From contig JAJEHF010000065.1 of the NCBI GenBank assembly GCA_022823865.1, positions 62,001 to 126,000 on the forward strand: a stretch of 64,000 nucleotides of DNA, in the 5' to 3' direction. Of the stretch, positions 1-64,000 are shown piece by piece. The number at the start of each line of letters is the position of its first letter. Positions within the stretch are counted from its first letter, which is position 1. The translations under genes were made by a program, and so were the position numbers. This DNA comes from Bryobacterales bacterium (lineage in GTDB: Bacteria; Acidobacteriota; Terriglobia; Bryobacterales; UBA6623). Under the pieces are notes generated by a model, which was not told the DNA's origin, made no database searches, and was given only the letters and a program-made list of their open reading frames with translations.

Positions 1-132
1 GTCGATCGCCATGTGCACGGCGCGCTCGCCCTCGCGCACGTCAATCTCCTCGAACTCGTTGCCCAGCGGCGACGCGCCGTACCCGAGAACCGAGACTTCA
101 AGGTCGGTGCTTCCGAGCTTGCGGTATTCCAT
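1..132 (-). CDS. Aldo/keto reductase, N-terminal 44 residues (runs off the window)
   Basis: The minus strand is open from an ATG at 132 to the left edge of the window. The first 44 residues begin MEYRKLGSTDLEVS, followed by LGYGASPLGNEF, which is the first strand of the aldo/keto reductase TIM barrel. The family reduces aldehydes and ketones with NADPH in the cytoplasm. The catalytic Tyr/Lys/His residues lie outside the window, so the substrate cannot be guessed. It is divergent from murQ, with roughly 95 bp between the start codons. Confidence 0.75.
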   Translation of the reverse strand, partial: MEYRKLGSTDLEVSVLGYGASPLGNEFEEIDVREGERAVHMAID

Positions 133-227
133 AGAACAGATCGGCTACCCTGCTGATGGCAAGGGATAGCCAGCTTAGCAGTTCCGGCGGGGCCGCCCGC
201 CGGGAGCCGCCGAGACCGCCCAGTCCG

Positions 228-1130
228 ATGACCGAAGGCCTGCCCGCCACCGAAGAGCGGAACCCGCGCTCGGCCGGGATCGACCTCGCTACCACCGAAC
301 AGGTGTTGGCCGTCATCAACGCCGAGGATGCGCGCGTGGCGGAGGCGGTCCGGGACCAGATCCCGCAAGTCGCCAGGGCACTGGACGCCATCGTCGACCG
401 CTGGGACCGCGGCGGGCGGCTGTTCTACTGCGGGGCCGGCACGAGCGGCCGATTGGGAGTGCTCGACGCAGCCGAGTGCCCGCCGACCTTCGGCACTCCC
501 GACGACCGCGTCACGGCGGTGATCGCCGGCGGCGCGGAAGCGCTGCTGCGCTCCGTGGAGGGAGCCGAGGACAGCCCCGAAACCGCTCGCGCGGACCTGG
601 AAGGGCAGGGCTTCTGCGGCCGCGACGCCTTGGTCGGCATCGCTGCCAGCGGACGCACTCCATACGTGCTGGGAGCGGTCGAGCACGCGGCCGCGATCGG
701 TGCGGTCACGGTCGGGCTGAGCTGCAACCCGGGCTCTGAGCTGGAGCGGGCGGTCGACTACCCCATCACGCCGGAGGTAGGGCCAGAAGTGGTCACGGGG
801 TCGACGCGCATGAAGAGCGGCACGGCGCAAAAGCTGGTGCTGAACATGCTCTCTACCGGGCTGATGATCCGCACGGGCTGCGTGCTCGGCAACTTGATGG
901 TGAACGTCCAGGTCAAGAACGCCAAGCTGGCGGACCGCGCCGAACGGATCGTGCGCGAGGTCTGCGGCTGCGACCCCGAGAGCGCCCGCGCCGCGCTGGA
1001 AGCGGCCGGCTTCAACGTCCGGCTCGCTATTCTGATGCTAAGGCGGCAGCTGGACCGCGACTCCGCCGAGTCGCTGCTGGCGCGCTTCGGCGACAACCTG
1101 CGCCGGGCACTGGAGACAGACGATGACTGA
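228..1130 (+). CDS. murQ: N-acetylmuramic acid 6-phosphate etherase
   Basis: MurQ cleaves the lactyl ether of MurNAc-6-phosphate to GlcNAc-6-phosphate and D-lactate in cytoplasmic peptidoglycan recycling. The 300-residue product matches the usual length of about 298. The SIS-domain phosphosugar motif GAGTSGRLG is followed by DAAECPPT and later VEGAEDS, which carry the two acidic residues expected at the active site. GIAASGRTPYV and GSTRMKSGTAQK are also diagnostic. The start at 228 (MTEGL) matches family N-termini; an in-frame ATG at 156 would add 24 atypical residues. No murP transporter is adjacent. The next gene overlaps it by 8 nt, so the two are probably co-transcribed. Confidence 0.93.
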   Translation: MTEGLPATEERNPRSAGIDLATTEQVLAVINAEDARVAEAVRDQIPQVARALDAIVDRWDRGGRLFYCGAGTSGRLGVLDAAECPPTFGTPDDRVTAVIAGGAEALLRSVEGAEDSPETARADLEGQGFCGRDALVGIAASGRTPYVLGAVEHAAAIGAVTVGLSCNPGSELERAVDYPITPEVGPEVVTGSTRMKSGTAQKLVLNMLSTGLMIRTGCVLGNLMVNVQVKNAKLADRAERIVREVCGCDPESARAALEAAGFNVRLAILMLRRQLDRDSAESLLARFGDNLRRALETDDD

Positions 1131-2268
1131 TCGATTCCACCCCACCCGCAAGGGGCTGCTCGCCGCGGCATTGGCGGCCGCGGCTTGCGCCGGCACGCTG
1201 ACGGCCCAGCCGCGCCGCCCGCAACTGGAATCTCCGACGGTATTGGCGGACGGCCGCATCCAATTCCGAGTCGCCGCGCCGGACGCGCAGACGCTGCGCT
1301 TGCAGGCGCCGTGGGCCGGCAGCGACCTCGAGTTCGAGCGCGGCGAAGCCGGGACGTGGTCGCTAACCGTCGGCCCGGTGCCGCCTGCGATCTACAGCTA
1401 CACCCTGCTGCTGGATGGCGTGCGCGTCCTGGATCCGCACAACACCGCGGTCAAGCGCTGGCTCGGGGGCAACGCCAGCCTGGTCGAAGTCCCGGCGCCC
1501 GAGCCGGTTCCGTACGACCTGCGGGACGTGCCGCACGGCTCGCTGCACGTGCACTACTACGCTTCCGAGGCGGGCGGTGCTAACCGCAGGCTTCTCGTGT
1601 ACACGCCGCCCGGATACTACGACGAGGCGGACAGGCATTACCCGGTGCTGTACCTGCTGCACGGCTCGGGCGACGACGAGACAGCCTGGATGGAGGTGGG
1701 CAAAGCCAACCTCATCCTCGACAACCTGATCGCGTCCGGGGCCGCCGAGCCGATGCTGGTCGTCATGCCGAACGGGCACCCGGTGCCGTGGGCCGCGCGC
1801 CGCCGGGGCATCGGATCCGACAACACGCAGCGGTTTCGCGATGACCTGGTCCAAGGCGCGATGCCATTGGTCGAATCGCTGTATCGCGCCAAGAGCGGAC
1901 CGGCCCAGACAGCCGTCGCCGGCCTGTCGATGGGAGGCGGGCAGTCCCTGTATTGCGCCGCCACCGGCCTGGACCGCTTCTCGTGGGTGGGGGCCTTCTC
2001 GGCCGCAGCTCCCGCCCCTGAGAGCGACGCCGCGCAAGGCCTGCTGGCCGACCCGGAACGCGCCAACGCGAGCCTCGACCTGCTATGGATCGCAATCGGA
2101 CGCGACGACTTCCTGCTGGATCGCAACGAGGCGTTCGAGGCTGCCTTGGTCAAGGCCGGCATCGACCACACGTACCGCGTCACCGCCGGAGGCCACAGCT
2201 GGCCGGTCTGGCGCGGCTACTTGGCCGAGTTTGTGCCGCTGCTGTTCCGCGCCGCCGGCAAACCGTGA
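1123..2268 (+). CDS. Secreted esterase with N-terminal glycogen-binding-like domain (enterochelin esterase / CE1 type)
   Basis: This 381-residue protein has a signal peptide (hydrophobic stretch around residues 11-26 ending at TAQP). An early-set Ig/CBM48-like domain (about 35-125) is followed by an alpha/beta-hydrolase domain of the Fes/feruloyl-esterase D type. Catalytic residues can be read as Ser in GLSMGGG, Asp in IGRDDFL and His in GGHSWP. The start overlaps murQ in an ATG...TGA arrangement, so translation is probably coupled. Family members hydrolyse esters on plant or microbial polymers; the actual ester cannot be told from sequence. Located in periplasm or outside the cell. Confidence 0.82.
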   Translation: MTDRFHPTRKGLLAAALAAAACAGTLTAQPRRPQLESPTVLADGRIQFRVAAPDAQTLRLQAPWAGSDLEFERGEAGTWSLTVGPVPPAIYSYTLLLDGVRVLDPHNTAVKRWLGGNASLVEVPAPEPVPYDLRDVPHGSLHVHYYASEAGGANRRLLVYTPPGYYDEADRHYPVLYLLHGSGDDETAWMEVGKANLILDNLIASGAAEPMLVVMPNGHPVPWAARRRGIGSDNTQRFRDDLVQGAMPLVESLYRAKSGPAQTAVAGLSMGGGQSLYCAATGLDRFSWVGAFSAAAPAPESDAAQGLLADPERANASLDLLWIAIGRDDFLLDRNEAFEAALVKAGIDHTYRVTAGGHSWPVWRGYLAEFVPLLFRAAGKP

Positions 2269-2324
2269 CGAGCCGGGCGCGGGGCATAACCTAGACGGGC
2301 CAGTTTCCGTCATTACATTGACCG

Positions 2325-3617
2325 GTGCAGATGTTGCGCCGCAATAGGTTCTTGGCCATGCCGATCCCGATTCCAACCCGTCCCTGGCTGCGCGCCGGCT
2401 TGGTCGTGGCAGCCTCAGCGACCCTGACTGCCCTGGGCCTGCAGTTGTACGGACCCGCCCCGTTAGAGCTGCCGACCGCCGAGGTCGAGCGCCGCGACTT
2501 CTTGCGCACGGTGCAGAGCCGCGGGGAGCTCAAGAGCGCCGAATCCGTGCAAATCACCGCGCCCCAGACGCCGAACCTGCAGATCGTCCAGCTTGCCGAG
2601 AACGGCAAGCCGATCGTGGCCGGCGACATCGTGGTGCGATTCGACGAGTCGGCCCAGGAAGACACCCTGATCGAACGCCAGACCGAGGTCCGGCAAGTGG
2701 ACAGCGAGATCGAGCAGGCCGAGGCCTCGCACGCCATCACCGACGAGCGCAACGAGATGATGATCATGCAGGCGACGTACAACGTCGAGCGTGCAGGGCT
2801 GGAAGCCAGCAAGCAAGAGATCTTGGCCGAGATCGAGGCGGAGAAGGCCAAGATCGACGTGACCATCGCCGAAGGGGAACTCCAAAAGACCGAGACGACG
2901 GCCGAGGCCAGCGACATGTCCCAAGCGGCCGACATCGAACGCTTGATGGAACGCAAGGGCAAGGCCGAGAGGGATCTGAACCTCTCCCGCACCTACCTGC
3001 GCAGCATGGTGCTGCGCGCGCCGAGCGACGGCATCGTCCACATCCTGCCGAACAACCGCGCCCAAGGGTCGTTCGGAACGGCCCGCCCGCCGTTCCAGGA
3101 GGGCGACACGGTATGGACCGGGGCGGCGATCGCCGAGATCCCGAACCTCGAGTCGCTGCGCGTGGAATTTCGCGTGGACGAGGTGGACCGCGGCCGCGTG
3201 GGCGAGGGCCAGGAGACCCGCATTCGCGTCGATGCGGTCCCCGACGTGGTGCTGGACGGCTCGGTGAGCTGGCTGAGCCCGATCGCCACGCTGGTGTTCA
3301 ACCGCCTGCCGCCCGAGAAGAACTTCCCGGCCTTCGCCGCGCTTGACAAGATCGACGAGCGCCTGCGGCCCGGCATGAGCACCACGGTGGAGATCATCGT
3401 GCAGCGCATCGAGGACGTGCTCGTGATTCCCAGCAAGGCGTCGACCCAGATTGACGGCAAGCCGACCGTCTTCGTCCAAGACGGGGCCACCTACCGGCGC
3501 GTGCCGATCGAGGTAGCCGCCACCAACGGCACCGAGATCGTCGTCGCCGCCGGGCTGCAAGAGGGCGACGTGATCGCCCTGGAGAATCCCGAGACTTCTC
3601 AGGGACGAACCCTATAG
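2325..3617 (+). CDS. HlyD/MacA-type periplasmic adaptor of an efflux system
   Basis: Membrane-fusion adaptor of about 430 residues: one N-terminal membrane anchor, a barrel-sandwich half (VERRDF..TVQSRGEL), a long heptad-rich coiled coil (about 115-215), the second barrel-sandwich half (LRAPSDGIVHIL) and a beta-barrel domain ending VLVIPSKA. Such proteins link an inner-membrane ABC permease to a TolC channel. The start is uncertain: GTG at 2325 lies 5 nt after a TACATT hexamer; ATG at 2331 and 2358 are alternatives. First gene of a four-gene operon with a second adaptor, a permease and TolC. Confidence 0.85.
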   Translation: MQMLRRNRFLAMPIPIPTRPWLRAGLVVAASATLTALGLQLYGPAPLELPTAEVERRDFLRTVQSRGELKSAESVQITAPQTPNLQIVQLAENGKPIVAGDIVVRFDESAQEDTLIERQTEVRQVDSEIEQAEASHAITDERNEMMIMQATYNVERAGLEASKQEILAEIEAEKAKIDVTIAEGELQKTETTAEASDMSQAADIERLMERKGKAERDLNLSRTYLRSMVLRAPSDGIVHILPNNRAQGSFGTARPPFQEGDTVWTGAAIAEIPNLESLRVEFRVDEVDRGRVGEGQETRIRVDAVPDVVLDGSVSWLSPIATLVFNRLPPEKNFPAFAALDKIDERLRPGMSTTVEIIVQRIEDVLVIPSKASTQIDGKPTVFVQDGATYRRVPIEVAATNGTEIVVAAGLQEGDVIALENPETSQGRTL

Positions 3618-3636
3618 CGACACCGGAGACAAAACC

Positions 3637-5757
3637 ATGACGAAGCTACTGTTGCGGATTGCGATCGTCTTCGTAGCCGGGGCACTCGCGGCCGGCGGCT
3701 ACTTTGTGTGGCAGAGCCTGCCCGAGGACGAACAGCGCTTCGCCCTCGCCGAAGTGCAGCGGGGCGACTTGGTCGTGAAGACCTACCTGCGCGGCGAGCT
3801 GCGGGCCGTGCGCTCCCTGACCCTGACGGCGCCCAATATCGGAACCCAGTCCCAGATCACGCAGCTGGCACCGATGGGCTCCCTCGCCACCCGTGGCGAC
3901 CTGATCTTCGAACTGGACGACTCCGAGCGCGTGGCGGCGCTGGAAGACAGCCTGCTGACGGTGGAGCAGATTCAGGAGAACCTCAAGAAGGCCGAAGCCG
4001 AGTTGGAGATCCGCAAGAGCCAGGACGAAGTCGAGATCGTCCAAGCGAATTTCCAGGTGCGGCGAGCGGAGCTGGAGGTCCAGCGCAACGAGCTGCTGGC
4101 GGATATTGACGCGCGCAAGAACGAGCTCACCCTCGAGGAAGCCCGGCGGCGCAAGCAGAAGCTCGAGGCGGACATCGAGAACCGGCTCAAGCAGCGCGAG
4201 TCCGAACTGGCGGTGCTGCGCGAGCAACTGAACAAGGCCCAGCTGGACGTGGACCGCGACAAGCGCCGGATCGCGCAGTCGCGCGTGCTCGCGCCGCTGA
4301 CAGGGCTGGTGGCGATCCTCCAGAACCGCTCCGGCGGGCGCGGCGGCTTCGGGCAGTCGCTGCCCGAGATCCGCGAAGGGGACCAGATCCCGGCGGGCAT
4401 GTCGGTGGCGCAACTGCTGGACTTGTCCGAAATGGAGTTGCTGACCCGCGTGGAGGAGTCCGAGCGGGCCAACCTGCGCGAGGGGCAAGAGGTCCTCATC
4501 CGCCTCGATGCCATCCCGGACAAGACCGTGACGGGCACGATCAAGCGTTTGGGCAACACCGCGTCGGCGAACATCTTCTCCGGCGAAGCGGTCAAGAAGT
4601 TCGAATGCGTCATCGGCATCGACATGGAGCAGTTGCTCGAAAACATCGGCGCCGAGCGCGATCGCATCGAGCGGATCATGGCGACGGCGCGTCAGAACGC
4701 ATCCGTGGGCTACGGGGCGCGACGCGGGAACGCCGCCGCGCGAGCCCCGCGCGGCGACGCGGCCAGCGCGCCGCCGGAAGGCCGCGGCCAGGGACAGCGC
4801 GGGGAAGGCGACCGAGACGGCCAGGCGGGGGCACGCGGCGGGGGACAAGCGCCCACGCGCCAGCAAGCTCAGAACGGCGGACCGGGCGGCGGCCAGCGTG
4901 CCCAGGGACAACGGCAGGGGCCGGGCACCGGGCAGCAGGGCGATCGCGCCCAGCGCGGCGGCGGGCAACAACAGCAGCGCGCCGGGGGCCAGGCGCAAGG
5001 CGGGCAGGGCCAGCGGGGCGGACAGGGCTTCGACCCCTCGCGCATCCTGAGCCGCCTGCCGGAAGAGGCCCGCAAGCAGGCCGAAGACCTGCTCAAGGGC
5101 CGCAGCCCGCAAGAGCTCAGCAATGAAGAGCGCCAGCAGTTCCGCCAGATCATGCAAGCCGCCGGGGGCGGCGGTCGCCAAGGCGGCGGTGGTCCGGGTG
5201 GCGGGTTCGCAGGCCCGGGCGGTGGATTCGGAGGGCCGGGCGGCGGATTCGCGGGCCCGGGCGGCGGATTTGGAGGCCCGGGCGGCGGATTCGGCGCTGC
5301 AGGGGGCGCGCCCGGCGGTGGCGCGGGCGGCGGCGGACGAGGCGATCGCCAGCCTCAAACCGCCACGGCGGCTTCGTCCGGATCGGAGTTCAGCGAGTCC
5401 GAGCGGGCGGGGGCGCAGCTTCCCGAGCCACCCCAGCAGGGCTCGGACGTGGAGGTGTTGCTCCGCCCAGGCTTGCTGGCCGATGCGGAGGTGACGGTCG
5501 AGCACATCCCGGACACGCTCTACATCCCGTACCAGGCGGTGTTCGAAGAGGGCGCGCAGAACATCGTCTACGTGCTGGAGTCCGGGCGGCTCCGGGCCAG
5601 GCGTGTCCAGCTCGGGCGCAGGTCTGAGTCCCAGGTGGCTGTCGTGGACGGGCTCGCCGAGGGCGAGCTGATCTCGCTCTATCGCCCCGACTCCGCTCCG
5701 GCTTCGCAGTCCAAGACTCCCGAGTCCTCGACCGGGCCGGCGTTCCCGGGAGGCTGA
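3637..5757 (+). CDS. HlyD/MacA-type adaptor with large Gln/Gly-rich insertion
   Basis: Second adaptor of the operon, 706 residues against the usual 350-450. Residues 1-340 hold the anchor, lipoyl-like halves and a long charged coiled coil (about 105-215). The extra length is a low-complexity insert at about residues 355-590, rich in Gly, Gln, Arg and Pro, which includes a perfect-frame 7-residue tandem repeat. The conserved adaptor fold resumes near residue 605 (VEVLLRPGLLADAEV, then LYIPYQAVF). A GGAGA ribosome-binding site precedes the ATG. A short folded-looking piece within the insert (about 465-510, DPSRILSRLPEEARKQ) breaks the low complexity. Confidence 0.85.
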   Translation: MTKLLLRIAIVFVAGALAAGGYFVWQSLPEDEQRFALAEVQRGDLVVKTYLRGELRAVRSLTLTAPNIGTQSQITQLAPMGSLATRGDLIFELDDSERVAALEDSLLTVEQIQENLKKAEAELEIRKSQDEVEIVQANFQVRRAELEVQRNELLADIDARKNELTLEEARRRKQKLEADIENRLKQRESELAVLREQLNKAQLDVDRDKRRIAQSRVLAPLTGLVAILQNRSGGRGGFGQSLPEIREGDQIPAGMSVAQLLDLSEMELLTRVEESERANLREGQEVLIRLDAIPDKTVTGTIKRLGNTASANIFSGEAVKKFECVIGIDMEQLLENIGAERDRIERIMATARQNASVGYGARRGNAAARAPRGDAASAPPEGRGQGQRGEGDRDGQAGARGGGQAPTRQQAQNGGPGGGQRAQGQRQGPGTGQQGDRAQRGGGQQQQRAGGQAQGGQGQRGGQGFDPSRILSRLPEEARKQAEDLLKGRSPQELSNEERQQFRQIMQAAGGGGRQGGGGPGGGFAGPGGGFGGPGGGFAGPGGGFGGPGGGFGAAGGAPGGGAGGGGRGDRQPQTATAASSGSEFSESERAGAQLPEPPQQGSDVEVLLRPGLLADAEVTVEHIPDTLYIPYQAVFEEGAQNIVYVLESGRLRARRVQLGRRSESQVAVVDGLAEGELISLYRPDSAPASQSKTPESSTGPAFPGG
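5194..5295 (+). repeat. 21-bp tandem repeat inside the second adaptor gene
   Basis: Four full copies and one partial copy of a 21-bp unit encode PGGGFAG and PGGGFGG in alternation, so the higher-order period is 42 bp. Units begin at 5194, 5215, 5236, 5257 and 5278. They lie in frame at about residues 520-553 of the adaptor. Copy-number change by slippage would keep the reading frame. Confidence 0.9.
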
Positions 5758-5760
5758 TGA

Positions 5761-7014
5761 ATGCAACTTCCCAACGTAATGCCCGAACTCCAGATGGGGA
5801 TCGGGAGCCTGCTGGCCCACAAGCTGCGCACGCTGCTGACGATGCTCGGCATGATCTTCGGCGTCGGCGCCGTGGTCGCCATGCTGTCGATCACCGAGGG
5901 CGCCCGGCAGGAGATGATCCGCTACATCGACCTGCTCGGGGTGAACAACATCGTGGTGGAGGCCAGCGAGGCGCCGGATCGCGACACGCTGATCGAGGTG
6001 CGCCAAGTCTCGCCCGGGCTGACGTTCCGGGACGCGCGCGCGATCGCTGCGAACACGCCGAACATCGCCAGCCTGTCCGAGCGCAAGACGTTCCAGCCTA
6101 CCAGCCTGCTGCCCAGCATGGACGGCGACCTCCCGACGCTGATCGGGGTCCGGCCGAACTACACCGACATCTACAGCATGTCGCTGATCGAGGGCCGCTT
6201 CTTCACCGATGACGAGCACTCCCGCTCGGCTCCGGTGTGCGTGCTCGGAGAGCGGGCCAAGATCAGCATCCTGGGCTACGGCAACGCGGTGGGCAAGTAC
6301 GTCAAGGTCAACGAGGTGTGGCTGCACGTGATCGGCGTCACGGCGCCGCAGGCAACCGCCGAGTCCGACGTGGAGGGACTGGAGGCCGACGACCGCAGCA
6401 ACGTCATCCTCGCTCCGCTGAACTCGGTCATGCGCCGCTTCGAGGACAACAACAGCTACCTCAAGGACGAGATCGACGGCATCTACATCCGAGTCCAGCC
6501 CGAAGCGGACCCCATCGAGACGTCGCAGATCGTGCGGGCCATCCTGAACACGACGCACAACGGCGCCAGCGACTTCTCCGTGCTGGTGCCGGCAGATCTG
6601 CTGGCGCAGCGCGAGCAGCAGCAGCTGGTGTTCCAGATCGTGATGATCTGCATCGCGGGCATCTCGCTGCTGGTGGGCGGCATCGGCATCATGAACATCA
6701 TGCTCGCGACCGTGCTCGAGCGCACGCGCGAGATCGGCATCCGGCGCGCTATCGGAGCGCGCCAGCGCGACATCGTGCGGCAGTTCCTGATCGAGGCGGT
6801 GATGATATCCATCCTCGGCGGCCTGATCGGCATCGCGGCCGGCTTCGGCGGCTCCAAGATCATCGCCGCCATCGCCGGCTGGGCGACTGTCGTGACGGTC
6901 ATCTCGATCGTAGTCTCGTTCGGCGTCTCGGTATTCATCGGACTGCTGTTCGGCATCTACCCCGCCATGCAGGCGGCCAAACTCGACCCCATTGAGGCCA
7001 TCCGCTATGAGTAG
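5761..7014 (+). CDS. MacB-type ABC transporter permease without ATPase domain
   Basis: This 417-residue protein has the MacB/FtsX permease plan: a membrane helix at about residues 22-46, a periplasmic MacB_PCD domain (about 50-275), and three C-terminal membrane helices (about 290-315, 340-365, 375-405). The loop ERTREIGIRRAIGARQRDI after the second helix is the usual coupling segment to an ATPase. No Walker A motif is present and no ATPase is encoded nearby, so the nucleotide-binding subunit must come from elsewhere. The ATG lies 3 nt after the upstream stop; the downstream TolC gene overlaps its end. Confidence 0.88.
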   Translation: MQLPNVMPELQMGIGSLLAHKLRTLLTMLGMIFGVGAVVAMLSITEGARQEMIRYIDLLGVNNIVVEASEAPDRDTLIEVRQVSPGLTFRDARAIAANTPNIASLSERKTFQPTSLLPSMDGDLPTLIGVRPNYTDIYSMSLIEGRFFTDDEHSRSAPVCVLGERAKISILGYGNAVGKYVKVNEVWLHVIGVTAPQATAESDVEGLEADDRSNVILAPLNSVMRRFEDNNSYLKDEIDGIYIRVQPEADPIETSQIVRAILNTTHNGASDFSVLVPADLLAQREQQQLVFQIVMICIAGISLLVGGIGIMNIMLATVLERTREIGIRRAIGARQRDIVRQFLIEAVMISILGGLIGIAAGFGGSKIIAAIAGWATVVTVISIVVSFGVSVFIGLLFGIYPAMQAAKLDPIEAIRYE

Positions 7015-8662
7015 TGCTCTTCGCAAAGCCCTCCCCGCCCTGGCGTTCGCCCTGGCCGCCAGCCCCGCCGCGGCCCAGTTCGCGACGTTTCCGGACGGAG
7101 CTTACTTCCGGGAGCAGTGGCAGGCCGCCCCGTACGACGTCGAAGTCGGATCCGTCGGGCAGCTGGAGGACTACGTCGTTGACGGCAAGCTGGAGCTGAA
7201 TCTGAACTCTTACTTGCAGCTGGTGATGGCCAATCACCCGGACGTGCAGATCCAGATCCTGACCGTGCTCCAGTCGCAAAATTCGATCCAGGCCGCCTTC
7301 AGCCCGTTCGACCCGACGCTGGCGCTGAACTTCAACGCGAACCGCTCGACGAATCCGTCGCAGGACCAGCTGCAGGGCGGCGACGTGATCAGCTCGCTGC
7401 GCCAGAACGGCGGCTTTACCTACCGCCACACGCTGGACACGGGCACGAACTACCAAATCGGCTTCACGGGCCTGAAGAGCGCCAGCAGCAGCTCGTTCCG
7501 GACGTTCAACCCTTCGATCCAAGACACGCTGCAGTTCAGCATCTCGCAACCCCTGCTGCGCGATCGCGGGCGAGGCATCCAGCGCATCCCGATCCTGATC
7601 GCGCGGGCCCGCTTTGACAACTCGCAGTCGACGGCCAGGACGCGCATTCTCGCCCTGGTCGCGCAAGCGGAGAACACCTACTGGCAGGTGGTGTCCAACC
7701 GCGAGTCCCTCAATGTGCAGGAGAACAACCTGGACCTGCGGCGCAGGTTCCTGGAGCGCTCGCAGCGCGAGCTGGAACTGGGCGCGATCTCCCCGCTGGA
7801 CATCTACCAGCCCGAGCAGAACTACGCCAACGCCCAGGTGAGCGTCACGCGCGCCCGCTACCAGCTGCAGCAGGCGGAAGATCGCGTGCGTCGGCAGATC
7901 GGAGCGGACCTGGACCCCGAGATCCGCAATCTGCCGCTGGTGCTGACCGAGTCCGCCGACCCGCCGATCTACATGCCGGCGTTCGAGCCGGAGGAGTCCA
8001 TCCGCAAGGCGACTCTGATGCGCCCCGAGATCCGGCTGCGCAGGACGACCCTGGCGATCGACGACTACAACATCAAGCGCGACACCAACGCCCAGCGCCC
8101 CGACCTCGCCCTGACGGCCCAGTACAGCGCGACGGGGCTGGGCGGAAACCTCTTCCAAAACTCCGCATTGGGTGCCGGCTCGACCCAGCTCATCTCAGCC
8201 AGCGGCTTTCCTGCGGCGATGGGCCAGCTGTTCCGATTCGCGTTCCCCACCTATAGCGTGGGGTTGCAGCTGAACCTACCGCTGCGCAACCGGCGCGCGG
8301 CGGTGAACCTGGCCAACTCGGTGCTGCAGAAGAAGCAGAACATGTACGAACTGCGCGCCTTGGAGCAACAGGTCCGGCTCGAGGTCTTGAACGCGATCAC
8401 GGGCGTGGAGCTGAGCAAGGCCGCCATCCAGCAGGCCGCCGTGGCGCTGGATTTCTCCCAGAAGCGCTTGGATGCCGAGCAGCGCAAGTACGACCTGGGC
8501 GTGAGCACGGCCTTCATCGTGCTGGACGCGCAGGATGACCTGGTGCAGAGCCAGGCCGACCTGCTCCAGGAATCGATCGGCTACCGCCGAGCGATGGTGA
8601 CCCTGATGCAGGCAACCGGGGAACTGTTGGAAGCGCGGGGCATCACGCTGGACTTCAACTAG
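7007..8662 (+). CDS. TolC-family outer-membrane efflux channel
   Basis: The 551-residue product has a signal peptide cut near AAAQF and two related halves of long alternating helices typical of the outer-membrane efflux protein family. The start at ATG 7007 overlaps the permease stop (ATGAGTAG); a TTG five codons earlier is possible but lacks support. With the two adaptors and the permease it forms a tripartite exporter spanning both membranes. The tRNA-Pro promoter overlaps its stop codon. Confidence 0.88.
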   Translation: MSSALRKALPALAFALAASPAAAQFATFPDGAYFREQWQAAPYDVEVGSVGQLEDYVVDGKLELNLNSYLQLVMANHPDVQIQILTVLQSQNSIQAAFSPFDPTLALNFNANRSTNPSQDQLQGGDVISSLRQNGGFTYRHTLDTGTNYQIGFTGLKSASSSSFRTFNPSIQDTLQFSISQPLLRDRGRGIQRIPILIARARFDNSQSTARTRILALVAQAENTYWQVVSNRESLNVQENNLDLRRRFLERSQRELELGAISPLDIYQPEQNYANAQVSVTRARYQLQQAEDRVRRQIGADLDPEIRNLPLVLTESADPPIYMPAFEPEESIRKATLMRPEIRLRRTTLAIDDYNIKRDTNAQRPDLALTAQYSATGLGGNLFQNSALGAGSTQLISASGFPAAMGQLFRFAFPTYSVGLQLNLPLRNRRAAVNLANSVLQKKQNMYELRALEQQVRLEVLNAITGVELSKAAIQQAAVALDFSQKRLDAEQRKYDLGVSTAFIVLDAQDDLVQSQADLLQESIGYRRAMVTLMQATGELLEARGITLDFN

Positions 8663-8682
8663 CGGAACAGCGGGCCTACAAT
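8654..8682 (+). promoter_or_regulatory. Putative promoter of tRNA-Pro
   Basis: TTCAAC (8654-8659) and TACAAT (8677-8682) are separated by 17 bp. The second hexamer ends 13 nt before the mature tRNA 5' end. The -35 box overlaps the stop codon of the TolC gene. Confidence 0.5.
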
Positions 8683-8695
8683 AGGAACCAGGCGC

Positions 8696-8772
8696 CGGGG
8701 CGTGGCGCAGTCTGGTAGCGCGCCTGCTTTGGGAGCAGGAAGTCGGGGGTTCGAATCCCTCCGCCCCGACCA
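8696..8772 (+). tRNA. tRNA-Pro (anticodon TGG)
   Basis: A full 77-nt cloverleaf with encoded CCA. The acceptor stem pairs CGGGGCG (8696-8702) with CGCCCCG (8762-8768). The anticodon stem is CCTGC/GCAGG with loop TTTGGGA, giving anticodon TGG at 8730-8732. The T arm contains GTTCGAATC. Confidence 0.96.
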
Positions 8773-8794
8773 TGGCTCAACGGGTCCGACCCGC

Positions 8795-8833
8795 ACACAT
8801 AGGTAACAGAACGTACCGGACACATGGGTTACA
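8795..8833. repeat. Two copies of ACACATrGGTwACA, possible insertion-element end remnant
   Basis: Two 14-bp copies at 8795-8808 and 8820-8833 are spaced 25 bp apart just after tRNA-Pro. The motif resembles termini of IS481-like elements as I recall them, but no transposase is present. The rest of the 8773-9112 gap shows no convincing gene; short open frames on both strands do not look like proteins. Confidence 0.3.
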
Positions 8834-9112
8834 ACTTCGCGCCGAAGGGGTTGTCCATGGCCTGCCGCGTCCTCTGCTCTCGGCCAATATTGCCCAGATC
8901 GGGCAGGAGCGGCCGCGGTGTCTCGGTCAGGCCTGGTGCGTGGCTCAAGCCCCGAGCCGGCACAACCAAGGCCTGATCGTGTCGTGCTCGATTCAGTAGT
9001 GACGCGAGTAGCGGCCGCTCATCCGGCGGCGGGATAGAGTCACGGCCATTCCGCTTGCACGACTGTTGTGCCAATCGGACCGTATCTACGGCGCACGGGA
9101 CTCACGCCGGGC

Positions 9113-10483
9113 CTATTTCGCGAGAAGCGCCCCGAGATGGCCGTCAGGGTACTTGAATGACTTGTAAGTGGGCGCAGAACCCATGTATTCGGCGATGATT
9201 TCCTTGTCGCGCCCCACTTCGAGGACTTGGCGATGCACTGTGTTGCTAATGAGGGTATTGCCGTTCGGCAAGCGTCGCGCTCCGCCTTGGAAGGGCGCGA
9301 AGTAGCTCGGGTTTTTCCAGTGCCAGACGCGCTCGGCGGCGAACGGCCGGCCGTCATCCCTGGCGTACGCGCCATCGGGATTCACAGGCAGCCTGAGCTC
9401 CTGAACATTGCTGGCGCCCTTGAGATCCCGCTGGCGTTGCAGGCCGCCGGGGCCGCCTCGTCTCAGCATGCCGGGGCGGATGACGGTGTTGTTGTTGTGC
9501 ACGATCAGGTTGCCCTCGCCGGGGGCTCCCGAGTCGATCCAGTTGGCGTCGTGCTGCTTGAGGAAGACGCGGTCGCTTGCGCTGCCCATGTCGTAGGCCT
9601 CAGGATTTCCGTAGCGAAACAGCAGGTCGCCGCCCTTGCCGCCGCGGCCCCCGGCAGAGGACGCCGCCTCGGCGGTCGTGGTGCTGTGATCGATGATCCA
9701 GATCTCGTTGTAGATGAACGAGCTGACGACGATCTGGTCGAGCGCGGGGTTGTAGTCGACGCTGTTGAGATGCTGGCGCACGAGGTTCATCGGCGCGTAG
9801 CTGGTCGGATAGTGCGGGTCGATCCGCTCGGGATGATCCTTGACGACCCCGTAGTTCGGGGCGCCAGGGGCGCGGTCTTGGATCAGGTGATCCTTGAAGC
9901 TCCACTCCCACATGACTTCGTGGGATCCGTCGCTGAGGTCGGGCTTGATCTCGATCATCCCGTCGGACCACACGGTCTCGCTTTCGCCCGGGTCCCAGCC
10001 GATCGCGCGTGCTTCGCCGGCAGACAACGGCTCGTACGTCAGTAGCAGGATGTTGCCATTGGGCATCGGAGTCAGGTCGTGGTGGAAGGTCAGCGAACCC
10101 AACTCCGAGGCGCTCAGCTCCCATAGGACCGCCGAGTCGGGGCCGAGGATATGGACGACATCGACTGCGACCACGGGCTGGCCCCGCACGACGCTGCGGT
10201 CGCGGATGCCCATGCGCAGGAGCCGGCCGCCATCGAGCAGGTAGGCCGTATGGCCTCCGCCGTCGAGGTCGCTTTCCCAGCGGTGGACTTCGACTCCCTT
10301 GTAGTCTGTCAACACCGTGTAGTTGTCGACATCGGTTCCGATCTCGTCCGCGCGATGCCAGAGCAGGTAGCCGCGGTCGACTTGGTCGTCGACCATCGAA
10401 ACGACTTCGACGTCCGGCTGATCTTGGGCTGGCACCCACTCTGATAGAGCCAAGACCAGAACGAGGGCCGTCAATCGCTTCAT
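9113..10483 (-). CDS. Exported arylsulfotransferase (ASST)-like beta-propeller protein
   Basis: The 456-residue protein carries a signal peptide ending near PAQDQ. It shows repeated propeller-like blades (DLTPMPNGNILLLTYE, QHLNSVDYNP, SSFIYNEIWIIDHST, EGNLIVHNNNT) typical of ASST/arylsulfotransferase domain proteins. In classical ASST a His is transiently sulfated; the His residues in HHDLTPMP and KQHDANW are candidates, but activity is not assured because many relatives are uncharacterised. ATG 10483 lies 6 nt after a TAGCCT hexamer, though AGG just before the ATG could also be a ribosome-binding site. Confidence 0.7.
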   Translation of the reverse strand: MKRLTALVLVLALSEWVPAQDQPDVEVVSMVDDQVDRGYLLWHRADEIGTDVDNYTVLTDYKGVEVHRWESDLDGGGHTAYLLDGGRLLRMGIRDRSVVRGQPVVAVDVVHILGPDSAVLWELSASELGSLTFHHDLTPMPNGNILLLTYEPLSAGEARAIGWDPGESETVWSDGMIEIKPDLSDGSHEVMWEWSFKDHLIQDRAPGAPNYGVVKDHPERIDPHYPTSYAPMNLVRQHLNSVDYNPALDQIVVSSFIYNEIWIIDHSTTTAEAASSAGGRGGKGGDLLFRYGNPEAYDMGSASDRVFLKQHDANWIDSGAPGEGNLIVHNNNTVIRPGMLRRGGPGGLQRQRDLKGASNVQELRLPVNPDGAYARDDGRPFAAERVWHWKNPSYFAPFQGGARRLPNGNTLISNTVHRQVLEVGRDKEIIAEYMGSAPTYKSFKYPDGHLGALLAK

Positions 10484-10487
10484 AAAC

Positions 10488-10643
10488 CTAGGCTATAGCG
10501 CACGCCTGGACGGGACCGGCCAATACGACCGGCGAGCGGCTCTGGATGGCCGGAAGGATGATCCAATAGCCGGCGTCCTGGACCGGCTTATCCACGCCTT
10601 CGGCGAGATCACCGAACGCCATGTCCGCTCTAGGCTTCTCCAT
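10488..10643 (-). other. Possible 51-residue coding remnant downstream of thuA-like gene
   Basis: The frame that follows the TGA of the ThuA-like gene stays open for about 70 more codons. From the ATG at 10643 it encodes 51 residues (starting MEKPRADMAFG, with GYWIILPAIQ in the middle), and third positions are almost all G or C as in real genes here. No family is recognised and no ribosome-binding site is obvious. It may be a decayed 3' fragment rather than a living gene. Confidence 0.3.
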
Positions 10644-10706
10644 GGCGGTTGCGAAGGTCGCCTCAACGCCGCCCGCCCGAATTTCGGCTAAGACCGGCTC
10701 GGGCGG

Positions 10707-11645
10707 TCACCCCTTCCTCGGGGGCTTCGGGTCAAGGTTCCGGCCTATCTCGTCATCGGTGACGGTGGAAGATCCGATCCCCAGCCGCGGCACGTTGAGC
10801 CCGGCCAGCCAGTAGATTGCGTTCATCACGACCTTGCGGTACTCGTCGTTCTGCCAATTGCGGTGGAAGTGGCCGCCGGTAAAGCCGAACCCGCGCCCGC
10901 CGTCCGGGCGCTCGAGCGTCCACAGCATGGCCTCGTCACGCCCCTTGGCGGCCTGAATGTGCGGGTAGGGCCCCTTGGGGTGCACGTACGGGCCGTCGCG
11001 GGTCTCGTCGCTGGGCTTGGCCACCAAGACGGGAGTGAACGTGGACCCGTCGATCTGTTTCGGCCCGGAGGCGTCAAAGCCCTCGCGGAAGCGCATGTTG
11101 AAGTACCACTCGTCCTCCGCGGAGAACGGCTTGACTCCGTTCGCGACCGGGTGGTCCGGGAAGCGCTCGAACGATGGCGTCCAGATCGGGTTGCACGACC
11201 ACTCGTGCTCGTAGTAGCCTCCCAGCCAATCCGTGAATTCCTTGCCGGCATCGTCGCGGAGCACCTCGACGCCGTAGTGCATGCAGCCCAGCCCGGCGCC
11301 GCGCGCGATCTGCCGCCCGATGGTCGCCTGCCTTCCCTTGTCGGCCAGCGGATGCTTGCGCCCGCCATCGGAATAGATCACGATCGCGGCGGCGTCCTCG
11401 AAGGTCGATTCGTCGGTCACCCAGCCGTTGTCGTGCCGCTCCACGGAAAGGCCCGGCACTTGTGCCAGGCGCTTTTCGAGCAACAGGCTGCCGGCCCTGA
11501 ACTCGTGCATACCCGGCGGATGGCTGGGGCTGCCGGCGATCAGCACCAGCTTGCGCGTATCGCCGGGAGCAGCGACGACCCTTCGCGCAGTCGCGGGGAT
11601 CGCCGCGCTCGCCGTGAGCAGGCGGAGAAATTCGGAGCGAGTCAT
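10707..11645 (-). CDS. ThuA-like exported protein (glutamine amidotransferase-like fold)
   Basis: About 312 residues with an N-terminal signal (TRSEFLRLLTASAA, resembling a degenerate Tat signal), then a ThuA domain: VLIAGSPSHPPGMHEF, AAAIVIYSDGGRKHPL, LGCMHYGVEV, GGYYEHEWSCNP, RGFGFTGGHFHRNW. ThuA relatives are associated with disaccharide use but most have no proven reaction. The start at 11645 was chosen because it begins the signal sequence and sits 7 nt after TAAGAT on the minus strand. Divergent from the cobalamin-binding-like gene, with overlapping promoter space. Paralogous to the genes at 36244 and 55161. Confidence 0.82.
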   Translation of the reverse strand: MTRSEFLRLLTASAAIPATARRVVAAPGDTRKLVLIAGSPSHPPGMHEFRAGSLLLEKRLAQVPGLSVERHDNGWVTDESTFEDAAAIVIYSDGGRKHPLADKGRQATIGRQIARGAGLGCMHYGVEVLRDDAGKEFTDWLGGYYEHEWSCNPIWTPSFERFPDHPVANGVKPFSAEDEWYFNMRFREGFDASGPKQIDGSTFTPVLVAKPSDETRDGPYVHPKGPYPHIQAAKGRDEAMLWTLERPDGGRGFGFTGGHFHRNWQNDEYRKVVMNAIYWLAGLNVPRLGIGSSTVTDDEIGRNLDPKPPRKG

Positions 11646-11674
11646 ACACTGAATCTTAACCCGACACAGGTACG

Positions 11675-11680
11675 TACAAT
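11675..11680 (+). promoter_or_regulatory. -10 hexamer TACAAT, 6 nt before a TTG start
   Basis: TACAAT ends exactly 6 nt before the TTG at 11687, so the predicted transcription start coincides with the start codon. No clear -35 box is visible. Confidence 0.45.
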
Positions 11681-11686
11681 GGGCTT

Positions 11687-12643
11687 TTGGCACAGCCAGG
11701 CGATCTCCGCGTCCTGTCCCTGATCGCGAGCGCGACCGAGATCGTCTGCGCGCTGGGGTTGCGCGACCGGCTGGTGGGGCGGTCGCACGAGTGCGACTAT
11801 CCTCCCGACGTGGGGAACCTGCCCCAAGCCACGCAGCCGCGCTTCGACGTGCACGCTTCCAGCCAGGAGATCGACAGCCAGGTCAAGGCCCTGGCCAGCG
11901 AGGCGCGCGCCCTCGACGCGCTGGGCGTCTACGACATGCAGCCAGGGGCGCTGCGCGCGACCCGGCCAACCCACATCGTCACGCAAAGCCAGTGCGATGT
12001 CTGCGCTGTCAGCTTGCGCGATGTAGAAAGGGCAGTTGCCCGCGAGGCCGGGTGCAGCGCCGAGATCGTGTCCTTGCAACCCAATTCCCTGGCCGATATT
12101 TGGGACGACTTCCGACGAGTGGGAGACGCACTGGGGCATCGCTCCGCGGGAGCCCGGTTGGTGTCGGACACCAAGAGCCGCATCGATGCAGTCGGCGAGG
12201 CTGCCCGCGACCTGCCGTCGAATCCCACCGTGGCAGCGATCGAATGGGTCGACCCGCTGATGGCCGCGGGCAACTGGATGCCGGAACTGATCGAAATCGC
12301 CGGAGGCAGCTGCCTGTTCGGCAGCGCAGGCCAGCACTCTCCTTGGATCAGCTTTGAGGATGTGCTGCAAGCCGACCCCGACGTGATCGTGCTGAGCCCG
12401 TGCGGCTTCGACATCGAGCGCACGCTGGCGGACGTGCCGATCCTGCAAGCCGAGCCTCGCTGGTCCCGTCTCAACGCGGTCCGGCGAGAGCAGGTCTTCG
12501 TCGCCGACGGCAACCAGTTCTTCAACCGCCCCGGACCCCGGCTGGCCGAATCCGTCGAGATCCTGGCCGAGATCCTTCACCCGGAACGATTCGACTTCGG
12601 GCACAAGGGCGAGGCTTGGGTAGCGGTGCCGCGGAGCGCCTGA
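11687..12643 (+). CDS. BtuF-like (cobalamin-type) periplasmic-binding-fold protein lacking a signal peptide
   Basis: The 318-residue protein has the helical-backbone binding-protein fold of the BtuF group: LSLIASATEIVCALGL at the start, HECDYPP, VTQSQCDVCAVS, PLMAAGNWMPEL, ADPDVIVLSPCG. There is no signal peptide or lipobox; cytoplasmic-looking relatives occur widely and are often annotated as cobalamin-binding. No BtuCD transporter or cobalamin riboswitch is nearby. The TTG start is supported by the TACAAT box 6 nt upstream and by homologous N-termini beginning just before LSLI. Confidence 0.78.
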   Translation: MAQPGDLRVLSLIASATEIVCALGLRDRLVGRSHECDYPPDVGNLPQATQPRFDVHASSQEIDSQVKALASEARALDALGVYDMQPGALRATRPTHIVTQSQCDVCAVSLRDVERAVAREAGCSAEIVSLQPNSLADIWDDFRRVGDALGHRSAGARLVSDTKSRIDAVGEAARDLPSNPTVAAIEWVDPLMAAGNWMPELIEIAGGSCLFGSAGQHSPWISFEDVLQADPDVIVLSPCGFDIERTLADVPILQAEPRWSRLNAVRREQVFVADGNQFFNRPGPRLAESVEILAEILHPERFDFGHKGEAWVAVPRSA

Positions 12644-12662
12644 ACGTCCAGCGCCGGCACCC

Positions 12663-13823
12663 TTACAGGCGCACGCCCATGTTGCGGCCGCGCAGCGTCA
12701 CTGTAAGCTCAAGCTCCGCGTCCCCGCGCAAGACCCGCAGGGCCACCCGGTCCCCGGCCAGCTTGAGCGAGAGCGCCTGCTGCATCGAGGTCTTGTCCGT
12801 GACCGCCGCGCCGTCGACCTCAATGATCACGTCCCCGCCCCATGGCACGCGGTAGTTGCCGACGATGATGTCCCGGCTCGCCCCGCGCAGGCCCGCCTCG
12901 GCAGCCGCAGAACCCTTGGCGACGTCCGTGACGAGATACCCGGTCGTGGGAAGGCGCAGCGCGCGCGACCAGCGCCGCGTCAGGAAGAAGCCCTCTACCC
13001 CCATGTCTTGCGGCGGCTGCGCCCCGCCCTTGACAAAACGCAACAGCGCCTTGGCGCGGTTGATCGGCATGGCGAAGCCGATGCCGATGTTGCCGCTGGG
13101 GCCGTAGATGGCCGTGTTCACCCCGATCACGTTGCCGCTGGAATCCAGCAGCGGCCCGCCGCTGTTGCCGGGATTGATGGCCGCGTCGGTCTGGAAGAGA
13201 TCTTTCAGCACCCCGCTGCGATCCTGGATGGAGCGTCCGGTCGAACTGATCACCCCCGTGGTCAGGGTGCCTTCCAGGCCGAACGGGTTGCCGATCGCCA
13301 GCACCTTCTGGCCCACCTTGACCCCGTCGGAGTCGCCGAGCGCGAGAAACGGCATCGGGGCTTCGGGGCGAATCTGGATCAGCGCCAGGTCATTGGCCGG
13401 ATCCGTGGCCAGCACGGTGGCCTTGTAGCGGTTGCCGTCGTCGTCCTCGGTCAGCGGGCTGACCTCCAGCTCGGCGCTGCCCTGAATGACGTGGAAATTG
13501 GTGAGGATGCGCCCCTCCGCATCGATCAAGAATCCGGATCCGGTCGATTCGCTGGGATAGACTTCCAAGAACCAATTGCGCTGCAACACCGTGCTGGTGA
13601 TATGCACCGTCGCCGGACTCGCCCGGTTGTAGATCTCGATGTTCGAGAGCTCGTCGGCGTTGAGCGTCGAATCCGCCTCGGTCCAAAACGGCTCGTCGAA
13701 CACGACCGGGGCCACCCTGCCGAGCTGAACCGGCCAGGTGGACCAGAGCAGGAGCGCGAACACGACCAAGGCGCCGCAGAAGATTGCGCGCACAGCGCCC
13801 CTAGCTGGTCTGGACATCTGCAT
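12663..13823 (-). CDS. Membrane-anchored HtrA/DegP-type serine protease with PDZ domain
   Basis: The 386-residue protein has an N-terminal membrane anchor (about residues 11-30), a trypsin-like domain with the full triad (His111 in NFHVI, Asp145 in DPANDLAL, Ser221 in GNSGGP) and a single PDZ domain (about 275-386, GYLVTDVAKGSAAAEAGL). It degrades or monitors misfolded envelope proteins. Its start lies inside the end of coaE, with a GGGGG-containing ribosome-binding site; a second in-frame ATG at 13817 is equally possible. Co-transcribed with coaE. Confidence 0.9.
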   Translation of the reverse strand: MQMSRPARGAVRAIFCGALVVFALLLWSTWPVQLGRVAPVVFDEPFWTEADSTLNADELSNIEIYNRASPATVHITSTVLQRNWFLEVYPSESTGSGFLIDAEGRILTNFHVIQGSAELEVSPLTEDDDGNRYKATVLATDPANDLALIQIRPEAPMPFLALGDSDGVKVGQKVLAIGNPFGLEGTLTTGVISSTGRSIQDRSGVLKDLFQTDAAINPGNSGGPLLDSSGNVIGVNTAIYGPSGNIGIGFAMPINRAKALLRFVKGGAQPPQDMGVEGFFLTRRWSRALRLPTTGYLVTDVAKGSAAAEAGLRGASRDIIVGNYRVPWGGDVIIEVDGAAVTDKTSMQQALSLKLAGDRVALRVLRGDAELELTVTLRGRNMGVRL

Positions 13824-14439
13824 GCGCCCCCTTCTTCTCGGCCTCGCTGCGCAGCTGGCGGTAGACCTCGCGGACTTGCTCCAACGTGCGGGCTTCGCTG
13901 CTGCCCGTGTCGATCACGTAGTCAGCGTACTTGCGCTTCTCGTCCAGCGGCATCTGCCGGCCGAGCCTCGCTTCGGCCTCGGCGCGAGTGGAGCCTTCGC
14001 GCCGCACGAAACGATCGATCTGAGCCTCGCGCGGGCAGGCCGCCAGGACCAAGCGATCATAGCGGCGGTAGCTGCCGGTCTCGACCATGATCGCCGCTTC
14101 CACCAGAGCGACCGCGTCCGGGTCGCGCTGCGCGGTCTGCCGGAAAAAGTCTTCCACGCGCTCGAAGACACGCGGGTGCACGATCGCGTTGAGGCGCTGC
14201 AGGTCGTCCTCGCTTGCGAACACGACCCTGGCCAACGCCTTGCGGTCGATTGCGCCGTCCGCCTGCAGCACTTGCCCGCCGAAGGCGGCGGTCACCTCCC
14301 CGAGCACGGCCGCGTCTTCCGCCAAGATCGCATGCCCGAGCCGGTCCGCCTGCAAGACGACGCAGCCGAGACGCTCGAACTCGCTAGCGGCGAAGCTCTT
14401 GCCGCTAGCGAGGCCGCCCGTCAAGCCGACTCTCAGCAT
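13801..14439 (-). CDS. coaE: Dephospho-CoA kinase
   Basis: This 212-residue kinase catalyses the last step of coenzyme A synthesis, phosphorylating the 3'-OH of dephospho-CoA. It has the P-loop GLTGGLASGKS at the N-terminus, QADRLGHAIL, VHPRVFERV and the lid region ARLGRQMPLDEKRKYADYVIDT. Length is normal (about 200). It overlaps htrA by 23 nt and lies just downstream of tRNA-Gln on the same strand. Confidence 0.95.
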   Translation of the reverse strand: MLRVGLTGGLASGKSFAASEFERLGCVVLQADRLGHAILAEDAAVLGEVTAAFGGQVLQADGAIDRKALARVVFASEDDLQRLNAIVHPRVFERVEDFFRQTAQRDPDAVALVEAAIMVETGSYRRYDRLVLAACPREAQIDRFVRREGSTRAEAEARLGRQMPLDEKRKYADYVIDTGSSEARTLEQVREVYRQLRSEAEKKGAHADVQTS

Positions 14440-14465
14440 CGGTGCGGCGAGACAGCCTTACAGAG

Positions 14466-14539
14466 TGGCTGGCCGGGGAGGATTCGAACCTCCACAACGG
14501 GCTCCAAAGGCACGTGTCCTACCGTTAGACGACCGGCCA
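14466..14539 (-). tRNA. tRNA-Gln (anticodon TTG)
   Basis: A 74-nt minus-strand cloverleaf with encoded CCA. Acceptor stem TGGCCGG/CCGGCCA, discriminator G, loop CTTTGGA, anticodon TTG complementary to plus positions 14505-14507. The weak U1-A72 pair and G73 are glutamine identity elements. The anticodon stem CGTGC/GCCCG has one T-C mismatch at its centre (positions 29-41). Confidence 0.9.
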
Positions 14540-14607
14540 TCGGCTCGTTCGGTTAGCTTAGCACGCCTAGTTGCGGCCAGCCTCCCAGCAGCCGCAGAGC
14601 GTACCCC

Positions 14608-16017
14608 CTACTGGTAGCCTTCGGTGACGACAGGCAAGCCGCTGAGCAGAATCTCCTCGCCGGCCTGCAGTCCCGCTCCGATTAAGGCCTCGGTGTCGCT
14701 GACATCCTGCACGCGGACCTCGCGGCGCAGAAACTGGCCGTCGCGGTGGACGTAGACGATGCTCGATCCTTGGCCGTCCGCGCTCCGGAGTGCCTCGCGC
14801 GGCACAAGCACTCCCTTCGGGGAATTCGACGCCCGGATGTCGACGCTGGCTGACAAGTCCGGCAGGATGCGCTCATCATGATCCTCTATCAGGATGCGCA
14901 TGGGGATGTGCTTGATGAACGCGCCGGTCTGGCCCCGGCTAAACCTCGAGCCGCCCGATGAGGAGCTCGCCATCGCACCCAAGTTCACGACCCGTCCCCG
15001 GAACCGCTCGCCCGGATACGCGTCGAGTTCGACCACCGCCTCGTCGCCGATGCGGATGGACTGCGCATCCACCTGATTGACCGACGCACCGACGACCATC
15101 TGCGACACGTCTACGATGCGCATGAAGAGCGCCCCGGGATAGATCTGGTCGCCCTCGTTGGCTTGGGAGAACTGGCCGCCCCGGCCGAACAGCGTCTCGT
15201 GGACGATCATGCCCGGGATCGGAGCCTTGACTTGAAGCCGATTAAGGTCGCGCACGTGACGGCCCACGTGCAACTCTTCTTCGCGCACAACCAGTTCCTG
15301 ACCGCGAATGCTTGCGTCGTGGACAACTTCCTTGATCCTGGCCTCTTCTTCGAGCTGGTCCCAAGTGGCGCGAGCCTCCTCCGAAACGTTTTTCAGCACC
15401 TCGGCCTCGATCTGAGAGCGTACCTCCGCAGTCTTCAGATCCAATAGCGCCTTCTGGTATTCGGCCTTGGCGGTCACCCGCGCCTGGCGTTCGGTCTCTT
15501 TGAGAATCTGAACGTCGGCGATGTGTTTCTTGAAGTTCGACTGCTCCAGGGCCACGTCTGACTCGACATCCGCGATATGATCCTCGAGCCACCTCAGCTC
15601 GAATTCCGCCACGACAGCCCCTGCCTTGACGATGCTGCCAGCAGGCGCAAGGGACATGATGGTCAGGTCGGCTCTGCCGGCATCGCGCGGGCCGCGCATC
15701 TGGGGCACGCGAATCGCAGCGAAGTTCAGTGTTTCGATTGTCCCGCCGACGCGCAAGGACTTCAGCAGTTCCCCGCCGGTGGCCACGGCCAGCCGGGCTT
15801 GGGAACCCGCGCCTGAACCTGAAGAGGTGTCCACACCGCGATTGGCCAGGGCCCACATCGCCAACGCAGTCACCAGCGAAGCGACCAAGCACAGGCCCGC
15901 GATGAGCCCGACGCCGGGCTTGCGGGGCTGCCCGGGAGGACTGGGGGGCGCGACCGGCTGAGGACGCCGCTCGATCTCAGGAGCTTGTGGCAGTGGAGAA
16001 GGGTTGCTAGTAGACAT
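14608..16017 (-). CDS. HlyD-type periplasmic adaptor (duplicated copy 1)
   Basis: The 469-residue adaptor has a Pro-rich cytoplasmic N-terminus, one membrane helix (about residues 35-58, LIAGLCLVASLVTALAMWAL), a lipoyl-like half, a long coiled coil (about 140-235) and a beta-barrel domain (FRGRVVNLGAMAS). It resembles RND/ABC-exporter adaptors, but no permease or channel is adjacent. The start MSTSN at 16017 is preferred because the duplicate copy starts at the equivalent codon; an upstream in-frame ATG at 16053 has no counterpart there. Confidence 0.85.
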   Translation of the reverse strand: MSTSNPSPLPQAPEIERRPQPVAPPSPPGQPRKPGVGLIAGLCLVASLVTALAMWALANRGVDTSSGSGAGSQARLAVATGGELLKSLRVGGTIETLNFAAIRVPQMRGPRDAGRADLTIMSLAPAGSIVKAGAVVAEFELRWLEDHIADVESDVALEQSNFKKHIADVQILKETERQARVTAKAEYQKALLDLKTAEVRSQIEAEVLKNVSEEARATWDQLEEEARIKEVVHDASIRGQELVVREEELHVGRHVRDLNRLQVKAPIPGMIVHETLFGRGGQFSQANEGDQIYPGALFMRIVDVSQMVVGASVNQVDAQSIRIGDEAVVELDAYPGERFRGRVVNLGAMASSSSGGSRFSRGQTGAFIKHIPMRILIEDHDERILPDLSASVDIRASNSPKGVLVPREALRSADGQGSSIVYVHRDGQFLRREVRVQDVSDTEALIGAGLQAGEEILLSGLPVVTEGYQ

Positions 16018-16067
16018 GCTCGCTCGTCCGTCGCGGCCCAGCCGACGGTGCATTTTGGGCCATGTTG

Positions 16068-16073
16068 ATTATA
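16068..16073 (-). promoter_or_regulatory. Consensus -10 box TATAAT for adaptor copy 1
   Basis: A perfect TATAAT lies on the minus strand 50 nt before the MSTSN start codon. No -35 hexamer is evident at 16-18 bp. Confidence 0.5.
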
Positions 16074-16115
16074 CGCCCTGCGGTGGTTCGCTGCTACCGG
16101 CGAGGCGCCCCCCTT

Positions 16116-17525
16116 TTAGTAGTGGCCTTCCGTGCTGGCAGGCAAGCCGCCGAGCAGAATCTCCTCGCCAGCCCGCAGGCCCGTTTCGATCAAGGCCTCG
16201 GTGTCGCTGACATCATGCACGCGAACCTCGCGGAGGAGGAATTCGCCGTCCCTGTGAACGTAGACGAAACTCGCTGATTCCCCGTCCGCGCTCCTGAGCG
16301 CCTCCCGCGGCACCACCACTCCCTTCAGGCGATCGGATGCGCGCACGTCAACGCTGGCCGACAGATCCGGCAGGATGCGCTCGTCGCGATCCTCGATCAG
16401 GATGCTCATGGGGATGTGCTTGATGAATGCGCCGGGCTTGCCCCGGCTAAACTTCGAGCCGCCCGATCCGGAACTCGCCATCGCACCGATGCTCACGACC
16501 CGCCCCCTGAACTGCTCGCCCGGATACGCGTCCAGTTCGATCACCGCCTCGTCGCCGATGCGGATGTACTGCGCATCCACCTGATTGACCGATGCACTGA
16601 CGACCATCTGCGACACGTCGACGATGCGCATGAAGAGCGCCCCGGGATAGATCTGGTCGCCTTCCTTGGCCTGGGAGAACTGCCCGCTCTTGTTAAACAG
16701 CGACTCGTGCACGATCATGCCCGGGAGCGGAGCCTTGACCTGAAGCCGCTCCAGATCGCGCACGTGGCGGTCTACGTGCAGCTCCTCTTCGCGCACGATC
16801 AGTTCCTCGCCCCGAATGTCTGCGCCGTGGACAGCCTGCTTGATCCTGCCCTCGTCTTCGAGTTGGCCCCAAGTGGCGAGAGCCTCCTCGGAAACGTTCT
16901 TGAGCACTTCGGCCTCGATCTTAGAGCGCACCTCCGCGGTCCTAAGGTCCAAGAGCGCCTTCTCGTATTCCGCCCTAGCGGTCACCCGCGCCTGGCGCTC
17001 GGTCTCCTTGAGTATCTGCACGTCGGCGATGCGTTTCTTGAGATTCGACTGGGCCCTGTTCACGATTGACTCGCGATCCTCGATGTGATCCACGAGCCAC
17101 TTCAGCTCGAATTCCGCCACGACAGCCCCTGCCTTGACGATGCTGCCAGCGGGCGTAAGGGACATGATCGTCAGGTCGGCCCTGCCGGAATCGCGCGGGC
17201 CGCGCAGCTGGGGCACGCGAATCGCGGCGTAGTTCAGCGTTTCAATCGTTCCGCCGACGCGCAAGGACTTCAGCAGTTCCCTTTCGGTAGCCACGGCCAG
17301 ACGGGCCTGGACACTAGCACCTGAGCCCGACGAGGTGTCCACGCCGCGATTGGCAAGGGCCCACATCGCCAATGCGGTCACCAGCGATGCTACCAAGCAC
17401 AGGCCAACAATGAGCCCGGTGCTGGGCCTGCGGGGCTGGCCCGGGGTGCCGGCGGGTGCGACCAACTGTGGGCGTGCCTCGATTTCAGGCGCTTGCGGCA
17501 GCGGCGACGGATTGATAGCAGACAT
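16116..17525 (-). CDS. HlyD-type periplasmic adaptor (duplicated copy 2)
   Basis: The 469-residue paralogue of the preceding gene has the same domain order and near-identical blocks (SLRVGGTIETLN, QILKETERQARVTA, FIKHIPM). Differences concentrate in the coiled coil and the C-terminal barrel. In this copy an earlier in-frame ATG at 17570 sits only 4 nt after TATAAT, too close to be within a normal transcript, which supports MSAIN at 17525. Both copies lack a dedicated inner-membrane partner in the window. Confidence 0.85.
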   Translation of the reverse strand: MSAINPSPLPQAPEIEARPQLVAPAGTPGQPRRPSTGLIVGLCLVASLVTALAMWALANRGVDTSSGSGASVQARLAVATERELLKSLRVGGTIETLNYAAIRVPQLRGPRDSGRADLTIMSLTPAGSIVKAGAVVAEFELKWLVDHIEDRESIVNRAQSNLKKRIADVQILKETERQARVTARAEYEKALLDLRTAEVRSKIEAEVLKNVSEEALATWGQLEDEGRIKQAVHGADIRGEELIVREEELHVDRHVRDLERLQVKAPLPGMIVHESLFNKSGQFSQAKEGDQIYPGALFMRIVDVSQMVVSASVNQVDAQYIRIGDEAVIELDAYPGEQFRGRVVSIGAMASSGSGGSKFSRGKPGAFIKHIPMSILIEDRDERILPDLSASVDVRASDRLKGVVVPREALRSADGESASFVYVHRDGEFLLREVRVHDVSDTEALIETGLRAGEEILLGGLPASTEGHY

Positions 17526-17574
17526 GATCGCTCGTGTACCGGGCAAGGCCGACGGAGCGCTATAGGACATTGCG

Positions 17575-17580
17575 ATTATA
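17575..17580 (-). promoter_or_regulatory. Consensus -10 box TATAAT for adaptor copy 2
   Basis: A perfect TATAAT on the minus strand, 49 nt before the chosen start codon, equivalent to the box upstream of copy 1. Confidence 0.5.
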
Positions 17581-17677
17581 GGCCCTGCGGCGGCCTGCGG
17601 CCACGCGCGCGGCATGAAGTGCCTCGGGCGGCATCATTTTCGGGGCTGAGCGGGCGGATTTTCGACTTAGTCGGGAC

Positions 17678-18568
17678 TCAAGCGCGCTCGCGGCCATCGA
17701 AGGATAGGCGGTCGGCCTCGATCGCGTCCCGGTTGAGCAGCACGATGTGCTGATTTGCCGGCTCGCGCGTCACGGGGTCTCGGTCCAAGCCCAAGCGCTT
17801 CATCGTGTAGTACAGGAAGGCGCGGCGGACGCGCAGCGTGACTATGCCATCCTGCATGCCGTAGTCGAGCGCGATCACCTCTTTCTGGGACTCGGACAGC
17901 CCCGGGTGGGGGCCGATATCCAAGGCGACGTGCTCGTGCCAGTCGCGATCCGTGTCGGGATCGTTGTCGGGCCGCCGCGTGGCCCGCGTGTCTATGACCC
18001 GCGCCAGCAGGAAATCCTTGTACAGGCGATCCCTGTCGCAGAATGCGCGGATGTGCCAGCGAAAGCCATCGAAACCGAGCGCATGCGGCGCGATCCAACG
18101 CCACTCCGGCGTCGGCGCGCTGAGGGACTGGTACCTGATCTCGAGCGCCAGCTCTTCGCGCAACGCCTCCAAGACGGTCTGCAGTATGGCCGGATCGACG
18201 AGGCGCGACGGGGCCGGGGCCGCGTCGAACACGGGGTATTCCATGGCCCAAGACTCTTGCTTGGTCACGATGCCGTCGGATAGCGCGCGCAGCTGGTTCA
18301 AGTAGATGGAAGCGTCTAGCTTGAGGAACAGCGGCTTGAAGCTGTCGCTGCGCAGGTAACTCCTGGCGCTCTTGTCATAGATCATGTTCTCCGGTGCCAG
18401 TTTCAGGTACCGGTTCAGGTCGGTTGAGGCTTGGTTGACCGAGACCCCGAAGATCTTCATCAGGTCGCCGCGGTTCATCCTGCCTTCGAAATAGAGCCGA
18501 AACTCAATGAATTCCAGCCGCTTCTCGACGCCCCATCGCAGGTTGGACTCTCTATTCGAACTGCGCAC
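17678..18568 (-). CDS. WYL-domain transcriptional regulator, BrxR/CapW-like
   Basis: The 296-residue protein has a winged-helix N-terminus (RLEFIEFRLYFEGRMNRGDL, then FGVSVNQASTDLNRY), a linker (AYD-like NMIYDKSARSYLRSD), a WYL domain (ALEIRYQSL, PHALGFDGFRWHIRAF) and a C-terminal WCX-like extension. This architecture and the N-terminal sequence match BrxR/CapW regulators that repress BREX and CBASS phage-defence operons. Here no defence operon is adjacent; its neighbours are efflux adaptors downstream and the divergent DUF1549 gene. GTG start with GGGAGAA 5 nt upstream. Confidence 0.85.
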   Translation of the reverse strand: MRSSNRESNLRWGVEKRLEFIEFRLYFEGRMNRGDLMKIFGVSVNQASTDLNRYLKLAPENMIYDKSARSYLRSDSFKPLFLKLDASIYLNQLRALSDGIVTKQESWAMEYPVFDAAPAPSRLVDPAILQTVLEALREELALEIRYQSLSAPTPEWRWIAPHALGFDGFRWHIRAFCDRDRLYKDFLLARVIDTRATRRPDNDPDTDRDWHEHVALDIGPHPGLSESQKEVIALDYGMQDGIVTLRVRRAFLYYTMKRLGLDRDPVTREPANQHIVLLNRDAIEADRLSFDGRERA

Positions 18569-18841
18569 TTCGTTTCTCCCGTGTTCTAGCTGCCGCCGTT
18601 CGCTCGCGCTATCCTTCGGCGCGCCTGTAATCTAGCGCCCGAAGCCACAATGCCGCGCCTAGGGGCGCGGTTCGCAAACCACCCCTCTATTGTAAGGGTT
18701 GTTATGAAGAGTCTGCGGAGCCGTCGCGCAAGCTGCTCCGGGCTGCCCGGCTGGCGGCGGTACGCTCGTTTTTGCTTGATCTTCGCCCGGATCGACGCGC
18801 TGCCGAGGCCGCCAGAAGAGTCGATTCCGGCCTTCCGCTGG

Positions 18842-18847
18842 TACAAT
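18842..18847 (+). promoter_or_regulatory. -10 hexamer TACAAT, 6 nt before a GTG start
   Basis: TACAAT ends exactly 6 nt before the GTG at 18854, predicting a leaderless transcript. No convincing -35 box. Confidence 0.45.
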
Positions 18848-18853
18848 CGCACT

Positions 18854-21800
18854 GTGGGCCGAGCAGTAACTCACGCGTTGCTCGCTGGCTTGGCCGCGGC
18901 CGCCGGCAGCGCCGCGACACTGCCCTCCGAACGCGTTGACTACAACGACGACGTGCGTCCGATTCTCTCGGATCGCTGCTACAGCTGCCACGGCCCGGAC
19001 CAGGGCCAGCGCCAAGCGGGGCTGCGCCTAGACCGCGAATCCGGCGCGTTCGGCGCGGCTGCCAGCGGCGCCATGCCAATCGTGCCGGGCGAGCCCGCCA
19101 AGAGCGGCCTGCTCCAACGGGTCACCAGTGCGGATCTAGCGCGGCGCATGCCGCCCACCTACATGGGCCACGACCCGCTCAGCGAGGGCGAGATCGAGAC
19201 CCTGCGGCGCTGGATCGAGCAAGGGGCCCAGTGGGAAAGCCACTGGGCGTTCAGCCCGCCCGCGCGCCCCGACCTGCCGCAGCCCGCCAAGGCCGGGCTG
19301 CACCCTATCGACGCGTTCGTCGCCGACAGGCTGGCCCGAGAAGGACTCGCCCCCGCCGCGCCGGCGGACCGACGCACGCTCGCTCGCCGGGCGGCGCTGG
19401 ATCTTACCGGCCTGCCTCCAGATCCGGAGGTGGTGAAAGAGTTCGCGGCAGATCCGGCGACAGTCGCTTACGAGAGGCTGCTGGACCGCCTGCTTGCATC
19501 GGCCAGCTACGGGGAGCATCTGGCGGGCATGTGGCTGGACGCGGCACGCTATGCCGATACGAACGGCTACCAGACCGATGGCACCCGCTCGATGTGGCGC
19601 TGGCGCGACTGGGTGATCGAGGCCTTCAATCGCAACGTGCCGTTCGACCAGTTCACGCTCGAGCAACTGGCGGGTGACATGCTCCCGGACGCCTCCCGGG
19701 CGCAGGTCGTCGCAACCGGGTTCAACCGCAACCACCGCACGACCGCGGAGGGCGGCTCTGTCAACGAGGAGTTCCGCGTGGAATACGTGGCCGACCGGGC
19801 CGAGACCACGGCCACGGTCTGGCTGGGCCTGACGCTGGCCTGCGCGCGCTGCCACGACCACAAGTTCGACCCGCTGTCGCAGCGGGAGTACTACCAGTTC
19901 TTCGCCTACTTCAACAACGTCGAGGAAAAGGGCATGGTCTGGAACTTCGGCAACGAAGATCCGCTGCTGCACGCCCCGACGTCGGAACAAGAAGCGCGGC
20001 TGGCCACCCTGGCGGCCGGGCTGGCCGACGCGCGGGAGCGCTGGGACGCGCTAGAGCCGCAGATCGCCCGCGAGCAAGCGGCATGGGAGGCTGGCCTGGC
20101 CGACACCCCGGACCTGGACTGGTCCCCCGCCCGCGGCCTGCGGGTGCACGCGCCGTTCGATGGCCGGCTCGGCACGAGCAGCTTCCGGGGGGGCTCGATT
20201 GACGGAAGCAGCGCCCCGGAGCGGGTGGAGACCGAGTTCGCCGACGGACAATCCGGCACGGCGGCGGTGTTCGACGGCCGGCGCTATGCGGACCTGGGCA
20301 AAGTCGGCATCTTCAACTACATGGACCCCCTCACCGTCTCGGCTTGGATCCGGCCCGAGACCGGCGACGACGGTTCGATCGTCGCCTCCATGGGGGAGAA
20401 CCCGATCGGCAACGGCTGGGGCCTCTTCGTGCGCGGCGGCAAGCTCTGGTGGCACATGTCGCAACGCTGGAGCGACCTGAGCATGCGCTTGGCGAGCCAG
20501 CGCCGGATCGAGCCCGGTCGCTGGCAGCACGTGCTGCTGACCTACGACGGCAAGCGCAAGGCCAAGGGCGTCCGCATGTACATCGACGGCCGCGAGCAGG
20601 AGTTCGAGGTCCTGTTCAACAACCTCGACTGGCCCTCGCAAAGCAACGCGAGCCTCAAGGTGGGCGGCGGCGGCGGCCCCGACAACCGCTTCTCCGGACG
20701 GATCGACGAGGTGCGCGTGTACGGCCGGGCCCTCGCTCCGGCGGAGGCCAGGGCACTGGCTTCGACCGCGCCGTTGGGCGCCCTGGCAGCGATCCGGCCC
20801 GGCGACCGCACTCCGGCGCAGCGGGACAAGCTGCGCAGCGCATTTCTCGACCTGGCCGCATCAACGAGCATCCGCAAGGCAAGCTTGGCCTTGGCCGAGG
20901 CGCAACGGCGACACGACGCCTTCCTCGACACCGTTCCCACCGTGATGGTGATGAAGGAGGGGCCGTCGCGCCAAGCCTATGTGCTCGAGCGCGGCCGTTA
21001 CGACCTGCACGGAGATCCCGTCGAGGCGGCCATTCCAGAAGCCCTGGTCGGCGCGACCGGCCCTGGCATCGCGAACCGGCTCGAGCTGGCGCGCTGGATC
21101 GTCAGCCGGTCCAACCCGCTGACGGCGCGCGTGATCGTCAACCGGCTCTGGCAGATGCTGTTCGGCGTCGGCTTGGTCAAGACCGTCGACGACTTCGGCT
21201 CCCAGGGCGAGGCGCCGTCCAACCAGGCGCTGCTCGACTGGCTGGCAGTCGAGTTCATGGACTCGGGCTGGGACGTCAAGCGGCTGCTGAAGACAATCAT
21301 GCTCAGCGCGACCTACCGGCAGTCCTCGCACGTGGACGCGGAACTGCTCGAGCGCGACCCCGAGAATCGACTGCTCGCTCGCGGACCCCGGTTCCGCCTG
21401 GCAGCGGCGACGATCCGCGACCAGGCACTCGCGGCCGCAGGGCTGCTGCAGCAGGACATCGGCGGGCCTTCGGTGCGCCCCTACCAGCCGCCCGGACTGT
21501 GGGAGGAGGTCTCCGGCAACGCCTACCAGCCCGGCGATGGCCCCGAACTGTACCGGCGCAGCCTGTACACCTACTGGAAGCGCACGGTGGCACCGCCGTC
21601 GATGATGAACTTCGACGCCTCCGACCGGGAGGTCTGCACGGTCCACGTCAAGCGCACCAACACGCCGCTGCAGGCGCTCAACCTCATGAACGACACCACC
21701 TTCGTGGAAGCGGCGCGACACCTCGCGGATACGGCATTGCGCGGCGATGCACAGAGCCCCGCGGCGCGCATCGACCAGATGTACCTGAAAGTGCTGGGCC

Positions 21801-22009
21801 GGTTGCCGGGACAAGACGAGCGGGATATCCTTGAAGACCTGTACCGCGCCTATGCGGACCGGTTCGACTCGGATCTCGACGCGGCCGAAGCGTACCTCGC
21901 GGTGGGTGACTCGCCATGGGACCCGCGCTCCGACCCGCGGGAGCTGGCCGCCTACGCCGGCGTAGCCAGCCTCGTGCTGAACCTGGACGAAGCGGTGACG
22001 AAGCAATGA
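18854..22009 (+). CDS. PSCyt1-DUF1549-LamG-DUF1553 exported protein
   Basis: About 1,051 residues. A signal peptide (to about residue 22) is followed by a planctomycete-type cytochrome c domain with CYSCH heme motif (residues 42-46), a DUF1549 domain ([14 protein letters not shown] onward), a concanavalin/LamG-like insertion (about 425-630) and a DUF1553 domain ([22 protein letters not shown]). The family is abundant in Planctomycetes and Solibacter relatives and lacks a proven reaction; the heme domain suggests redox-linked or surface carbohydrate work. GTG 18854 begins the signal peptide; an upstream ATG would add 68 poorly coding residues. Overlaps the DUF1501 gene by 4 nt. Confidence 0.88.
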
Positions 22010-23457
22010 CGCCGGAAACTCACGCCCCAGAGATCGACACCCGGAGGCACTTCTTCGGCAAGGCGGCGAGCGGCGTCGGAGCCATCGCCCTGGCCCACCT
22101 GCTAGGTCGCGACCTGAACGCATCCGATGCGCCCAAGCCCGCCGTGGGCGGCTTGGACGGCCTGCCGCACTACGCGCCCAAGGCCAAGCGCGTGATCTGG
22201 CTGTTCCAGTCCGGCGGGCCCTCGCAGCTCGAAACGTTCGATCCCAAGCCGGGCCTGGCCATGCTGCGCGGGCAGGACCTGCCGGAGTCGATCCGGAAGG
22301 GCCAGCGGCTGACCACGATGACCTCCGGCCAGAGCAGCTTTCCGCTGGTCGAATCTGCGTTCGGCTTCCAGCAACACGGCGAATCTGGCGCCTGGATCAG
22401 TGACTTGCTGCCGCACACGGCCAAGATCGCCGACGACATCAGCATCGTGCGCTCGATGCATACCGATGCCATCAACCACGATCCCGCAGTCACGTTCCTG
22501 CAGACCGGGGCGCAGATCGCGGGCCGTCCCAGCATGGGCGCCTGGCTGAGCTACGGGCTCGGCAGCGAGTCCAGCGACCTGCCCGCCTTCGTCGTGATGA
22601 TCACGCAGGGCACGGGCGGCCAGCCGCTCTACGACCGGCTGTGGGGCTCGGGCTTCCTGCCGACGCGCTACCAAGGCGTCAAGTTCCGCTCGGTGGGCGA
22701 CCCGGTCTTGTACCTGTCCGACCCGGCGGGCATCTCGCGCGACCAGCGCCGCACGTTCCTCGACGCGCTGGCCAAGCTCAACCGCAAGCAGTTCGAGGAG
22801 TACGGAGACCCCGAGATCGTCACGCGCATCGCGCAGTACGAAATGGCGTTCAAGATGCAGCGCTCGGTCCCGGAGCTGACCGACCTGTCCGGCGAGCCCG
22901 AGCGCGTGTTCGACCTCTACGGAGAAGGCGCCCGCCGCCCCGGCACGTATGCCTACAACTGCCTGCTGGCACGTCGGCTGGCCGAGCGCGGCGTGCGCTT
23001 CATTCAGCTCTACCACCGGGGCTGGGACCAGCACGCTTCGCTCAAGCAGGGCATCCAGCGCCAGACCAAGACCACCGACCAGGCCTCGGCGGCGTTGGTG
23101 ATGGATCTCAAGCAGCGCGGCCTGCTCGACGACACGCTCGTGGTCTGGGGCGGCGAGTTCGGGCGGACCGTGTACTGCCAAGGCACGCTGACGGAGTCGG
23201 AGTACGGCCGCGACCACCATCCGCGCTGCTTCTCGATCTGGATGGCCGGCGGCGGCGTCCAGCCCGGAAAGACCTACGGCGCTACCGACGAGTTCAGCTA
23301 CAACATCACCGAGAACCCAGTCTCCGTGCATGACCTGCACGCCACGATGCTGCACCTGCTAGGGGTCGACCACACCAAGCTGACGTTCAAGTTCCAAGGG
23401 CGGAGATTCCGACTCACCGACGTCCACGGCAACGCCGTCAAGCCATTGCTGGCCTGA
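22006..23457 (+). CDS. Tat-exported DUF1501 (sulfatase-fold) protein
   Basis: The 483-residue protein has a Tat signal ([23 protein letters not shown]) and the DUF1501 alkaline-phosphatase-like core: [65 protein letters not shown]. The start overlaps the DUF1549 stop in ATGA, so the pair is translationally coupled, as in other genomes where both families are adjacent. Role unproven; its fold and metal-like His/Asp motifs suggest hydrolysis of phosphate or sulfate esters in the periplasm. Confidence 0.9.
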
Positions 23458-23479
23458 TTCGACGCCGGCAGCGGCTGCC

Positions 23480-24247
23480 TCAGAGAGGCCGCGGATCGAA
23501 CTCGCAGAAGTCGCGCCGCAGCGCCTCGACGTACCCGTATGCCGTGTGGTCGAAGTGTAGCGGGGTGATAGATAGCAGGCCCTGGTGCACCGCAGCGTAG
23601 TCGCTGCCATCCGAGGCGGCTTCGACGGGCACCTCTTCGTGCATCCAGTAGTACTTCCGGTCGTGCGGATCGCGGGCCTCGATCATCAGATTGCGCGAGA
23701 TCTTGCGGCACTGGTGGGTCACGGCCACCCCGGAAGCCTCGCCGGCGGGCACGTTCACGTTGAGAGTGATGCCGTTCGGCAACCCCTCCGCGAGCACTCT
23801 CTTGGACAGGGCCGCGGCAATGCGGGCCGACGGACCGAAGTCTATGGAGGACCGCTGGTTGACCGAGACGGCCATGGCGGGGATGCCGTATTTCGAGCCC
23901 TCGGCGGCCGCGGCGACCGTGCCGGAATAGTAGATGTTCTCGCCGAGGTTGGGGCCGGCGTTGATGCCGGCGACGACCAAGGCCGGAGTCTCCTCGAGCA
24001 GCAGCGTGAGCGCCATCATCACGCTGTCGGCCGGGGTGCCGTCGACGCCGAAGCGGCCCTCGCCCTTGTGCTCGTAGCGCAGCGGGCGGCGCAGCGTAAT
24101 GCGCCGACTGGCGGCGCTCTGCTCCATCAGCGGGGCGACTGTGCGGATCCGTCCGATCGGCGCCAAGGCGCTTTCCAGCGCGCGGATCCCTGGCGCGTCG
24201 ATCCCGTCATCGTTGGTGACCAAGATGAGCGGATCGGGGCCGGTCAT
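23480..24247 (-). CDS. surE: 5'/3'-nucleotidase SurE
   Basis: The 255-residue product starts MTGPDPLILVTNDDG. NDDG gives the metal-binding Asp pair, QSAASRRIT the conserved Ser and GINAGPNLGENI the Asn motif. SurE hydrolyses nucleoside monophosphates in the cytoplasm. An open frame extends 40 codons upstream but matches no SurE N-terminus, so 24247 is used. Convergent with the DUF1501 gene. Confidence 0.93.
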   Translation of the reverse strand: MTGPDPLILVTNDDGIDAPGIRALESALAPIGRIRTVAPLMEQSAASRRITLRRPLRYEHKGEGRFGVDGTPADSVMMALTLLLEETPALVVAGINAGPNLGENIYYSGTVAAAAEGSKYGIPAMAVSVNQRSSIDFGPSARIAAALSKRVLAEGLPNGITLNVNVPAGEASGVAVTHQCRKISRNLMIEARDPHDRKYYWMHEEVPVEAASDGSDYAAVHQGLLSITPLHFDHTAYGYVEALRRDFCEFDPRPL

Positions 24248-24613
24248 GCTCTCCCAGCGTAGCCAATCGCCGCTGAAGGAACCTGAAGCCTGTCCACAGT
24301 GGACCCAGTCTTGGCTTCGTGCTCTCCGAGTGGGCCTTGGTGTTGGATTCACCCGGAGCGTCGGCAACGCCTACGCGCAAACCTTGTGCAAGACATCGTT
24401 GCCTGAAATGGGGAGCTAGTTCGAGAGATTCCAGACCGCGACCTTTGCATACCGAGCATCTGAGCCCCGCTACGCCTCGGCTTTGCTGACCGCCCTACCT
24501 TCACTCTTGCGCGGCTGGCAGGGAGCTTAATCCCATCATCAATCCCAACGGCGCATCCGCGAAACGGTAACCCTAGCTCGCCCCGCCCCATATCAGTTGG
24601 TCAATCTAGGGCC
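24248..24613. other. Gene-free stretch between surE and hicB
   Basis: No coding frame is convincing here. It contains one copy of the direct repeat at 24288-24327; otherwise nothing is recognised. Confidence 0.5.
24288..24327. repeat. Direct repeat copy A flanking hicBA
   Basis: Shares GCCTGTCCrCAGTGrACCC and GTCTTGGCTTC with copy B at 25154-25196, in the same orientation. The copies differ by a few substitutions and a 2-3 nt gap, and bracket the hicBA module. Confidence 0.6.
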
Positions 24614-24619
24614 TACAAT
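24614..24619 (+). promoter_or_regulatory. Putative -10 box TACAAT of hicBA
   Basis: TACAAT lies 23 nt before the hicB ATG; a GGAGAA ribosome-binding site stands between them. Confidence 0.45.
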
Positions 24620-24642
24620 GTAGTCTCGGACTGGAGAAAGCC

Positions 24643-24846
24643 ATGAAGCTGAAGGTTGTCATTCGCGAGGCAGAAGAAGGCGGCTTTTGGGCGGAAGTGC
24701 CAGCCATTCCTGGATGTGCCACGCAGGGAGACACCTTCGAAGATCTGCTCAGCAACATCTACGAAGCAGTCGAAGGTTGTATGTCGATCGAGAATCAGGA
24801 GGTCCCCCTGTCCGGCACGGACCGATTAATTGAGCTCGCGGTTTGA
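24643..24846 (+). CDS. hicB: HicB-family antitoxin
   Basis: The 67-residue protein has the HicB partial RNase-H-like fold: [38 protein letters not shown], the family signature. The C-terminal DNA-binding extension of longer HicB proteins is absent. It binds and neutralises the HicA mRNA interferase. It precedes hicA with a 4-nt overlap. Because hicA is frameshifted the antitoxin may be a relic. Confidence 0.85.
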
Positions 24847-25068
24847 AGACCGTCACTGGCAAAGAGTTCTGCCGAATTCCCCAGTCGCGGGGCTGGCAGT
24901 TGCGGCGGATCCAGGGCAGCCATCACACTTACACAAGAGCGGGCATCTCGGCCCGTATCTCAGTGCCGGTCCACCGGGACGGCGATCTCAAGCGCGGCCT
25001 ACAAGAGGCACCTCATGCAGATTGCACGAATCAAGGAGTCTGATCTGCAGTCAAGGGCAAGTGTTTAG
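24843..25068 (+). pseudogene. hicA: HicA-family toxin, frameshifted near its C-terminus
   Basis: HicA is a small mRNA interferase with a dsRBD-like fold. The N-terminal part is intact: KEFCRIPQSRGWQLRRIQGSHHTY with the catalytic-His motif GSHH, then ISVPVHRDGDLKRGLQ. After that codon an extra G at about 25005 shifts the frame; skipping it restores RHLMQIARIKESDL, a typical HicA C-terminus, ending at TAG 25066-25068. In the unshifted frame translation ends at 25043 with an unrelated tail. The start is TTG overlapping the hicB stop. Either an inactivated toxin or a sequencing error. Confidence 0.75.
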
Positions 25069-25153
25069 ACCAATAGTGTCAGAACTGGTGCTGAATTTCG
25101 GAGCGAGAGATCTTGAGCTCGCAGCGGCCAACGTCGACAGTCTGCGACCGGAC

Positions 25154-25196
25154 GCCTGTCCGCAGTGAACCCTGTGTCTTGGCTTCAGGCTCTTCC
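25154..25196. repeat. Direct repeat copy B flanking hicBA
   Basis: Second copy of the roughly 40-bp repeat at 24288-24327, about 865 bp downstream. No gene is recognised in 25069-25256. Confidence 0.6.
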
Positions 25197-25256
25197 ACAG
25201 GACGTCCTCGGCGGCTGGCGCGGGCTCCTCGGAACAACCTGCAGCGCGATCTAGAC

Positions 25257-25601
25257 TCAGGCGCGACAACCGTCACTCTTCCCGACGGGATGTCCAGCAG
25301 TCGCGCCCTGCCCTTCGACATACTGCACCTCGGCAGTGTTCAGCACGGCATGCCGGAAATGGCGGCTCAGTTCCTCGACTACCTTGAGATCCACCTTCCG
25401 CCCGCCGAACAGAGGCGGCAGGCTCAGCTCCATGTCAGCGAAGGCGAACAGGCCCGGAACACAGTCGGGGGAAAACTCCACTAGCACATCGATGTCGCTG
25501 TCGGGACGGCAGTCCTCCCGCAGCGCTGAGCCGAAGATGGAGAGCTTGACAATGCCGTTGGCCCGGCAGAATGCAGCCAGTTTCTCGCGGTCGACAGACA
25601 C
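25257..25601 (-). CDS. MNT-domain nucleotidyltransferase (MntA-type antitoxin)
   Basis: The minimal nucleotidyltransferase signature GSALREDCRPDSDIDVLVEF gives Gly-Ser and the two metal-binding Asp residues, followed by GGRKVDL and AEVQYVE near the end, as in MntA proteins. These AMPylate and silence HEPN RNase toxins encoded just downstream. Here the HEPN partner is missing. The GTG at 25601 matches family N-termini; a TTG at 25649 is possible. The C-terminus runs about 17 residues past the usual end. Confidence 0.78.
   Translation of the reverse strand: MSVDREKLAAFCRANGIVKLSIFGSALREDCRPDSDIDVLVEFSPDCVPGLFAFADMELSLPPLFGGRKVDLKVVEELSRHFRHAVLNTAEVQYVEGQGATAGHPVGKSDGCRA
25289..25321 (-). pseudogene. 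Possible HEPN partner remnant (first 11 codons only)
   Basis: An ATG inside the end of the MNT gene starts MSKGRARLLDI, which resembles the N-terminus of DUF86 HEPN toxins and sits where that gene normally overlaps. After residue 11 the similarity stops. Very short match, so this may be chance. Confidence 0.25.
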
Positions 25602-25890
25602 TTGGGAATTCGTCGCATTGTCACTCTTATTGCGGCACCGCAGCTCCAAGTTGATGGTGGAGTGATGCGGAAGAGCCTGCTAGAAGCGCTGCGGCGCAAG
25701 CGCTTCATGGGCCTGTGAGATCGAGTGCTGCCGATCTGAACTCGCCTGCGGGAAGACTAACCAATCCGACCAAGCGGCTGTCCCCCAACTGGTTCCTTCT
25801 CGACGCTTGGTACTGGACGAAGCATCAGAACACTGGGATTCGATACCGAATCCAACTTCTGGGAAGGCGTGTGCCGTTCGCCGTCCTCGT
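25602..25890. other. Gap between two toxin-antitoxin-like modules
   Basis: No convincing gene. A 17-codon frame with an Arg/Lys-rich product follows the MNT promoter region; it is too short to interpret. Confidence 0.4.
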
Positions 25891-26091
25891 TCAGCTGGCC
25901 TTGTGTTTCGCCATCAGCTCGCGGACTTGTGGAACGAGATCTATTGGCACTTCGATCGTCGTGTGAGTGGTGCTCTCGAACGCGGCTTCGTCTTCGACCA
26001 CGGCATCTTCGTCGCTTTGCGCCTCATAGTGATCGAGTACCTGCTGGATCCTGCTTTCGTCCCAACCGGCTGGGAAGTTCTTCTTGCTCAT
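25891..26091 (-). CDS. Small antitoxin-like partner of the DUF4258-like protein
   Basis: A 66-residue acidic protein (starts MSKKNFPAGWDESRIQQVLDH, ends VRELMAKHKAS). It overlaps the upstream gene by 4 nt (ATGA). The order toxin-like first and acidic small protein second is seen in BrnTA-like modules. I recognise this pair as recurrent but know no tested function. The acidic middle (SDEDAVVEDEAAFE) fits a partner that wraps a basic toxin. Confidence 0.6.
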   Translation of the reverse strand: MSKKNFPAGWDESRIQQVLDHYEAQSDEDAVVEDEAAFESTTHTTIEVPIDLVPQVRELMAKHKAS

Positions 26092-26369
26092 GGTGCCCTC
26101 CTTCGTCTGCGGCGAAGAGCTCGCTTCGCCTTCGGCCCGAGTTCGTACGCGGTGATCACGAAGACCGAGTTCGGAACGGGGTCTGTAACATAGACGACTC
26201 GCAAATAACGGCCTGCGTGCGTTTGCCCGAGCGCGATTCTCACTCCTCCCTCTCCCGGTCTGTCTTCCATTGGACGATCGAGGACCGCCTCGACTTCGTC
26301 TTCAGCCACGTCATGACCGTAGATGTGAGGCTGCCCACTCCTAGGATCATCGTAATAGCGTACCCGCAC
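26088..26369 (-). CDS. DUF4258-like putative toxin
   Basis: About 93 residues: RVRYYDDPRSGQPHIYGH, EDEVEAVLDRP, GRYLRVVYVTDP, FVITAYELGPKAKRALRRRRRR. The His-rich N-terminus, central EVE motif and basic C-terminus match DUF4258 and neighbouring RelE/BrnT-like folds, suggesting an RNA-targeting toxin. The GTG start at 26369 is preferred because GACAAT ends 6 nt upstream; a TTG at 26393 would add 8 residues. Followed by a 4-nt overlap with the small acidic protein. Confidence 0.6.
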   Translation of the reverse strand: MRVRYYDDPRSGQPHIYGHDVAEDEVEAVLDRPMEDRPGEGGVRIALGQTHAGRYLRVVYVTDPVPNSVFVITAYELGPKAKRALRRRRRRAP

Positions 26370-26375
26370 CGATGC

Positions 26376-26381
26376 ATTGTC
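26376..26381 (-). promoter_or_regulatory. -10-like GACAAT, 6 nt before GTG start
   Basis: On the minus strand GACAAT is separated by 6 nt from the GTG of the DUF4258-like gene. Weaker match than the other TAnnnT boxes in this window. Confidence 0.3.
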
Positions 26382-26786
26382 CCATAGGGCCAAGAAGCGA
26401 CATTGCCTACATGCGTTCCTACTTGGCGGGCGGTCGTTCCCTGCCTCCTTGGTCTAGCAGCGGCAGCAGTTTCAGATGTTGGGCCAAACTTGACCTTGGC
26501 CTGTCGCCAGCGCTGAACGGATTGATCGCGATGGCCAGCAGGAGACGCTCGATGCCGCACGACTGGTAGCGAAGAAGGACGCAGCGGGCGTCATCGACCG
26601 TCTGCTAGTCCAAGCTGCGATGTTGTGATCGTTAGCTCGGACCACGCCGCGATCCATTCCCCCACCGGACCTAGATCAGCGGTGCAGTAGCCCTAAGCAC
26701 ACGGGCGGGGCATACATCTCAGGCTTGGTGCGGTGACACGCTAAGGACAGATCGTACGCTCGCGCGGCTGCTAGTCTGAGGAGGAA
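26382..26786. other. Gene-free stretch before the aminotransferase
   Basis: No full gene. A plus-strand frame ending at about 26628 reads ETLDAARLVAKKDAAGVIDRLL before a stop, protein-like but without a start codon; it may be the tail of a lost gene. Confidence 0.35.
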
Positions 26787-28013
26787 ATGCCTGTTGCCTC
26801 TCCAGAAACGGACACAGAACAGATCGTCGCGCGGGACCACCAATATGTGGTGCGCAACTACGGGCGCTACCCGCTGGTTGTCAGCCGAGCGGAAGGCGTC
26901 TACCTCTACGGCGAGAACGGCCGCAAGTACCTCGACTTCGTCTCTGGCATCGGGGTCATGGCCCTGGGCCACTCCCACCCCCGTGTCGTGGCGGCGATCG
27001 CCGACCAGATCGGCACCTTGGTGCACTGCTCCAACCTGTACTACCACCCGCTGCAAGGCGAGGTAGCTCAGATGCTCGCGGAACTGAGCGGGCTGCAGCG
27101 CACGTTCTTCTGCAACAGCGGCGCTGAAGCCGTCGAGGCGGCCCTGAAGATCGCCAAGGGGTGGGGCCGCGCGCGCGGCAGCGCCAAGACCGAGATCGTC
27201 GCGCTGCACGAGTCGTTCGGCGGCCGCACGCTGGGCGCGATCTCCGTCACCGGCCAGCCCAAGTACCGCGAGCCATTCGAGCCGGTCATTCCGGGAGTGC
27301 GGTTCATCGCACCCAACGATGTAGCCGCACTCGAGGCCGCCGTGGGTGACAACACCGCCGGCATCGTGTTCGAACCCATTCTGGGCGAGGGCGGCATCAT
27401 TGAGATCTCGCCCGCATTCGCGGCGCGGGCCCGCGAACTGGCCACGCGCCACGACGCGCTGCTGATCTGCGACGAAGTCCAGTGCGGCATGGGGCGCGCG
27501 GGCGAGGCTTTCGCGTTCCAGAACTGGGGCGGTGACTTCCTGCCGGACCTGATCACCCTGGCCAAGCCCCTGGCGGCCGGACTGCCGATCGGTGCCGTTG
27601 TCTGCAACGAGGCCGCCGCGGCGGTCCTCGCGCCGGGCATGCACGGCTCCACCTTCGGCGGCGGAGCGCTGGCCTGCCGCGTGGCGCGGGAGTTCCTCGG
27701 CATGCTGCCAGAACTGCTGCCGCACGTGCGGGAAGTGTCGGCGTACTTCCGGGCGCGCCTCGCAGATCTGGCTGCCCGCTACGACTTCGTCGGCGGACAG
27801 AGAGGCCTCGGCCTGATGGTCGGGCTCGAGCTGAACATCCCCGGCGGAGGCTTCGTGCCGCGGGCGCAGGAACTCGGCCTGCTCATGAACTGCACCGCAG
27901 GCAATATCCTGCGGTTCCTTCCGCCGTTCGTGATCGAGCAGGAGCATGTTGACGAAGCCGTCGCCGCACTGGACGAAGTGTTTCGCCAAGGTCCGCCGGA
28001 CGGCGCGAGCTAG
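26787..28013 (+). CDS. argD: Acetylornithine/succinyldiaminopimelate-type aminotransferase
   Basis: This 408-residue class-III PLP aminotransferase has GIGVMALGHSHP, FFCNSGAEAVEAALK, the PLP-contacting Asp229 (LLICDEVQCGMGR) and the Schiff-base Lys260 (LAKPLAAGLPIGA). The short length and LNCTAGNILRFLPP-type C-terminus fit ArgD (transamination of N-acetylornithine with 2-oxoglutarate, cytoplasmic). No other arg genes are adjacent, so related omega-aminotransferase roles remain possible. Strong GAGGAGG ribosome-binding site just before the ATG. Confidence 0.85.
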   Translation: MPVASPETDTEQIVARDHQYVVRNYGRYPLVVSRAEGVYLYGENGRKYLDFVSGIGVMALGHSHPRVVAAIADQIGTLVHCSNLYYHPLQGEVAQMLAELSGLQRTFFCNSGAEAVEAALKIAKGWGRARGSAKTEIVALHESFGGRTLGAISVTGQPKYREPFEPVIPGVRFIAPNDVAALEAAVGDNTAGIVFEPILGEGGIIEISPAFAARARELATRHDALLICDEVQCGMGRAGEAFAFQNWGGDFLPDLITLAKPLAAGLPIGAVVCNEAAAAVLAPGMHGSTFGGGALACRVAREFLGMLPELLPHVREVSAYFRARLADLAARYDFVGGQRGLGLMVGLELNIPGGGFVPRAQELGLLMNCTAGNILRFLPPFVIEQEHVDEAVAALDEVFRQGPPDGAS

Positions 28014-28037
28014 CCCGATTTGGCCGGCATCGGTTGC

Positions 28038-28043
28038 TACGAT
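28038..28043 (+). promoter_or_regulatory. -10-like TACGAT, 9 nt before ATG
   Basis: TACGAT ends 9 nt before the ATG at 28053; no ribosome-binding site is visible, which fits a very short leader. Confidence 0.35.
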
Positions 28044-28052
28044 GGTCGGCTC

Positions 28053-29222
28053 ATGAAGATCGACCGCCTAGAAACCCGCCATTGCGATGCCGGGTGGCGC
28101 AACTACCACTTCGCCAAGGTCACAACCGGCGACGGCGCGGTGGGCTGGAGCGAGTACGACGAGGACTTCGGTTCCCCGGGAATCACGGCGACGATCGAGC
28201 GCTTGGCGCCGTCCCTGCTAGGCAAGGATCTCGGCAATCACGAGCGGATCTTCTCCGAGCTGTTCTGCCAGCTGCGACCGGCCGTCGACGGGGCGACCGG
28301 GCAAGCCTTCGCCGCGATCGAAAACGCCCTGCTTGACGCCAAGGCCAAGACCTTGGGAGTGCCCTGCTACGCGCTCTTCGGGGGCAAGGTGCGCGATCGC
28401 ATCCGGCTGTACTGGTCGCACTGTGCCACATGGCGCATCAATCACCCGGAGTTCTACCCGCCGGCGATCCGCGACCTCGATGGCGTCCGCGGGATCGGCG
28501 CGGAGGCCAAGCAGCGGGGCTTCACCGCCTTGAAGACCAATATCTTCGAGTTCGGGGACGGGACCGTGCGGGGGTGGCGACCGGGCTTCGGCACGCCTTA
28601 CGAGCCGGGCCGCAACATGGAGCGCTCCACGCTGCGGCAACTGCGCGCCCACTTGGATACCTTGCGGGACGGTGCCGGGCCGGACATGGACATCCTGCTC
28701 GACCTGAACTTCAACTGTGCCACCGAGGGCTATCTCAAGGTCCTGCGCGAGCTGCGCGACTTCGACCTGTTCTGGGCGGAGATCGACACGCGCAACCCGC
28801 GTGCGCTGCAACACATCCGCGAGCAAAGCCCCTGCCCCATCAGCTCGTGCGAAACACTGATGGGCCTGCGCAACTTCCTGCCCTTCTTCCAGCACGAAGC
28901 CGTCGACGTCGCGATTATCGACGCGGTCTGGAACGGTGTCTGGCAGAGCCTGAAGGTGGCCGCGTGCGCCGAGGCCTACGAGGTCAACGTGGCGCCGCAC
29001 AACTTCTACGGGCACCTGGCGACGATGATGAACGCCCACTTCGTGGCCGCCGTGCCGAACCTGCGCATCATGGAGATCGACATCGACCGGCTGAGCTGGG
29101 ATGCCGACATCTTCACCCACTCCCCGCCCATCGAGCACGGCCATCTGGTTGTGCCTGACCGGCCCGGCTGGGGCACCGAGCCCGACGAGGACGCGTTGGG
29201 CGATCATCCGGTGCGCAACTGA
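28053..29222 (+). CDS. Mandelate racemase/muconate lactonizing enzyme family protein (cytoplasmic)
   Basis: This 389-residue enolase-superfamily enzyme has no signal sequence. Visible active-site elements are the Lys in ALKTNIFEF, the metal ligands in LLDLNFN, FWAEID and SSCETL, and the His in VAPHNFYGH. The ligand pattern D, E, E with a C-terminal His matches sugar-acid dehydratases, but the substrate is not evident. Unlike the three relatives at 46.8-50.6 kb it stays in the cytoplasm. Confidence 0.82.
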   Translation: MKIDRLETRHCDAGWRNYHFAKVTTGDGAVGWSEYDEDFGSPGITATIERLAPSLLGKDLGNHERIFSELFCQLRPAVDGATGQAFAAIENALLDAKAKTLGVPCYALFGGKVRDRIRLYWSHCATWRINHPEFYPPAIRDLDGVRGIGAEAKQRGFTALKTNIFEFGDGTVRGWRPGFGTPYEPGRNMERSTLRQLRAHLDTLRDGAGPDMDILLDLNFNCATEGYLKVLRELRDFDLFWAEIDTRNPRALQHIREQSPCPISSCETLMGLRNFLPFFQHEAVDVAIIDAVWNGVWQSLKVAACAEAYEVNVAPHNFYGHLATMMNAHFVAAVPNLRIMEIDIDRLSWDADIFTHSPPIEHGHLVVPDRPGWGTEPDEDALGDHPVRN

Positions 29223-29252
29223 GAGCCCGAGCGAGACCCTGCGCTGCGGAAT

Positions 29253-30551
29253 TCAGGCCGCCCCCGCGCCGGCGAGCGCAGCCTCGAGGGCGTCAGCCGA
29301 GCGCGGCAGGCCCACGCTCATCACGCGACAGCCATCGCCCGTCACCTCGACCATATCCTCGATGCGGATGCCGATGCCTTCCTCCGGCAGGTACAAGCCG
29401 GGTTCGATGGCGAGCACCATGCCCGGTTCCAAGGTGCGACCGGGCGGCGTTGGATCATGCACGTCCAGTCCCACGTGGTGCCCGATGGCGTGGGGCAGAT
29501 AGGGATCCACGCCGCGGGGCGCTCGCTTGCGCAGGACACCCTCGGCAACTGATTCGATGCTGTTCCGAGCGGGCCCGCCCAGCACAGCACCGGGCTGCAC
29601 GGCCGCCAGCGCCTGCTCATGCGCCTCGAGCACGGCTTCGTACAGCCGCCGCTGCTTCTCGCCGAACCGTCCGCTTACCGGGATGCTGCGTGTGATGTCG
29701 GCGGCATAGCGAGCCCGTTCGCCGCCGGCGTCAATGAGCAACATCTGCCCGTTCTCCAAGCGGCCGGAGTTGCGCTGGTAGTGCAAGATCGTCGCATGAG
29801 ACCCGGCAGCCACAATCGGCGCGAAAGCCAAGCGGTCGCAGCCGGCGCGGAAAGCCCCTCCGATCAATCCGGCTGCGACGTCGCGCTCGGTAGCCCCATC
29901 GGCGACTCTTGCCCAAGCATCGCGGAAGCCCACTTCGGTGGCATCGACAGACGCTTGAACCAGGGCAACCTCGGCAGGCGACTTAATGCTGCGCAGCGCG
30001 GCCAGCGGAACTCGGATATCGCGTGTCGGCTCGCGCCCCGCCGCTTCCACCAGACGCTCGTGCCGCGAGCGCGCCCGGGCGTCGTCCGCCGGCCGTGCTT
30101 CGGCCAATCCAGCCAGTCTGTTCCGATCTCGCAGGAAGGCGCGCAGGGTCTGGCGGAACTTCACCCCGGTCAGGACCTCGGCGAACCCCAAGTGGCCGGC
30201 GTCCTCCGGCTCCAAGCTTGGCCCATGCCACTCGCGGGAGCGGCCGGCGGGGTCGGCCAAGAACAAGATCTCGCGATACGGCAGGCCCCCGCGAGCCGGA
30301 GCGATGAGCAGGGCCGCGCCCGGCTCTGCGTGTCCGGTGAGGTAGAAGAAGCTGCTCTCTTGGCGAAACCCCGTAAACCCGGACCGGCCTTCCGATTCGG
30401 TCGAGCCAAGCAGCGCGATGACACCGCGACCAACCGCCTCGGCCAGCGCTCGCCGACGCTTGCCGTATTCGTCGGCAGCAGTCGCGCCGGCGGCCCCCGA
30501 GGAAGACAGAGCCGCGCAGGCAGCCAAAAACGCCCTGCGAGTCTGCAGCAA
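29253..30551 (-). CDS. Exported Xaa-Pro aminopeptidase (M24B)
   Basis: The M24 pita-bread fold has the metal ligands Asp in LLIDAGGERA, Asp in YAADITRSIPV, His in HAIGHHVGLDVHD, Glu in LAIEPGLYL and Glu in IRIEDMVEV. It removes N-terminal residues next to proline. The TTG at 30551 lies 6 nt after TACGCT and starts a twin-arginine-type signal (LQTRRAFLAACAALSSSGAAGA), so the enzyme is probably periplasmic, unlike the usual cytoplasmic PepP. An earlier in-frame start at 30620 would put 23 residues before the signal. Confidence 0.85.
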   Translation of the reverse strand: MLQTRRAFLAACAALSSSGAAGATAADEYGKRRRALAEAVGRGVIALLGSTESEGRSGFTGFRQESSFFYLTGHAEPGAALLIAPARGGLPYREILFLADPAGRSREWHGPSLEPEDAGHLGFAEVLTGVKFRQTLRAFLRDRNRLAGLAEARPADDARARSRHERLVEAAGREPTRDIRVPLAALRSIKSPAEVALVQASVDATEVGFRDAWARVADGATERDVAAGLIGGAFRAGCDRLAFAPIVAAGSHATILHYQRNSGRLENGQMLLIDAGGERARYAADITRSIPVSGRFGEKQRRLYEAVLEAHEQALAAVQPGAVLGGPARNSIESVAEGVLRKRAPRGVDPYLPHAIGHHVGLDVHDPTPPGRTLEPGMVLAIEPGLYLPEEGIGIRIEDMVEVTGDGCRVMSVGLPRSADALEAALAGAGAA

Positions 30552-30557
30552 CCCTTC

Positions 30558-30563
30558 AGCGTA
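30558..30563 (-). promoter_or_regulatory. -10-like TACGCT, 6 nt before TTG start
   Basis: On the minus strand TACGCT is followed by 6 nt and then the TTG that begins a good Tat signal peptide. Confidence 0.35.
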
Positions 30564-30622
30564 CCCGAGGATGGAGCCGCAATCCGCATCGGATCGCGGC
30601 GCTATGATTGGGGGCAGCATCG

Positions 30623-31081
30623 ATGAAGAACGTCCGGCTGGTCACCGACGGATCGTGCATCGGCAATCCCGGCCCTGGCGGCTGGGCGGTGATCCTTCGC
30701 TACAACAAGCACTCTCGCGAACTGAGCGGGGGAGAGGCCAGAACGACCAACAACCGCATGGAAATGATGGCGGTTGTGAAGGGCTTGCAGGCCCTGCGCG
30801 AGCCCTGCGCAGTCACTGTGGAGATTGATTCGGAATACGTCAAGAACGGCGTGACGCGCTGGATGAAGAAGTGGAAGCGCAACGGGTGGATGACGGCGAC
30901 GAAGCAGCCCGTGAAGAACCAAGACCTGTGGCAAGAGCTGGAGGCCGCCGTGGCGCCGCACCGAGTGCGGTGGGTCTGGGTGAAGGGACACTCCACGCAC
31001 AGGGACAACAACCGTTGCGACAAGCTTGCCAAGGCGGCGGCGCATAGCCAGGCCTCGCAGCAATCCGGCGTTGCGGTATAG
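30623..31081 (+). CDS. rnhA: Ribonuclease HI
   Basis: The 152-residue protein has all RNase HI catalytic residues: Asp9 (VTDGS), Glu47 (NNRMEMMAV), Asp69 (EIDSEY), His123 and Asp133 (GHSTHRDNNRCD). It also has the basic handle region with WMKKWKRNGW. It removes RNA from RNA/DNA hybrids. TATGAT at 30603-30608 is a likely -10 box; the gene is divergent from the M24 peptidase. Confidence 0.95.
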   Translation: MKNVRLVTDGSCIGNPGPGGWAVILRYNKHSRELSGGEARTTNNRMEMMAVVKGLQALREPCAVTVEIDSEYVKNGVTRWMKKWKRNGWMTATKQPVKNQDLWQELEAAVAPHRVRWVWVKGHSTHRDNNRCDKLAKAAAHSQASQQSGVAV

Positions 31082-31180
31082 AGCATTCCAAGGCCGCCCG
31101 GATCGTCGGAGGGTCTGGCGGCTGAAGATTGGGTCCAAGGACTCGCCGGCTTGCTGTGAGAATCGCGCAATCGGCGGGAC

Positions 31181-32149
31181 TCAATTCTGGCCCTGCCGAC
31201 GCTGGCGGAAGAGCCACTGCCACACGTCGCTGGTCGGGTCCACTCCATCTCCGCTGGCTTTGGTCAGGAAGCCGCGAGCCGGATCGTCGCCAGCGTACGT
31301 AAACGCCTGGATCCAAGAGTTGTGCCTGACACCCCGAAGCTCGGTGTACTTGATCGAGCCTCCGGCAGCGCTGAGCTTGCGGAACATCCTGCGGGAATTC
31401 TCCACCGGCGCCGTTGGGTCGTCGGCACCGTGGAATAACCAGACCGGGGTCTGTGTCAAGCCCTTGAGATCTTCCGGGGGGCGACCCGCGCAAACGGGGA
31501 TGCCGGCGGCGAAGAACCCCGGTCGGGCCTGGAGGAAGTTCCAAGTCCCCGTGCCTCCCATGGACGAGCCGAGAACATATATGCGCGATGCGTCGATTGG
31601 GAGTTCTTGCTGCAGCGCCTCGATGAGCTCGAAGACCACTGGAACCATGTTCTTGATGTAGATGTTCTGGAGGTTGCCGACCTGGGATCGCTCTCCCCAA
31701 GTGCCGCCCGAGACCGCTTGGGGCACAACGACGAAGGATGGATGTGCACGTCTCCATTCCTCCTTGGCCATCACGCCGTTCCACCAACGCAATTGGGACA
31801 CGTTGTCGTCGCCCACGCCGCCGCCGCCGTGCAAGCTCAGGATCAGCGGGTAGCGCGTGCCCTGCTCAAGGGCCAGGGGTGGCATCAGTCGGTAACGGGT
31901 TCCCCCGTGCGACCGTTCCTCGAATGCGTCGAGCAATTCTGGGGGCCCGGCGACCGGACCGCGGTTGACCCTCCGGCCAGATACGCGGACCACGTAATCC
32001 ATCGCCTCGAGCTCCGTCAGGCTGCCGTCGCCGTTGGCGTCGGCCTCCGGGTGGTGCCGGTGCATTGTCTGAAGGCGTTCCTCGACCGAGGCAGCAGAGG
32101 CGACCAGCAAGGACAACGAGGCGAGAAGAAGAACGCCGTGTCGGGTCAT
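31181..32149 (-). CDS. Exported alpha/beta hydrolase with N-terminal EF-hand (COG4099-like)
   Basis: 322 residues. A signal peptide (to about 20) is followed by one canonical EF-hand loop DANGDGSLTELE (about 37-48) and an alpha/beta hydrolase with LSLHGGGGVGDDN, nucleophile Ser in GSSMGGTG, Asp in HGADDPTAP and His in GVRHNSW. The family hydrolyses esters or peptides outside the cytoplasm; the substrate is unknown. It has a close paralogue at 52917-53894 with the same EF-hand. TACACT stands 9 nt before the ATG. Confidence 0.82.
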   Translation of the reverse strand: MTRHGVLLLASLSLLVASAASVEERLQTMHRHHPEADANGDGSLTELEAMDYVVRVSGRRVNRGPVAGPPELLDAFEERSHGGTRYRLMPPLALEQGTRYPLILSLHGGGGVGDDNVSQLRWWNGVMAKEEWRRAHPSFVVVPQAVSGGTWGERSQVGNLQNIYIKNMVPVVFELIEALQQELPIDASRIYVLGSSMGGTGTWNFLQARPGFFAAGIPVCAGRPPEDLKGLTQTPVWLFHGADDPTAPVENSRRMFRKLSAAGGSIKYTELRGVRHNSWIQAFTYAGDDPARGFLTKASGDGVDPTSDVWQWLFRQRRQGQN

Positions 32150-32158
32150 CGCAACAGG

Positions 32159-32164
32159 AGTGTA
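32159..32164 (-). promoter_or_regulatory. -10-like TACACT, 9 nt before ATG
   Basis: Minus-strand TACACT is 9 nt from the ATG of the EF-hand hydrolase; no ribosome-binding site is evident. Confidence 0.35.
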
Positions 32165-32330
32165 ACAGCCGCAGGACGCCGGCTTACGCGTTGACTACCC
32201 GACCGCTGGGGCCTACAGCGCCCAACTCCTTGCGAAACTAGACCGCCGCTGGCTCATGAGGCGCTGCTGGGGTAGCACTGAAGTCATTCTGCGCCGGCCT
32301 CTACCACACCTCCGACGTTCCGAATGCCCG

Positions 32331-32336
32331 TACAAT
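32331..32336 (+). promoter_or_regulatory. -10 hexamer TACAAT before the CehA/McbA gene
   Basis: TACAAT lies 19 nt before the ATG at 32356. The leader would be about 12 nt, and no -35 box is clear. Confidence 0.4.
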
Positions 32337-32355
32337 CTAGTCGGGCCGGACAATC

Positions 32356-33966
32356 ATGAAGCACCGAGCGATTGCACTGAGCCTGTTTCTCACCTGCCTG
32401 ATTGTCGCCTGCCTGACGACCCGGGACGCTGTCCTGTCAGTGACCGTGCTCGAAGCCGGCACCGGGGACTCCACCCCAGTCCGAGTGCGGCTGACGGATG
32501 CCGATGGCAACCCGCCCCGGATGCTAGGCGCCTCAACCGAGGCCGAGTCCTCATTCGGCCCCCCTCCGCAAGCCATCGCCATCATGTGGGGCCGCTCGGA
32601 CCGCGCGGACGGATACGCCCTGCAACCGGACGGCTCCTTCTATGTCGATGGGTCCTTCGAAGCCCGATTGCCCGTCGGCACCTATCGCCTCGCACTCTCG
32701 AAGGGCTACGAGTACGCGATGCAGACACACGACATCGAGATCGGGCCGGGCGACCAAGCCAAACGCACGTACGAGCTGGAGCGATGGATCGACATGCCCG
32801 CCCGCGGCTGGTACTCCTCCGATGACCACATCCACATCCGCCGCTCGCCGCGCGACAACCCATCCATCCTGCGCTGGATCGCGGCCGAGGACATCCATGT
32901 CGGCCACCTGCTGCAAATGGGCGACTTCTGGCAGTTTGTCTTCTCCCAGTACGGCTGGGGGGAGACCGGTCGCTACCGCGAAGGGGGCACGATCCTCTCG
33001 TCGGGCCAGGAGGAGCCGCGCACGCCGGAATTCGGCCACACCATCTCCCTCGGCGCTGATGACTTCGTGCGTTTTCAGGATGACTATTACTCGTACGGCC
33101 GCGTCTTCGACCGCGTGCACGAACTGGGTGGCGTCAGCGGTTTCGCCCATCAGGGCATGTCATTCCACGGCTATCGCGGAATGACCGTCACGGTGCTCGC
33201 GGGCAAGCTCGATTTCCTGGAACTGGCCCAGTTCTGCGTCCCCGACGGCCCGATCCATACGGAGCACTACTATCGCTTCCTCGATCTCGGGTTCCGGCTG
33301 ACCGCACTCGGCGGCTCGGACTTTCCATGGTGCGGCAGGGGAGAGCGCGGCGACCCGAATCGATTCAGCCAGATCGGCGACGCCCGCTTCTACACCTATG
33401 TCGGGGAGGATCTGACCTTTGACAACTGGCTTTCCGCCGTCAAGGCCGGCCACACCTTCGCGACCACGGGGCCGATCGTAGAACTCGAGGTGAACGGCGC
33501 TCTCCCCGGCAGCCAGGTGGCTGTTAGCGAGGGCCAGACCGTGCGGGTCGTCGCGAACGCCTTCGGCGACGGCTCGCGGATCGGACTCACGAATCTCGAG
33601 ATTGTAGGGCACGGAGAAGTCCTCCAGCGGGTCACCGGCCAAGGCGAGAAGCAGCTGTCGCTGGAATTCGATCTCGAAGTCGAGCGCGGCATCTGGATCG
33701 CCGCTCGCGTGTCGGCAGGACCCGGGTATCTGGCCCACAGCACGCCCGTGTACGTGACCGTGGACGGGGGAAGCTTCCACAATCCCGCCACGCTCGAGGC
33801 GAACCTGGAACGGTGCGAGCGTGATCTCGCAGAACTGGAGCAGGAACTCCGCGAGCCCGGCTCCCGACTCGACAGCGAAGCGTGGAGGCATGCCGAACGC
33901 CTTCACAACCAGATCGCCGAGACCCGCGAGGCCCTCAGCGCGCTCGCGGCGAGGTTAAGAGACTGA
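32356..33966 (+). CDS. CehA/McbA-family PHP-type metallohydrolase, lipoprotein-like
   Basis: The 536-residue protein begins with a hydrophobic segment and a lipobox-like LIVAC (Cys19), then a beta-sandwich domain, and a PHP-like domain starting at SSDDHIHIRRSP with HLLQMGDFW, GGVSGFAHQG and ALGGSDFPW as further metal-site motifs. A C-terminal beta domain and a coiled coil (about 475-535) follow. CehA/McbA were first described as carbamate/1-naphthyl ester hydrolases, but most relatives are untested. The downstream hydrolase starts 12 nt later and is probably co-transcribed. Confidence 0.8.
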   Translation: MKHRAIALSLFLTCLIVACLTTRDAVLSVTVLEAGTGDSTPVRVRLTDADGNPPRMLGASTEAESSFGPPPQAIAIMWGRSDRADGYALQPDGSFYVDGSFEARLPVGTYRLALSKGYEYAMQTHDIEIGPGDQAKRTYELERWIDMPARGWYSSDDHIHIRRSPRDNPSILRWIAAEDIHVGHLLQMGDFWQFVFSQYGWGETGRYREGGTILSSGQEEPRTPEFGHTISLGADDFVRFQDDYYSYGRVFDRVHELGGVSGFAHQGMSFHGYRGMTVTVLAGKLDFLELAQFCVPDGPIHTEHYYRFLDLGFRLTALGGSDFPWCGRGERGDPNRFSQIGDARFYTYVGEDLTFDNWLSAVKAGHTFATTGPIVELEVNGALPGSQVAVSEGQTVRVVANAFGDGSRIGLTNLEIVGHGEVLQRVTGQGEKQLSLEFDLEVERGIWIAARVSAGPGYLAHSTPVYVTVDGGSFHNPATLEANLERCERDLAELEQELREPGSRLDSEAWRHAERLHNQIAETREALSALAARLRD

Positions 33967-33978
33967 CGGGAGGCTGGC

Positions 33979-35067
33979 ATGAGACCGATCCATCGACGAC
34001 GACTGCTGCAAGCCCTGCTCGGCAGCGGCGTCGTGTCCGCCCGGGCCGAAGATGTCCACGAGCGGATCCGCAGGCTCGCGGGCGAGGCTCCGCTGAAGAT
34101 GAAGTTCGAAGGCTCCACGGCCGACGAGTGCCGCGCCTGGCAGCAGGCGTTCGGAAACAAGCTCGCGGAGCTGCTGGGGGCCTATCGACCGCCATTGCGG
34201 TGGGAGTCACAGATCGAGGAGACGGTCGAATTCGCTGATCACCAGCGCCAGTCCGTGATCTTGCGTGCCCCGGGCGTTGCAGAACTGCCGATCTACCTAC
34301 TGACGCCAAAGGCTGCTCGTGAGGGAGCGCGCCCGGGCATTCTGGCGCTCCACGGTCACGGGCCCTTCGGCCACGATGCGGTCGTCGGCATTGACAGCAC
34401 GCCGGAGCGAGCACAGAACATCGAAACCGCGAACTATGACTTCGGGCTCGAGCTCGTCCGCCAAGGCTATGTCGTGGTAGCCCCTTGCTTCACGCCGTTC
34501 GGGCGCCGGCTCGACTCGGCGGAGGCCTACAGGGGCAACGACGCTTGCGCCGTGGCCTTCGTGCGGATGCAGCTGCTGGGCCGGAACCTGATGAGCGAGA
34601 ACCTGCGCGACGCCTTGTGGGCCCTCGAGTTCTTGACTCGCAACGGCGCGGTCGATGCGGACCGGATCGGCTGCGTCGGCCTGTCGTACGGCGGCAGGAT
34701 GACCATGCTTGCAGCAGCGGTCGAGCCGCGCATTCGGGTCTCCGTGATTTCCGGCGCGCTGAATGTCATGCAGGAGCGCATCGAAGGGCGCTACAGCTGC
34801 GGGGCGCAAGTGATTCCGGGCCTTCTGGAATTCGGCGACGTTCCGGAGATCGCCGGCTTGATCGCCCCCAGGCCGGCCCTGTGGGAAGTCGGGCAGCGCG
34901 ACGGGCTTATGGTCAAGGAGTGGATCCCCGGGGCGTGGGACAGGATACAGCGGGCCTACCGTGCGCTCGGGGCCGAAGAACACCTCTCGATGGACTCCTT
35001 CGACGGGCGCCACCGCTGGAACGGAGTGATGGCGACGCCGCTGTTGGCGAGCATCCTGAAGCCCTAG
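33979..35067 (+). CDS. Exported alpha/beta hydrolase (acetyl xylan esterase/dienelactone hydrolase-like)
   Basis: 362 residues with a twin-arginine-like N-terminus (HRRRLLQALLGSGVVSA). Hydrolase motifs are LALHGHGPFGHD, nucleophile Ser in GLSYGGRM, and His in DGRHRWNG near the end. Located in the periplasm. It overlaps the convergent downstream hydrolase gene at a shared CTAG (35064-35067), so the two stop codons interlock. The GGGAGG ribosome-binding site is well placed. Confidence 0.8.
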   Translation: MRPIHRRRLLQALLGSGVVSARAEDVHERIRRLAGEAPLKMKFEGSTADECRAWQQAFGNKLAELLGAYRPPLRWESQIEETVEFADHQRQSVILRAPGVAELPIYLLTPKAAREGARPGILALHGHGPFGHDAVVGIDSTPERAQNIETANYDFGLELVRQGYVVVAPCFTPFGRRLDSAEAYRGNDACAVAFVRMQLLGRNLMSENLRDALWALEFLTRNGAVDADRIGCVGLSYGGRMTMLAAAVEPRIRVSVISGALNVMQERIEGRYSCGAQVIPGLLEFGDVPEIAGLIAPRPALWEVGQRDGLMVKEWIPGAWDRIQRAYRALGAEEHLSMDSFDGRHRWNGVMATPLLASILKP

Positions 35068-36047
35068 CGCAAGAACTCGTCGAAGAACGAGGCCATCGCT
35101 TCGAACGCTTCCATCGTGAAGCTGTGCTCGCCGGGCGGCTGGTGGATCCGCAAGGCGCTTTCCGCCCCGGCCTGGGCATAGGCGGGCTCCACCTGGTCGC
35201 GGAATCGGTCCACGCCGTCTCGCGGCATCCCGACGTCCGACGTCGGGGCCCACAGCATCAAGGGCTTCGGGGCCATCGCCGAGGCGAAATCGCCGTGATC
35301 GCCTCGCTGGAGCATGCCTGGCACCCACCAATACGTGCCGTGGTAGGACAGCCGCCCGAGCCGGATGAACGATTCCAGCGAGCCCACCCCTCCGCAGATC
35401 GGAGCAGCTGCCGCGACGCGATCGTCCAGCAGCCAGGTGTAGAACGAGGTGATTCCTCCGAACGACATCCCGGTGACGCCAATCCTGCCCACATCTTCCC
35501 GACCCTTGAGGTAGGTCACGCCTTGGCGGATTTCGTAGAGGATCTCCCCCATGGCCGTGCGGCCTTGCACGAGCATGGCGTTGGCCTGCACGTTGATCGG
35601 CGGCTCTCGCCGGTCGAGGCCGCGTTGCGTGATCGCCAGGGCGATGAATCCCCGTCTCGCCAGTTCGCGAGCCCAGCCCAGCATCCTGGTATGAGGGGTA
35701 TCGCGCCTAGGGCGCGTCCACTCTCCCGGCCCGAACTCAGGCGTTGCCATCGATTCCCGGCTGCCGCTGGATCCGTGCAGGCAGACTAGCGCCGGTAACC
35801 GCCCGTCGGCCTCGGCTGGCCGAATCAAGTAGGCCGGAACAGTCTCGCTGTCACTCGACTCCCACGTGAGGTCCTCGACCACCAGTCCCCGTTCGGCGAC
35901 CCGGCCGTGCGACGTGACCGACACCGGCGGTGCGCTCGCAGAGGTCTTCAAGAGTTCCGCGAACGTTTGCCGGGAAACCGCGGTGTAGGGCTCCTGGGCA
36001 GCCGTCGCCAGAGCAAGGAGTAAGGCGATCGATGCGATCCGGATCAT
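35064..36047 (-). CDS. Exported alpha/beta hydrolase (dienelactone hydrolase family)
   Basis: The 327-residue protein has a signal peptide (IRIASIALLLALATAAQEPY) and hydrolase motifs ALVCLHGSSGS, nucleophile Ser in GMSFGG, Asp in TSDVGMPRD and His in PPGEHSFTME. The frame is open for 81 codons upstream, but that part lacks protein character; 36047 starts the signal peptide. Probably an esterase acting outside the cytoplasm; substrate unknown. Confidence 0.82.
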   Translation of the reverse strand: MIRIASIALLLALATAAQEPYTAVSRQTFAELLKTSASAPPVSVTSHGRVAERGLVVEDLTWESSDSETVPAYLIRPAEADGRLPALVCLHGSSGSRESMATPEFGPGEWTRPRRDTPHTRMLGWARELARRGFIALAITQRGLDRREPPINVQANAMLVQGRTAMGEILYEIRQGVTYLKGREDVGRIGVTGMSFGGITSFYTWLLDDRVAAAAPICGGVGSLESFIRLGRLSYHGTYWWVPGMLQRGDHGDFASAMAPKPLMLWAPTSDVGMPRDGVDRFRDQVEPAYAQAGAESALRIHQPPGEHSFTMEAFEAMASFFDEFLR

Positions 36048-36228
36048 GTCAACAGGTGCGTTGCTCGGAAATCCGGCAGGCCAGGCGCCGGCGGCGGAAC
36101 ACTGGTCCGTGCTTCCGGCAGTGCGTACTCGATTATCCACCCGACGCTTGCCTCGCGAGCCGTAGAGCCGCTTCGGATGCAATGTCGGCGGGCGACAGGT
36201 CCTGCGGTGAATTGTCGTGCCGATTGGG

Positions 36229-36234
36229 GATAAT
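36229..36234 (+). promoter_or_regulatory. -10-like GATAAT, 9 nt before ATG
   Basis: GATAAT ends 9 nt before the ATG of the thuA-like gene at 36244. Confidence 0.35.
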
Positions 36235-36243
36235 GTCTGCACG

Positions 36244-37128
36244 ATGAACCCGCGCACCGCGCTCGCGCTGCTCTTCGTGGCGGCGGGCACCGTTCTTCAG
36301 GGGGCTGATGCCACTCGAATCCTGGTCGTGGTGGGTCCGAGCAACCACCCGCCCGGCTCGCACGAGGTGGCCGCGGGCGGTCGCCTCCTGCAGGATGCCC
36401 TCCGCGGGATGAAGAACGTTGACTCGGTCCAGACAGACATCGTCTACGAATGGCCGCAGGACAAGGCGCTGCGCGAGTCGGTCTCGACGGTCGTCTTTAT
36501 TGGCGACACGTTCCCGCCAAACCGCTTCGAGAATCCCGAACGCAACCTCGCCGACCTCGCGAAGATGATGGACCGCGGGTGCGGAATCGTCTGTCTGCAC
36601 TTCGCGACGGGACTGCTCGGCGAGGACGTGACAACCGATGGCGACCACCCGCTCTTGCGCTGGATCGGCGGATACTTCGCCAATCGCTCGTGCCCCCACC
36701 ACCGGTCATTCGCGCGGGTCTACGAAGAGGCCAAGATCGAGCCCGCTGCTCCGAGCCACCCCATCTCGCGGGGCTGGAAGAGCTTCACTATCCACGACGA
36801 GCCCTACACCAACAACTACTTCGGCGGTCCCGGCAACCGGCCCGCGCCGAACGTGACAGCACTGGCGACGTCCATGCTCCCGCCCGACGCTCCGAAGAGG
36901 GAGATCGTTGCCTGGGGCGTCGAGAGGACTGATGGCGGGCGCGGCTTTGGCATCGTCATGCCGCACTTTTACAAGAGCTGGACCAACGACGACCTGCGCC
37001 GGTTCATCCTGAACGGAATCGTGTGGACGGCGAAGCTGGCGGTTCCCCCCGAAGGAGTGGAGACGGACAAGCCCGATCTGAACGCCTTCGACCCGGTGTC
37101 GGTGGAGTTCATTCCTCGCAGGAGATAG
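36244..37128 (+). CDS. ThuA-like exported protein
   Basis: The 294-residue protein has a signal peptide (to about GADA at residue 22), then the ThuA fold: ILVVVGPSNHPPGSHEVAAGG, VVFIGDTFPP, GIVCLHFATGL, GGYFANRSCPHH, GRGFGIVMPHFYKSW. The same HPPG.HE and G(F/I)..(G/P)HF motifs occur in the copy at 10707. No reaction is proven for such proteins. Its neighbours are exported hydrolases, consistent with a periplasmic carbohydrate-related role. Confidence 0.82.
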   Translation: MNPRTALALLFVAAGTVLQGADATRILVVVGPSNHPPGSHEVAAGGRLLQDALRGMKNVDSVQTDIVYEWPQDKALRESVSTVVFIGDTFPPNRFENPERNLADLAKMMDRGCGIVCLHFATGLLGEDVTTDGDHPLLRWIGGYFANRSCPHHRSFARVYEEAKIEPAAPSHPISRGWKSFTIHDEPYTNNYFGGPGNRPAPNVTALATSMLPPDAPKREIVAWGVERTDGGRGFGIVMPHFYKSWTNDDLRRFILNGIVWTAKLAVPPEGVETDKPDLNAFDPVSVEFIPRRR

Positions 37129-37168
37129 GCGCGGGAGCCAGCCGATCTATTCCTTGGCGGCTTGCTCT

Positions 37169-38167
37169 TCAGACCCCTACCTCTGCTTGCAGAAACGCCA
37201 CTGCCGCGGAATATGCCCTGTCGGATTCGGCGGAACTTGACCCGCCGATTCCGTGCTCGGCCCCTTCGAATGTCAGCAGTTCGTGCCGCACCCCGTGCCG
37301 GCGGAACTCCTCGGCCATGAGAGTCGATTGCTCGTAGGGCACGTCCGTGTCCGCCGTGCCGTGCACCAGTAGCGTTGGGGGATAGTTCGGCGTGACGTTT
37401 CGCAACGGCATGTACGGCATGAACATCTCGGCTTCCGACACCGGGTCCCAGCCCGACACCTCCTTGGGCCAGATTCCGTGCTGCCTGCAGTGCTGGTAGA
37501 AGGCCCCTCCGTTGCCGTCGCGGTCGGCCGAATTGGAAATCGGGGGCCCGCTAACCTGCGCCAGCGCCTGCTCGCGCGTCATGACGATCCGGCGGTGGCG
37601 GTCATGGGGGCTCGGTGTCGAGTACCACGGCCCGATCAGATCCCCATATCCCCAGAACGACGCCAAAGCCTGTGGCCGCGGGTCCACTCGGTACCCGGCG
37701 GTCAGTGTCAGGTATCCGCCAGCTGATGAGCCCAGGACCGCGATCCGGTCCGGATCTGCTCGGAAGAGATCGGAGCCTTGGCCACGGATCCAAGCGAAGG
37801 CGTCCTCGACATCCTCGATGATGGCGGCCAGCTTGGTTTCCGGCGCCAGCCGGTAGTCGATGGACACGACGGCGAAGCCGGCCTCGATCAGCCGGTCCAT
37901 CAGGGGTTGCGGGACGCCCTGGCGACGGCCCATGATCAAGGCGCCGCCATGAATCCAGACTGCAATCGGCCGCACGCGGTCGTCCTCAGAGAGATGCACG
38001 TCCGCCCGAATTGCCAGGCCGTCGACCGACTTGTAGGTGTGTGTCGTGATCCGGGCCAGCGATCGAGACGGGCGGCACCCTGCGCCGACCGCGATTGCCG
38101 CGAAGGTGCGGAGGAAGCCTCGTCGGCTGCCCATGGTGTGCTTGCTCGCGCCGGGAAAGAGCGACAT
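37169..38167 (-). CDS. Tat-exported alpha/beta hydrolase (HSL/BD-FAE type)
   Basis: The 332-residue protein has a Tat signal (GSRRGFLRTFAAIAVGAGC). The hormone-sensitive-lipase-like core has the oxyanion motif VWIHGGAL, nucleophile Ser in GSSAGG, Asp in GTADTDVPYEQ and His in EGAEHGIGG. Probable carboxylesterase on small acyl or acetyl esters in the periplasm. TAGAAT stands 9 nt before the ATG at 38167; a second ATG 11 codons later is also compatible with the signal peptide. Confidence 0.83.
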   Translation of the reverse strand: MSLFPGASKHTMGSRRGFLRTFAAIAVGAGCRPSRSLARITTHTYKSVDGLAIRADVHLSEDDRVRPIAVWIHGGALIMGRRQGVPQPLMDRLIEAGFAVVSIDYRLAPETKLAAIIEDVEDAFAWIRGQGSDLFRADPDRIAVLGSSAGGYLTLTAGYRVDPRPQALASFWGYGDLIGPWYSTPSPHDRHRRIVMTREQALAQVSGPPISNSADRDGNGGAFYQHCRQHGIWPKEVSGWDPVSEAEMFMPYMPLRNVTPNYPPTLLVHGTADTDVPYEQSTLMAEEFRRHGVRHELLTFEGAEHGIGGSSSAESDRAYSAAVAFLQAEVGV

Positions 38168-38176
38168 GCCGATCAG

Positions 38177-38182
38177 ATTCTA
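38177..38182 (-). promoter_or_regulatory. -10-like TAGAAT, 9 nt before ATG
   Basis: Minus-strand TAGAAT is 9 nt from the start codon of the Tat-exported hydrolase. Confidence 0.35.
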
Positions 38183-38284
38183 CGACACTGGTCAAAGACC
38201 AAATTTCGGCCAGTCCCAGAACCGAAGGGCAATCAAAACACCCCCGAAGGCTCCGCGGGCGTATCGTAAAATGGATTTCGCAAC

Positions 38285-38950
38285 GTGTCGAGGCAATTCG
38301 CATCGCTGCTCGTGAGGCTGGCCAACGGCGTGAGCTTGGTTCGGCTCGCCTCGGTACCGCTCATCGTCCTGTTGATCTGGAAGTCCAGCAATGGCGAGGC
38401 TTGGCGGTACGCGGCTTTCTGGCTGGTCGTGGCCCTGCATCTCAGCGACATGGTGGATGGCTACCTCGCACGCAAGGGCACCCGCCGACTGGCCATACGC
38501 AACGATTTCGGCGAGGTCATCGACCCGATCGCGGACAAGATGTATCTCGGCGCGGCCTTCATCACGCTCTCCCTGACGGACCAGATCGCCGTCTGGGTCG
38601 CGCTGCTGGTGGTCGCTCGCGACGTCGGAATTCTCGGCGGCTGGTCATTCGTCTACAAGCGCTACGGCATCAGGCTGCTCCCCAACACGCTCGGCAAGAT
38701 CACCGATGCCAGCCTCGCCCTGCTGCTGGGCGTCGTGCTGCTGAGATGGGATGGCGGCGCGGCCGGGGCGCTCACACCGATGGTGGCCATGCTGGTGGTG
38801 GCTTCGGGCTGCTCATACGCCCGGCTGGCCACCCGTCGAGCCTCGGCCGTGACAATCCGCCGCCTGCGCGCGATGGCGGTCGCCAGACGCCAAGAGCGCC
38901 GGCAGGCCGCCAAAACCCGCATCAAGGGCGGCGTCGGCATGACGCCGTAG
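38285..38950 (+). CDS. CDP-alcohol phosphatidyltransferase
   Basis: This 221-residue membrane protein has the CDP-alcohol phosphotransferase signature DMVDGYLARKG..G..ID..AD: SDMVDGYLAR, then FGEVIDPIADK. Five or six hydrophobic helices follow. It transfers a phosphatidyl group from CDP-diacylglycerol to an alcohol (PgsA-like); the acceptor cannot be told. The start is GTG at 38285 with a TAAAAT box 12 nt upstream. A basic C-terminal tail of about 45 residues is longer than usual. Confidence 0.88.
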   Translation: MSRQFASLLVRLANGVSLVRLASVPLIVLLIWKSSNGEAWRYAAFWLVVALHLSDMVDGYLARKGTRRLAIRNDFGEVIDPIADKMYLGAAFITLSLTDQIAVWVALLVVARDVGILGGWSFVYKRYGIRLLPNTLGKITDASLALLLGVVLLRWDGGAAGALTPMVAMLVVASGCSYARLATRRASAVTIRRLRAMAVARRQERRQAAKTRIKGGVGMTP

Positions 38951-38965
38951 CACCCAGAGCCGCGA

Positions 38966-39992
38966 TTAGCCCTCGGGCGGCCGCTGTTGGCCGCCGGGCC
39001 TGTCAATGCCGAGGCGCTGCATGTCCGGCCCTTCTGGCGCCGCCAAGATTGACTCGGGCGCGACGCGCCCGGCCAGGCGGCGCGTGCCTGCCACCAACAC
39101 CCCGCCAAAGATCATCAGCACGGCGAGTATGCCGCACAGGATGAAAGTGTCCAAGATGATGTTGGCCAAGCTGTCGTGGCGCTCGGGATCCTCGACGTGC
39201 TGGGTCACCTCGGCCCGGTAGCGCACGCGCGCTAGCAAGAGCTGCGCGGCGTCGGGCGCCTGCTGGCCGAACGCGGCCGCGATGAGCGGGCCGTCCTGCT
39301 TGGCCAGCCAGCCATCGACCTGCTGGAACGCTTCCACCTGTCCGCGAGCGATCGGATTGGAGGGATAGCTCCAAATGATCATCGGGACCTCGCCAGCAGC
39401 CGTGACGAACCTGCCGTAGTAGCCCTCGGGGGAAAAGTGGAACCCGACCACGGACGGCGTGAGATCCGGCGCGAGCCGCTCCAGCGAGACCGGCCCCAGG
39501 ATGAGCCGTCCCGAGCCGGGCAAGAGCGCATCGTCAGGAACGTACTGCAGCACTGGCGGGTCGGGGGTCGGTTTGGGGCGCGGGAGATAGGCCAGCGCGA
39601 GCTCGACGTCTTCCTCGTCGGGCAGGTTCCCGCGCATCGAGACCACGTAGTTGGCGAACTGTATCACGGTCAAGTCGCCCTTCTCCACGGCGCGCTCGCC
39701 GCGCTCCACCGATACGCCATCGTGCGGGCGGATCCAGGCATAGGCGGCAACCGCCCCGGTGTCGTCGTAGAACTGCAGCGCCCGGAACACGACTGACAGT
39801 CCGTCCGGGGTGCGATATTCCGCCTCTTCGGCCTCTTCCAGGCCGAACTCCTGAAGCACGTCCAGGTCGGGGGGTTCGAACGGGCGGAGCGCGAGCCTCT
39901 CGAACGGACCGAGGGCCTCGTGCAGCATCTCCGCCGCCGCAGGCGCAGCGAGCGCCAGCGCCAAGCTCAGCAACAAGGCGGGTCGGATCGGC

Positions 39993-40012
<20 letters not shown>
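38966..40012 (-). CDS. Membrane-anchored protein of unknown function (DUF6599-like)
   Basis: The 348-residue protein has a signal peptide ([20 protein letters not shown]), a large extracytoplasmic domain and a C-terminal membrane helix ([20 protein letters not shown]) with a short cytoplasmic tail. I believe it belongs to the DUF6599 type seen in Acidobacteria, where it also mixes beta-strand-rich repeats and a TM anchor; no function is known. The start lies 20 nt inside the end of secA, so it is read from the same transcript. Confidence 0.6.
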
Positions 40013-42809
<2,797 letters not shown>

Positions 42810-42817
42810 CGGAAGGG

Positions 42818-42832
42818 GGCACTTGGAGTGCC
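42818..42832 (-). promoter_or_regulatory. Hairpin in the secA leader
   Basis: GGCACT and AGTGCC pair across a 3-nt loop, 8 nt before the secA ATG. It would lie at the very 5' end of a transcript started from the TACAAT box and could hide the ribosome-binding region. Confidence 0.4.
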
Positions 42833-42839
42833 AATTCTC

Positions 42840-42845
42840 ATTGTA
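42840..42845 (-). promoter_or_regulatory. -10 box TACAAT of secA
   Basis: Minus-strand TACAAT, 30 nt before the secA ATG, predicts a leader of about 24 nt. Confidence 0.45.
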
Positions 42846-43078
42846 GTCTTGGGACGCTGCGCCAAGAGCCGGGTGGCTAGCCACTGGACGCAGGCGTCAC
42901 AAGGGGCTCGGTTTCCGCCAGACACGCCTCAGGCCTTCTCGCGCGCGGCGGCACCCGATGGTTGAGGGGAATGCCTGCGCTCCACCGCCCCCGACCAGTC
43001 CCTACATCCGGTACGTCTCCAGATGCGAGGAGGGAGCTTGCGACTGTTAGCATGGATTCGTAGTCCATCGAGACGAAA

Positions 43079-43474
43079 ATGAAGCGGCCAAAGTTCCAGC
43101 GGAACAACGTGAAGGTGCGCCGCGTGCGGAAGCCTCCTCCAGGAGTCGACCTTGCCGAGGTGGCCGATTCCTGTTGCTACGTTGGCAGTCCGTACCACAA
43201 GGATCGTCCGAGCTTTGCCGCGATGCCCCACAGCCGCAGGCCGGACGCCAGCATATGTCCCGGCCATCTGGCGACTCGCCAGGAGCTTGTTCAGGGCTGG
43301 CTTCGCGAAGCGATCAGGTGCGGCCAGGTGGGCGCATGGACCGGCGGTTACCCAAAATACGTTTGGTTCCGCGATGGCGAGACCGTGTACGAGGCACGGC
43401 AAGGATCACCTGGATCGGCCGAGTATCACGGCTACCCGCTTCAGCCCGAGCATGAAGTACGAGGCTTGGCATGA
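43079..43474 (+). CDS. Small basic protein of unknown function, first gene of a two-gene module
   Basis: 131 residues, with a strongly basic N-terminus (KRPKFQRNNVKVRRVRK) and a compact C-terminal part with GGYPKYVWFRDGETVYEAR and EYHGYPL. The latter pattern recurs, in my recollection, in small uncharacterised proteins of mobile or defence-linked gene pairs. Four Cys residues (32, 33, 60, 81) could bind metal. It overlaps the next gene by 4 nt (ATGA). No function is assigned. Confidence 0.65.
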   Translation: MKRPKFQRNNVKVRRVRKPPPGVDLAEVADSCCYVGSPYHKDRPSFAAMPHSRRPDASICPGHLATRQELVQGWLREAIRCGQVGAWTGGYPKYVWFRDGETVYEARQGSPGSAEYHGYPLQPEHEVRGLA

Positions 43475-44757
43475 GCGTTCAGCTGGACTTCGAGTGGATT
43501 GACGCGCCACGGTGTCCGGACTGGACGGAGTGGCGAACAATGGCAACCCTCTCAATCGAGGCGGGGACTTCCACAGTTACGTCGGTCCTCGACAATCGCA
43601 GTCACCTCCATCGCAACCACGTTGTGGTTCCTTTGCTGCACGTAGCAGAGTGGCTCGTCGCGAACTGGTGGCATCTTTGGCACGAATTCGAGGACCGTCG
43701 CTTGCACCGGCCCGGTTTCTCGGCCCGGCACAACCTCGCTACCGCCGGCGACGGGTTTCTCCTGCCCCAACTTGAGATCGTTCCGCTGTCGCGCAGGGTC
43801 GAATTGCGATGGCAGCGATGGAAGCCGCGTTACTCTCAGATCGAATTCATCGGTGAAGGTGAAATCCGGGTCGAGCGAGCCGAACTTGAGAACCAACTGC
43901 GGAACATCGTCGATGCCGTCCTCGAACGACTCCGCGAATCCACCGAAGGTGCCGTCGCAAGGGACGCCCTCGAGAGCGCGTGGAACGCCATTCATGATCT
44001 AGATGCGGATGAGCAGGAGTTCAGCCGTGCCGCAGCGCTGCTAGGGATGGATCCGTTCGACATCGCCGAAGCCGATGCGGGCAGGATTGCCAGATTCTGG
44101 GGAGAGGTCGATCCGGAGATTCGCGAAGAGGCCTTGGCAAGCGCCACCGCGGACACATTGTCCAATGTCCGAACATGGCTGCAGGAGGCCCTCCACAGCC
44201 TAGATCGACTGCAGGATGATCCCCGCTGGGATGGGCTCAGAGGGGAACTCCAGCTGCCGTCAACGGCCGAGCCGTGGGAGCAGGGCTACGAACTGGCAAG
44301 ATCGGCGCGCCAGCGACTGGGGCTGGGCGGTGAACGCATTGATTTCGGGTGCAATGGCACGCCGGCCTGTCACCACGAGGTCGTGGAGCAGCCTTCGAGG
44401 TGCCTCGAAGGACTTGTGGCGGCTCATGGTCCTGCGTGCGTCATCGCCCCTCGATCGGAGAACGGAGCACGGTTCCTGCGCGCTCGGGCGGTCGGGGACT
44501 ACTTGAGCCGTTCCGGGCCAGCGGCTGGAATCCTGAACTCGCTGCACACCGAGCGCCAAGCTAGGTCCCGGGCGTTCGCTGCGGAATTCCTTGCGCCGGC
44601 CAAGGCGCTGCGGGCAAGGCTGGGGAGTGAACTCGCAGATGAAGAGATCATTGAGAACCTCGGCGACGAGTTCGGTGTTTCGAGTCACGTCATAGCACAC
44701 CAAATGATCAACCACCAGGTGGGGACACCTCTTCTCGGTGACCTGTATCGGACCTGA
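43471..44757 (+). CDS. ImmA/IrrE-like protein with inactivated metalloprotease motif
   Basis: 428 residues. The N-terminal region has VPLLHVAEWLVANWWHLWHE (about 53-72). Residues 270-415 follow the ImmA/IrrE pattern: GYELARSARQRLGL, ..RFLRARAVGDYL, ERQARSRAFAAEFLAP, LGDEFGVSSHVIAHQMINHQ. The position that should read HExxH is R-A-V-G-D (339-343), so all three zinc-binding/catalytic residues are replaced. ImmA/IrrE proteins sense signals or cleave repressors; a dead copy may act as a sensor or scaffold. Coupled to the small basic protein upstream. Confidence 0.7.
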   Translation: MSVQLDFEWIDAPRCPDWTEWRTMATLSIEAGTSTVTSVLDNRSHLHRNHVVVPLLHVAEWLVANWWHLWHEFEDRRLHRPGFSARHNLATAGDGFLLPQLEIVPLSRRVELRWQRWKPRYSQIEFIGEGEIRVERAELENQLRNIVDAVLERLRESTEGAVARDALESAWNAIHDLDADEQEFSRAAALLGMDPFDIAEADAGRIARFWGEVDPEIREEALASATADTLSNVRTWLQEALHSLDRLQDDPRWDGLRGELQLPSTAEPWEQGYELARSARQRLGLGGERIDFGCNGTPACHHEVVEQPSRCLEGLVAAHGPACVIAPRSENGARFLRARAVGDYLSRSGPAAGILNSLHTERQARSRAFAAEFLAPAKALRARLGSELADEEIIENLGDEFGVSSHVIAHQMINHQVGTPLLGDLYRT

Positions 44758-44988
44758 CTGGGAGGGATGGTGTCAGTCGAGCTACCCGCCCGCCGCCAAG
44801 TGGCGACCGTTTCAGACTATGCAGCGCTCGCCCGTACTGGACTGCGCCGGCAGACGACGGCGCTCGCGATGCAAACGCTGCGTGCTCTCTGACCGCGCTC
44901 ACACAGGGGTGCAGACTACCGGATCGTCGACATGATCGCCGCGACAATCCGCAGCCCGCTGTTCCGCGAATCGACGCGTCCAGTCCAC

Positions 44989-46407
44989 ATGACCACTTCA
45001 AAGATCTGCCTCGCGCTGGCCGCGTGCTTGCTCGCACCAATCCAGACGGTTGCCGCCAAGCCGGACATTCTGTTCATCGCCATCGACGACCTCAACGACT
45101 GGGTCGGCCCGCTGGGCGGTCACCCGCAAGCGAAGACACCCAACATCGACCGCCTTGCCGAGCGGGGGATGACCTTCACGAACGCGCATGTCACGGCACC
45201 GCTGTGCAACCCGTCGCGCGCGTCATTGATGAGCGGGATGCTTCCGTCGTCCTTCGGCGTTTACCTCAACAACCAAGACTGGCGGGAAGCTCCTCTTCTG
45301 CAAGGCAAGCCCGTGCTGCCACGCTTCCTGCAGAGCAACGGCTACCGGACGCTGGGAGGCGGCAAGCTGTTTCATGCCGCGACGCTCATCCCGATACAGT
45401 TCTACGGCCTGCTGCCGCGGCGCGGCTTCGACGACTACTACCCGGCTCCCAACCGGCAGCTTCCGGACGAGATCCGGCCGATCGGCCGGCCGATCAACAA
45501 CAACCCCGGGTTTATCAGCGGGTTTTTCGACTGGTCGCCGGTGGCCGCCGAGGACAGCGCGATGGGGGACGGCCAAGTCGTCGCGTGGGCAGGCCGTCAA
45601 TTGCGAGCGGAGCACGGCAAGCCCCTGTTCCTCGGAGTCGGCATTTACAGGCCGCATATCCCGTGGTACGTGCCGCAGGCCTACTTCGACCAGCATCCGC
45701 TCGATCGCGTAGAGCTGCCAGCAACGGTGCCGGATGACCTGGACGATGTTCCGGGATCCGAAAGGTACGCCGGGAACCAGAGGGTCCATCGGTGGGTCCT
45801 TGAGACCGGCAATTGGAAGGCGGGGGTTCAGGCGTACCTAGCGAGCATCTCCTTCGCAGACGCGATGGTAGGCCGGCTCCTCGACGCGCTGGATGCGAGC
45901 GATCGCGCGGAGGAGACCGTGATCGTCCTGTTTTCTGACCACGGCTACCACCTGGGCGAGAAGGGCCAGTGGCGCAAATACACCCTCTGGGAGGACTCGA
46001 CGCATGTCCCGCTGATCGTGCACGCACCGGGGATTACGGAGCCGGGAAGCCGATCTGATGCACCGGTCTCGACGCTGGACATCTATCCGACCCTGGCAGA
46101 ACTCGCGGGCCTGGGCCTCCCGGCGCACCTAGAGGGGAACAGCCTGCTACCGCTCCTGCGGGACCCAAGTGCCGAATGGCCTCACAACGCGATCACGACG
46201 TATCGCTTCGGCAACCACTCCGTGCGAACCCGACGCTACCGCTACATCCGCTACGAGAACGGCGACGAGGAGCTCTACGACCACGACGAAGACCCGCACG
46301 AGTGGCGGAACCTCGCATCGTCGGCCGACCACAGCGACATCAAGGCACGTCTGAAATCCCTGCTCCCGCAGGTCAACATCGAACCGATCACCGCTGCTTG
46401 GAGGTAG
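44989..46407 (+). CDS. Exported sulfatase (iduronate-2-sulfatase-like)
   Basis: The 472-residue protein has a signal peptide (to about VAAKP) and sulfatase motifs: metal site AIDDLNDW (Asp33, Asp34), the modification site LCNPSRASLMSG with Cys73 to become formylglycine, FSDHGYHLGEKGQW and the second metal Asp-His. It releases sulfate from sugar esters. The Cys-type site needs a formylglycine-generating enzyme, not seen in the window. GACAAT at 44943-44948 is a likely -10 box and supports the start at 44989 rather than 44932. Confidence 0.87.
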   Translation: MTTSKICLALAACLLAPIQTVAAKPDILFIAIDDLNDWVGPLGGHPQAKTPNIDRLAERGMTFTNAHVTAPLCNPSRASLMSGMLPSSFGVYLNNQDWREAPLLQGKPVLPRFLQSNGYRTLGGGKLFHAATLIPIQFYGLLPRRGFDDYYPAPNRQLPDEIRPIGRPINNNPGFISGFFDWSPVAAEDSAMGDGQVVAWAGRQLRAEHGKPLFLGVGIYRPHIPWYVPQAYFDQHPLDRVELPATVPDDLDDVPGSERYAGNQRVHRWVLETGNWKAGVQAYLASISFADAMVGRLLDALDASDRAEETVIVLFSDHGYHLGEKGQWRKYTLWEDSTHVPLIVHAPGITEPGSRSDAPVSTLDIYPTLAELAGLGLPAHLEGNSLLPLLRDPSAEWPHNAITTYRFGNHSVRTRRYRYIRYENGDEELYDHDEDPHEWRNLASSADHSDIKARLKSLLPQVNIEPITAAWR

Positions 46408-46784
46408 CGCCGGCCAAGCCGGATCATTCGGCGAAGCGCGCGGCTGCTCCCAGCATCCGCTCTCGGCGAAGGATTTGGCACGGGTGACGGCCGGCGTGCG
46501 GGCGGAGTCTGAATCAGGCATTGACAGCGGCAGCGTTGGCCCGTAACCTGTGATTCCGGAGGGGCGAGGGCGCGCAATGGAGCGAGGAATCGCTCGACCA
46601 GCATCGGCAACCGCGCCAAGCAGGGCAGGTCGATGGCACGGCCTCGGGCCGGCCAGACGGTCACCGTCGCTATTCGATCACGAATCCCGAAGCGGACCCT
46701 AGAGACTCGAGCCACCCGCCAATGATTAGAGAGCACTGCGGCATGGGCCAACGCGAACATACCGGCACCACGATTTCTCCGCCG
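46408..46784. other. Intergenic leader region of the sugar-acid dehydratase operon
   Basis: No gene recognised. It carries the consensus -35 promoter at 46521-46549. Confidence 0.5.
46521..46549 (+). promoter_or_regulatory. Promoter with consensus -35 box
   Basis: TTGACA (46521-46526), a 17-bp spacer and TAACCT (46544-46549). It is the only perfect -35/17-bp arrangement I found and lies 235 bp before the dehydratase start. Confidence 0.5.
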
Positions 46785-48038
46785 ATGAGTCGGCGGGATC
46801 TTCTCGGCTTCGCGGCGGTTCTCGCCGGCTCGGCGGCAGCGGCTCCCGCGCAGCAGCAGTGGCCGGTCGAAACCGATCTTGAGATCACGGACGTCCGCGT
46901 GGTGAGGACCCGCCCGAAGAACCCCCTGCCTACCTACGAGCCGACCCCGGGCTCGTACTGGGCGACTCGCGAGGCGGCCCGGCCGATCGAGGTCCATCCC
47001 GAGTACACCGGCAAGCGCGGCCCGGGATCCAAGTGGATGCCGGACCGGTCCCTCGGCGCTGTCACTGTCGAGATCAGCACGAACAAGGGACTGAAGGGCT
47101 ACGGCCGGGCCGGCTCCGCCGGGGGCCCCTTCGTCGTTCCTGCCCTCAAGAAGCTGTTGGTCGGCAAGAACCCGCTGGATGTCGAGCGCCTCTGGGACGT
47201 GATGTGGCGAGCGACGCTGTTCTACGGACGCGCCGGGGCGGTGGTGCACGCGATCAGCGGCGCGGACCTCGCCCTGTGGGATCTGGTCGGCAAGGCATTC
47301 GGAGTCCCTGTCTACGACCTTGTCGGCGGCAGGACTTGGGAGCGCATTCCCTGCTACGCCACCGGGAACGACGTCGAGCAAAGCCTCGAATTCGGCTATA
47401 CGAAGGTCAAGCTGGCACTCCAGCACGGCCCGCCCGACGGCCGCGAGGGCCTGAAGAAGAACGTCGAGCACGTCAAGCGGACGCGCGAGCTGGTCGGCCC
47501 GGACGGCGAGATCATGATCGACTGCTGGATGGCGCTGTCGGAAGCCTACACGATCCAGCTGGCCGAGGAACTGGAACCGTACCGGGTGTACTGGCTGGAA
47601 GAGGTCTTGATGCCGGACGAGTACAAGGGGTTCGGGCGCCTCAACTCCCAGATCACCTCCACGTTCCTGGCGACCGGCGAACACGAGTACACGCGCTACG
47701 GTTTCGGCCGGCTGGCCCATTACGGGGCGGTCGACATCTGGCAGCCGGACATCAACTGGTGCGGCGGCATGAGCGAGATGAAGAAGATCGGCGCCATGGC
47801 CCTGGAGCAAGGGATCCCGGTGATTCCGCACGCAGGCGGCGCTACCGACTGCATCCACTACCTCGCGGCCCAGCCCCAGATGACCTGGGCCGAGACCACG
47901 ATTCCCGCTCCGGGCGGCCCGCCGGAGGTCTACGAGATGTTCGCCGAGCAGCGCCTCATGAGCCGCGGGCCTGAGGGTGTGTACATCCAGCCCCCGGAAG
48001 AGCCTGGATTCGGCTGGAATATCGAGGTGGCGGACTGA
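46785..48038 (+). CDS. Tat-exported L-rhamnonate dehydratase-like enzyme (MR/MLE family)
   Basis: 417 residues. Tat signal SRRDLLGFAAVLAGSAAAAPA, then an enolase-superfamily enzyme close to L-rhamnonate dehydratase: KVKLALQHGPPDG, metal ligands in IMIDCWMAL, WLEEVL and ATGEHEYTRYG, WQPDINWCGG and a catalytic His in VIPHAGG. It would dehydrate an acid sugar to a 2-keto-3-deoxy acid. Export of such an enzyme is unusual. ATG 46785 gives the shortest pre-signal region; ATGs at 46722 and 46743 are in frame. First of three paralogues in one operon. Confidence 0.8.
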   Translation: MSRRDLLGFAAVLAGSAAAAPAQQQWPVETDLEITDVRVVRTRPKNPLPTYEPTPGSYWATREAARPIEVHPEYTGKRGPGSKWMPDRSLGAVTVEISTNKGLKGYGRAGSAGGPFVVPALKKLLVGKNPLDVERLWDVMWRATLFYGRAGAVVHAISGADLALWDLVGKAFGVPVYDLVGGRTWERIPCYATGNDVEQSLEFGYTKVKLALQHGPPDGREGLKKNVEHVKRTRELVGPDGEIMIDCWMALSEAYTIQLAEELEPYRVYWLEEVLMPDEYKGFGRLNSQITSTFLATGEHEYTRYGFGRLAHYGAVDIWQPDINWCGGMSEMKKIGAMALEQGIPVIPHAGGATDCIHYLAAQPQMTWAETTIPAPGGPPEVYEMFAEQRLMSRGPEGVYIQPPEEPGFGWNIEVAD

Positions 48039-48083
48039 AACGGGCCCGACACGGCCGACGGCCACTCAAGGGAGGATTTCTCA

Positions 48084-49328
48084 ATGCATCGTCGTAGCTT
48101 TCTGAAGCTGGCACCCCTAGCGGCGGCAGCGCCGCACGCGCTCGCCGCAGCGCCCGTCGTGGAGGACGACCTCGAGATCACCGGCGTGCGCTTGGTGACC
48201 ATGCGCCCGACGCGTCCGGTGCCCAGCTACGAGCCGTCGCCGGGATCGTGGTCAACCGGCGGCGTGGAAGTCGCGAACCCAGTCTCGATCTACCCGAAGT
48301 ACAAGCCGATGCGCAGCCTGTTCCGCCCTTCCGGGCCGAGGGTTGGGAGCTTCTGGGTCGAGATCGACACCAACAAGGGCGTCAAGGGCTACGGCCCGGG
48401 CGGACCTGGCGGAGGCGTGATCGTGGAAGATCACCTGACCAGGCTGCTGATGGGCGAGAATCCGCTCGACATTCAGCGGCTGTGGGACATCATGTGGCGC
48501 TCGACGATGTCGTACGGCCGCAAGGGCGTCACCGTCAACGCGATCTCCGGCGTCGACATCGCACTGTGGGACATCGCCGGCAAGGTGCTGAACGCGCCGG
48601 TTTGGCGGCTTCTGGGCGGCAGGATCCATCCGCGGATCCCGTGCTATTGCACGGGCAACGACATCGAGCAGCACGTGGAGTTCGGCTACACGCGGCTGAA
48701 GCTGGCACTTCCCTACGGGCCCGCCGACGGCAGGCCGGGAATCCGCAAGAACGTCGAACTGGTCAAGCGCGCCCGCGAGGCCGTAGGCCGCGACGGCGAC
48801 GTGATGATGGACTGCTGGATGGCTCTCACGGAGCGGTACACCCTGGAACTGGCCGAGGCCTTCGAGCCGTATAACGTCTACTGGATCGAAGAGGCACTGC
48901 CGCCGGACGACTTCGAGGGCTTCGGCCGGCTGCGCGAGCAGATCACCTCGACCCGGATCGTCACCGGCGAGCATGTCTACACGCGCTACGGCTTCCGGCA
49001 GTTGTTGCGTGTCAACGGGGCAGAGATCTGGCAGCCGGACATCCACTGGTGCGGCGGCATGAGCGAACTGATCAAGATCGCGCACATGGCAGCTGCGCAC
49101 GACATTCCGGTGATTCCGCACGGCGGGGGCTCGCGCGACTCGGTCCATTTCATCTACGCCACGCCGAACTCGCCGTGGGCCGAGATGTTCATGCCGGCGC
49201 CCGGCGGACCCGACGTGGTGTACGAGCGCTACGAAGAGGACAACAACCTGACGCGGGGGCCGGAGGGGATCTACACGCGTCCCTCCGACGGTCCGGGCTT
49301 CGGCTGGGATCTCGAGCCCGCGGGGTGA
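48084..49328 (+). CDS. Tat-exported L-rhamnonate dehydratase-like enzyme, second copy
   Basis: The 414-residue paralogue of the previous gene has Tat signal HRRSFLKLAPLAAAAPHALAA, LKLALPYGPADG, VMMDCWMAL, WIEEALPP, VTGEHVYTRYG, WQPDIHWCGG and VIPHGGG. All active-site residues match copy 1. A GGGAGG ribosome-binding site lies 7 nt before the ATG, 45 nt after the first copy. The two presumably differ in substrate range. Confidence 0.82.
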   Translation: MHRRSFLKLAPLAAAAPHALAAAPVVEDDLEITGVRLVTMRPTRPVPSYEPSPGSWSTGGVEVANPVSIYPKYKPMRSLFRPSGPRVGSFWVEIDTNKGVKGYGPGGPGGGVIVEDHLTRLLMGENPLDIQRLWDIMWRSTMSYGRKGVTVNAISGVDIALWDIAGKVLNAPVWRLLGGRIHPRIPCYCTGNDIEQHVEFGYTRLKLALPYGPADGRPGIRKNVELVKRAREAVGRDGDVMMDCWMALTERYTLELAEAFEPYNVYWIEEALPPDDFEGFGRLREQITSTRIVTGEHVYTRYGFRQLLRVNGAEIWQPDIHWCGGMSELIKIAHMAAAHDIPVIPHGGGSRDSVHFIYATPNSPWAEMFMPAPGGPDVVYERYEEDNNLTRGPEGIYTRPSDGPGFGWDLEPAG

Positions 49329-49333
49329 TTTCC

Positions 49334-50566
49334 ATGACCGAGATCAGCCGTCGGCACCTCCTCGGCCGGGCGTCGGCGGCGGCGCTCGGATCTTGCCTGC
49401 CGGCATTCCTTTCGGCACAGCAGCGGAACCGGCAGTCCCGGGTCCGCATCACCAAGGTCGAGACCTTCCGGATCCGCATCCCGCCGGAGGACGGCCAGCC
49501 GCCCGACCCGTTCCGCATCTACGGGTACCAAGTCAATCGCGTCCACACCGATTCCGGGATCGTCGGCACCTCATTCGTCCGGGGCGACACCGAGCTCATC
49601 GAGCGCTGGGCCAAGCCCACGCTCGAGGGCGAGGACCTGTTCGCCGTCGACCGCCACGTCCAGCGGCTCCAGATGCAGCGCGGCGAGTCCGGCGTACAGG
49701 GCTGGTCAGGCGTGGAGCATGCCATGTGGGACGCCATCGGGCGGGCGGCCGGACTGCCGGTGGCGCGACTGCTGGGCGGCTACCGCGACCGCTTGAAGGT
49801 GTACCGGACCTGCGTGTTCCCGGGCAAGCAGGACCAGTCCGACGTGCCGTACGAAACCCAGGCCGAGTACGCCGTCCGGCTCAAGGAAGCCGGGTACGGG
49901 GCCATGAAGGTACGCGCCTGGCGGCCCCGGCCGATGGACGACGTGGAGATGCTGGCCATCGCGCGGAAGGCCGTGGGTGAGGACTTCGAAATCATGTTCG
50001 ACCGGACGGCGGTCCGCCCGGGATGGGTGTGGGACTACGACACGGCCCTGCAGGTGGCCCGCGGCATGGAGCGCTACAACGCGCGCTGGCTGGAGGAGCC
50101 GTTCGATGGCAACGACCTCGAGAGCCCCGCACGGCTGGCCGCCGAGGTCGACATTCCGATTACCGGAGGAGAGCTCGGCAAGGGCATTCACCAGTTCCTA
50201 GCGTTTCTGACGCACAAGACGTACGACGTGCTCCAGCCGGACACACGCATCTGCGGCGGCATCCTGACCGCCCGGAAGATCAGTATCCTGGCCGAGGCAT
50301 TCCACGTCCCTTGCATCCAGCACGGCACGCAGGGCCTCTCGCTGGCTGGCTACATCCAAGCCGGATGCGCCATGCCGAACTGCGACTACCAAGAGATGAT
50401 CGGGCAGCCGAACCTGCCGGATGAGCAGTGGTCGCCGGCGCTGCGGATCCTGCGCACGCCGCATGTCTTCGAGATCGAGGACGGCACCGTGCTACTCCCG
50501 GACCTGCCCGGACTGGGCCTTGACATCGACGAGGAGGCGATCGAGGAATACCGGGTCCGAGCCTGA
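49334..50566 (+). CDS. Tat-exported MR/MLE-family dehydratase, third enzyme
   Basis: 410 residues. Tat signal EISRRHLLGRASAAALGSC. More distant from copies 1 and 2: KVRAWRPRPMDD, metal ligands IMFDRTAV, WLEEPF, GGELGKG, LQPDTRICGG and the His in IQHGTQG. This places it in the mandelate-racemase subgroup with a KxR-type site. It starts 5 nt after the second copy's stop. Substrate unknown; probably an acid sugar. Confidence 0.8.
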   Translation: MTEISRRHLLGRASAAALGSCLPAFLSAQQRNRQSRVRITKVETFRIRIPPEDGQPPDPFRIYGYQVNRVHTDSGIVGTSFVRGDTELIERWAKPTLEGEDLFAVDRHVQRLQMQRGESGVQGWSGVEHAMWDAIGRAAGLPVARLLGGYRDRLKVYRTCVFPGKQDQSDVPYETQAEYAVRLKEAGYGAMKVRAWRPRPMDDVEMLAIARKAVGEDFEIMFDRTAVRPGWVWDYDTALQVARGMERYNARWLEEPFDGNDLESPARLAAEVDIPITGGELGKGIHQFLAFLTHKTYDVLQPDTRICGGILTARKISILAEAFHVPCIQHGTQGLSLAGYIQAGCAMPNCDYQEMIGQPNLPDEQWSPALRILRTPHVFEIEDGTVLLPDLPGLGLDIDEEAIEEYRVRA

Positions 50567-50646
50567 CTGGGCGGCAAGCGGCCCCGAGCGATGACAACTG
50601 AGCGGCGAGTCTCGCAATCGCCAGAGCTTGCCAGACCTGATCCGGA

Positions 50647-51465
50647 CTACTTGGGGCGTCGCTTCTGATCAAGCATCCAGGCAATAACTTCGGGGTCTTC
50701 GTACGTACGTCTTGCGATGGCGTGTCCTACGCCCGCATACTCCGTATAGCGCGGATTGCCGGAGTTGCCTTGGATCGCGGCGACCATTCGTTTGGCCAGA
50801 GGCGCCGTGCTGATGTGGTCCGTTTCGCCCTGAAACAGCCATACGCCCATCCTGGCCAGCACAGGGGCGTCTTCAAGCACGATCGTGGCGGAGCCGGACA
50901 CCGCCGCGACGGCGGCAACCCGCTCGGGATGGAGCGCGGCGTATCGGATAGACCCCTCTCCGCCCATCGAAGAGCCAGTGATCACCACTCTGTCCGTGTC
51001 GACCGCAAATTCCGCGATGACCGCATCAATCAACGAGGTAATGTGATCCTCTGCATCGGGGACCGGATCGCGCCCGTGACGCTCCAGACGCCAGCTGGAC
51101 TGAACGGGGTCCGCTGGCATGGGAGACCAGATTTTGCCCTCCGGGCACCGGGGAAAGGCTACGAGTGCCGGAAACCGATCGGGGTGCTTGCGGACGTGCT
51201 GCACAAGGGGCTGCCTGTTGAAGCGCTCGGTGAGAGCATTCCCGTTGTTGTCGCCGTTCCCTCCTCCACCATGCAGGAAGACAATCAGCGGCCAGCTCTT
51301 CGAGTCGTCGTAGTCCGGCGGCACATATAGCGCTGCCGTACGCTCCGCGCCCTCCACCGTGAACGCAAAGTTCACGAAGCCCGTGCTGGCGGATTCGTCA
51401 TCAGCAGCGTGGGCGCTGGCGCCCATCAACACCAAGAGCAATAGAGCTGTGTACTTGCTTCTCAT
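50647..51465 (-). CDS. Exported alpha/beta hydrolase (PHB-depolymerase/esterase type)
   Basis: 272 residues. Signal peptide (TALLLLVLMGASAHAAD), VFLHGGGGNGDNN, nucleophile Ser in GSSMGGEG, Asp in FQGETDHIS and His in GVGHAIA. It resembles feruloyl/acetylxylan esterases and COG4099 hydrolases. It is transcribed against the neighbouring dehydratases. AAGG lies before the ATG. Confidence 0.8.
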   Translation of the reverse strand: MRSKYTALLLLVLMGASAHAADDESASTGFVNFAFTVEGAERTAALYVPPDYDDSKSWPLIVFLHGGGGNGDNNGNALTERFNRQPLVQHVRKHPDRFPALVAFPRCPEGKIWSPMPADPVQSSWRLERHGRDPVPDAEDHITSLIDAVIAEFAVDTDRVVITGSSMGGEGSIRYAALHPERVAAVAAVSGSATIVLEDAPVLARMGVWLFQGETDHISTAPLAKRMVAAIQGNSGNPRYTEYAGVGHAIARRTYEDPEVIAWMLDQKRRPK

Positions 51466-51653
51466 GGTTGCCTTTTTGATCGGCCGCCCAGCGTTACCCG
51501 ACGCCTTGGTGCCGTGGGAACCCCAATCTAGGTGCTCGTCATTCTACCGCCAGATACGAGAATCCAATTGATGTAATGTACTCGGCAGTCGCAGCGATAT
51601 CGGACGCATGAGCGACCGCAGCGACGATAGGATTGATGCGAGAGGAGGGTGCC

Positions 51654-52817
51654 ATGAAGGTGACAAGGAGAGGTCTGGGGAATGCGGCCCTAGGCGGGGC
51701 CGCGATTGGACTGGCGCCCGCCGCGGCACAGCAGCTGTCCCGCTGGGATCCCTTGGTGCCGGGCACGGAAGCGCCGCGGGCGAAAGAGTGGATGGACCGG
51801 CCCGATACAACGCCCCTGCAGTTGGCGCCGGCAGATCCCTTTGCGCCAGGTGCGGGAATCGGACTCGGGCATCGCTTTCCGCCGCAGCCCGAGCCGGAGG
51901 TCTATGACTTCTATCGCGCGTCAGGGATCGAATACGGCAGCGTGCTGGCGCGCTTGGGAGAAGTCAACTACGACTGGATGGCTCGCATGAAGGAGCAGAT
52001 GGAGGAACGCGGCGTCCGTTTGCTGAACGTGAACGTCGTCGGACTGCATTGCGACCCGGTCATCGTCTTGGGGCTCTCCGGTGTCGAGGAGAAGCTGGAC
52101 CTTTACCGTCAGTTCCTGCGCGATGCAGGCAAGGCGGGAATCCCGTACACAACGTACGGGCACATGGCGAACCTGAGACTGCGGTACGGGGTGACGGCGC
52201 GCGTTCCGACCCGCGGGCAGCGGGCGCGCCAGTTTGATGCGAGGGTGGCAAGCAGCTTCCCTCTCTCGCACGACCGCAGATACTCGGAGGACGAGATCTG
52301 GAAGTCATTCACGCGATTTGCGAACGCCGTCGTTCCTGTCGCCGAAGAGGCCGGCGTGCGCATCGGTCTTCATCCTGACGACCCGCCCTTGCCGTCCCTT
52401 GGCGGCGTGGCGCGGGTGTTCCGCAACTACGAGGGCTACAGGCGCGCTCTCGAGATCACCGACAGCCCAAACTTCGGATACTGCTTCTGCATGGGCACGT
52501 GGGCGGAAGGAGGCGAGAGCACGGGCAAGTCGGTGATCGCGATGATCCGAGAGTTCGCGCCCCAGGGAAAGATCTTCAAGGTGCACTTTCGCAACGTGGA
52601 CGGGCCCATGCCGCGGTTCACCGAGACCTTCGTCGATGACGGCTACATCGACATGATCGAGGCGCTCAGGGAACTGCGAAGGGCAAACTTTAACGGCGTC
52701 ATCGTGCCCGACCATGTCCCGGGAGGGAAGCCCATGGGCGACAGCAACACGGCCTACACGGTGGGCTACATGCGGGCATTGAGGGATGTCATCAACCGTG
52801 AGTTCGCGGAGGGATAA
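51654..52817 (+). CDS. uxuA: Tat-exported mannonate dehydratase
   Basis: 387 residues. A twin-arginine signal (KVTRRGLGNAALGGAAIGLAPAAAQQ) is followed by a mannonate dehydratase TIM barrel with the hallmark HPDDPP, YCFCMGTWAE, KVHFRNVDGP and DHVPGG. UxuA converts D-mannonate to 2-keto-3-deoxygluconate in glucuronate catabolism, normally in the cytoplasm. GAGGAGG ribosome-binding site before the ATG. The signal sequence makes it the fourth exported sugar-acid dehydratase in 6 kb. Confidence 0.85.
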   Translation: MKVTRRGLGNAALGGAAIGLAPAAAQQLSRWDPLVPGTEAPRAKEWMDRPDTTPLQLAPADPFAPGAGIGLGHRFPPQPEPEVYDFYRASGIEYGSVLARLGEVNYDWMARMKEQMEERGVRLLNVNVVGLHCDPVIVLGLSGVEEKLDLYRQFLRDAGKAGIPYTTYGHMANLRLRYGVTARVPTRGQRARQFDARVASSFPLSHDRRYSEDEIWKSFTRFANAVVPVAEEAGVRIGLHPDDPPLPSLGGVARVFRNYEGYRRALEITDSPNFGYCFCMGTWAEGGESTGKSVIAMIREFAPQGKIFKVHFRNVDGPMPRFTETFVDDGYIDMIEALRELRRANFNGVIVPDHVPGGKPMGDSNTAYTVGYMRALRDVINREFAEG

Positions 52818-52904
52818 CTGCAGGCGGTCGTCCTAGCAGAGCGTTCTCCGCTCCGCCCCTTGAATCCCAAGTCCAAGGCTGCCCGGCTCGCTGCTACGGG
52901 GCGC

Positions 52905-52910
52905 TATACT
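52905..52910 (+). promoter_or_regulatory. -10-like TATACT, 6 nt before GTG start
   Basis: TATACT ends exactly 6 nt before the GTG at 52917, which begins a good signal peptide. Predicts a leaderless transcript. Confidence 0.45.
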
Positions 52911-52916
52911 CCTGCC

Positions 52917-53894
52917 GTGCCCCAGTTTCCGATGCGACTGTTGATCGTTGTCCTTGTGTCCCTGGCATGCGCTTCCGTTGCTTATGCGGACGTAGGGAGC
53001 GAACTCCAGAGGATGCTCGCCAGCCATCCGGACGCTGATGCCAACGGAGACGGCGCTCTCTCCGAGGACGAAGCCGCACAGTACATCTTCAAGACGAGAC
53101 AACGCGGCCGCATGAACCGCGGGCCGGGCATCCGAAACCGCGCCCTGATCGACGCGTACGAAGCGCGCTCGCATGGGTCCATGCCGTACCGCCTCATGAA
53201 GCCCCTTCTCATCGAACCCGGGAAGCGCTATCCGCTGATAGTCAGTCTTCACGGCTCCGGCGGCGTCGGCGACGACAACCTGAGCAATCTGCGGTTCTGG
53301 AATGGAGTCATGGCCCAGCCGGATTGGCGGCGGAAGTACCCGAGCTTCGTCCTGGTTCCACAACGAAGGCCCGGAGGAATCTGGGGGCCGAAACCCGACG
53401 TGCCCGGAACCGAGGATCTGTTTGTCCGCGACGATTTGACCGGGGCCTTCGAGATCATCGAGCTGCTTCGACAGGAATTCCCGATCGATTCAGATCGCAT
53501 CTACGCGCTGGGCTCTTCAGGGGGCGGTGCGGGCACTTGGAATATCGTCTTCGCTCGACCAGACATGTTTGCAGCTGCGATTCCCGTATGCGGGCGCTTC
53601 AATCCCGCCTACGCGCCCCGATTGGCGCAGCTGCCCGTCTGGGTGTTCCACGGCGATGCCGACCCGCTCATCTCGGTCGAGTTTTCGCGCAGCGCGTTCG
53701 CCGCCCTGCGTGAGGCTGGAGGGGATATCAAATACACCGAACTGCGGGGTGTCAAGCATTCGTCGTGGATCCAGGCCTTTACCTATGCCGGCGACGACGA
53801 GTCGAAGGGATACGTGACCCGGCTTGGAAACGCAAAATCCGATTCCACCTCCGACGTCTGGGAGTGGCTCTTTGCGCGCAGGAAGAACCAGTGA
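52917..53894 (+). CDS. Exported alpha/beta hydrolase with N-terminal EF-hand, paralogue
   Basis: 325 residues. A signal peptide (MRLLIVVLVSLACASVAYA) is followed by EF-hand loop DANGDGALSEDE and a hydrolase with VSLHGSGGVGDDN, nucleophile Ser in GSSGGGAG, Asp in HGDADPLIS and His in GVKHSSW. It closely matches the gene at 31181, including the C-terminal SWIQAFTYAGDD block. GTG 52917 is preferred over an upstream frame extension because of the TATACT box and the signal peptide. Confidence 0.8.
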   Translation: MPQFPMRLLIVVLVSLACASVAYADVGSELQRMLASHPDADANGDGALSEDEAAQYIFKTRQRGRMNRGPGIRNRALIDAYEARSHGSMPYRLMKPLLIEPGKRYPLIVSLHGSGGVGDDNLSNLRFWNGVMAQPDWRRKYPSFVLVPQRRPGGIWGPKPDVPGTEDLFVRDDLTGAFEIIELLRQEFPIDSDRIYALGSSGGGAGTWNIVFARPDMFAAAIPVCGRFNPAYAPRLAQLPVWVFHGDADPLISVEFSRSAFAALREAGGDIKYTELRGVKHSSWIQAFTYAGDDESKGYVTRLGNAKSDSTSDVWEWLFARRKNQ

Positions 53895-53937
53895 GCGCGC
53901 ACGGGGCCTAGACGGACCTCCCGCCCCTTTCGGCGCT

Positions 53938-55161
53938 CTACCGAACCTCTTGGTAATCCGAACTAGCGGTCAGGTCGCCGCTGCGGACGTTCACAAACCA
54001 CGCCGTTACGGCATCGGGAAGGTCTGCGGTCACTCGCCAAGTATCGCCGTCGCGAGAGAGGCTCGCGGGTGACTGGACCCACTTTCGGGAGCCTGTGAAA
54101 CCCCCATCGCTTGTCCAGACGAGCGACGCGCTATCGAGCGGCTTGGCGGCCGTCATCTCGATGCGCACGCTGTCGTCGGAGAGGTCGGATTCCCCCTGGA
54201 CCAGCCAGGGCTCGCCCGAGTAAACGACGCTGTCGGCAAAGGCGTAACTGTCCGGCGGAGTCCATCCCGCCCTGTGGCTATGGCCCATGCCAGGAATCAG
54301 AGAGACCATGCGCGGGCCCGGGGCGGAGCGATAGCTGGCGGCCTGGCTGTCTAGAGGAAAGGCTGCGTCGCCGGGCCACGAGAGCCACAGCACGGAAGTT
54401 CGCACGCGATCCATGCGCACCATCGGATCCCAGACCTCGCGGTAGAGTCGGTTGCTGCCGAGGACCTCGCCCCAATGGTTGGCAGAGTCGAACAGGTGCC
54501 CGCATCCATAGGTGGGAATCGCGAACGCGAAGCGCGCGTCGATACCGATGACAGTGCTGGTGATGACTCCGCCCCACGAGATTCCCATGAGCCCGACCTT
54601 GTCGGCATCAACTTGCGGCAACGACCGCAGCAGCGAATTCGCGAGCACCGTGTCCGCCACCGCGTGGTACATCCACTGATCCCTGAAGGGCTCGGAGGAG
54701 TCAGCGTAGATCCCGTCGCGCTTGGGACCGGCCCAAGCATGTCGCTTCCAAGACCGCCTGGCACCTGCGGGGACCTGCTCGGCCTCGTCCGTCTGGCCCT
54801 CAACGGCAATCGAGATAGCGGCATAACCGCGTGCAGTCCATTTCTCGACCCATTCCCGAAAGGCCGTGCCACCTCCTCCATGGACAAGCACGATGGCGGG
54901 AACCTTGCCATCGCGATCCTCCGGCAGTCCCAACCAAGCAAAGACTCGGGTCGCTCTGCCCTTCCATTGCAGCCCTTCGAAGTAAATCGCCTCGATGCCG
55001 CCGTCGCTGGCGAAGCCTTCAGCTGGGAATCGGGCAGGCGGCGCCGTAAGGTTGCCGAGCTCGAGCACCAGCCGGCGCTCTTCGGAGAAGTCGCCCGCAG
55101 CGGCGAGAGAGGCCGCCGGGATCAGCAATGCGGCCAAGAACCGGAGAGGCGTGAGTCGCAT
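53938..55161 (-). CDS. Exported alpha/beta hydrolase (dienelactone hydrolase/acetyl xylan esterase type)
   Basis: 407 residues. Signal peptide (RFLAALLIPAASLAAAG), IVLVHGGGGTAFREW, nucleophile Ser in GISWGGVI, Asp in WPGDAAFPLD and His in GMGHSHRAG. An extra C-terminal beta domain (about 300-407) follows. ATG 55161 overlaps the stop of the thuA-like gene (TAATG), which shows translational coupling and fixes the start. Confidence 0.83.
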   Translation of the reverse strand: MRLTPLRFLAALLIPAASLAAAGDFSEERRLVLELGNLTAPPARFPAEGFASDGGIEAIYFEGLQWKGRATRVFAWLGLPEDRDGKVPAIVLVHGGGGTAFREWVEKWTARGYAAISIAVEGQTDEAEQVPAGARRSWKRHAWAGPKRDGIYADSSEPFRDQWMYHAVADTVLANSLLRSLPQVDADKVGLMGISWGGVITSTVIGIDARFAFAIPTYGCGHLFDSANHWGEVLGSNRLYREVWDPMVRMDRVRTSVLWLSWPGDAAFPLDSQAASYRSAPGPRMVSLIPGMGHSHRAGWTPPDSYAFADSVVYSGEPWLVQGESDLSDDSVRIEMTAAKPLDSASLVWTSDGGFTGSRKWVQSPASLSRDGDTWRVTADLPDAVTAWFVNVRSGDLTASSDYQEVR

Positions 55162-56029
55162 TAACCGGATTCTCGCAAGAGCCAGCGCACGGCGTTTTGC
55201 TGCAGCTTCACGTATTCGGGATTCCACAGCACGGTCAGCAGGTGTCCCGGAGACATGTAGCAGACCCGGCCGTCGCCGTAGTCGTAGGCCCATCCCCAGG
55301 AGCCGTCGGGCCCATCCCCCGGTAGTCCAAGCTCTCCGGGTTTACTGTTTCGAGGAAGACGTGCGCAGGATCCTTGTCGTACTCCATGTAGTGCTGCTCG
55401 CCAGTGACGATGAAGTCACTGACACCCTGCGTTATCGCGTGAGTCGGATCGCGAACGCGAACGCTATAGGTCCGAATCGGAGGGTGCCCGGCGTATGCAG
55501 CTCCCAGCACGTGCCGAAAGTCCGGGTCGGTGAGGCCGACGTGGGTGGTGTTATGGAGAAACAGTGCCGCGCCGCCACTGTCGACAAACTCTCGCACCGC
55601 CCGGCCCTGCTCCGGCTTCATCCAGAAAGCCGGTTTCGCTTCCGTAACCGGCACGGGTGGCTCGGAGATCAGTTCCGGACTGCCCGTGGCGAGCCAGCCA
55701 GCATTCGTGCGCTCGTTCGGATAGCCGTCCGGCCATACCATGCCATCGCGCAGAATCACCAGTAGCTTGTAGCCCGCGAGAGTCTCGGCAGTGAGCCGTT
55801 TCGTCTCGTCGCAAAATTCGATGGTGATCCCGAGCGGCTCGGCTAGAGTCTTGCTCAAACCCGTCCGGATGTAGTCGGAGTTGTGGTTGCGATCCCCAAT
55901 CAAGGCAAATGCATCGGCCTTCGGAGCCGGATCGTCCGCAGCCAGCTTGGGAGGTTCCTGCCTATTGCAGGACTGCAGCGCCAGGATCGTCGCGAACACT
56001 CCGAGAAGCATGTACCGCGAGTCGGCCAT
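55161..56029 (-). pseudogene. ThuA-like protein, frameshifted in a short C/G run
   Basis: The N-terminal part is intact (lipobox-like LQSC, AFALIGDRNHNSDYIRTG, HNTTHVGLTDPDF, TGEQHYMEY). At the run of five C at 55316-55320 the frame breaks. Adding one base gives a normal ThuA end (GDGPDGSWGWAYDYGDGRVCYMSPGH, ..LWNPEYVKLQQNAVRWLL) that stops at TAA 55163-55161. The restored gene has exactly 290 codons and overlaps the next start as TAATG. Without repair it would stop at 55235 after a nonsense tail. A natural -1 mutation or a homopolymer sequencing error. Confidence 0.85.
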
Positions 56030-56037
56030 CGGCCGGA

Positions 56038-56043
56038 AGTGTA
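56038..56043 (-). promoter_or_regulatory. -10-like TACACT, 8 nt before ATG
   Basis: Minus-strand TACACT is 8 nt from the ATG of the frameshifted thuA-like gene. The 56044-56326 stretch shows no gene. Confidence 0.35.
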
Positions 56044-56326
56044 CCGCACCCGGGCGCCATGCGGAGGACGGGAATCAACTCGAACGCGCTCAAAAAGGTG
56101 CCGCGTATCTTCTCGTGCAGGGGGATGCAGGGAACCGGACGGAGGTACCCTGGCGCACTCCACTGCTCGGAGAGCGCGGGTGCGTGGAACGGAAGACGAA
56201 GATCGAGTCGGTACCTGCGATTTGATTAGCCAAGGCGATGGCCGTGGCCTCACCTCCTACGGGTCACGAGAGCGTCGCGACACTCGTTCCAGAGTTCTCC
56301 GTCGGGCAGCTTCTACGTCTGTGCAG

Positions 56327-57517
56327 CTACTTCTCGTAATGCTTGTAGGGAATCAACTCGATCTCGTGCTCGCGAACGAAGCGTTGGAAGCGCTGCTGCT
56401 CGTCCCAGTCGGTCTTGTCGGCGTATTTGCTTTCCTGAATCGCCAGACGGTTGGGGTTTATGCGCTTGTGCGGCAGCTCGACTTGCGGTTCCGGCCCCAG
56501 CAATCCGACTTCTTGCAAGAACTTGTCAACGCTGGCGGTGGTGTACTCGATGTGCGGAGAGTTGTTGTACCAGCTGTGGACTTCGCCCTTGTATACGTAG
56601 TCGTGCGTTAGCAGGCCCATCTCGCGCGATTTCGCGATCCACCGAATCTGCTGTGGATAGAACGCGTCCCGAGTGCCGAACATGATGATGTTCGGCGGCG
56701 ACTCTTCGTCGAGTTGCTCGATTGCCGAAATCAGGTGATAGAGGTCTTCGAACTCGCGCGGGTCCCGCCCCATCATGGCCATCTCTTCCTCGATGTGCCG
56801 CGCGTTCAGAGGCTCGAAGAAATCGACGAAGGGATTGTAGAGGATCATTGCGGCCGGCTTGACCGACAAGTTGGGATCCTCGCCCTCGCCGATGAAGCCG
56901 GCGTCAGCGAACTGCCGGGTGTCCAGCGTGCTGATCACGGACGCCATCGCACCGCCCGCCGAGCCGCCTCCCACCGCGATCTTCTCAGCGTTGATGCCGA
57001 ACTCTCGAACGCGGGACTTGAGCCAGCGCATCGCGCTGACTCCGTCCTCAATCGCAATGTGCGGCAAGGCGTCGTCGAGATCGGAGACGCGGTACTCCGG
57101 GCGGGCGCACACCATGCCGCGCTTCGTGAAGTAGTCACATTGCCGCAGGAACTGGTTCGCGCTGCCTTGCGTAAAGCCGCCCCCGTGCCACAGCACCAGA
57201 GCCGCGCGCTCGTCCGTCGGCGCCCAGCCCGGGGGGAAGTCGATATAGATCTTGAGATCGCGCGTCGGGGTTTCCTTGAAGACGAAGGTCTTCGTGTGAC
57301 GGTTCTCGCCGCCGGGCCGATACTGCGCCTTGCGCAACCGCTCGCGCATCGGTTTGGCGTACTTGGTGTAGATCTCTTGAAGCCTCGCTTCCCGGTTCTC
57401 ATCGCCAAGATTCCTGACCATCTCCCGCAACTGCATTCGGGTAACGGGTTGGGCCGCTGAAGCCAGCGCAGCGAGCAGCGCGATGGCAGCGGCGGTCGCG
57501 ATCGGTTTGAGGTCCAT
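56327..57517 (-). CDS. Exported alpha/beta hydrolase (Abhydrolase_3/BD-FAE type)
   Basis: 396 residues. Signal peptide (IATAAAIALLAALASAAQP), oxyanion motif LWHGGGFTQG, nucleophile Ser in GGGSAGGAM, Asp in GTRDAFY and His in EVHSWY. The C-terminal 60 residues are charged and unusual for the family (RINPNRLAIQESKY.., ending KHYEK). Probable carboxylesterase outside the cytoplasm; substrate unknown. Start 57517 was chosen for the signal peptide. Confidence 0.82.
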   Translation of the reverse strand: MDLKPIATAAAIALLAALASAAQPVTRMQLREMVRNLGDENREARLQEIYTKYAKPMRERLRKAQYRPGGENRHTKTFVFKETPTRDLKIYIDFPPGWAPTDERAALVLWHGGGFTQGSANQFLRQCDYFTKRGMVCARPEYRVSDLDDALPHIAIEDGVSAMRWLKSRVREFGINAEKIAVGGGSAGGAMASVISTLDTRQFADAGFIGEGEDPNLSVKPAAMILYNPFVDFFEPLNARHIEEEMAMMGRDPREFEDLYHLISAIEQLDEESPPNIIMFGTRDAFYPQQIRWIAKSREMGLLTHDYVYKGEVHSWYNNSPHIEYTTASVDKFLQEVGLLGPEPQVELPHKRINPNRLAIQESKYADKTDWDEQQRFQRFVREHEIELIPYKHYEK

Positions 57518-57863
57518 ACTTTCGCCCACTCCAAGGTCAGTCTGCCCGACTGGGGGATGCCGTGTCCACCGAGGCTGCGAAGTTGAAGTCGACTTGCCCA
57601 AGTGTCTCCACTGTGCGGCTTGGGGCGGACGAACCGTGGCTCAGCCCTTCCCAATCGGAGGGCGCTAATGGCCGGATTTCACGCGGGTTTCAAGACATAT
57701 GGCCGCTAGACCTGCTCCCCAAGCTGTCACACCAGTTGGTCAGCACAGATGGGAGCCTGATGGACGGAAGGCACGTGGCATGGGCTAGACCTTGCGGCTG
57801 AACCGTCCCTTGGGGATCAAGCGACCGTGTGTGTCCGACAACCGCGCAAGATAGGGGAACTAA
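57518..57863. other. Gene-free stretch
   Basis: Nothing recognised; composition shifts toward higher AT near 57.8 kb. Confidence 0.4.
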
Positions 57864-58526
57864 TCATCTGACTACTGCTGCTGCCTCCGCGTCTCCGGCA
57901 ACGAGAGCAACAGAGTTCGGGTCAGGACATTGCCAGATTCCAGCAATACCAATTGCAACAACAGCAATCCAGAACAACACCTGAGCAACAAACCGTCGAG
58001 AGTCCCTTACCTCATTCTTCTTCACCTTGTTCAGTTCGTTCCGGTTAGCCTCAAGGATTTCCACGCCATCCTTCAACTTTTTGAACATCTCAATGTACTC
58101 GTGAACCTGGGTAGCGGGGGACTTGCGATTGAGCCTGCCACGGGAGAGCTTGGCGGCCGCCTGCGCCCCAAGCTGTCGAATTTCTAGAACGCTTGGAATC
58201 GTATCGCTCACTACGACATCCTTGTAATCTCGGTCAAACTGCTTCAACAGCCTGATGAGATACATGATGCCCGCCTCTGAAGCCTCGTACATCGCCCTGT
58301 GGCAATGATCCTCCACCTCTCCGAGTTCGTGGCGAAACTCGTCTCGATCTGAGATTACAAGGGCCTTCAGAAGATGATGGCCTGCGTACCGCAACTCGTT
58401 GATCGCAGGGAACGGCAGTTCCCGTTCGCACAGTTCAACTTCTTTGATGAAGCTTTCTGCCTCCGCGAAGCGTTTCTGTAAGTCTTGGAATAAGTCGATG
58501 TCGCAATTATCCCTGTCCTGCGTCAT
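57864..58526 (-). CDS. Alpha-helical protein with C-terminal membrane helix, unknown function
   Basis: 220 residues, mostly charged helix (LQKRFAEAESFIKEVELCERELP.. VLEIRQLGAQAAAKLSRGRLN), a possible coiled coil (about 145-172) and one hydrophobic helix near the end (VAQVLFWIAVVAIGIAGIW). No family recognised. The gene is markedly AT-richer than its neighbours, a sign of transfer. It overlaps the end of the small upstream gene by 20 nt, so the two form an operon. Confidence 0.6.
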   Translation of the reverse strand: MTQDRDNCDIDLFQDLQKRFAEAESFIKEVELCERELPFPAINELRYAGHHLLKALVISDRDEFRHELGEVEDHCHRAMYEASEAGIMYLIRLLKQFDRDYKDVVVSDTIPSVLEIRQLGAQAAAKLSRGRLNRKSPATQVHEYIEMFKKLKDGVEILEANRNELNKVKKNEVRDSRRFVAQVLFWIAVVAIGIAGIWQCPDPNSVALVAGDAEAAAVVR

Positions 58527-58734
58527 CGACTTTGTAATCCTTCACCGCTTCACGGTTCCGGTCCATATCCTCTTCGGTGAGGTATCGACCCTGTTGCAGA
58601 TTCACATTGCCGGTCGCCGTCTTACTCACGACGTCCCTTGCGATTTCTCGCTTCGCTTGTTCGTGATCTCGAATCTCCGGATCGCTCACCGGCGATCGAA
58701 ATGCGGTCCTGAACATTCTTGCCATCCGTCGCAT
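58507..58734 (-). CDS. Small basic protein, first gene of an AT-richer two-gene operon
   Basis: 75 residues, starting MRRMARMFRTAFRSP and ending in a charged helical part (YLTEEDMDRNREAVKDYKV). An excellent AAGGAGGG ribosome-binding site 4 nt before ATG 58734 fixes the start. No family recognised. The overlap with the membrane-helix gene suggests the two act together. Confidence 0.6.
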   Translation of the reverse strand: MRRMARMFRTAFRSPVSDPEIRDHEQAKREIARDVVSKTATGNVNLQQGRYLTEEDMDRNREAVKDYKVDDAGQG

Positions 58735-59332
58735 GATCCCTCCTTGGGTTTTTCCTGAAGCTGCATCACCAGTCAGTTGTGTCCCAAAAGCTTGAAGCTC
58801 GGATCGCACTGTGAATCATTGCTATCTCCTTCTTCACCGTAATGATTGCAATACCCATCGCAACCATCGTGTACATCGTAGCCACTATTAGCCACGCCTG
58901 TCAATAACGAGGCACTCTTTTGACAGCAGGATTTTTTCAGTAAACTGTTGGAGGCAAATAGCTTATGGCTTGCGATTAGAACATATGGCGGAGACGCCGA
59001 GGATCGCAGAGTTCGTAGCTCTAGGCCGACTAAGTTCAACGAATCTGTTGTCAACAAATCTGTTGCCAACTTGTGCGTTTCAGACTGCACTTGCATGCTT
59101 CGGCGGGATCGGGACACATGAGATCCAGTCGACCATCGCGATGTGGTGTCTGCACCACGACAGGTTGGAGGGTGCAACGCCCCCAGAGCACCGCAGCCTG
59201 CGAGCTATCAGTTCTTGCGACCGACATAGTTTCGATCAATCAACCGGTTGGATGGAAAAGCCCGAATATGGACGCTTGTTCCACGCCGAATACTCCGACT
59301 GTGGCACTCAATGCCGAGCGTGCACAGGTGGA
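58735..59332. other. AT-richer non-coding stretch
   Basis: About 600 bp with no convincing gene; a 134-codon minus-strand frame here is Ser/Cys-rich and does not look like a protein. It contains a plus-strand TTGACA at 58929-58934 and the repeat at 59042-59070. Confidence 0.4.
59042..59070. repeat. 15-bp tandem repeat carrying two GTTGnCAAC palindromes
   Basis: AATCTGTTGTCAACA is followed directly by AATCTGTTGCCAAC. Each unit contains the palindrome GTTGnCAAC, and an imperfect third GTTCAAC stands just before. Spacing of 15 bp resembles paired operator sites. Confidence 0.5.
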
Positions 59333-59848
59333 TCAAGGTTGCGATCCGGAGGGAGCAGATCCTTGTTTGAGGTAGCCGTAGTATCCAAGGTCTTTGCCCG
59401 TGACGTGCTTGGTCGCCCAGATGATCTGTCCGACATGCCCCGCGAAGTGCGTCAGCACGTGAGTGATCGCGTGCAGCACGGTCACGTCATAGACCTGGAT
59501 GCTGCGCGTCTCCATGAGGGAATCGGGCGGCAGGTCCGCCAACAAGGCGTCTGCCTCGGCCACCGTGCCGCTGAGCCGCTCGGCCAGCACTTCCGCCGGG
59601 AGCGCCTCGCGTGTCGCAAACTCCCAATCCCGGTCGCGGTTATCAGGCTGCCCGCCCACGCCGGCTAGGATCCACTGGCGCACGTTGCCGGACAGATGCA
59701 GGACTAGGTTGCCGATCGAATTCTCGATCGCGTGATCGCGGTGCCAGATCTGCTCGGCAGACAATCTGCCGAGACAGTCGCACACGCGCTCAGAGCTTTG
59801 GCGAAGTTCCTTGCGCGCAACGCGCAGGAACTCCGCGCCAGTCTCCAT
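59333..59848 (-). CDS. DinB-like four-helix protein (DUF1572/DUF664 type)
   Basis: 171 residues with the DinB/YfiT metal-binding His pattern: ENSIGNLVLHLSGN and HVLTHFAGHVGQ. The family includes bacillithiol-type transferases and proteins of unknown role. Starts METGAEFLRVARKELRQ. The gene is followed by 32 nt and the NIPSNAP gene's end on the same strand. Confidence 0.82.
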   Translation of the reverse strand: METGAEFLRVARKELRQSSERVCDCLGRLSAEQIWHRDHAIENSIGNLVLHLSGNVRQWILAGVGGQPDNRDRDWEFATREALPAEVLAERLSGTVAEADALLADLPPDSLMETRSIQVYDVTVLHAITHVLTHFAGHVGQIIWATKHVTGKDLGYYGYLKQGSAPSGSQP

Positions 59849-59880
59849 GTTGGGTATTCCGGGCTACGGCTACCGACGGC

Positions 59881-60291
59881 TCAACGCAGCGGCGAGAAAT
59901 CCGTGGCCTTGAGCCACTGGTTCTCGATTCCGGCAACCAGCCTGCCGTCCTTGCGCGACTCCGCAGCGGCGGCTTTCCAAGCTGGATCCGCAACAAAGGC
60001 TGCCCACGACTTCTTGGCCGCTTCGCGGCTGTCGTGCGCGAGGATGTAGACCAGAGTGTTGCCCTTCTCGTCACCCTCGGTGGGCGTCCAGTAGCCGATC
60101 AGGTCCATGCCGTGCTTGACGAACAGGTAGTTGGTGTGATCCCGGAAGCGCGCCATCAGGTCGGGCAGCTTGCCCTCCGCAGCGGTGTAGATGCGCATCT
60201 CGAAAACGCGCTCGCCCTCGCCTTCTTCGGCGATAGCCGCGAGCGGAGCGAGCAGCAGGAGCGGCAGCAGTGCCGCGAGGATCTTGGTCAT
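59881..60291 (-). CDS. Exported NIPSNAP-family protein
   Basis: 136 residues. Signal peptide (KILAALLPLLLLAPLAAIAEE) followed by one NIPSNAP ferredoxin-like domain: FEMRIYTAAEGKLPDLMARFRDH, IGYWTP, LVYILAHDSREAAKKSWAAF. No enzymatic role is established for the family. AAGGAGA ribosome-binding site just before the ATG. Confidence 0.85.
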   Translation of the reverse strand: MTKILAALLPLLLLAPLAAIAEEGEGERVFEMRIYTAAEGKLPDLMARFRDHTNYLFVKHGMDLIGYWTPTEGDEKGNTLVYILAHDSREAAKKSWAAFVADPAWKAAAAESRKDGRLVAGIENQWLKATDFSPLR

Positions 60292-60320
60292 GAGGTTCTC
60301 CTTAAAGACAAACAGGTAGA

Positions 60321-61325
60321 TCAGTCGCCAGCGAGTTTGACGACTTGCTTTCCAATGTTAGCGCCGCCGAGCATGCCGATGAACGCATCTGCTGCATTCT
60401 CGATGCCCTCGGCGACAGTTTCCCGGTACTTGAGCTTGCCGTCCGCTACCCACCCAGCCATCTCGGCCAGCGATTCGTCGTCGTGCTCCCGGAAATCGAA
60501 CACCAAAAAGCCCTCCGCGCGGATCCGCTTGGTGATGAAGTGCCACAGCAGACGCGGCCCGACCGGAGCGTCGACGGCGTTGTACTGGGAGATCTGGCCG
60601 CAGATCGCCACCCGGGACCTGACGTTCAACTGCTGGAAGACCGCATCGGTGACGGGTCCGCCCACGTTGTCGAAGTAGACGTCAACGCCGTCGGGAGTCG
60701 CCGCGCGAAGAGCGTTGAAGAAGCCATCGCTCTTGTAGTCGACGGCAGCGTCGAATCCGAATTCCCCGGTCACCAAGGAGCACTTCTCCGGTCCACCGGC
60801 GATCCCGACCGCGCGGCAACCATGGATGCGGGCGATCTGCCCAACCGCCGAGCCCACCGCGCCGGCGGCGCCGGACACACACACTGTCTCGCCGGACTTC
60901 ACGCCGGCGACCTTGAGCAGTCCGTAGTAGGCGGTCAATCCAGGCATGCCTAGCACTCCCAGATACGCAGAAAGCGGTGCCGCGTTGGCGTCAACGACGC
61001 GTAGATGTTCCGCCGACGCAGTGGCGTATTCTCGCCAGCCGAGGGGTCCCGTTACGTACTCACCCGCAGCGATCTGGTCGCTGTTCGACTCGATCACCTG
61101 GCCCACGGATGCGCCGACCATTACCTGCCCGATCTCCACGGGAGCGGCATACGACTTGCGACCGCTGATGCGCCCGCGCATGTAAGGGTCGACAGACATG
61201 TAGTGGACCTTGACCAAGCACTCGCCCGCGCCGGGACTGGAGACAGGCGCCTCTTCAAGGCGGAAGTCAGACGGTTTCGGCACGCCCACGGGCCGTGCGG
61301 CGAGCACGATGGATCGGTTGGTCAT
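60321..61325 (-). CDS. NADP-dependent oxidoreductase (CurA/prostaglandin-reductase type)
   Basis: The 334-residue medium-chain reductase has VDPYMRGRISG, the Rossmann motif SGAAGAVGSAVGQIA, YFDNVGG and VAICGQISQYN, the signature of the leukotriene B4 12-hydroxydehydrogenase/CurA group that reduces C=C of enones with NADPH. No zinc ligands, as expected. Immediately upstream of the NIPSNAP gene (29-nt gap) on the same strand. Confidence 0.9.
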   Translation of the reverse strand: MTNRSIVLAARPVGVPKPSDFRLEEAPVSSPGAGECLVKVHYMSVDPYMRGRISGRKSYAAPVEIGQVMVGASVGQVIESNSDQIAAGEYVTGPLGWREYATASAEHLRVVDANAAPLSAYLGVLGMPGLTAYYGLLKVAGVKSGETVCVSGAAGAVGSAVGQIARIHGCRAVGIAGGPEKCSLVTGEFGFDAAVDYKSDGFFNALRAATPDGVDVYFDNVGGPVTDAVFQQLNVRSRVAICGQISQYNAVDAPVGPRLLWHFITKRIRAEGFLVFDFREHDDESLAEMAGWVADGKLKYRETVAEGIENAADAFIGMLGGANIGKQVVKLAGD

Positions 61326-61380
61326 TGGAAAACGGAGAGTTTAGCAAGCCGCAGGTTAGCGGCCTTGCCGCAATGTCGCG

Positions 61381-62049
61381 CTAGAAGCGCCGCGATCCGA
61401 GGCGCCTCACGTCGAACTCGGCGGTGTGGGCCACGGCCATGACGGCCATCACGCCCGCTTGGACGGGGTCGGTAACGACCAGATCGGCGGCGTCAGGAAC
61501 CGAGCCTGCCATGTTCAGCGAGATGACCAACAGACCCTTGGCCTGAACGGCGCGTACGGAGCGCTCGATCTCCCCGCCCATCAGGGCACCCGCCAGCACG
61601 ACTGCCTCGACCCGCGGCAGGCGGGCGGTCGCCAGCACCGCCTCGGCGATCTGGCGCTCGCCGACCAAGGGAATCGTGTCCACGGAGATGCGCTCGCCGC
61701 GCAAATTGTGGCGGTCCGCTTCGGATACGGCACCCGCGACTACCTGGCCCACTTGCGAGCCGCCGCCGATGATCACGATGCGCTTGCCAAAGACGTGATG
61801 GTGGGTGTGATTGGTTTCAACCGAACGCACCCCGCCCAGCACGGCCAGAGCATCGACAATGTCGGCCGCCGGCCGCGAAGTCGCGATTTCGATCGCGATG
61901 GTCTCGACGGGCGCTTGGGCATCGAGGATGGAGATCCATGTGATGCGCGCGTCCAAGGCGGCCACTGCCTCGGCTATGAGGCGTAGTGCCGCACCATCGC
62001 CCTCCACCTCGATGGCAAGGGCCAATACGTTGTCTGCGTCGGTCCGCAT
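61381..62049 (-). CDS. ACT-domain protein of the DUF5612 type
   Basis: 222 residues. An N-terminal ACT-like ferredoxin fold (about 8-75) is followed by a Rossmann-like part: RIVIIGGGSQVGQVVAGAVSEADRHNLRGERISVDT, VLAGALMGGEIE, GLLVISLNMAGSVPDAADLVVTDPVQAG. I recognise this second part from a family better known in archaea (DUF5612), with no known reaction. An AGGGG ribosome-binding site precedes the ATG. Confidence 0.7.
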   Translation of the reverse strand: MRTDADNVLALAIEVEGDGAALRLIAEAVAALDARITWISILDAQAPVETIAIEIATSRPAADIVDALAVLGGVRSVETNHTHHHVFGKRIVIIGGGSQVGQVVAGAVSEADRHNLRGERISVDTIPLVGERQIAEAVLATARLPRVEAVVLAGALMGGEIERSVRAVQAKGLLVISLNMAGSVPDAADLVVTDPVQAGVMAVMAVAHTAEFDVRRLGSRRF

Positions 62050-62164
62050 ACCGGGTCCCCTACCCTGACTTTCAGAATTACACAGTCACGCCAGCGGGCG
62101 ATGTAGCCGCCACGGGAAGTGGCGCAACTGGACAAATGCTGCTATGCCATGATGGGCACCAGAG

Positions 62165-63499
62165 ATGGCCTCTCACATCCACGATCGAGCGGTGGGCACG
62201 CTGACGCGAGAGCTCAGCAGGATCGTTTCGCAAGAGGTGCGCGATCCGGCGGTAGTAGCCATCCGAGTGAGCAAGGTCGAGCTTTCGCAAGACAAGCGAA
62301 ACGCACACGTCTTGGTGGCGTTCTGGGACCCCAAGGACGGCGAAGAGCCGGGCCGTGAACCGTTGGAAGCCCTCGAGCGCGCGACCCCGTTCATTCGCAA
62401 GTCGCTGGGCCGCAGCTTGCGCATGCGCCACGTGCCGGAACTGCGTTTCTCGTACGATCTGGCCGAGCAGCACACCAGTCGCATTGAGACGCTGCTCAAG
62501 GGCATTCGCGACGAAAGCAAGAAGGGGCTTGGGGTACTGTTCGCAGCCATCGCCCTGCAAGCAGCCGGGACCGCTGAGGTTTCAGCCCTAGAACGACTCG
62601 AATCCTCAGCAGCAATCATGGGAAGCGAGTTCCGGATAGCCTGCTACGCCCCTACCAAGAAAGTCGCCGCCGGAGCAGTCACCGCCGCCTTTGACGAAGT
62701 TAGGCGAGTGGATGCCCTGCTGAGCAACTACAAGCAGGACAGCGAATTGAGCAGGGTTAACCGAGAGGCCAGTCGTGGCGAAGTACAGGTGTCGGAGGAA
62801 CTGGCAGCACTGCTGGACCGCTGCCTGAGCTACTCCCGTGCAAGCGAGGGTGCCTTCGACATCACCGTCGGGGCCCTAGTCAAGGCTTGGGGGTTCTATG
62901 GAGGCGAGGGCAAGATGCCCCGCCCCTGGACTCTGTGGTGGGCGAGGAGGCACACCGGGTATCAGCACCTGCTGGTGGACCAGGCGAAGGGGACAGTACG
63001 GTTTACGCGGTCGGGCTTGCAGCTGGACCCGGGAGGTATCGGTAAAGGCTATGCAGTGGACCGTGCGATCGCGGCTCTACGAGAGTATGGAGTCGAGACC
63101 GCGCTAGTCAGCTCAGGCGCGAGCAGCATCTATGCGCTAGGAGCGCCGCCCGACAACGCCGATGGCTGGAATCTGGACGTACGGGGAGCCGACGCCAACG
63201 ACAGCGAATTCATGACCGTGACACTGAAGAATGAGAGTCTGTCGACCTCCGGCTCCTACGAGAAGTTCTTCGACAAGGACGGCACGCGCTATGGCCATAT
63301 CCTCGACCCGCGCACGGGGCAGCCCGCGCTGGGCATGACCGCGGTGTCCGTGATTGGGCCGAACGCGATCGACACGGAGGCCTGGTCGACCGCGCTGTTT
63401 GTGAATGGCGCCAAATGGGCGCGCAAGCATGGCGTCCCGGAGGGGCGGGTGTTGCTCTGCCCCGAGGGCGAGGCTTGCGGCTGGCTCGCCCAGGAGTGA
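62165..63499 (+). CDS. RbfA-ApbE fusion: ribosome-binding factor A joined to FAD:protein FMN transferase
   Basis: 444 residues in one uninterrupted frame. Residues 1-118 are a full RbfA (RELSRIVSQEVRDP, KRNAHVLVAFWD, ELRFSYDLAEQHTSRIETLL), the 30S maturation factor. Residues 121-136 are hydrophobic (GLGVLFAAIALQAAG) like a signal peptide. Residues 141-444 are ApbE, which flavinylates exported proteins: IMGSEFRI, LDPGGIGKGYAVD, HILDPRTGQPA, DTEAWSTALFVNG. Between the parts no ATG, GTG or TTG occurs before the Met of IMGSEF, so ApbE cannot easily start alone. If made as one chain, RbfA would stay cytoplasmic and ApbE periplasmic. Confidence 0.85.
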   Translation: MASHIHDRAVGTLTRELSRIVSQEVRDPAVVAIRVSKVELSQDKRNAHVLVAFWDPKDGEEPGREPLEALERATPFIRKSLGRSLRMRHVPELRFSYDLAEQHTSRIETLLKGIRDESKKGLGVLFAAIALQAAGTAEVSALERLESSAAIMGSEFRIACYAPTKKVAAGAVTAAFDEVRRVDALLSNYKQDSELSRVNREASRGEVQVSEELAALLDRCLSYSRASEGAFDITVGALVKAWGFYGGEGKMPRPWTLWWARRHTGYQHLLVDQAKGTVRFTRSGLQLDPGGIGKGYAVDRAIAALREYGVETALVSSGASSIYALGAPPDNADGWNLDVRGADANDSEFMTVTLKNESLSTSGSYEKFFDKDGTRYGHILDPRTGQPALGMTAVSVIGPNAIDTEAWSTALFVNGAKWARKHGVPEGRVLLCPEGEACGWLAQE

Positions 63500-63518
63500 G
63501 GCGGGCGAAGCAGCGGTT

Positions 63519-64000
63519 TTAGTTCAGCTCCGCACTGGCCGGGACGGAGCCAGGCTGCTTGCGGTGCGGGTGGCGGAAGAAGTCGACGGCCGACGCCTTG
63601 TGCACGCAGGATATCGTGCAGGCTGGGGCGCACGCCTTCGGGGTGCGGTAGGCAGTGCGGATGTCTTCGACGGTGTAATCGGCGAGCGGAATTCCGGGGA
63701 CGCCGCGCTGCTGGGAGCAGTAATGCACCAGCCCGTCCTCACAAATGTAGAGGTAGCGGGCTCCGGCCCGGCAGCTCCACTTGTTGACGTTGCCGTGGAC
63801 TAGGTTGTCTTGGAAGTACGTTAGGCGGCTGTAGCCACGCTTGGAAAGGGCCTTGACACGCTCGTAGACGCGTCTTTCCACCTTGCCCAGCGGCTTGAGC
63901 TGGCCATCTCCGTCGTGGATTACGCCGACAGTGCTGGTGAAGCCCAGTGCCGTAGCACGCTTGGCAACGGTGTATGCGTCGCCTGGGTTGGGGATGCCGG
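63519..64000 (-). CDS. Radical-SAM protein, C-terminal part (runs off the window)
   Basis: The minus-strand frame is open from the right edge to a stop at 63519, covering at least 160 residues. The Cys-rich end (CRAGARYLYICEDGLVHYC, CAPACTISCVHK) fits an auxiliary iron-sulfur cluster (SPASM-like) region that follows a radical-SAM TIM barrel; the CxxxCxxC of the barrel lies outside the window. Function cannot be told. Convergent with the rbfA-apbE gene. Confidence 0.7.
   Translation of the reverse strand, partial: GIPNPGDAYTVAKRATALGFTSTVGVIHDGDGQLKPLGKVERRVYERVKALSKRGYSRLTYFQDNLVHGNVNKWSCRAGARYLYICEDGLVHYCSQQRGVPGIPLADYTVEDIRTAYRTPKACAPACTISCVHKASAVDFFRHPHRKQPGSVPASAELN

Follow-up and report, generated by a model that had tools for sequence, protein, structure and literature searches.

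What does a regulator of the kind known from anti-phage operons do beside envelope genes? The question is raised by a gene on the minus strand at 17678..18568 of the window, a 64,000-nucleotide stretch of a Bryobacterales genome (contig JAJEHF010000065.1 of assembly GCA_022823865.1). A first-pass annotation had read it as an orphan WYL regulator of the BrxR/CapW type, perhaps recruited to control envelope genes or perhaps left over from a lost defence island. The reading frame is open at exactly these coordinates and contains the N-terminal sequence quoted in that annotation. It encodes 296 amino acids from a GTG start, and a GGAG lies 7 bases 5' of the GTG.

By sequence, the protein belongs to the BrxR/CapW family. 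Its residues 4-284 align with residues 3-284 of the CBASS repressor CapW of S. maltophilia (7tb6, E 5.3e-74). Full-length homology also extends to CapW of P. aeruginosa (7tb5, 7.3e-54) and CapW 9c5g (3.7e-64), the CapW identities lying between 36 and 42%, and to the BREX repressor BrxR of Acinetobacter (7t8k, 3.1e-48) and E. fergusonii (7qfz, 1.8e-33). These E-values exclude chance. CapW is laid out as wHTH-WYL-WCX according to Blankenchip et al. (PMC9122588), and the full-length alignment therefore upholds the three-domain layout that had been claimed for the protein. Pfam recognizes the WYL domain only (residues 128-193, 38.7 bits), and an NCBIfam search of the protein gave no match. In the genome (6.07 Mb, 94% complete), the regulator is the only match above the Pfam WYL cut-off.

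The phylogeny agrees with the proposed kinship. In a 35-row tree whose root was set with five other Acidobacteriota WYL proteins (of 14 partial WYL loci, L053-L066, nine were tried as outgroup and five used), the regulator falls inside a clade that holds CapW and BREX-linked rows (split 100/99). In view of a program warning about long branches, and of uncertain deep forks within this clade, we claim no finer placement there. The eight WYL rows of the genus form one clade (99/96), which joins 11 alphaproteobacterial proteins at 98/94. The S. maltophilia (Sm) CapW is not among the nearest rows, and the link to BrxR runs within the same family through two rows from BREX plasmids (L073 and L074), to which the regulator is 30-34% identical. 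The residues by which Sm CapW contacts DNA (Arg32, Ser42, Gln45 and Ser47; PMC9122588) are kept in 8/8 genus rows, as are Tyr145, Phe185 and Arg189 of the ligand site (Sm CapW numbering). The one ligand-site difference from CapW is Arg183, which is a lysine in all eight; among the 16 other rows that come from outside Acidobacteriota, five have the same exchange, including the BREX-linked L071 and L074.

The regulator differs from both namesakes in its surroundings. We called 100 genes with our own script over 29.5-145.9 kb of the contig (G000:C82) and scanned 89 of the proteins against PADLOC at 1e-5; the remainder consists of seven genes at a distance of more than 50 kb and, closer in, four that are small or lie at an edge. 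No multi-gene defence system was found among these 89 proteins, within ~50 kb on either side. Unlike CapW, the regulator has no CBASS in the scanned vicinity and is kept vertically beside an adaptor and PSD1; unlike BrxR, it has no BREX gene within ~50 kb. Twenty PADLOC families matched, with one protein each. Two were WYL models, and the others included viperin-like, RT-protease, PDC-S09, PDC-M35A, PDC-S12, DUF4238, E1-E2, E2, LmuA and CARF. The viperin-like match is probably a radical-SAM protein (L069:2-523), the RT-protease match probably the trypsin-domain HtrA, and the DUF4238 match probably the gene at L069:3195-4139, 49 kb from the regulator. As far as the scan extends, the description as an orphan is accurate. 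A functional label as BREX- or CBASS-associated depends on defence genes in the operon or within 50 kb and is withheld. The L069 region itself (126-146 kb of the contig) carries an integrase-like gene, recognized by eye, as well as the DUF4238 gene and sparse coding, and is a possible mobile region ~49 kb from the regulator.

Orphan members of the BrxR family are already known as a statistic. Picton et al. (PMC9122601) report 347 BrxR homologues, 338 of them in Proteobacteria. Defence genes lie within 50 kb downstream of 164/347 and within 50 kb on either side of 212/347, and ~39-52% of the genes in this 2022 survey lack a known defence system nearby. The available text of that paper nowhere uses the word stem 'acidobacteri'. 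Among the open-licence papers listed in literature searches, judged by title and the start of the abstract, no vertically kept, non-defence BrxR/CapW locus is described.

Many of the closest relatives of the regulator come from defence operons. These nearest kin are alphaproteobacterial proteins with 53-60% identity, accompanied in such operons by a type III methyltransferase in Shinella and by DUF499, DUF1156, Hma, Druantia-like or BREX genes in Sphingomonadales. Where the next same-strand gene of these kin was called, it overlaps the regulator gene or follows within 30 bases, whereas 152 bases separate the window's regulator from its adaptor. Counting a PADLOC model match or a BREX annotation within 4 kb as a defence-type gene, 14/19 tree rows from outside the genus have one. 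The single assignments are rough, given the wide cross-matching among helicase and methylase models. Twelve of the 19 have the gene downstream on the same strand: a DrmD-like helicase (L020), DruE (L021), DUF499 (L023), an HmaB-like/DUF1156 methylase (L024, L025), HmaA (L030), BrxC (L026, L071), BREX (L073, L074), a type III methyltransferase (L070) and a weakly matched type III restriction gene (L075, 9e-6). It is divergent in 2/19, as a cytosine methylase (L031) and as an E1-E2/JAB gene of CBASS type (L077), and the WYL protein of L077 is sister to Sm CapW (100/99). Five relatives were not counted. The contigs of L022 and L028 run out within 0.9 kb, the next gene of L027 is cut by the contig end (its start resembles that of L024), L076 has a divergent LmuA-like gene (2e-10), and the next gene of L072 had no match.

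The neighbours in the window are those that had been named in the annotation. Downstream on the same strand lie two membrane-fusion (adaptor) proteins of HlyD/RND type that are 82% identical: adaptor 1 (MFP1, HlyD_D23/HlyD_3) at 16116..17525, whose start at 17525 comes from our own gene caller and which has no adjoining transporter gene, and its tandem copy, adaptor 2, at 14608..16053. The minus-strand genes continue with a dephospho-CoA kinase, CoaE (13801..14439), at the conserved edge of the block, and an HtrA-like trypsin-PDZ protease (12663..13823); the pairing of CoaE and HtrA is found outside the genus too. The 152 bases between the regulator stop and the adaptor start (17526..17677) contain, by eye on the minus strand, a TATAAT-like hexamer. 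Divergent from the regulator is PSD1 (18650..22009, plus strand), a PSCyt1-DUF1549-LamG-DUF1553 protein whose true start probably lies well downstream of 18650, followed on the same strand by a DUF1501 protein (22006..23457). PSD1-type (DUF1549/DUF1553) stretches number 95-123 per genome in the 11 genus genomes, some genes giving two stretches. A separate MacB-type efflux set occupies 2325-8662 of the window, ~6 kb from the orphan adaptors, and consists of two adaptor genes, a MacB/FtsX permease and an outer-membrane efflux protein.

The position of the regulator has been stable. The order HtrA-CoaE-adaptor(s)-PSD1-DUF1501 holds in 11 genus genomes as far as the contigs reach, and the WYL gene stands between adaptor and PSD1 in 9/11, being split over two contig ends in G005. 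The gap between WYL gene and adaptor is ~140-160 bases in most genus genomes and ~500 in G003. One in-frame stop each was seen in the G009 adaptor (G009:C13:189-1664) and in the G006 PSD1 (G006:C172:39520-42690), from assembly error or decay. The sister pair G002 and G007 has the same gene order and no WYL match, and groups with the window's species in the SecA tree (97/98). By count, this absence is explained equally well by one gain and one loss or by two gains. One gain followed by one loss is the best reading, given that the WYL rows form a single clade and share their position. The tree of the genus WYL rows and that of the neighbours have the same branching.

Outside the genus, no WYL match was found in the genomes of 50 relatives, seven of which belong to the same family. 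Within this family, CoaE and HtrA stand together in 3/3 CoaE regions examined, and SurE occurs without the rest of the block in 3/3 SurE regions examined. The conserved block was thus apparently assembled at the base of the genus. Across a sample of 396 Acidobacteriota genomes, 18 match, including the window's own; the other 17 comprise three relatives of full or almost full length (38-43% identity) and 14 that match in the WYL domain only.

The regulator gene also seems to have been copied together with the adaptor. Decayed WYL pieces stand directly before three other adaptor copies, namely the tandem copy of G003, one on contig C103 of the window's genome (G000) and one on contig C7 of G001. 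The G003 piece is 73-84% identical to G003's own WYL gene and has one stop and one frame change. The remnants on C103 and C7 are 95% identical to each other in DNA, and each stands with an adaptor of a G003-like lineage (L045, C103, 2400-3640; L049, C7, 7850-9100). In the adaptor tree, a G003 adaptor is the sister of those on C103 and C7 (100/100). WYL gene and adaptor thus appear to have passed jointly from one lineage to another, and the L045/L049 pair is a probable transfer within the genus. The DNA 5' of these two loci looks transposase-like, and before the C103 remnant it may be of IS1380 type. These remnants link WYL gene and adaptor in evolution, and the extra WYL copies were not kept.

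Comparisons of close species show strong purifying selection on the copy that lies between adaptor and PSD1. This copy is full length and free of stops in all eight genomes that have the gene on one contig. Its dN/dS is 0.07-0.11 (window against four close relatives), in the range of HtrA (0.07-0.09, three pairs) and DUF1501 (0.09-0.12), and below that of PSD1 (0.15-0.22) and MFP1 (0.21-0.27, three usable pairs, some of which may compare different tandem copies). Values with frame trouble (MFP1-G004 and SurE-G001) were dropped. Across the genus, WYL identity is 61-65% and dS is near or above 1.

Constraint extends into the DNA before the gene. All comparisons of leader, gap and four-fold sites used the same four genomes of the close species group; G010, whose leader contains a run of N, was left out of the leader comparisons. 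Only 5/60 columns vary in the 60 bases 5' of the start codon, against 50/133 four-fold sites of the WYL gene (Fisher p 1.3e-5), and 21/120 vary in the 120 bases (p 4e-4). The WYL-adaptor gap varies like four-fold sites (63/155 columns, p 0.63) and differs from the nearest 60 leader columns (p 1.4e-6). What is conserved is the WYL gene's own promoter-leader (18569..18694, minus strand), right up to the start codon, and not the gap upstream of the adaptor.

Candidate control elements can be read in this leader. By eye, a -10-like hexamer, TACAAT, lies at 18694-18689, and a consensus promoter scan of 18569..18694 found no promoter. In close relatives a 20-bp imperfect dyad adjoins the TACAAT. The imperfect dyad GTGGTTTGCGAACCGC at 18682-18667 is a candidate operator, and a second dyad, CCGCGCC-CCTA-GGCGCGG, lies at 18670-18653. 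In brxR, an 11-bp inverted repeat directly follows the -10 (Picton et al., PMC9122601), and Blankenchip et al. (PMC9122588) describe 19-24-bp palindromes spanning the -10. A search for inverted-repeat operators upstream of 18568 and of 17525 had been suggested in the annotation. The best inverted repeats 5' of the regulator do not stand out, since in three genomes 32, 36 and 36 out of 60 shuffles did equally well, and the best match to the candidate dyad in the window's adaptor gap has 7/16 mismatches. The candidate dyad is absent from G003, G006 and G008 (best 6, 5 and 6 of 16 mismatches). Genome-wide, it has one exact site, at its own promoter, and four sites with two mismatches, five in all as against 12 for the reversed control. 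No dyad common to the genus and the alphaproteobacterial kin was seen when their inverted repeats were compared. An RNA element in the leader is not supported, with an energy z of -0.83 and covariation in one of 40 pairs, and an Rfam search of the leader gave no match at E up to 1.

The reading that we favour, and to which we give an even chance, is that a BrxR/CapW-type factor from an anti-phage operon was recruited as an autorepressing chromosomal regulator beside the adaptor and PSD1-DUF1501 genes. Its arrival between an adaptor and the PSD1-DUF1501 pair would date from the base of the genus or earlier, and it would have stayed at that site as a transcription factor. On the model of BrxR and CapW, a homodimer would bind its own promoter-leader (~18569-18694) through the winged helix and repress its own transcript, and a ligand in the WYL pocket would release it. 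The adaptors and/or PSD1 may be repressed by read-through or by blocking of the shared divergent region. We infer the defence-operon origin, the repression, the autoregulation and the ligand release. The sequence evidence indicates autoregulation in the first place; that the envelope genes are controlled as well is plausible. Direct control at the adaptor gap is argued against by the gap's own TATAAT-like hexamer and its four-fold-like variation. Moreover, G002 and G007 keep adaptor and PSD1 without the WYL gene, so neither gene depends on the regulator.

Of the two readings offered in the first-pass annotation, recruitment has gained the better support, from the fixed position in 9/11 genomes, the agreement of the WYL tree with the neighbours and the strong purifying selection. 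The lost island was rejected as the leading reading, the gene being intact and selected with no multi-gene system within ~50 kb. If an anti-phage operon had arrived before the species of the genus diverged and its effectors had since disappeared, the regulator left over would account for alphaproteobacterial nearest kin, many in defence operons, and for defence-type genes within 4 kb of 14/19 relatives from outside the genus. A remnant should decay, however, and this gene has not; it is full length in 8/8 genomes with a dN/dS of about 0.1, and the extra WYL copies decayed where the original did not. At the locus the known genes also leave little room, with ~140-160 bases between WYL gene and adaptor in most genomes (~500 in G003), and we consider the remnant reading quite improbable. 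Still less probable, in our judgement, is a selfish or neutral passenger, an autorepressing gene hitch-hiking with adaptor genes. Its absence from G002 and G007, best read as a loss, and the decay of extra copies in at least two places are what a passenger would leave behind, but the strong purifying selection, the identity kept across the genus and the constrained leader are not.

More weight is due to a trans-acting stress regulator that, like DriD or PafBC, senses DNA damage as ssDNA, regulates itself and acts elsewhere, so that its location is incidental. PafBC and DriD bind ssDNA, and with SiwR they are WYL transcription factors with non-defence roles (PMC10693628). The protein being the only one in the genome above the Pfam WYL cut-off, the constraint on its own leader and not on the adaptor gap, and the sister pair that keeps both neighbours without it all fit such a role. 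The protein matches CapW and BrxR, however, and hardly PafC (13.9 bits), SiwR, DriD and PafBC being another subfamily by sequence. The putative operator has fewer sites genome-wide than its reversed control, and WYL and adaptor remnants stand together at further loci. We regard action in trans as a doubtful possibility. Within the recruitment reading, a rewired CapW/BrxR ligand switch, by which an infection or damage signal would derepress the adaptor and surface genes, is unlikely; if it were true, the cell would answer phage or DNA damage by an envelope change and not by a killing operon.

The BrxR orphans might be what is left of decayed islands, belong to undescribed defence systems or serve as regulators in other roles. 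For the last of these the locus makes a good example, combining a single position, vertical inheritance across a genus, strong purifying selection and a sister pair in which the gene is naturally absent. With its nearly unchanged pocket, the protein may also aid the search for the family's ligand in the absence of a toxic operon. Luyten et al. (PMC9122589) describe separable roles of gene and protein, and the literature on WYL domains and efflux includes a paper on PafC and drug resistance.

Two observations concern more distant DNA. The sequences 5' of the WYL gene in L020, L022, L024 and L030 have in common, by eye, a palindrome-like promoter sequence around ACTTTTTGGAAGGTTCCGAAAAGT, and this region is possibly the operator of those alphaproteobacterial relatives. 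In a predicted viral contig from IMG/VR (L130, 5040-10887), a WYL relative with 54% identity precedes a similar module, with weak methylase/HmaB PADLOC matches (8e-8).

Follow-up and report, generated by a model that had tools for sequence, protein, structure and literature searches.

We found that two adjacent genes of the window (the whole 64,000-nucleotide stretch of Bryobacterales DNA analysed here), which we call S and L, form a real, conserved and mobile two-gene module that occurs across phyla. The pair is probably a toxin-first toxin-antitoxin (or toxin-immunity) module, with S the putative toxin and L a putative non-proteolytic antitoxin. The initial annotation had proposed a toxin-antitoxin or immunity function. 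That reading is best supported by the fold of L, the pattern of gene loss, the mobility of the pair and the replacement of S by TumE at one plasmid locus, but S itself resembles toxins only weakly. The pair has the general traits of type II systems, being a compact, coupled two-gene operon that is mobile and patchily distributed. It is most likely undescribed so far, with S as a new candidate toxin family and L as a putative antitoxin architecture that includes a dead ImmA domain. We found no description of the S-L pair, or of an ImmA/IrrE antitoxin without HExxH, in the portion of the literature covered, which takes in PMC10233336 but few subscription papers and no preprints.

The two coupled open reading frames on the + strand that the initial annotation had reported are present and overlap by four nucleotides (Table 1), and the motifs it had quoted, GARFLRARAVGDYLS, ERQARSRAFAAEFLAP, FGVSSHVI and YVWFRDGETVYEAR, are all there. 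S starts with the basic segment MKRPKFQRNNVKVRRVRK. Upstream of the pair lies a divergent secA and downstream a sulfatase gene, both named from reading of their sequences, and the surroundings of this copy are ordinary chromosomal genes. The product encoded at 46722-48038 of the window, to the right of the sulfatase gene, reads like a member of the enolase superfamily and has tandem paralogues there at about 56 % identity. A second, divergent SecA-like gene is found in three of 11 genomes of the genus (G007:C146, G008:C1 and G010:C36; 46-48 % identity over the best piece).

Table 1. Positions in the window of the S-L pair, its conserved residues and domains, and the cassette that carries it.
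Feature	Position	Strand	Remarks
Gene S	43079-43474	+	ORF, 131 aa; proposed toxin
Gene L	43471-44757	+	ORF, 428 aa; proposed non-proteolytic antitoxin/immunity protein
ATGA overlap, S stop / L start	43471-43474	+	4 nt, read from the ORFs
S codon His40	43196-43198	+	Invariant, 29/29 S; Lys41 in 27/29
S codon Cys60	43256-43258	+	Invariant, 29/29 S
S Trp96 (29/29) to Glu105 (27/29)	43364-43393	+	Strand-turn-strand core; AF2 model and alignment
S C-terminal motif YHGYP	43424-43438	+	Y116 28/29, P120 28/29
L residues 1-155, Whirly-like domain	43471-43935	+	Nearest solved structure CdiI 5ffp; boundaries approximate
L residues 156-262, helical middle	43936-44256	+	Secondary structure of AF2 model
L residues 263-428, ImmA/IrrE/CapP fold without metal ligands	44257-44754	+	VIA-align and hhalign
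L residues 339-343, RAVGD, HExxH position	44485-44499	+	Arg339 invariant, 36/36
L Gln363, third zinc-ligand (Glu) position	44557-44559	+	Invariant, 36/36
Presence/absence cassette, about 2.04 kb	42874-44913		Approximate; against empty sites in G001 and G004

The larger protein had been described as ImmA/IrrE-like. This holds for the last 40 percent of L but not for its first 155 or so residues, which form a different domain. The Pfam family Peptidase_M78 matched the window L at 18.5 bits (E 0.0019), below the curated cut-off of 22, and two relatives, L009 and L081, passed that cut-off with 23.9 and 29 bits. We then aligned a profile of 21 L proteins with 12 HExxH-bearing ImmA-type proteins using hhalign, which gave a probability of 98.7 and an E value of 3e-16 and set RFLRARAVGDYL of L against the RF...AHE..H.L stretch of the metal-bearing proteins. 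In this alignment the H, E and H of HExxH fall on R339, A340 and D343 of L, which bears out the earlier claim that HExxH had been replaced by Arg-Ala-Val-Gly-Asp. The third ligand, Glu, falls on Q363, a position obtained by counting back from the FLxP motif. The AlphaFold2 model of L (17 sequences, mean pLDDT 91.7) independently matched solved ImmA/IrrE-type structures. A Foldseek search of the PDB returned CapP first (E 1.7e-3, probability 1.00), and over residues 263-428 VIA-align gave a Z of 11.6 for CapP 7t5t (143 residues, 3.0 A), 10.0 for PprI 8sln, a structure with ssDNA, and 9.6 for IrrE 3dti. The predicted fold of L is therefore that of ImmA/IrrE, as had been claimed, rather than an unrelated one.

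The loss of HExxH is family-wide and not an isolated mutation. We collected 37 distinct near-full-length L proteins, partial and broken copies having been left out beforehand, which 90 % clustering reduced to 36 non-redundant ones. None of the 36 has HExxH. At position 343, 32 of them carry Asp or Glu, and F369 and P376 are invariant. The invariant list of the L alignment contains no alternative set of His, Glu or Asp in the C-terminal domain. Because Arg339 and Gln363 are kept in every one of these proteins and HExxH in none, the loss of the metal site is old and its replacement constrained. Since all four ligand positions are replaced, this domain is very unlikely, judging from sequence, to act as a zinc protease, and neutralisation would therefore proceed by binding. 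Of the original interpretation of the ImmA part, the dead domain and the conserved coupled module stand, but with no member of the family retaining the metal site, L is unlikely to regulate by ImmA-type proteolysis.

A further 23 loci from the phylum search (L020-L042) were not counted as L, their matches being weak, confined to the C-terminal domain and mostly to Xre-ImmA proteins. HExxH is present in 16 of these, 12 of which served as the metal-bearing yardstick for hhalign. The other seven (L032, L036, L037, L040, L020, L025 and L034) also have no HExxH; they are Xre-ImmA-type Acidobacteriota proteins with an architecture unlike that of L, and look like a second, independent loss of the metal site.

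For the N-terminus of L (about residues 1-155) the best match listed by VIA-align was the immunity protein CdiI of Burkholderia dolosa (5ffp, Z 6.8, 120 residues, 3.6 A). Next, at an equal Z of 4.9, came plant Whirly and the CdiI of Enterobacter cloacae (4ntq), and the matches at Z 4-4.9 included further Whirly folds and PUR proteins. Values of Z below 8 may reflect merely a common arrangement. CdiI of E. cloacae protects against a BECR-fold RNase, and the CdiI proteins of BECR toxins in general are described as binding the active site (PMC9086364). The middle of L (156-262), a region barely probed, had no informative solved relative among the VIA-align matches listed. Sequence-profile matches of L in the PDB to apolipoprotein E and SOX were rejected as noise from helical or unrelated stretches. 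A truncated L consisting of the N-terminal domain alone is found in Acidithiobacillus caldus plasmid pTcM1 (L051, 7989-8588), where it stands without S and before an N-6 DNA methylase gene.

S has no family in Pfam, NCBIfam, PADLOC or PHROGs, and we regard it as an unannotated candidate toxin family. Among the S proteins of 29 pairs, three residues (His40, Cys60 and Trp96) are invariant; Tyr34, like Tyr116 and Pro120, is kept in 28, and Gly82, like Lys41 and Glu105, in 27. We know of no BECR active site with residues like the S invariants H40, C60 and W96. In the AlphaFold2 model of S (13 sequences, pLDDT 82.2) a helix precedes a small sheet. A Foldseek search with this model gave nothing significant (best E 0.37, RelE), and the best match in a viral fold library had an E of 0.48. 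VIA-align listed 14 entries with Z of at least 2, ten of which are toxins of the CdiA-CT, RelE or ParE kind. The best was CdiA-CT 5t87_G at a weak Z of 3.6, below 4 (57 residues, 2.4 A), and RelE/ParE toxins scored Z 2.2-2.8, which is weak and may reflect a common arrangement. Chain G of 5t87 is taken as the toxin from its length and from PMC9111745. BECR CdiA-CT toxins are reported to align with one another at 2.4-3.5 A with 7-17 % identity and to be recognised mostly from structure only (PMC9086364). From the model, S likely has a toxin fold. PDB sequence-profile matches of S to TetR and hemerythrin were rejected as noise.

At every locus that has the two genes, they share a strand and S immediately precedes L. 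This gene order was judged from a separate listing of loci, since the set of 29 pairs used for the distances required S upstream within 300 nt. In that set, which leaves out the near-duplicate of the window's own pair (30 pairs before), the genes are coupled by overlap or short gaps. The distances among S proteins correlate with those among L proteins (r = 0.90), and none of 2000 shuffles gave a correlation as high.

We classified 33 loci of the order, from 257 genomes in draft assemblies. Both genes are present in 18, three of which (G006:C26, G007:C155 and G532:C72) have an S match without the first 18-28 model positions. Five loci have intact L only: S is absent in G005:C190 and G029:C8, and broken by a stop or frameshift in G082, G622 and G584. 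No assessable locus among the 257 genomes has intact S without L. At one locus where L is missing (L117, G069:C274), S is itself cut in the YHGYP motif near its C-terminus by an apparent transposase gene. The remaining nine loci are decayed or at a contig end (G014, G503, G549, three places in G583, G588, G081 and G006:C123). With one more L-only case from the phylum sample (G149), the tally is six loci with L only against none with intact S only (two-sided sign test 0.03, calculated by hand), a comparison of few loci in which stops and frameshifts may be draft errors. Such an asymmetry is what would be expected if S were a toxin dependent on L as its antitoxin. Near the S-less L of G005:C190 (L084, 5270-8545) we also observed a Macro-domain protein, a Fic/Doc-like fragment and a Gp49 (HigB-like) gene, which together make up a toxin-antitoxin-like cluster.

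L relatives were found in eight of 100 genomes, that of the window (G000) included; within the order, 22 of 257 genomes have one at E 1e-20. In a phylum sample of 396 genomes full-length L is present in a few other families, and the 29 positive genomes mostly have matches to the C-terminal domain only. Plasmid searches with six L queries recovered full-length L in Massilia, Rhizobium, Allorhizobium, Sphingomonas, Tistrella and Agrobacterium, as well as a fusion of the L body in R. etli; a match in R. etli Mim1 was set aside as a C-terminal L fragment only. The S-L pair is also present on three IMG/VR contigs, one with endolysin and tail-fibre genes, one with a portal gene and one with a serine integrase. 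No phage record in INPHARED matched an L relative (L010 as query).

The window genome holds three S-L pairs of three distinct subtypes. A near-identical L (99.5 % to that of the window) is found in another Bryobacterales contig. The window L groups with that of G267, from another family (45 % identity), and not with other copies of its own genus, as expected of horizontal transfer. In the congeners G001 and G004 both flanks are kept (96 % and 90-92 % identity) and about 100 bp stands in place of about 2.04 kb, while G005 carries the cassette at the same site as the window copy. S and L have a low GC3, 0.69 compared with 0.88 for secA and 0.81 for the sulfatase gene. Terminal repeats of the insertion of about 2.04 kb were sought and none were found.

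A survey of neighbourhoods for links to prophages or defence islands had been suggested. By raw count, four of the seven plasmid records with full-length L have defence genes within 12 kb. In Massilia dptFGH lies directly upstream of the pair, in Rhizobium Pop5 methylase, RecB-like and ubiquitin-like genes are near L, in Agrobacterium Mrr-type genes flank L on both sides, and in R. etli IE4771 a CBASS cyclase is near the L fusion. The Sphingomonas, Allorhizobium and Tistrella records have no recognisable defence genes near L.

TumE-TumA is an experimentally proven, translation-targeting toxin-antitoxin system (PMC10584680). Plasmid pRetIE4771b of R. etli IE4771 encodes a TumE gene (PF20126, E 9.1e-7, above the cut-off), and five bases after it a 529-aa protein in which a winged helix (HVO_A0114/HTH_5) is fused to an L body (L082, 11135-13098). 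The fusion keeps R339 and Q363, and its L body matches model positions 55-430, the start of the Whirly-like domain being missing or changed. Lichenicola has this winged helix too (42 % identity), there as a separate, overlapping partner of a TumE gene. Taken together, the R. etli fusion and the Lichenicola partner indicate that, at one locus, the antitoxin component of a proven toxin-antitoxin family has become joined to the L body. We found no L beside TumE within the fetched loci of 11 TumE places in 10 genomes (297 Acidobacteriota genomes searched). The window pair differs from TumE-TumA in having neither TumE (S has no Pfam match) nor a winged helix; what they share is the R. etli L body joined to a TumA-like winged helix behind TumE. 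This TumE / L fusion is a natural hybrid of two systems, located within 12 kb of the CBASS cyclase.

The nearest known kind to S-L is RosmerTA, which likewise consists of two genes, a variable toxin and an antitoxin with an ImmA/IrrE-fold domain. According to PMC10440598, RosmerTA (toxin RmrT and antitoxin RmrA; NetFlax hub D25) has the toxin first in 58 %, is found in a phage among others, and RmrA, which has an ImmA protease domain, pairs with different toxins. S-L may work like RosmerTA. However, RmrA contains a protease domain and often an N-terminal HTH, whereas L has neither HExxH nor an N-terminal HTH but a Whirly/CdiI-like N-terminus, and S differs from RmrT. The PADLOC RmrA models matched residues 359-416 of L weakly (E 0.003). 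Because the protease feature fails, we did not file L as RosmerTA.

The zinc peptidase CapP, of the CBASS pair CapH/CapP, acts on a repressor. Among the structures listed its 7t5t matches the L C-terminus best, but L has no zinc ligands and no HTH repressor as its partner. COG2856-Xre pairs also place an ImmA-fold protein in mobile two-gene operons. Those are described as having an HEXXH motif and as associated with RelE and PIN toxins (PMC2701414); in contrast to them, L has neither HEXXH nor an Xre partner or fusion, and Pfam gave no HTH family match, Xre included, for the window S or L. To CdiA-CT/CdiI the pair has a possible structural resemblance, of the L N-terminus to CdiI 5ffp and 4ntq and, weakly, of S to CdiA-CT 5t87. 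It differs in having no CdiA/CdiB delivery proteins, as none of their genes were seen in the S-L neighbourhoods read, and in the fusion of its immunity-like domain to a pseudo-ImmA domain.

Several points count against a toxin-antitoxin function. S has no significant similarity to any toxin, and its invariants fit no known BECR active site. The loss asymmetry comes from few loci of draft assemblies, several of them ending at contig edges. The link between TumE and L is one locus, whose L body is short of the first 54 or so aligned residues, and the 11 Acidobacteriota TumE loci have no L neighbour. L is also unusually large for an antitoxin. S and L could equally be two subunits of one complex. 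In such a regulator or defence complex S would serve as an adaptor, basic and nucleic-acid-binding, with L as effector or sensor, and the more frequent loss of S would reflect no more than its small size or its dispensability. The basic start of S, the larger size of L, the PprI-ssDNA (8sln), Whirly and PUR structures among the PDB matches of L and the defence genes of the plasmid records are consistent with this. However, L has no recognisable catalytic site and its best N-terminal match is an immunity protein, S has the conserved polar residues H40, C60, E105 and Y116 expected of an active site, and in R. etli a proven toxin family replaces S. We therefore consider such a complex unlikely.

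That S-L is a stand-alone remnant of a contact-dependent or polymorphic toxin-immunity system, of the orphan CdiA-CT/CdiI type, appears improbable. Both S and the L N-terminus do resemble parts of such systems, but in the loci read S is not preceded by any domain for secretion or delivery, L has roughly three times the size of a CdiI and carries the pseudo-ImmA domain in addition, and the two genes are coupled by overlap or short gaps. Hardly credible at all is that L cuts S or a repressor, as ImmA and CapP do, through a non-canonical site. The fold is kept and R339, Q363, F369 and P376 are invariant, but the ligand positions are replaced in all 36 proteins with no other invariant His/Glu/Asp set to take their place, and the window has no HTH repressor gene alongside the pair.

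We thus favour a toxin-first toxin-antitoxin module. S would probably belong with the small toxins of the Barnase/EndoU/Colicin/RelE type and most likely halt translation as a ribonuclease. L would bind and block S, and the N-terminal domain, which is Whirly-like and CdiI-like, is the most likely part to do so. The ImmA/IrrE-fold domain of L would probably act as a scaffold, as a sensor from which S is released, or in autoregulation through contact with DNA. A more specific proposal, which we regard as doubtful, is that the L body is a portable, enzymatically dead sensor of phage- or damage-derived single-stranded nucleic acid, in which binding of ssDNA would free the toxin and which could be plugged into different toxins. 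One antitoxin would then join Whirly-like and pseudo-PprI domains, both folds linked to ssDNA binding. If true, this would be a modular abortive-infection switch that works without proteolysis, with S in most bacteria and with TumE, via the TumA fusion, in Rhizobium.

ImmA/IrrE domains recur in antitoxins and defence regulators, and the usual assumption is that they act by proteolysis. A widespread family with an invariant Arg and Gln in place of the metal site would be evidence that neutralisation or sensing by this fold does not require cleavage. S adds a new candidate toxin family and L a partner body that is also joined to TumE-TumA, and the module offers a short, directly testable step from sequence to bench.

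Follow-up and report, generated by a model that had tools for sequence, protein, structure and literature searches.

The 30S ribosome-binding factor A, RbfA, is regarded as a soluble cytosolic factor, and ordinary members of the family end at about residue 115-130. ApbE is a periplasmic enzyme. A single reading frame that supplies two proteins by way of an internal signal sequence is exemplified by FbcH of Bradyrhizobium (cytochrome b / c1), a precursor that is cut into two proteins. In the stretch of Acidobacteriota DNA (order Bryobacterales) analysed here, which we call the window (64,000 nucleotides in all), RbfA and ApbE meet in one gene: a complete RbfA is followed in frame by a complete ApbE, with a signal-peptide-like linker of 40 residues between them (Table 1). 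A literature search returned no paper joining RbfA and ApbE, the two names occurring together only in an unrelated pangenome survey, and a search on RbfA fusion proteins found none.

The first-pass annotation of this DNA had proposed that both proteins share a frame and that a membrane-like segment lies at residues 121-136, and both proposals are borne out. The frame runs from an ATG at 62165 to a TGA at 63497-63499 with 0 internal stops, and the most hydrophobic 12-mer of the encoded protein, LGVLFAAIALQA, spans residues 122-133. The N-terminal part matches the Pfam RBFA family over residues 8-111 (PF02033; E 1.9e-21, 76.7 bits, cut-off 34.7), exceeds the cut-off of TIGR00082 rbfA (73.9 bits versus 51.15) and is matched by sequence to the solved RbfA structures 1jos (E 7.8e-16) and 7afl over residues 7-120. 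The C-terminal part matches the Pfam ApbE family over residues 152-419 (PF02424; E 2.3e-72, 244 bits, cut-off 25.6) and, over residues 146-437, the solved FAD:protein FMN transferases 4xdt (E 1.9e-38) and 3pnd; its score against the NCBIfam ApbE equivalog PRK10461, 141.7 bits, is far under the cut-off of 498. An AlphaFold model of the fusion, for which 6 close sequences were used, was too poor to interpret (mean pLDDT 44.6). The RbfA-ApbE fusion is real and genuinely in-frame.

Table 1. Features of the rbfA-apbE gene, with positions in the window and residue numbers of the encoded protein.
Feature	Residues	Positions	Strand	Evidence
rbfA-apbE fusion ORF	1-444 (stop codon TGA)	62165..63499	+	Stop-free over its whole length in 17 genomes
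RbfA domain	8-111	62186..62497	+	RBFA PF02033; 1jos and 7afl sequence matches; genome's only RbfA
RbfA C-terminal tail, as putative basic n-region of internal signal peptide	112-120	62498..62524	+	Alignment; basic cluster in most homologues
Hydrophobic core of putative internal signal peptide	121-135	62525..62569	+	Top Kyte-Doolittle 12-mer in 17/17 homologues; dN/dS 0.18
c-region, with candidate cleavage by signal peptidase I behind Ala141 (V-S-A/L, cut at the slash)		62570..62587	+	Sequence pattern, by simple scales
ApbE catalytic domain	152-444 (Pfam match 152-419)	62618..63496	+	PF02424; solved FMN transferases matched
Counterpart of V. cholerae ApbE Ser241	Ser362	63248..63250	+	17/17 homologues
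Counterpart of His257	His378	63296..63298	+	16/16 homologues covering the position
Counterpart of Asp285	Asp403	63371..63373	+	15/16 homologues covering the position; Ala in G246

The catalytic triad of Vibrio cholerae ApbE consists of Ser241, His257 and Asp285 (PMC12052999), and the fusion has kept it, as judged from residue spacing and alignment to solved structures. Where solved ApbEs carry G-G in the flavin pocket, the fused protein reads S-G-A-S-S (window 63092-63140, residues about 310-325); relatives of the family f2 likewise have S-S at this position, which marks it as a subfamily trait, and the substitution may alter the binding of flavin or substrate. The genome of the window holds two ApbE genes besides the fused one. 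Its sole FMN_bind protein lies outside the window (G000, C82:27938-28231), about 3 kb from one of these other ApbE genes (C82:30888-31715), and these two neighbours appear more likely to form an enzyme-substrate pair than the FMN_bind protein and the fused ApbE.

The same fusion is present in related genomes. A search across 257 genomes of the order Bryobacterales found matches running from RbfA to ApbE without a stop in 17 genomes, 15 of the family f1 and 2 of the family f3, and all fused-clade relatives are stop-free at the junction, the genes being separate only in the outgroup f2. Within f1 the fused gene occurs in all eleven genomes of the window's own genus, g1 (the match in G250 ends at a contig edge), and in the genera g2, g3, g5 and g6; both f3 genomes carry it. 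Five close relatives also turned up in the GTDB contig collection; they duplicate five genomes of the window's genus and were counted once. A profile built from the 17 fusions detected no RbfA-ApbE fusion outside f1 and f3 in samples of 399 genomes of the class and 396 of the phylum, a search that could miss a distant RbfA joined to another domain. That the open junction is a sequencing or assembly artefact, with a stop codon missed, is vanishingly improbable: nothing in favour of an artefact was found, and it is ruled out by the concordance of 17 independent assemblies from seven genera and two families, including one in a single contig (G256) and one in 3 contigs (G241).

Purifying selection acts on RbfA, linker and ApbE, and the linker is as constrained as RbfA. 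In the window's subclade, dN/dS is 0.20 for RbfA, 0.21 for the linker and 0.12 for ApbE, these values being means over related pairs among six close relatives, without error bars. Each of the 17 fused-clade genomes, that of the window included, has exactly one match to PF02033, which is always the fused gene. The RbfA part is expected to carry RbfA function, since it is the only RbfA found in these genomes. The neighbourhood of the gene seems to be rearranged even between close relatives: between the window's own locus, L001, and L013, a relative 95% identical to it, the DNA upstream of the gene, read in the fusion frame, differs almost throughout except for its last few codons.

The linker looks like a cleavable signal peptide, with a basic n-region, an uncharged run and small residues at -3 and -1. 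Basic clusters (KKR, RKRARK and the like) occur in the RbfA tail of most homologues; the net charge of the n-region in the window's protein is only about +1. The core varies widely in sequence, yet remains the most hydrophobic stretch of the protein in every homologue, and small residues precede the conserved start motif of ApbE in 17/17 linkers. Judged by simple scales, 16/17 fused linkers have Ala at position -1 and a small residue at -3, G240 (L024) having only an L-Q-G/A type site, and close relatives of the window read A-S-A/L at the putative cleavage site. In mean hydrophobicity (2.27 versus 2.67), in the length of the uncharged run (19 versus 17) and in the frequency of A-x-A-type sites, the fused linkers are similar to the signal peptides that separate ApbEs carry, 25/26 of which contain such a site. 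As evidence of cleavage these sites carry little weight, because Ala-rich linkers yield them by chance.

The same features bear on whether the protein could instead remain uncleaved, a possibility raised by the first-pass annotation, as a type-II membrane protein that would permanently keep RbfA on the cytosolic side of the inner membrane and ApbE on the periplasmic side. An internal hydrophobic segment with predicted N-in orientation is present in 17/17 homologues, and the uncharged runs range from 13 to 24 residues, those of several homologues reaching 20-24, which suffices for an anchor. ApbE is, moreover, typically membrane-anchored (PMC12052999), and a protein anchor could substitute for the usual one; a lipid anchor is unlikely, because no cysteine, and so no lipobox cysteine, occurs anywhere in the linker of the window's protein, a lipobox-like LLAC being found in L025 only. 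Against permanent anchoring stand the short and Ala-rich core of most homologues, which is like that of the separate ApbE signal peptides of f2, and the near-universal A-x-A-type sites. An uncleaved anchor is a rather unlikely outcome on this evidence, and cleavage into two proteins would be at least as likely.

A different route to a separate ApbE would be initiation of translation within the frame, the bulk of ApbE arising from an internal start and the full fusion being an incidental read-through product. The first-pass annotation had pointed to the lack of any ATG, GTG or TTG ahead of the Met in the first motif of ApbE, and had taken it to imply an in-frame loss of stop and start codons or a type-II membrane fusion. 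The lack holds for the window, where the frame has none of these codons between residue 112 and Met152, but it fails as a general argument, since only 3/17 homologues (L001, L022 and L027) have a linker without one. In the other 14, GTG, TTG or ATG codons occur in frame here and there, for the most part inside the hydrophobic core, and Met152 itself is invariant. No start position in the linker is conserved across the 17 homologues, however, and internal initiation is for this reason not a shared route to ApbE. An ApbE begun within the core would lack a basic n-region and one begun at Met152 would lack a signal peptide, and none of the 17 genomes has a stop between the domains. Production of two proteins by internal initiation is accordingly a very improbable account of the gene.

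The likely origin of the fusion can be read from the family f2, where rbfA and a signal-peptide-bearing apbE are separate genes; matches that span the full length there contain one stop at the junction. At 23 distinct f2 loci, picked by their best ApbE matches and so not a census, the two genes are close neighbours in 21, about 0.8 kb apart in one, and in one there is no rbfA nearby. Their junctions are TGAATG or TAAATG, 4-nt ATGA overlaps or short gaps; the earlier suggestion that stop and start codons were lost in frame finds support in these arrangements, in which a TGA or TAA is directly followed by ATG or the genes overlap by 4 nt. At many of the rbfA/apbE loci infB is found just upstream, and in several an ORF that we take to be DUF503/YlxP-like lies between infB and the pair. 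The fused gene still stands beside infB in g2, g5, g6 and f3, and infB is located elsewhere in g1 and g3. Among outgroups, no rbfA was found next to the ApbE genes of the 13 Terriglobia checked, and the adjacency of rbfA and apbE seems to be a feature of the order Bryobacterales.

With eight other Terriglobia as the root, a tree of IF2 (infB) unites f1 and f3 (99/94) against f2 (100/97). Since the fused lineages form one clade in this tree, the fusion probably took place once, in the ancestor shared by these two sister families. Two independent fusions would be permitted by the unrooted ApbE tree, which is less clear and places f3 beside f2 (92/94, no star); a single origin is preferred in view of the rooted infB tree.

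One lineage within the fused clade has departed from this state. The genus g4, which the infB tree nests within the fused clade of f1, shows no RbfA match in G242, G243 or G244 (93-99% completeness), and at its loci L030, L028 and L032 apbE stands alone at the place that the fusion occupies in relatives, directly after ylxP, with a 4-nt stop/start overlap (ATGA or TTGA). We read this as the RbfA part having been lost and apbE retained. Such a loss would fit the proposal that the RbfA part of the fusion has ceased to be a ribosome factor, serves only as an extended leader by which ApbE is exported, and is itself disappearing, a proposal that we nonetheless judge improbable: in the fused genes RbfA scores well over its cut-offs, is under selective constraint, is the sole RbfA of 17 genomes and is far longer than a signal peptide requires. 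A PF02033 match is also absent from fifteen f2 genomes, some of them more than 90% complete (G058, G077, G108, G134 and G169), possibly because the assemblies have gaps or because RbfA has truly been lost.

From these sequences we infer an N-in topology, export and cleavage of the ApbE part, and a fate for the RbfA part, along the following lines. In the f1/f3 ancestor, a translationally coupled rbfA-apbE pair would have lost the codons that ended rbfA and began apbE, so that a single polypeptide is now produced, whose RbfA domain would fold in the cytosol. The basic RbfA tail and the old hydrophobic core of ApbE would together act as an internal N-in signal sequence, routing the ApbE domain via the Sec machinery into the periplasm, its place of action. 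Signal peptidase I probably cleaves near residue 141 and releases free periplasmic ApbE. RbfA would be left with a short hydrophobic C-terminal tail, and would leave the membrane only once this remnant had been trimmed away. We hold it fairly probable that this is an old and conserved fusion with a cytosolic RbfA and an internal signal peptide that exports ApbE, cleavage being the probable next step. The data are compatible with a passive fusion, tolerated because cleavage parts RbfA from ApbE. That the fusion functions as a unit, bringing 30S maturation to the inner membrane or tying the supply of RbfA to the state of Sec and so coupling export with ribosome assembly, is an attractive but unlikely extension.

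Both protein families are known, and what is new is the combination of domains with a signal peptide buried between them, its occurrence in two taxonomic families and its position as the sole RbfA of its hosts. The fusion amounts to a natural experiment, in which RbfA either functions in a membrane-bound form or, although a ribosome-assembly factor, depends on signal peptidase for its release. The split, fused and RbfA-less states found in close families also preserve a clear record of how a fusion arises from coupled genes and then loses one partner.

Compared with bacterial RbfA (PF02033 / TIGR00082), the fusion shares the full-length KH-type domain, in single copy per genome and scoring above both curated cut-offs, but beyond the usual end of RbfA it continues into a hydrophobic stretch and then another enzyme. 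Compared with the FAD:protein FMN transferase ApbE (PF02424), it keeps the catalytic domain, the triad and a signal-peptide-like segment just ahead of them; this segment, N-terminal in ordinary ApbE, is here internal, behind a cytosolic domain, and in the window's protein lacks a lipid-anchor cysteine. The adjacent rbfA and apbE genes of f2 have the same gene order as the fusion, mostly behind infB/ylxP, and the signal peptide in the same place, and differ in the stop and start codons that part them. A parallel in design is FbcH, which likewise consists of one ORF with an internal signal peptide and gives two products across or in the membrane. The parts of FbcH, however, share one complex, whereas RbfA and ApbE serve the unrelated processes of ribosome assembly and periplasmic flavinylation.
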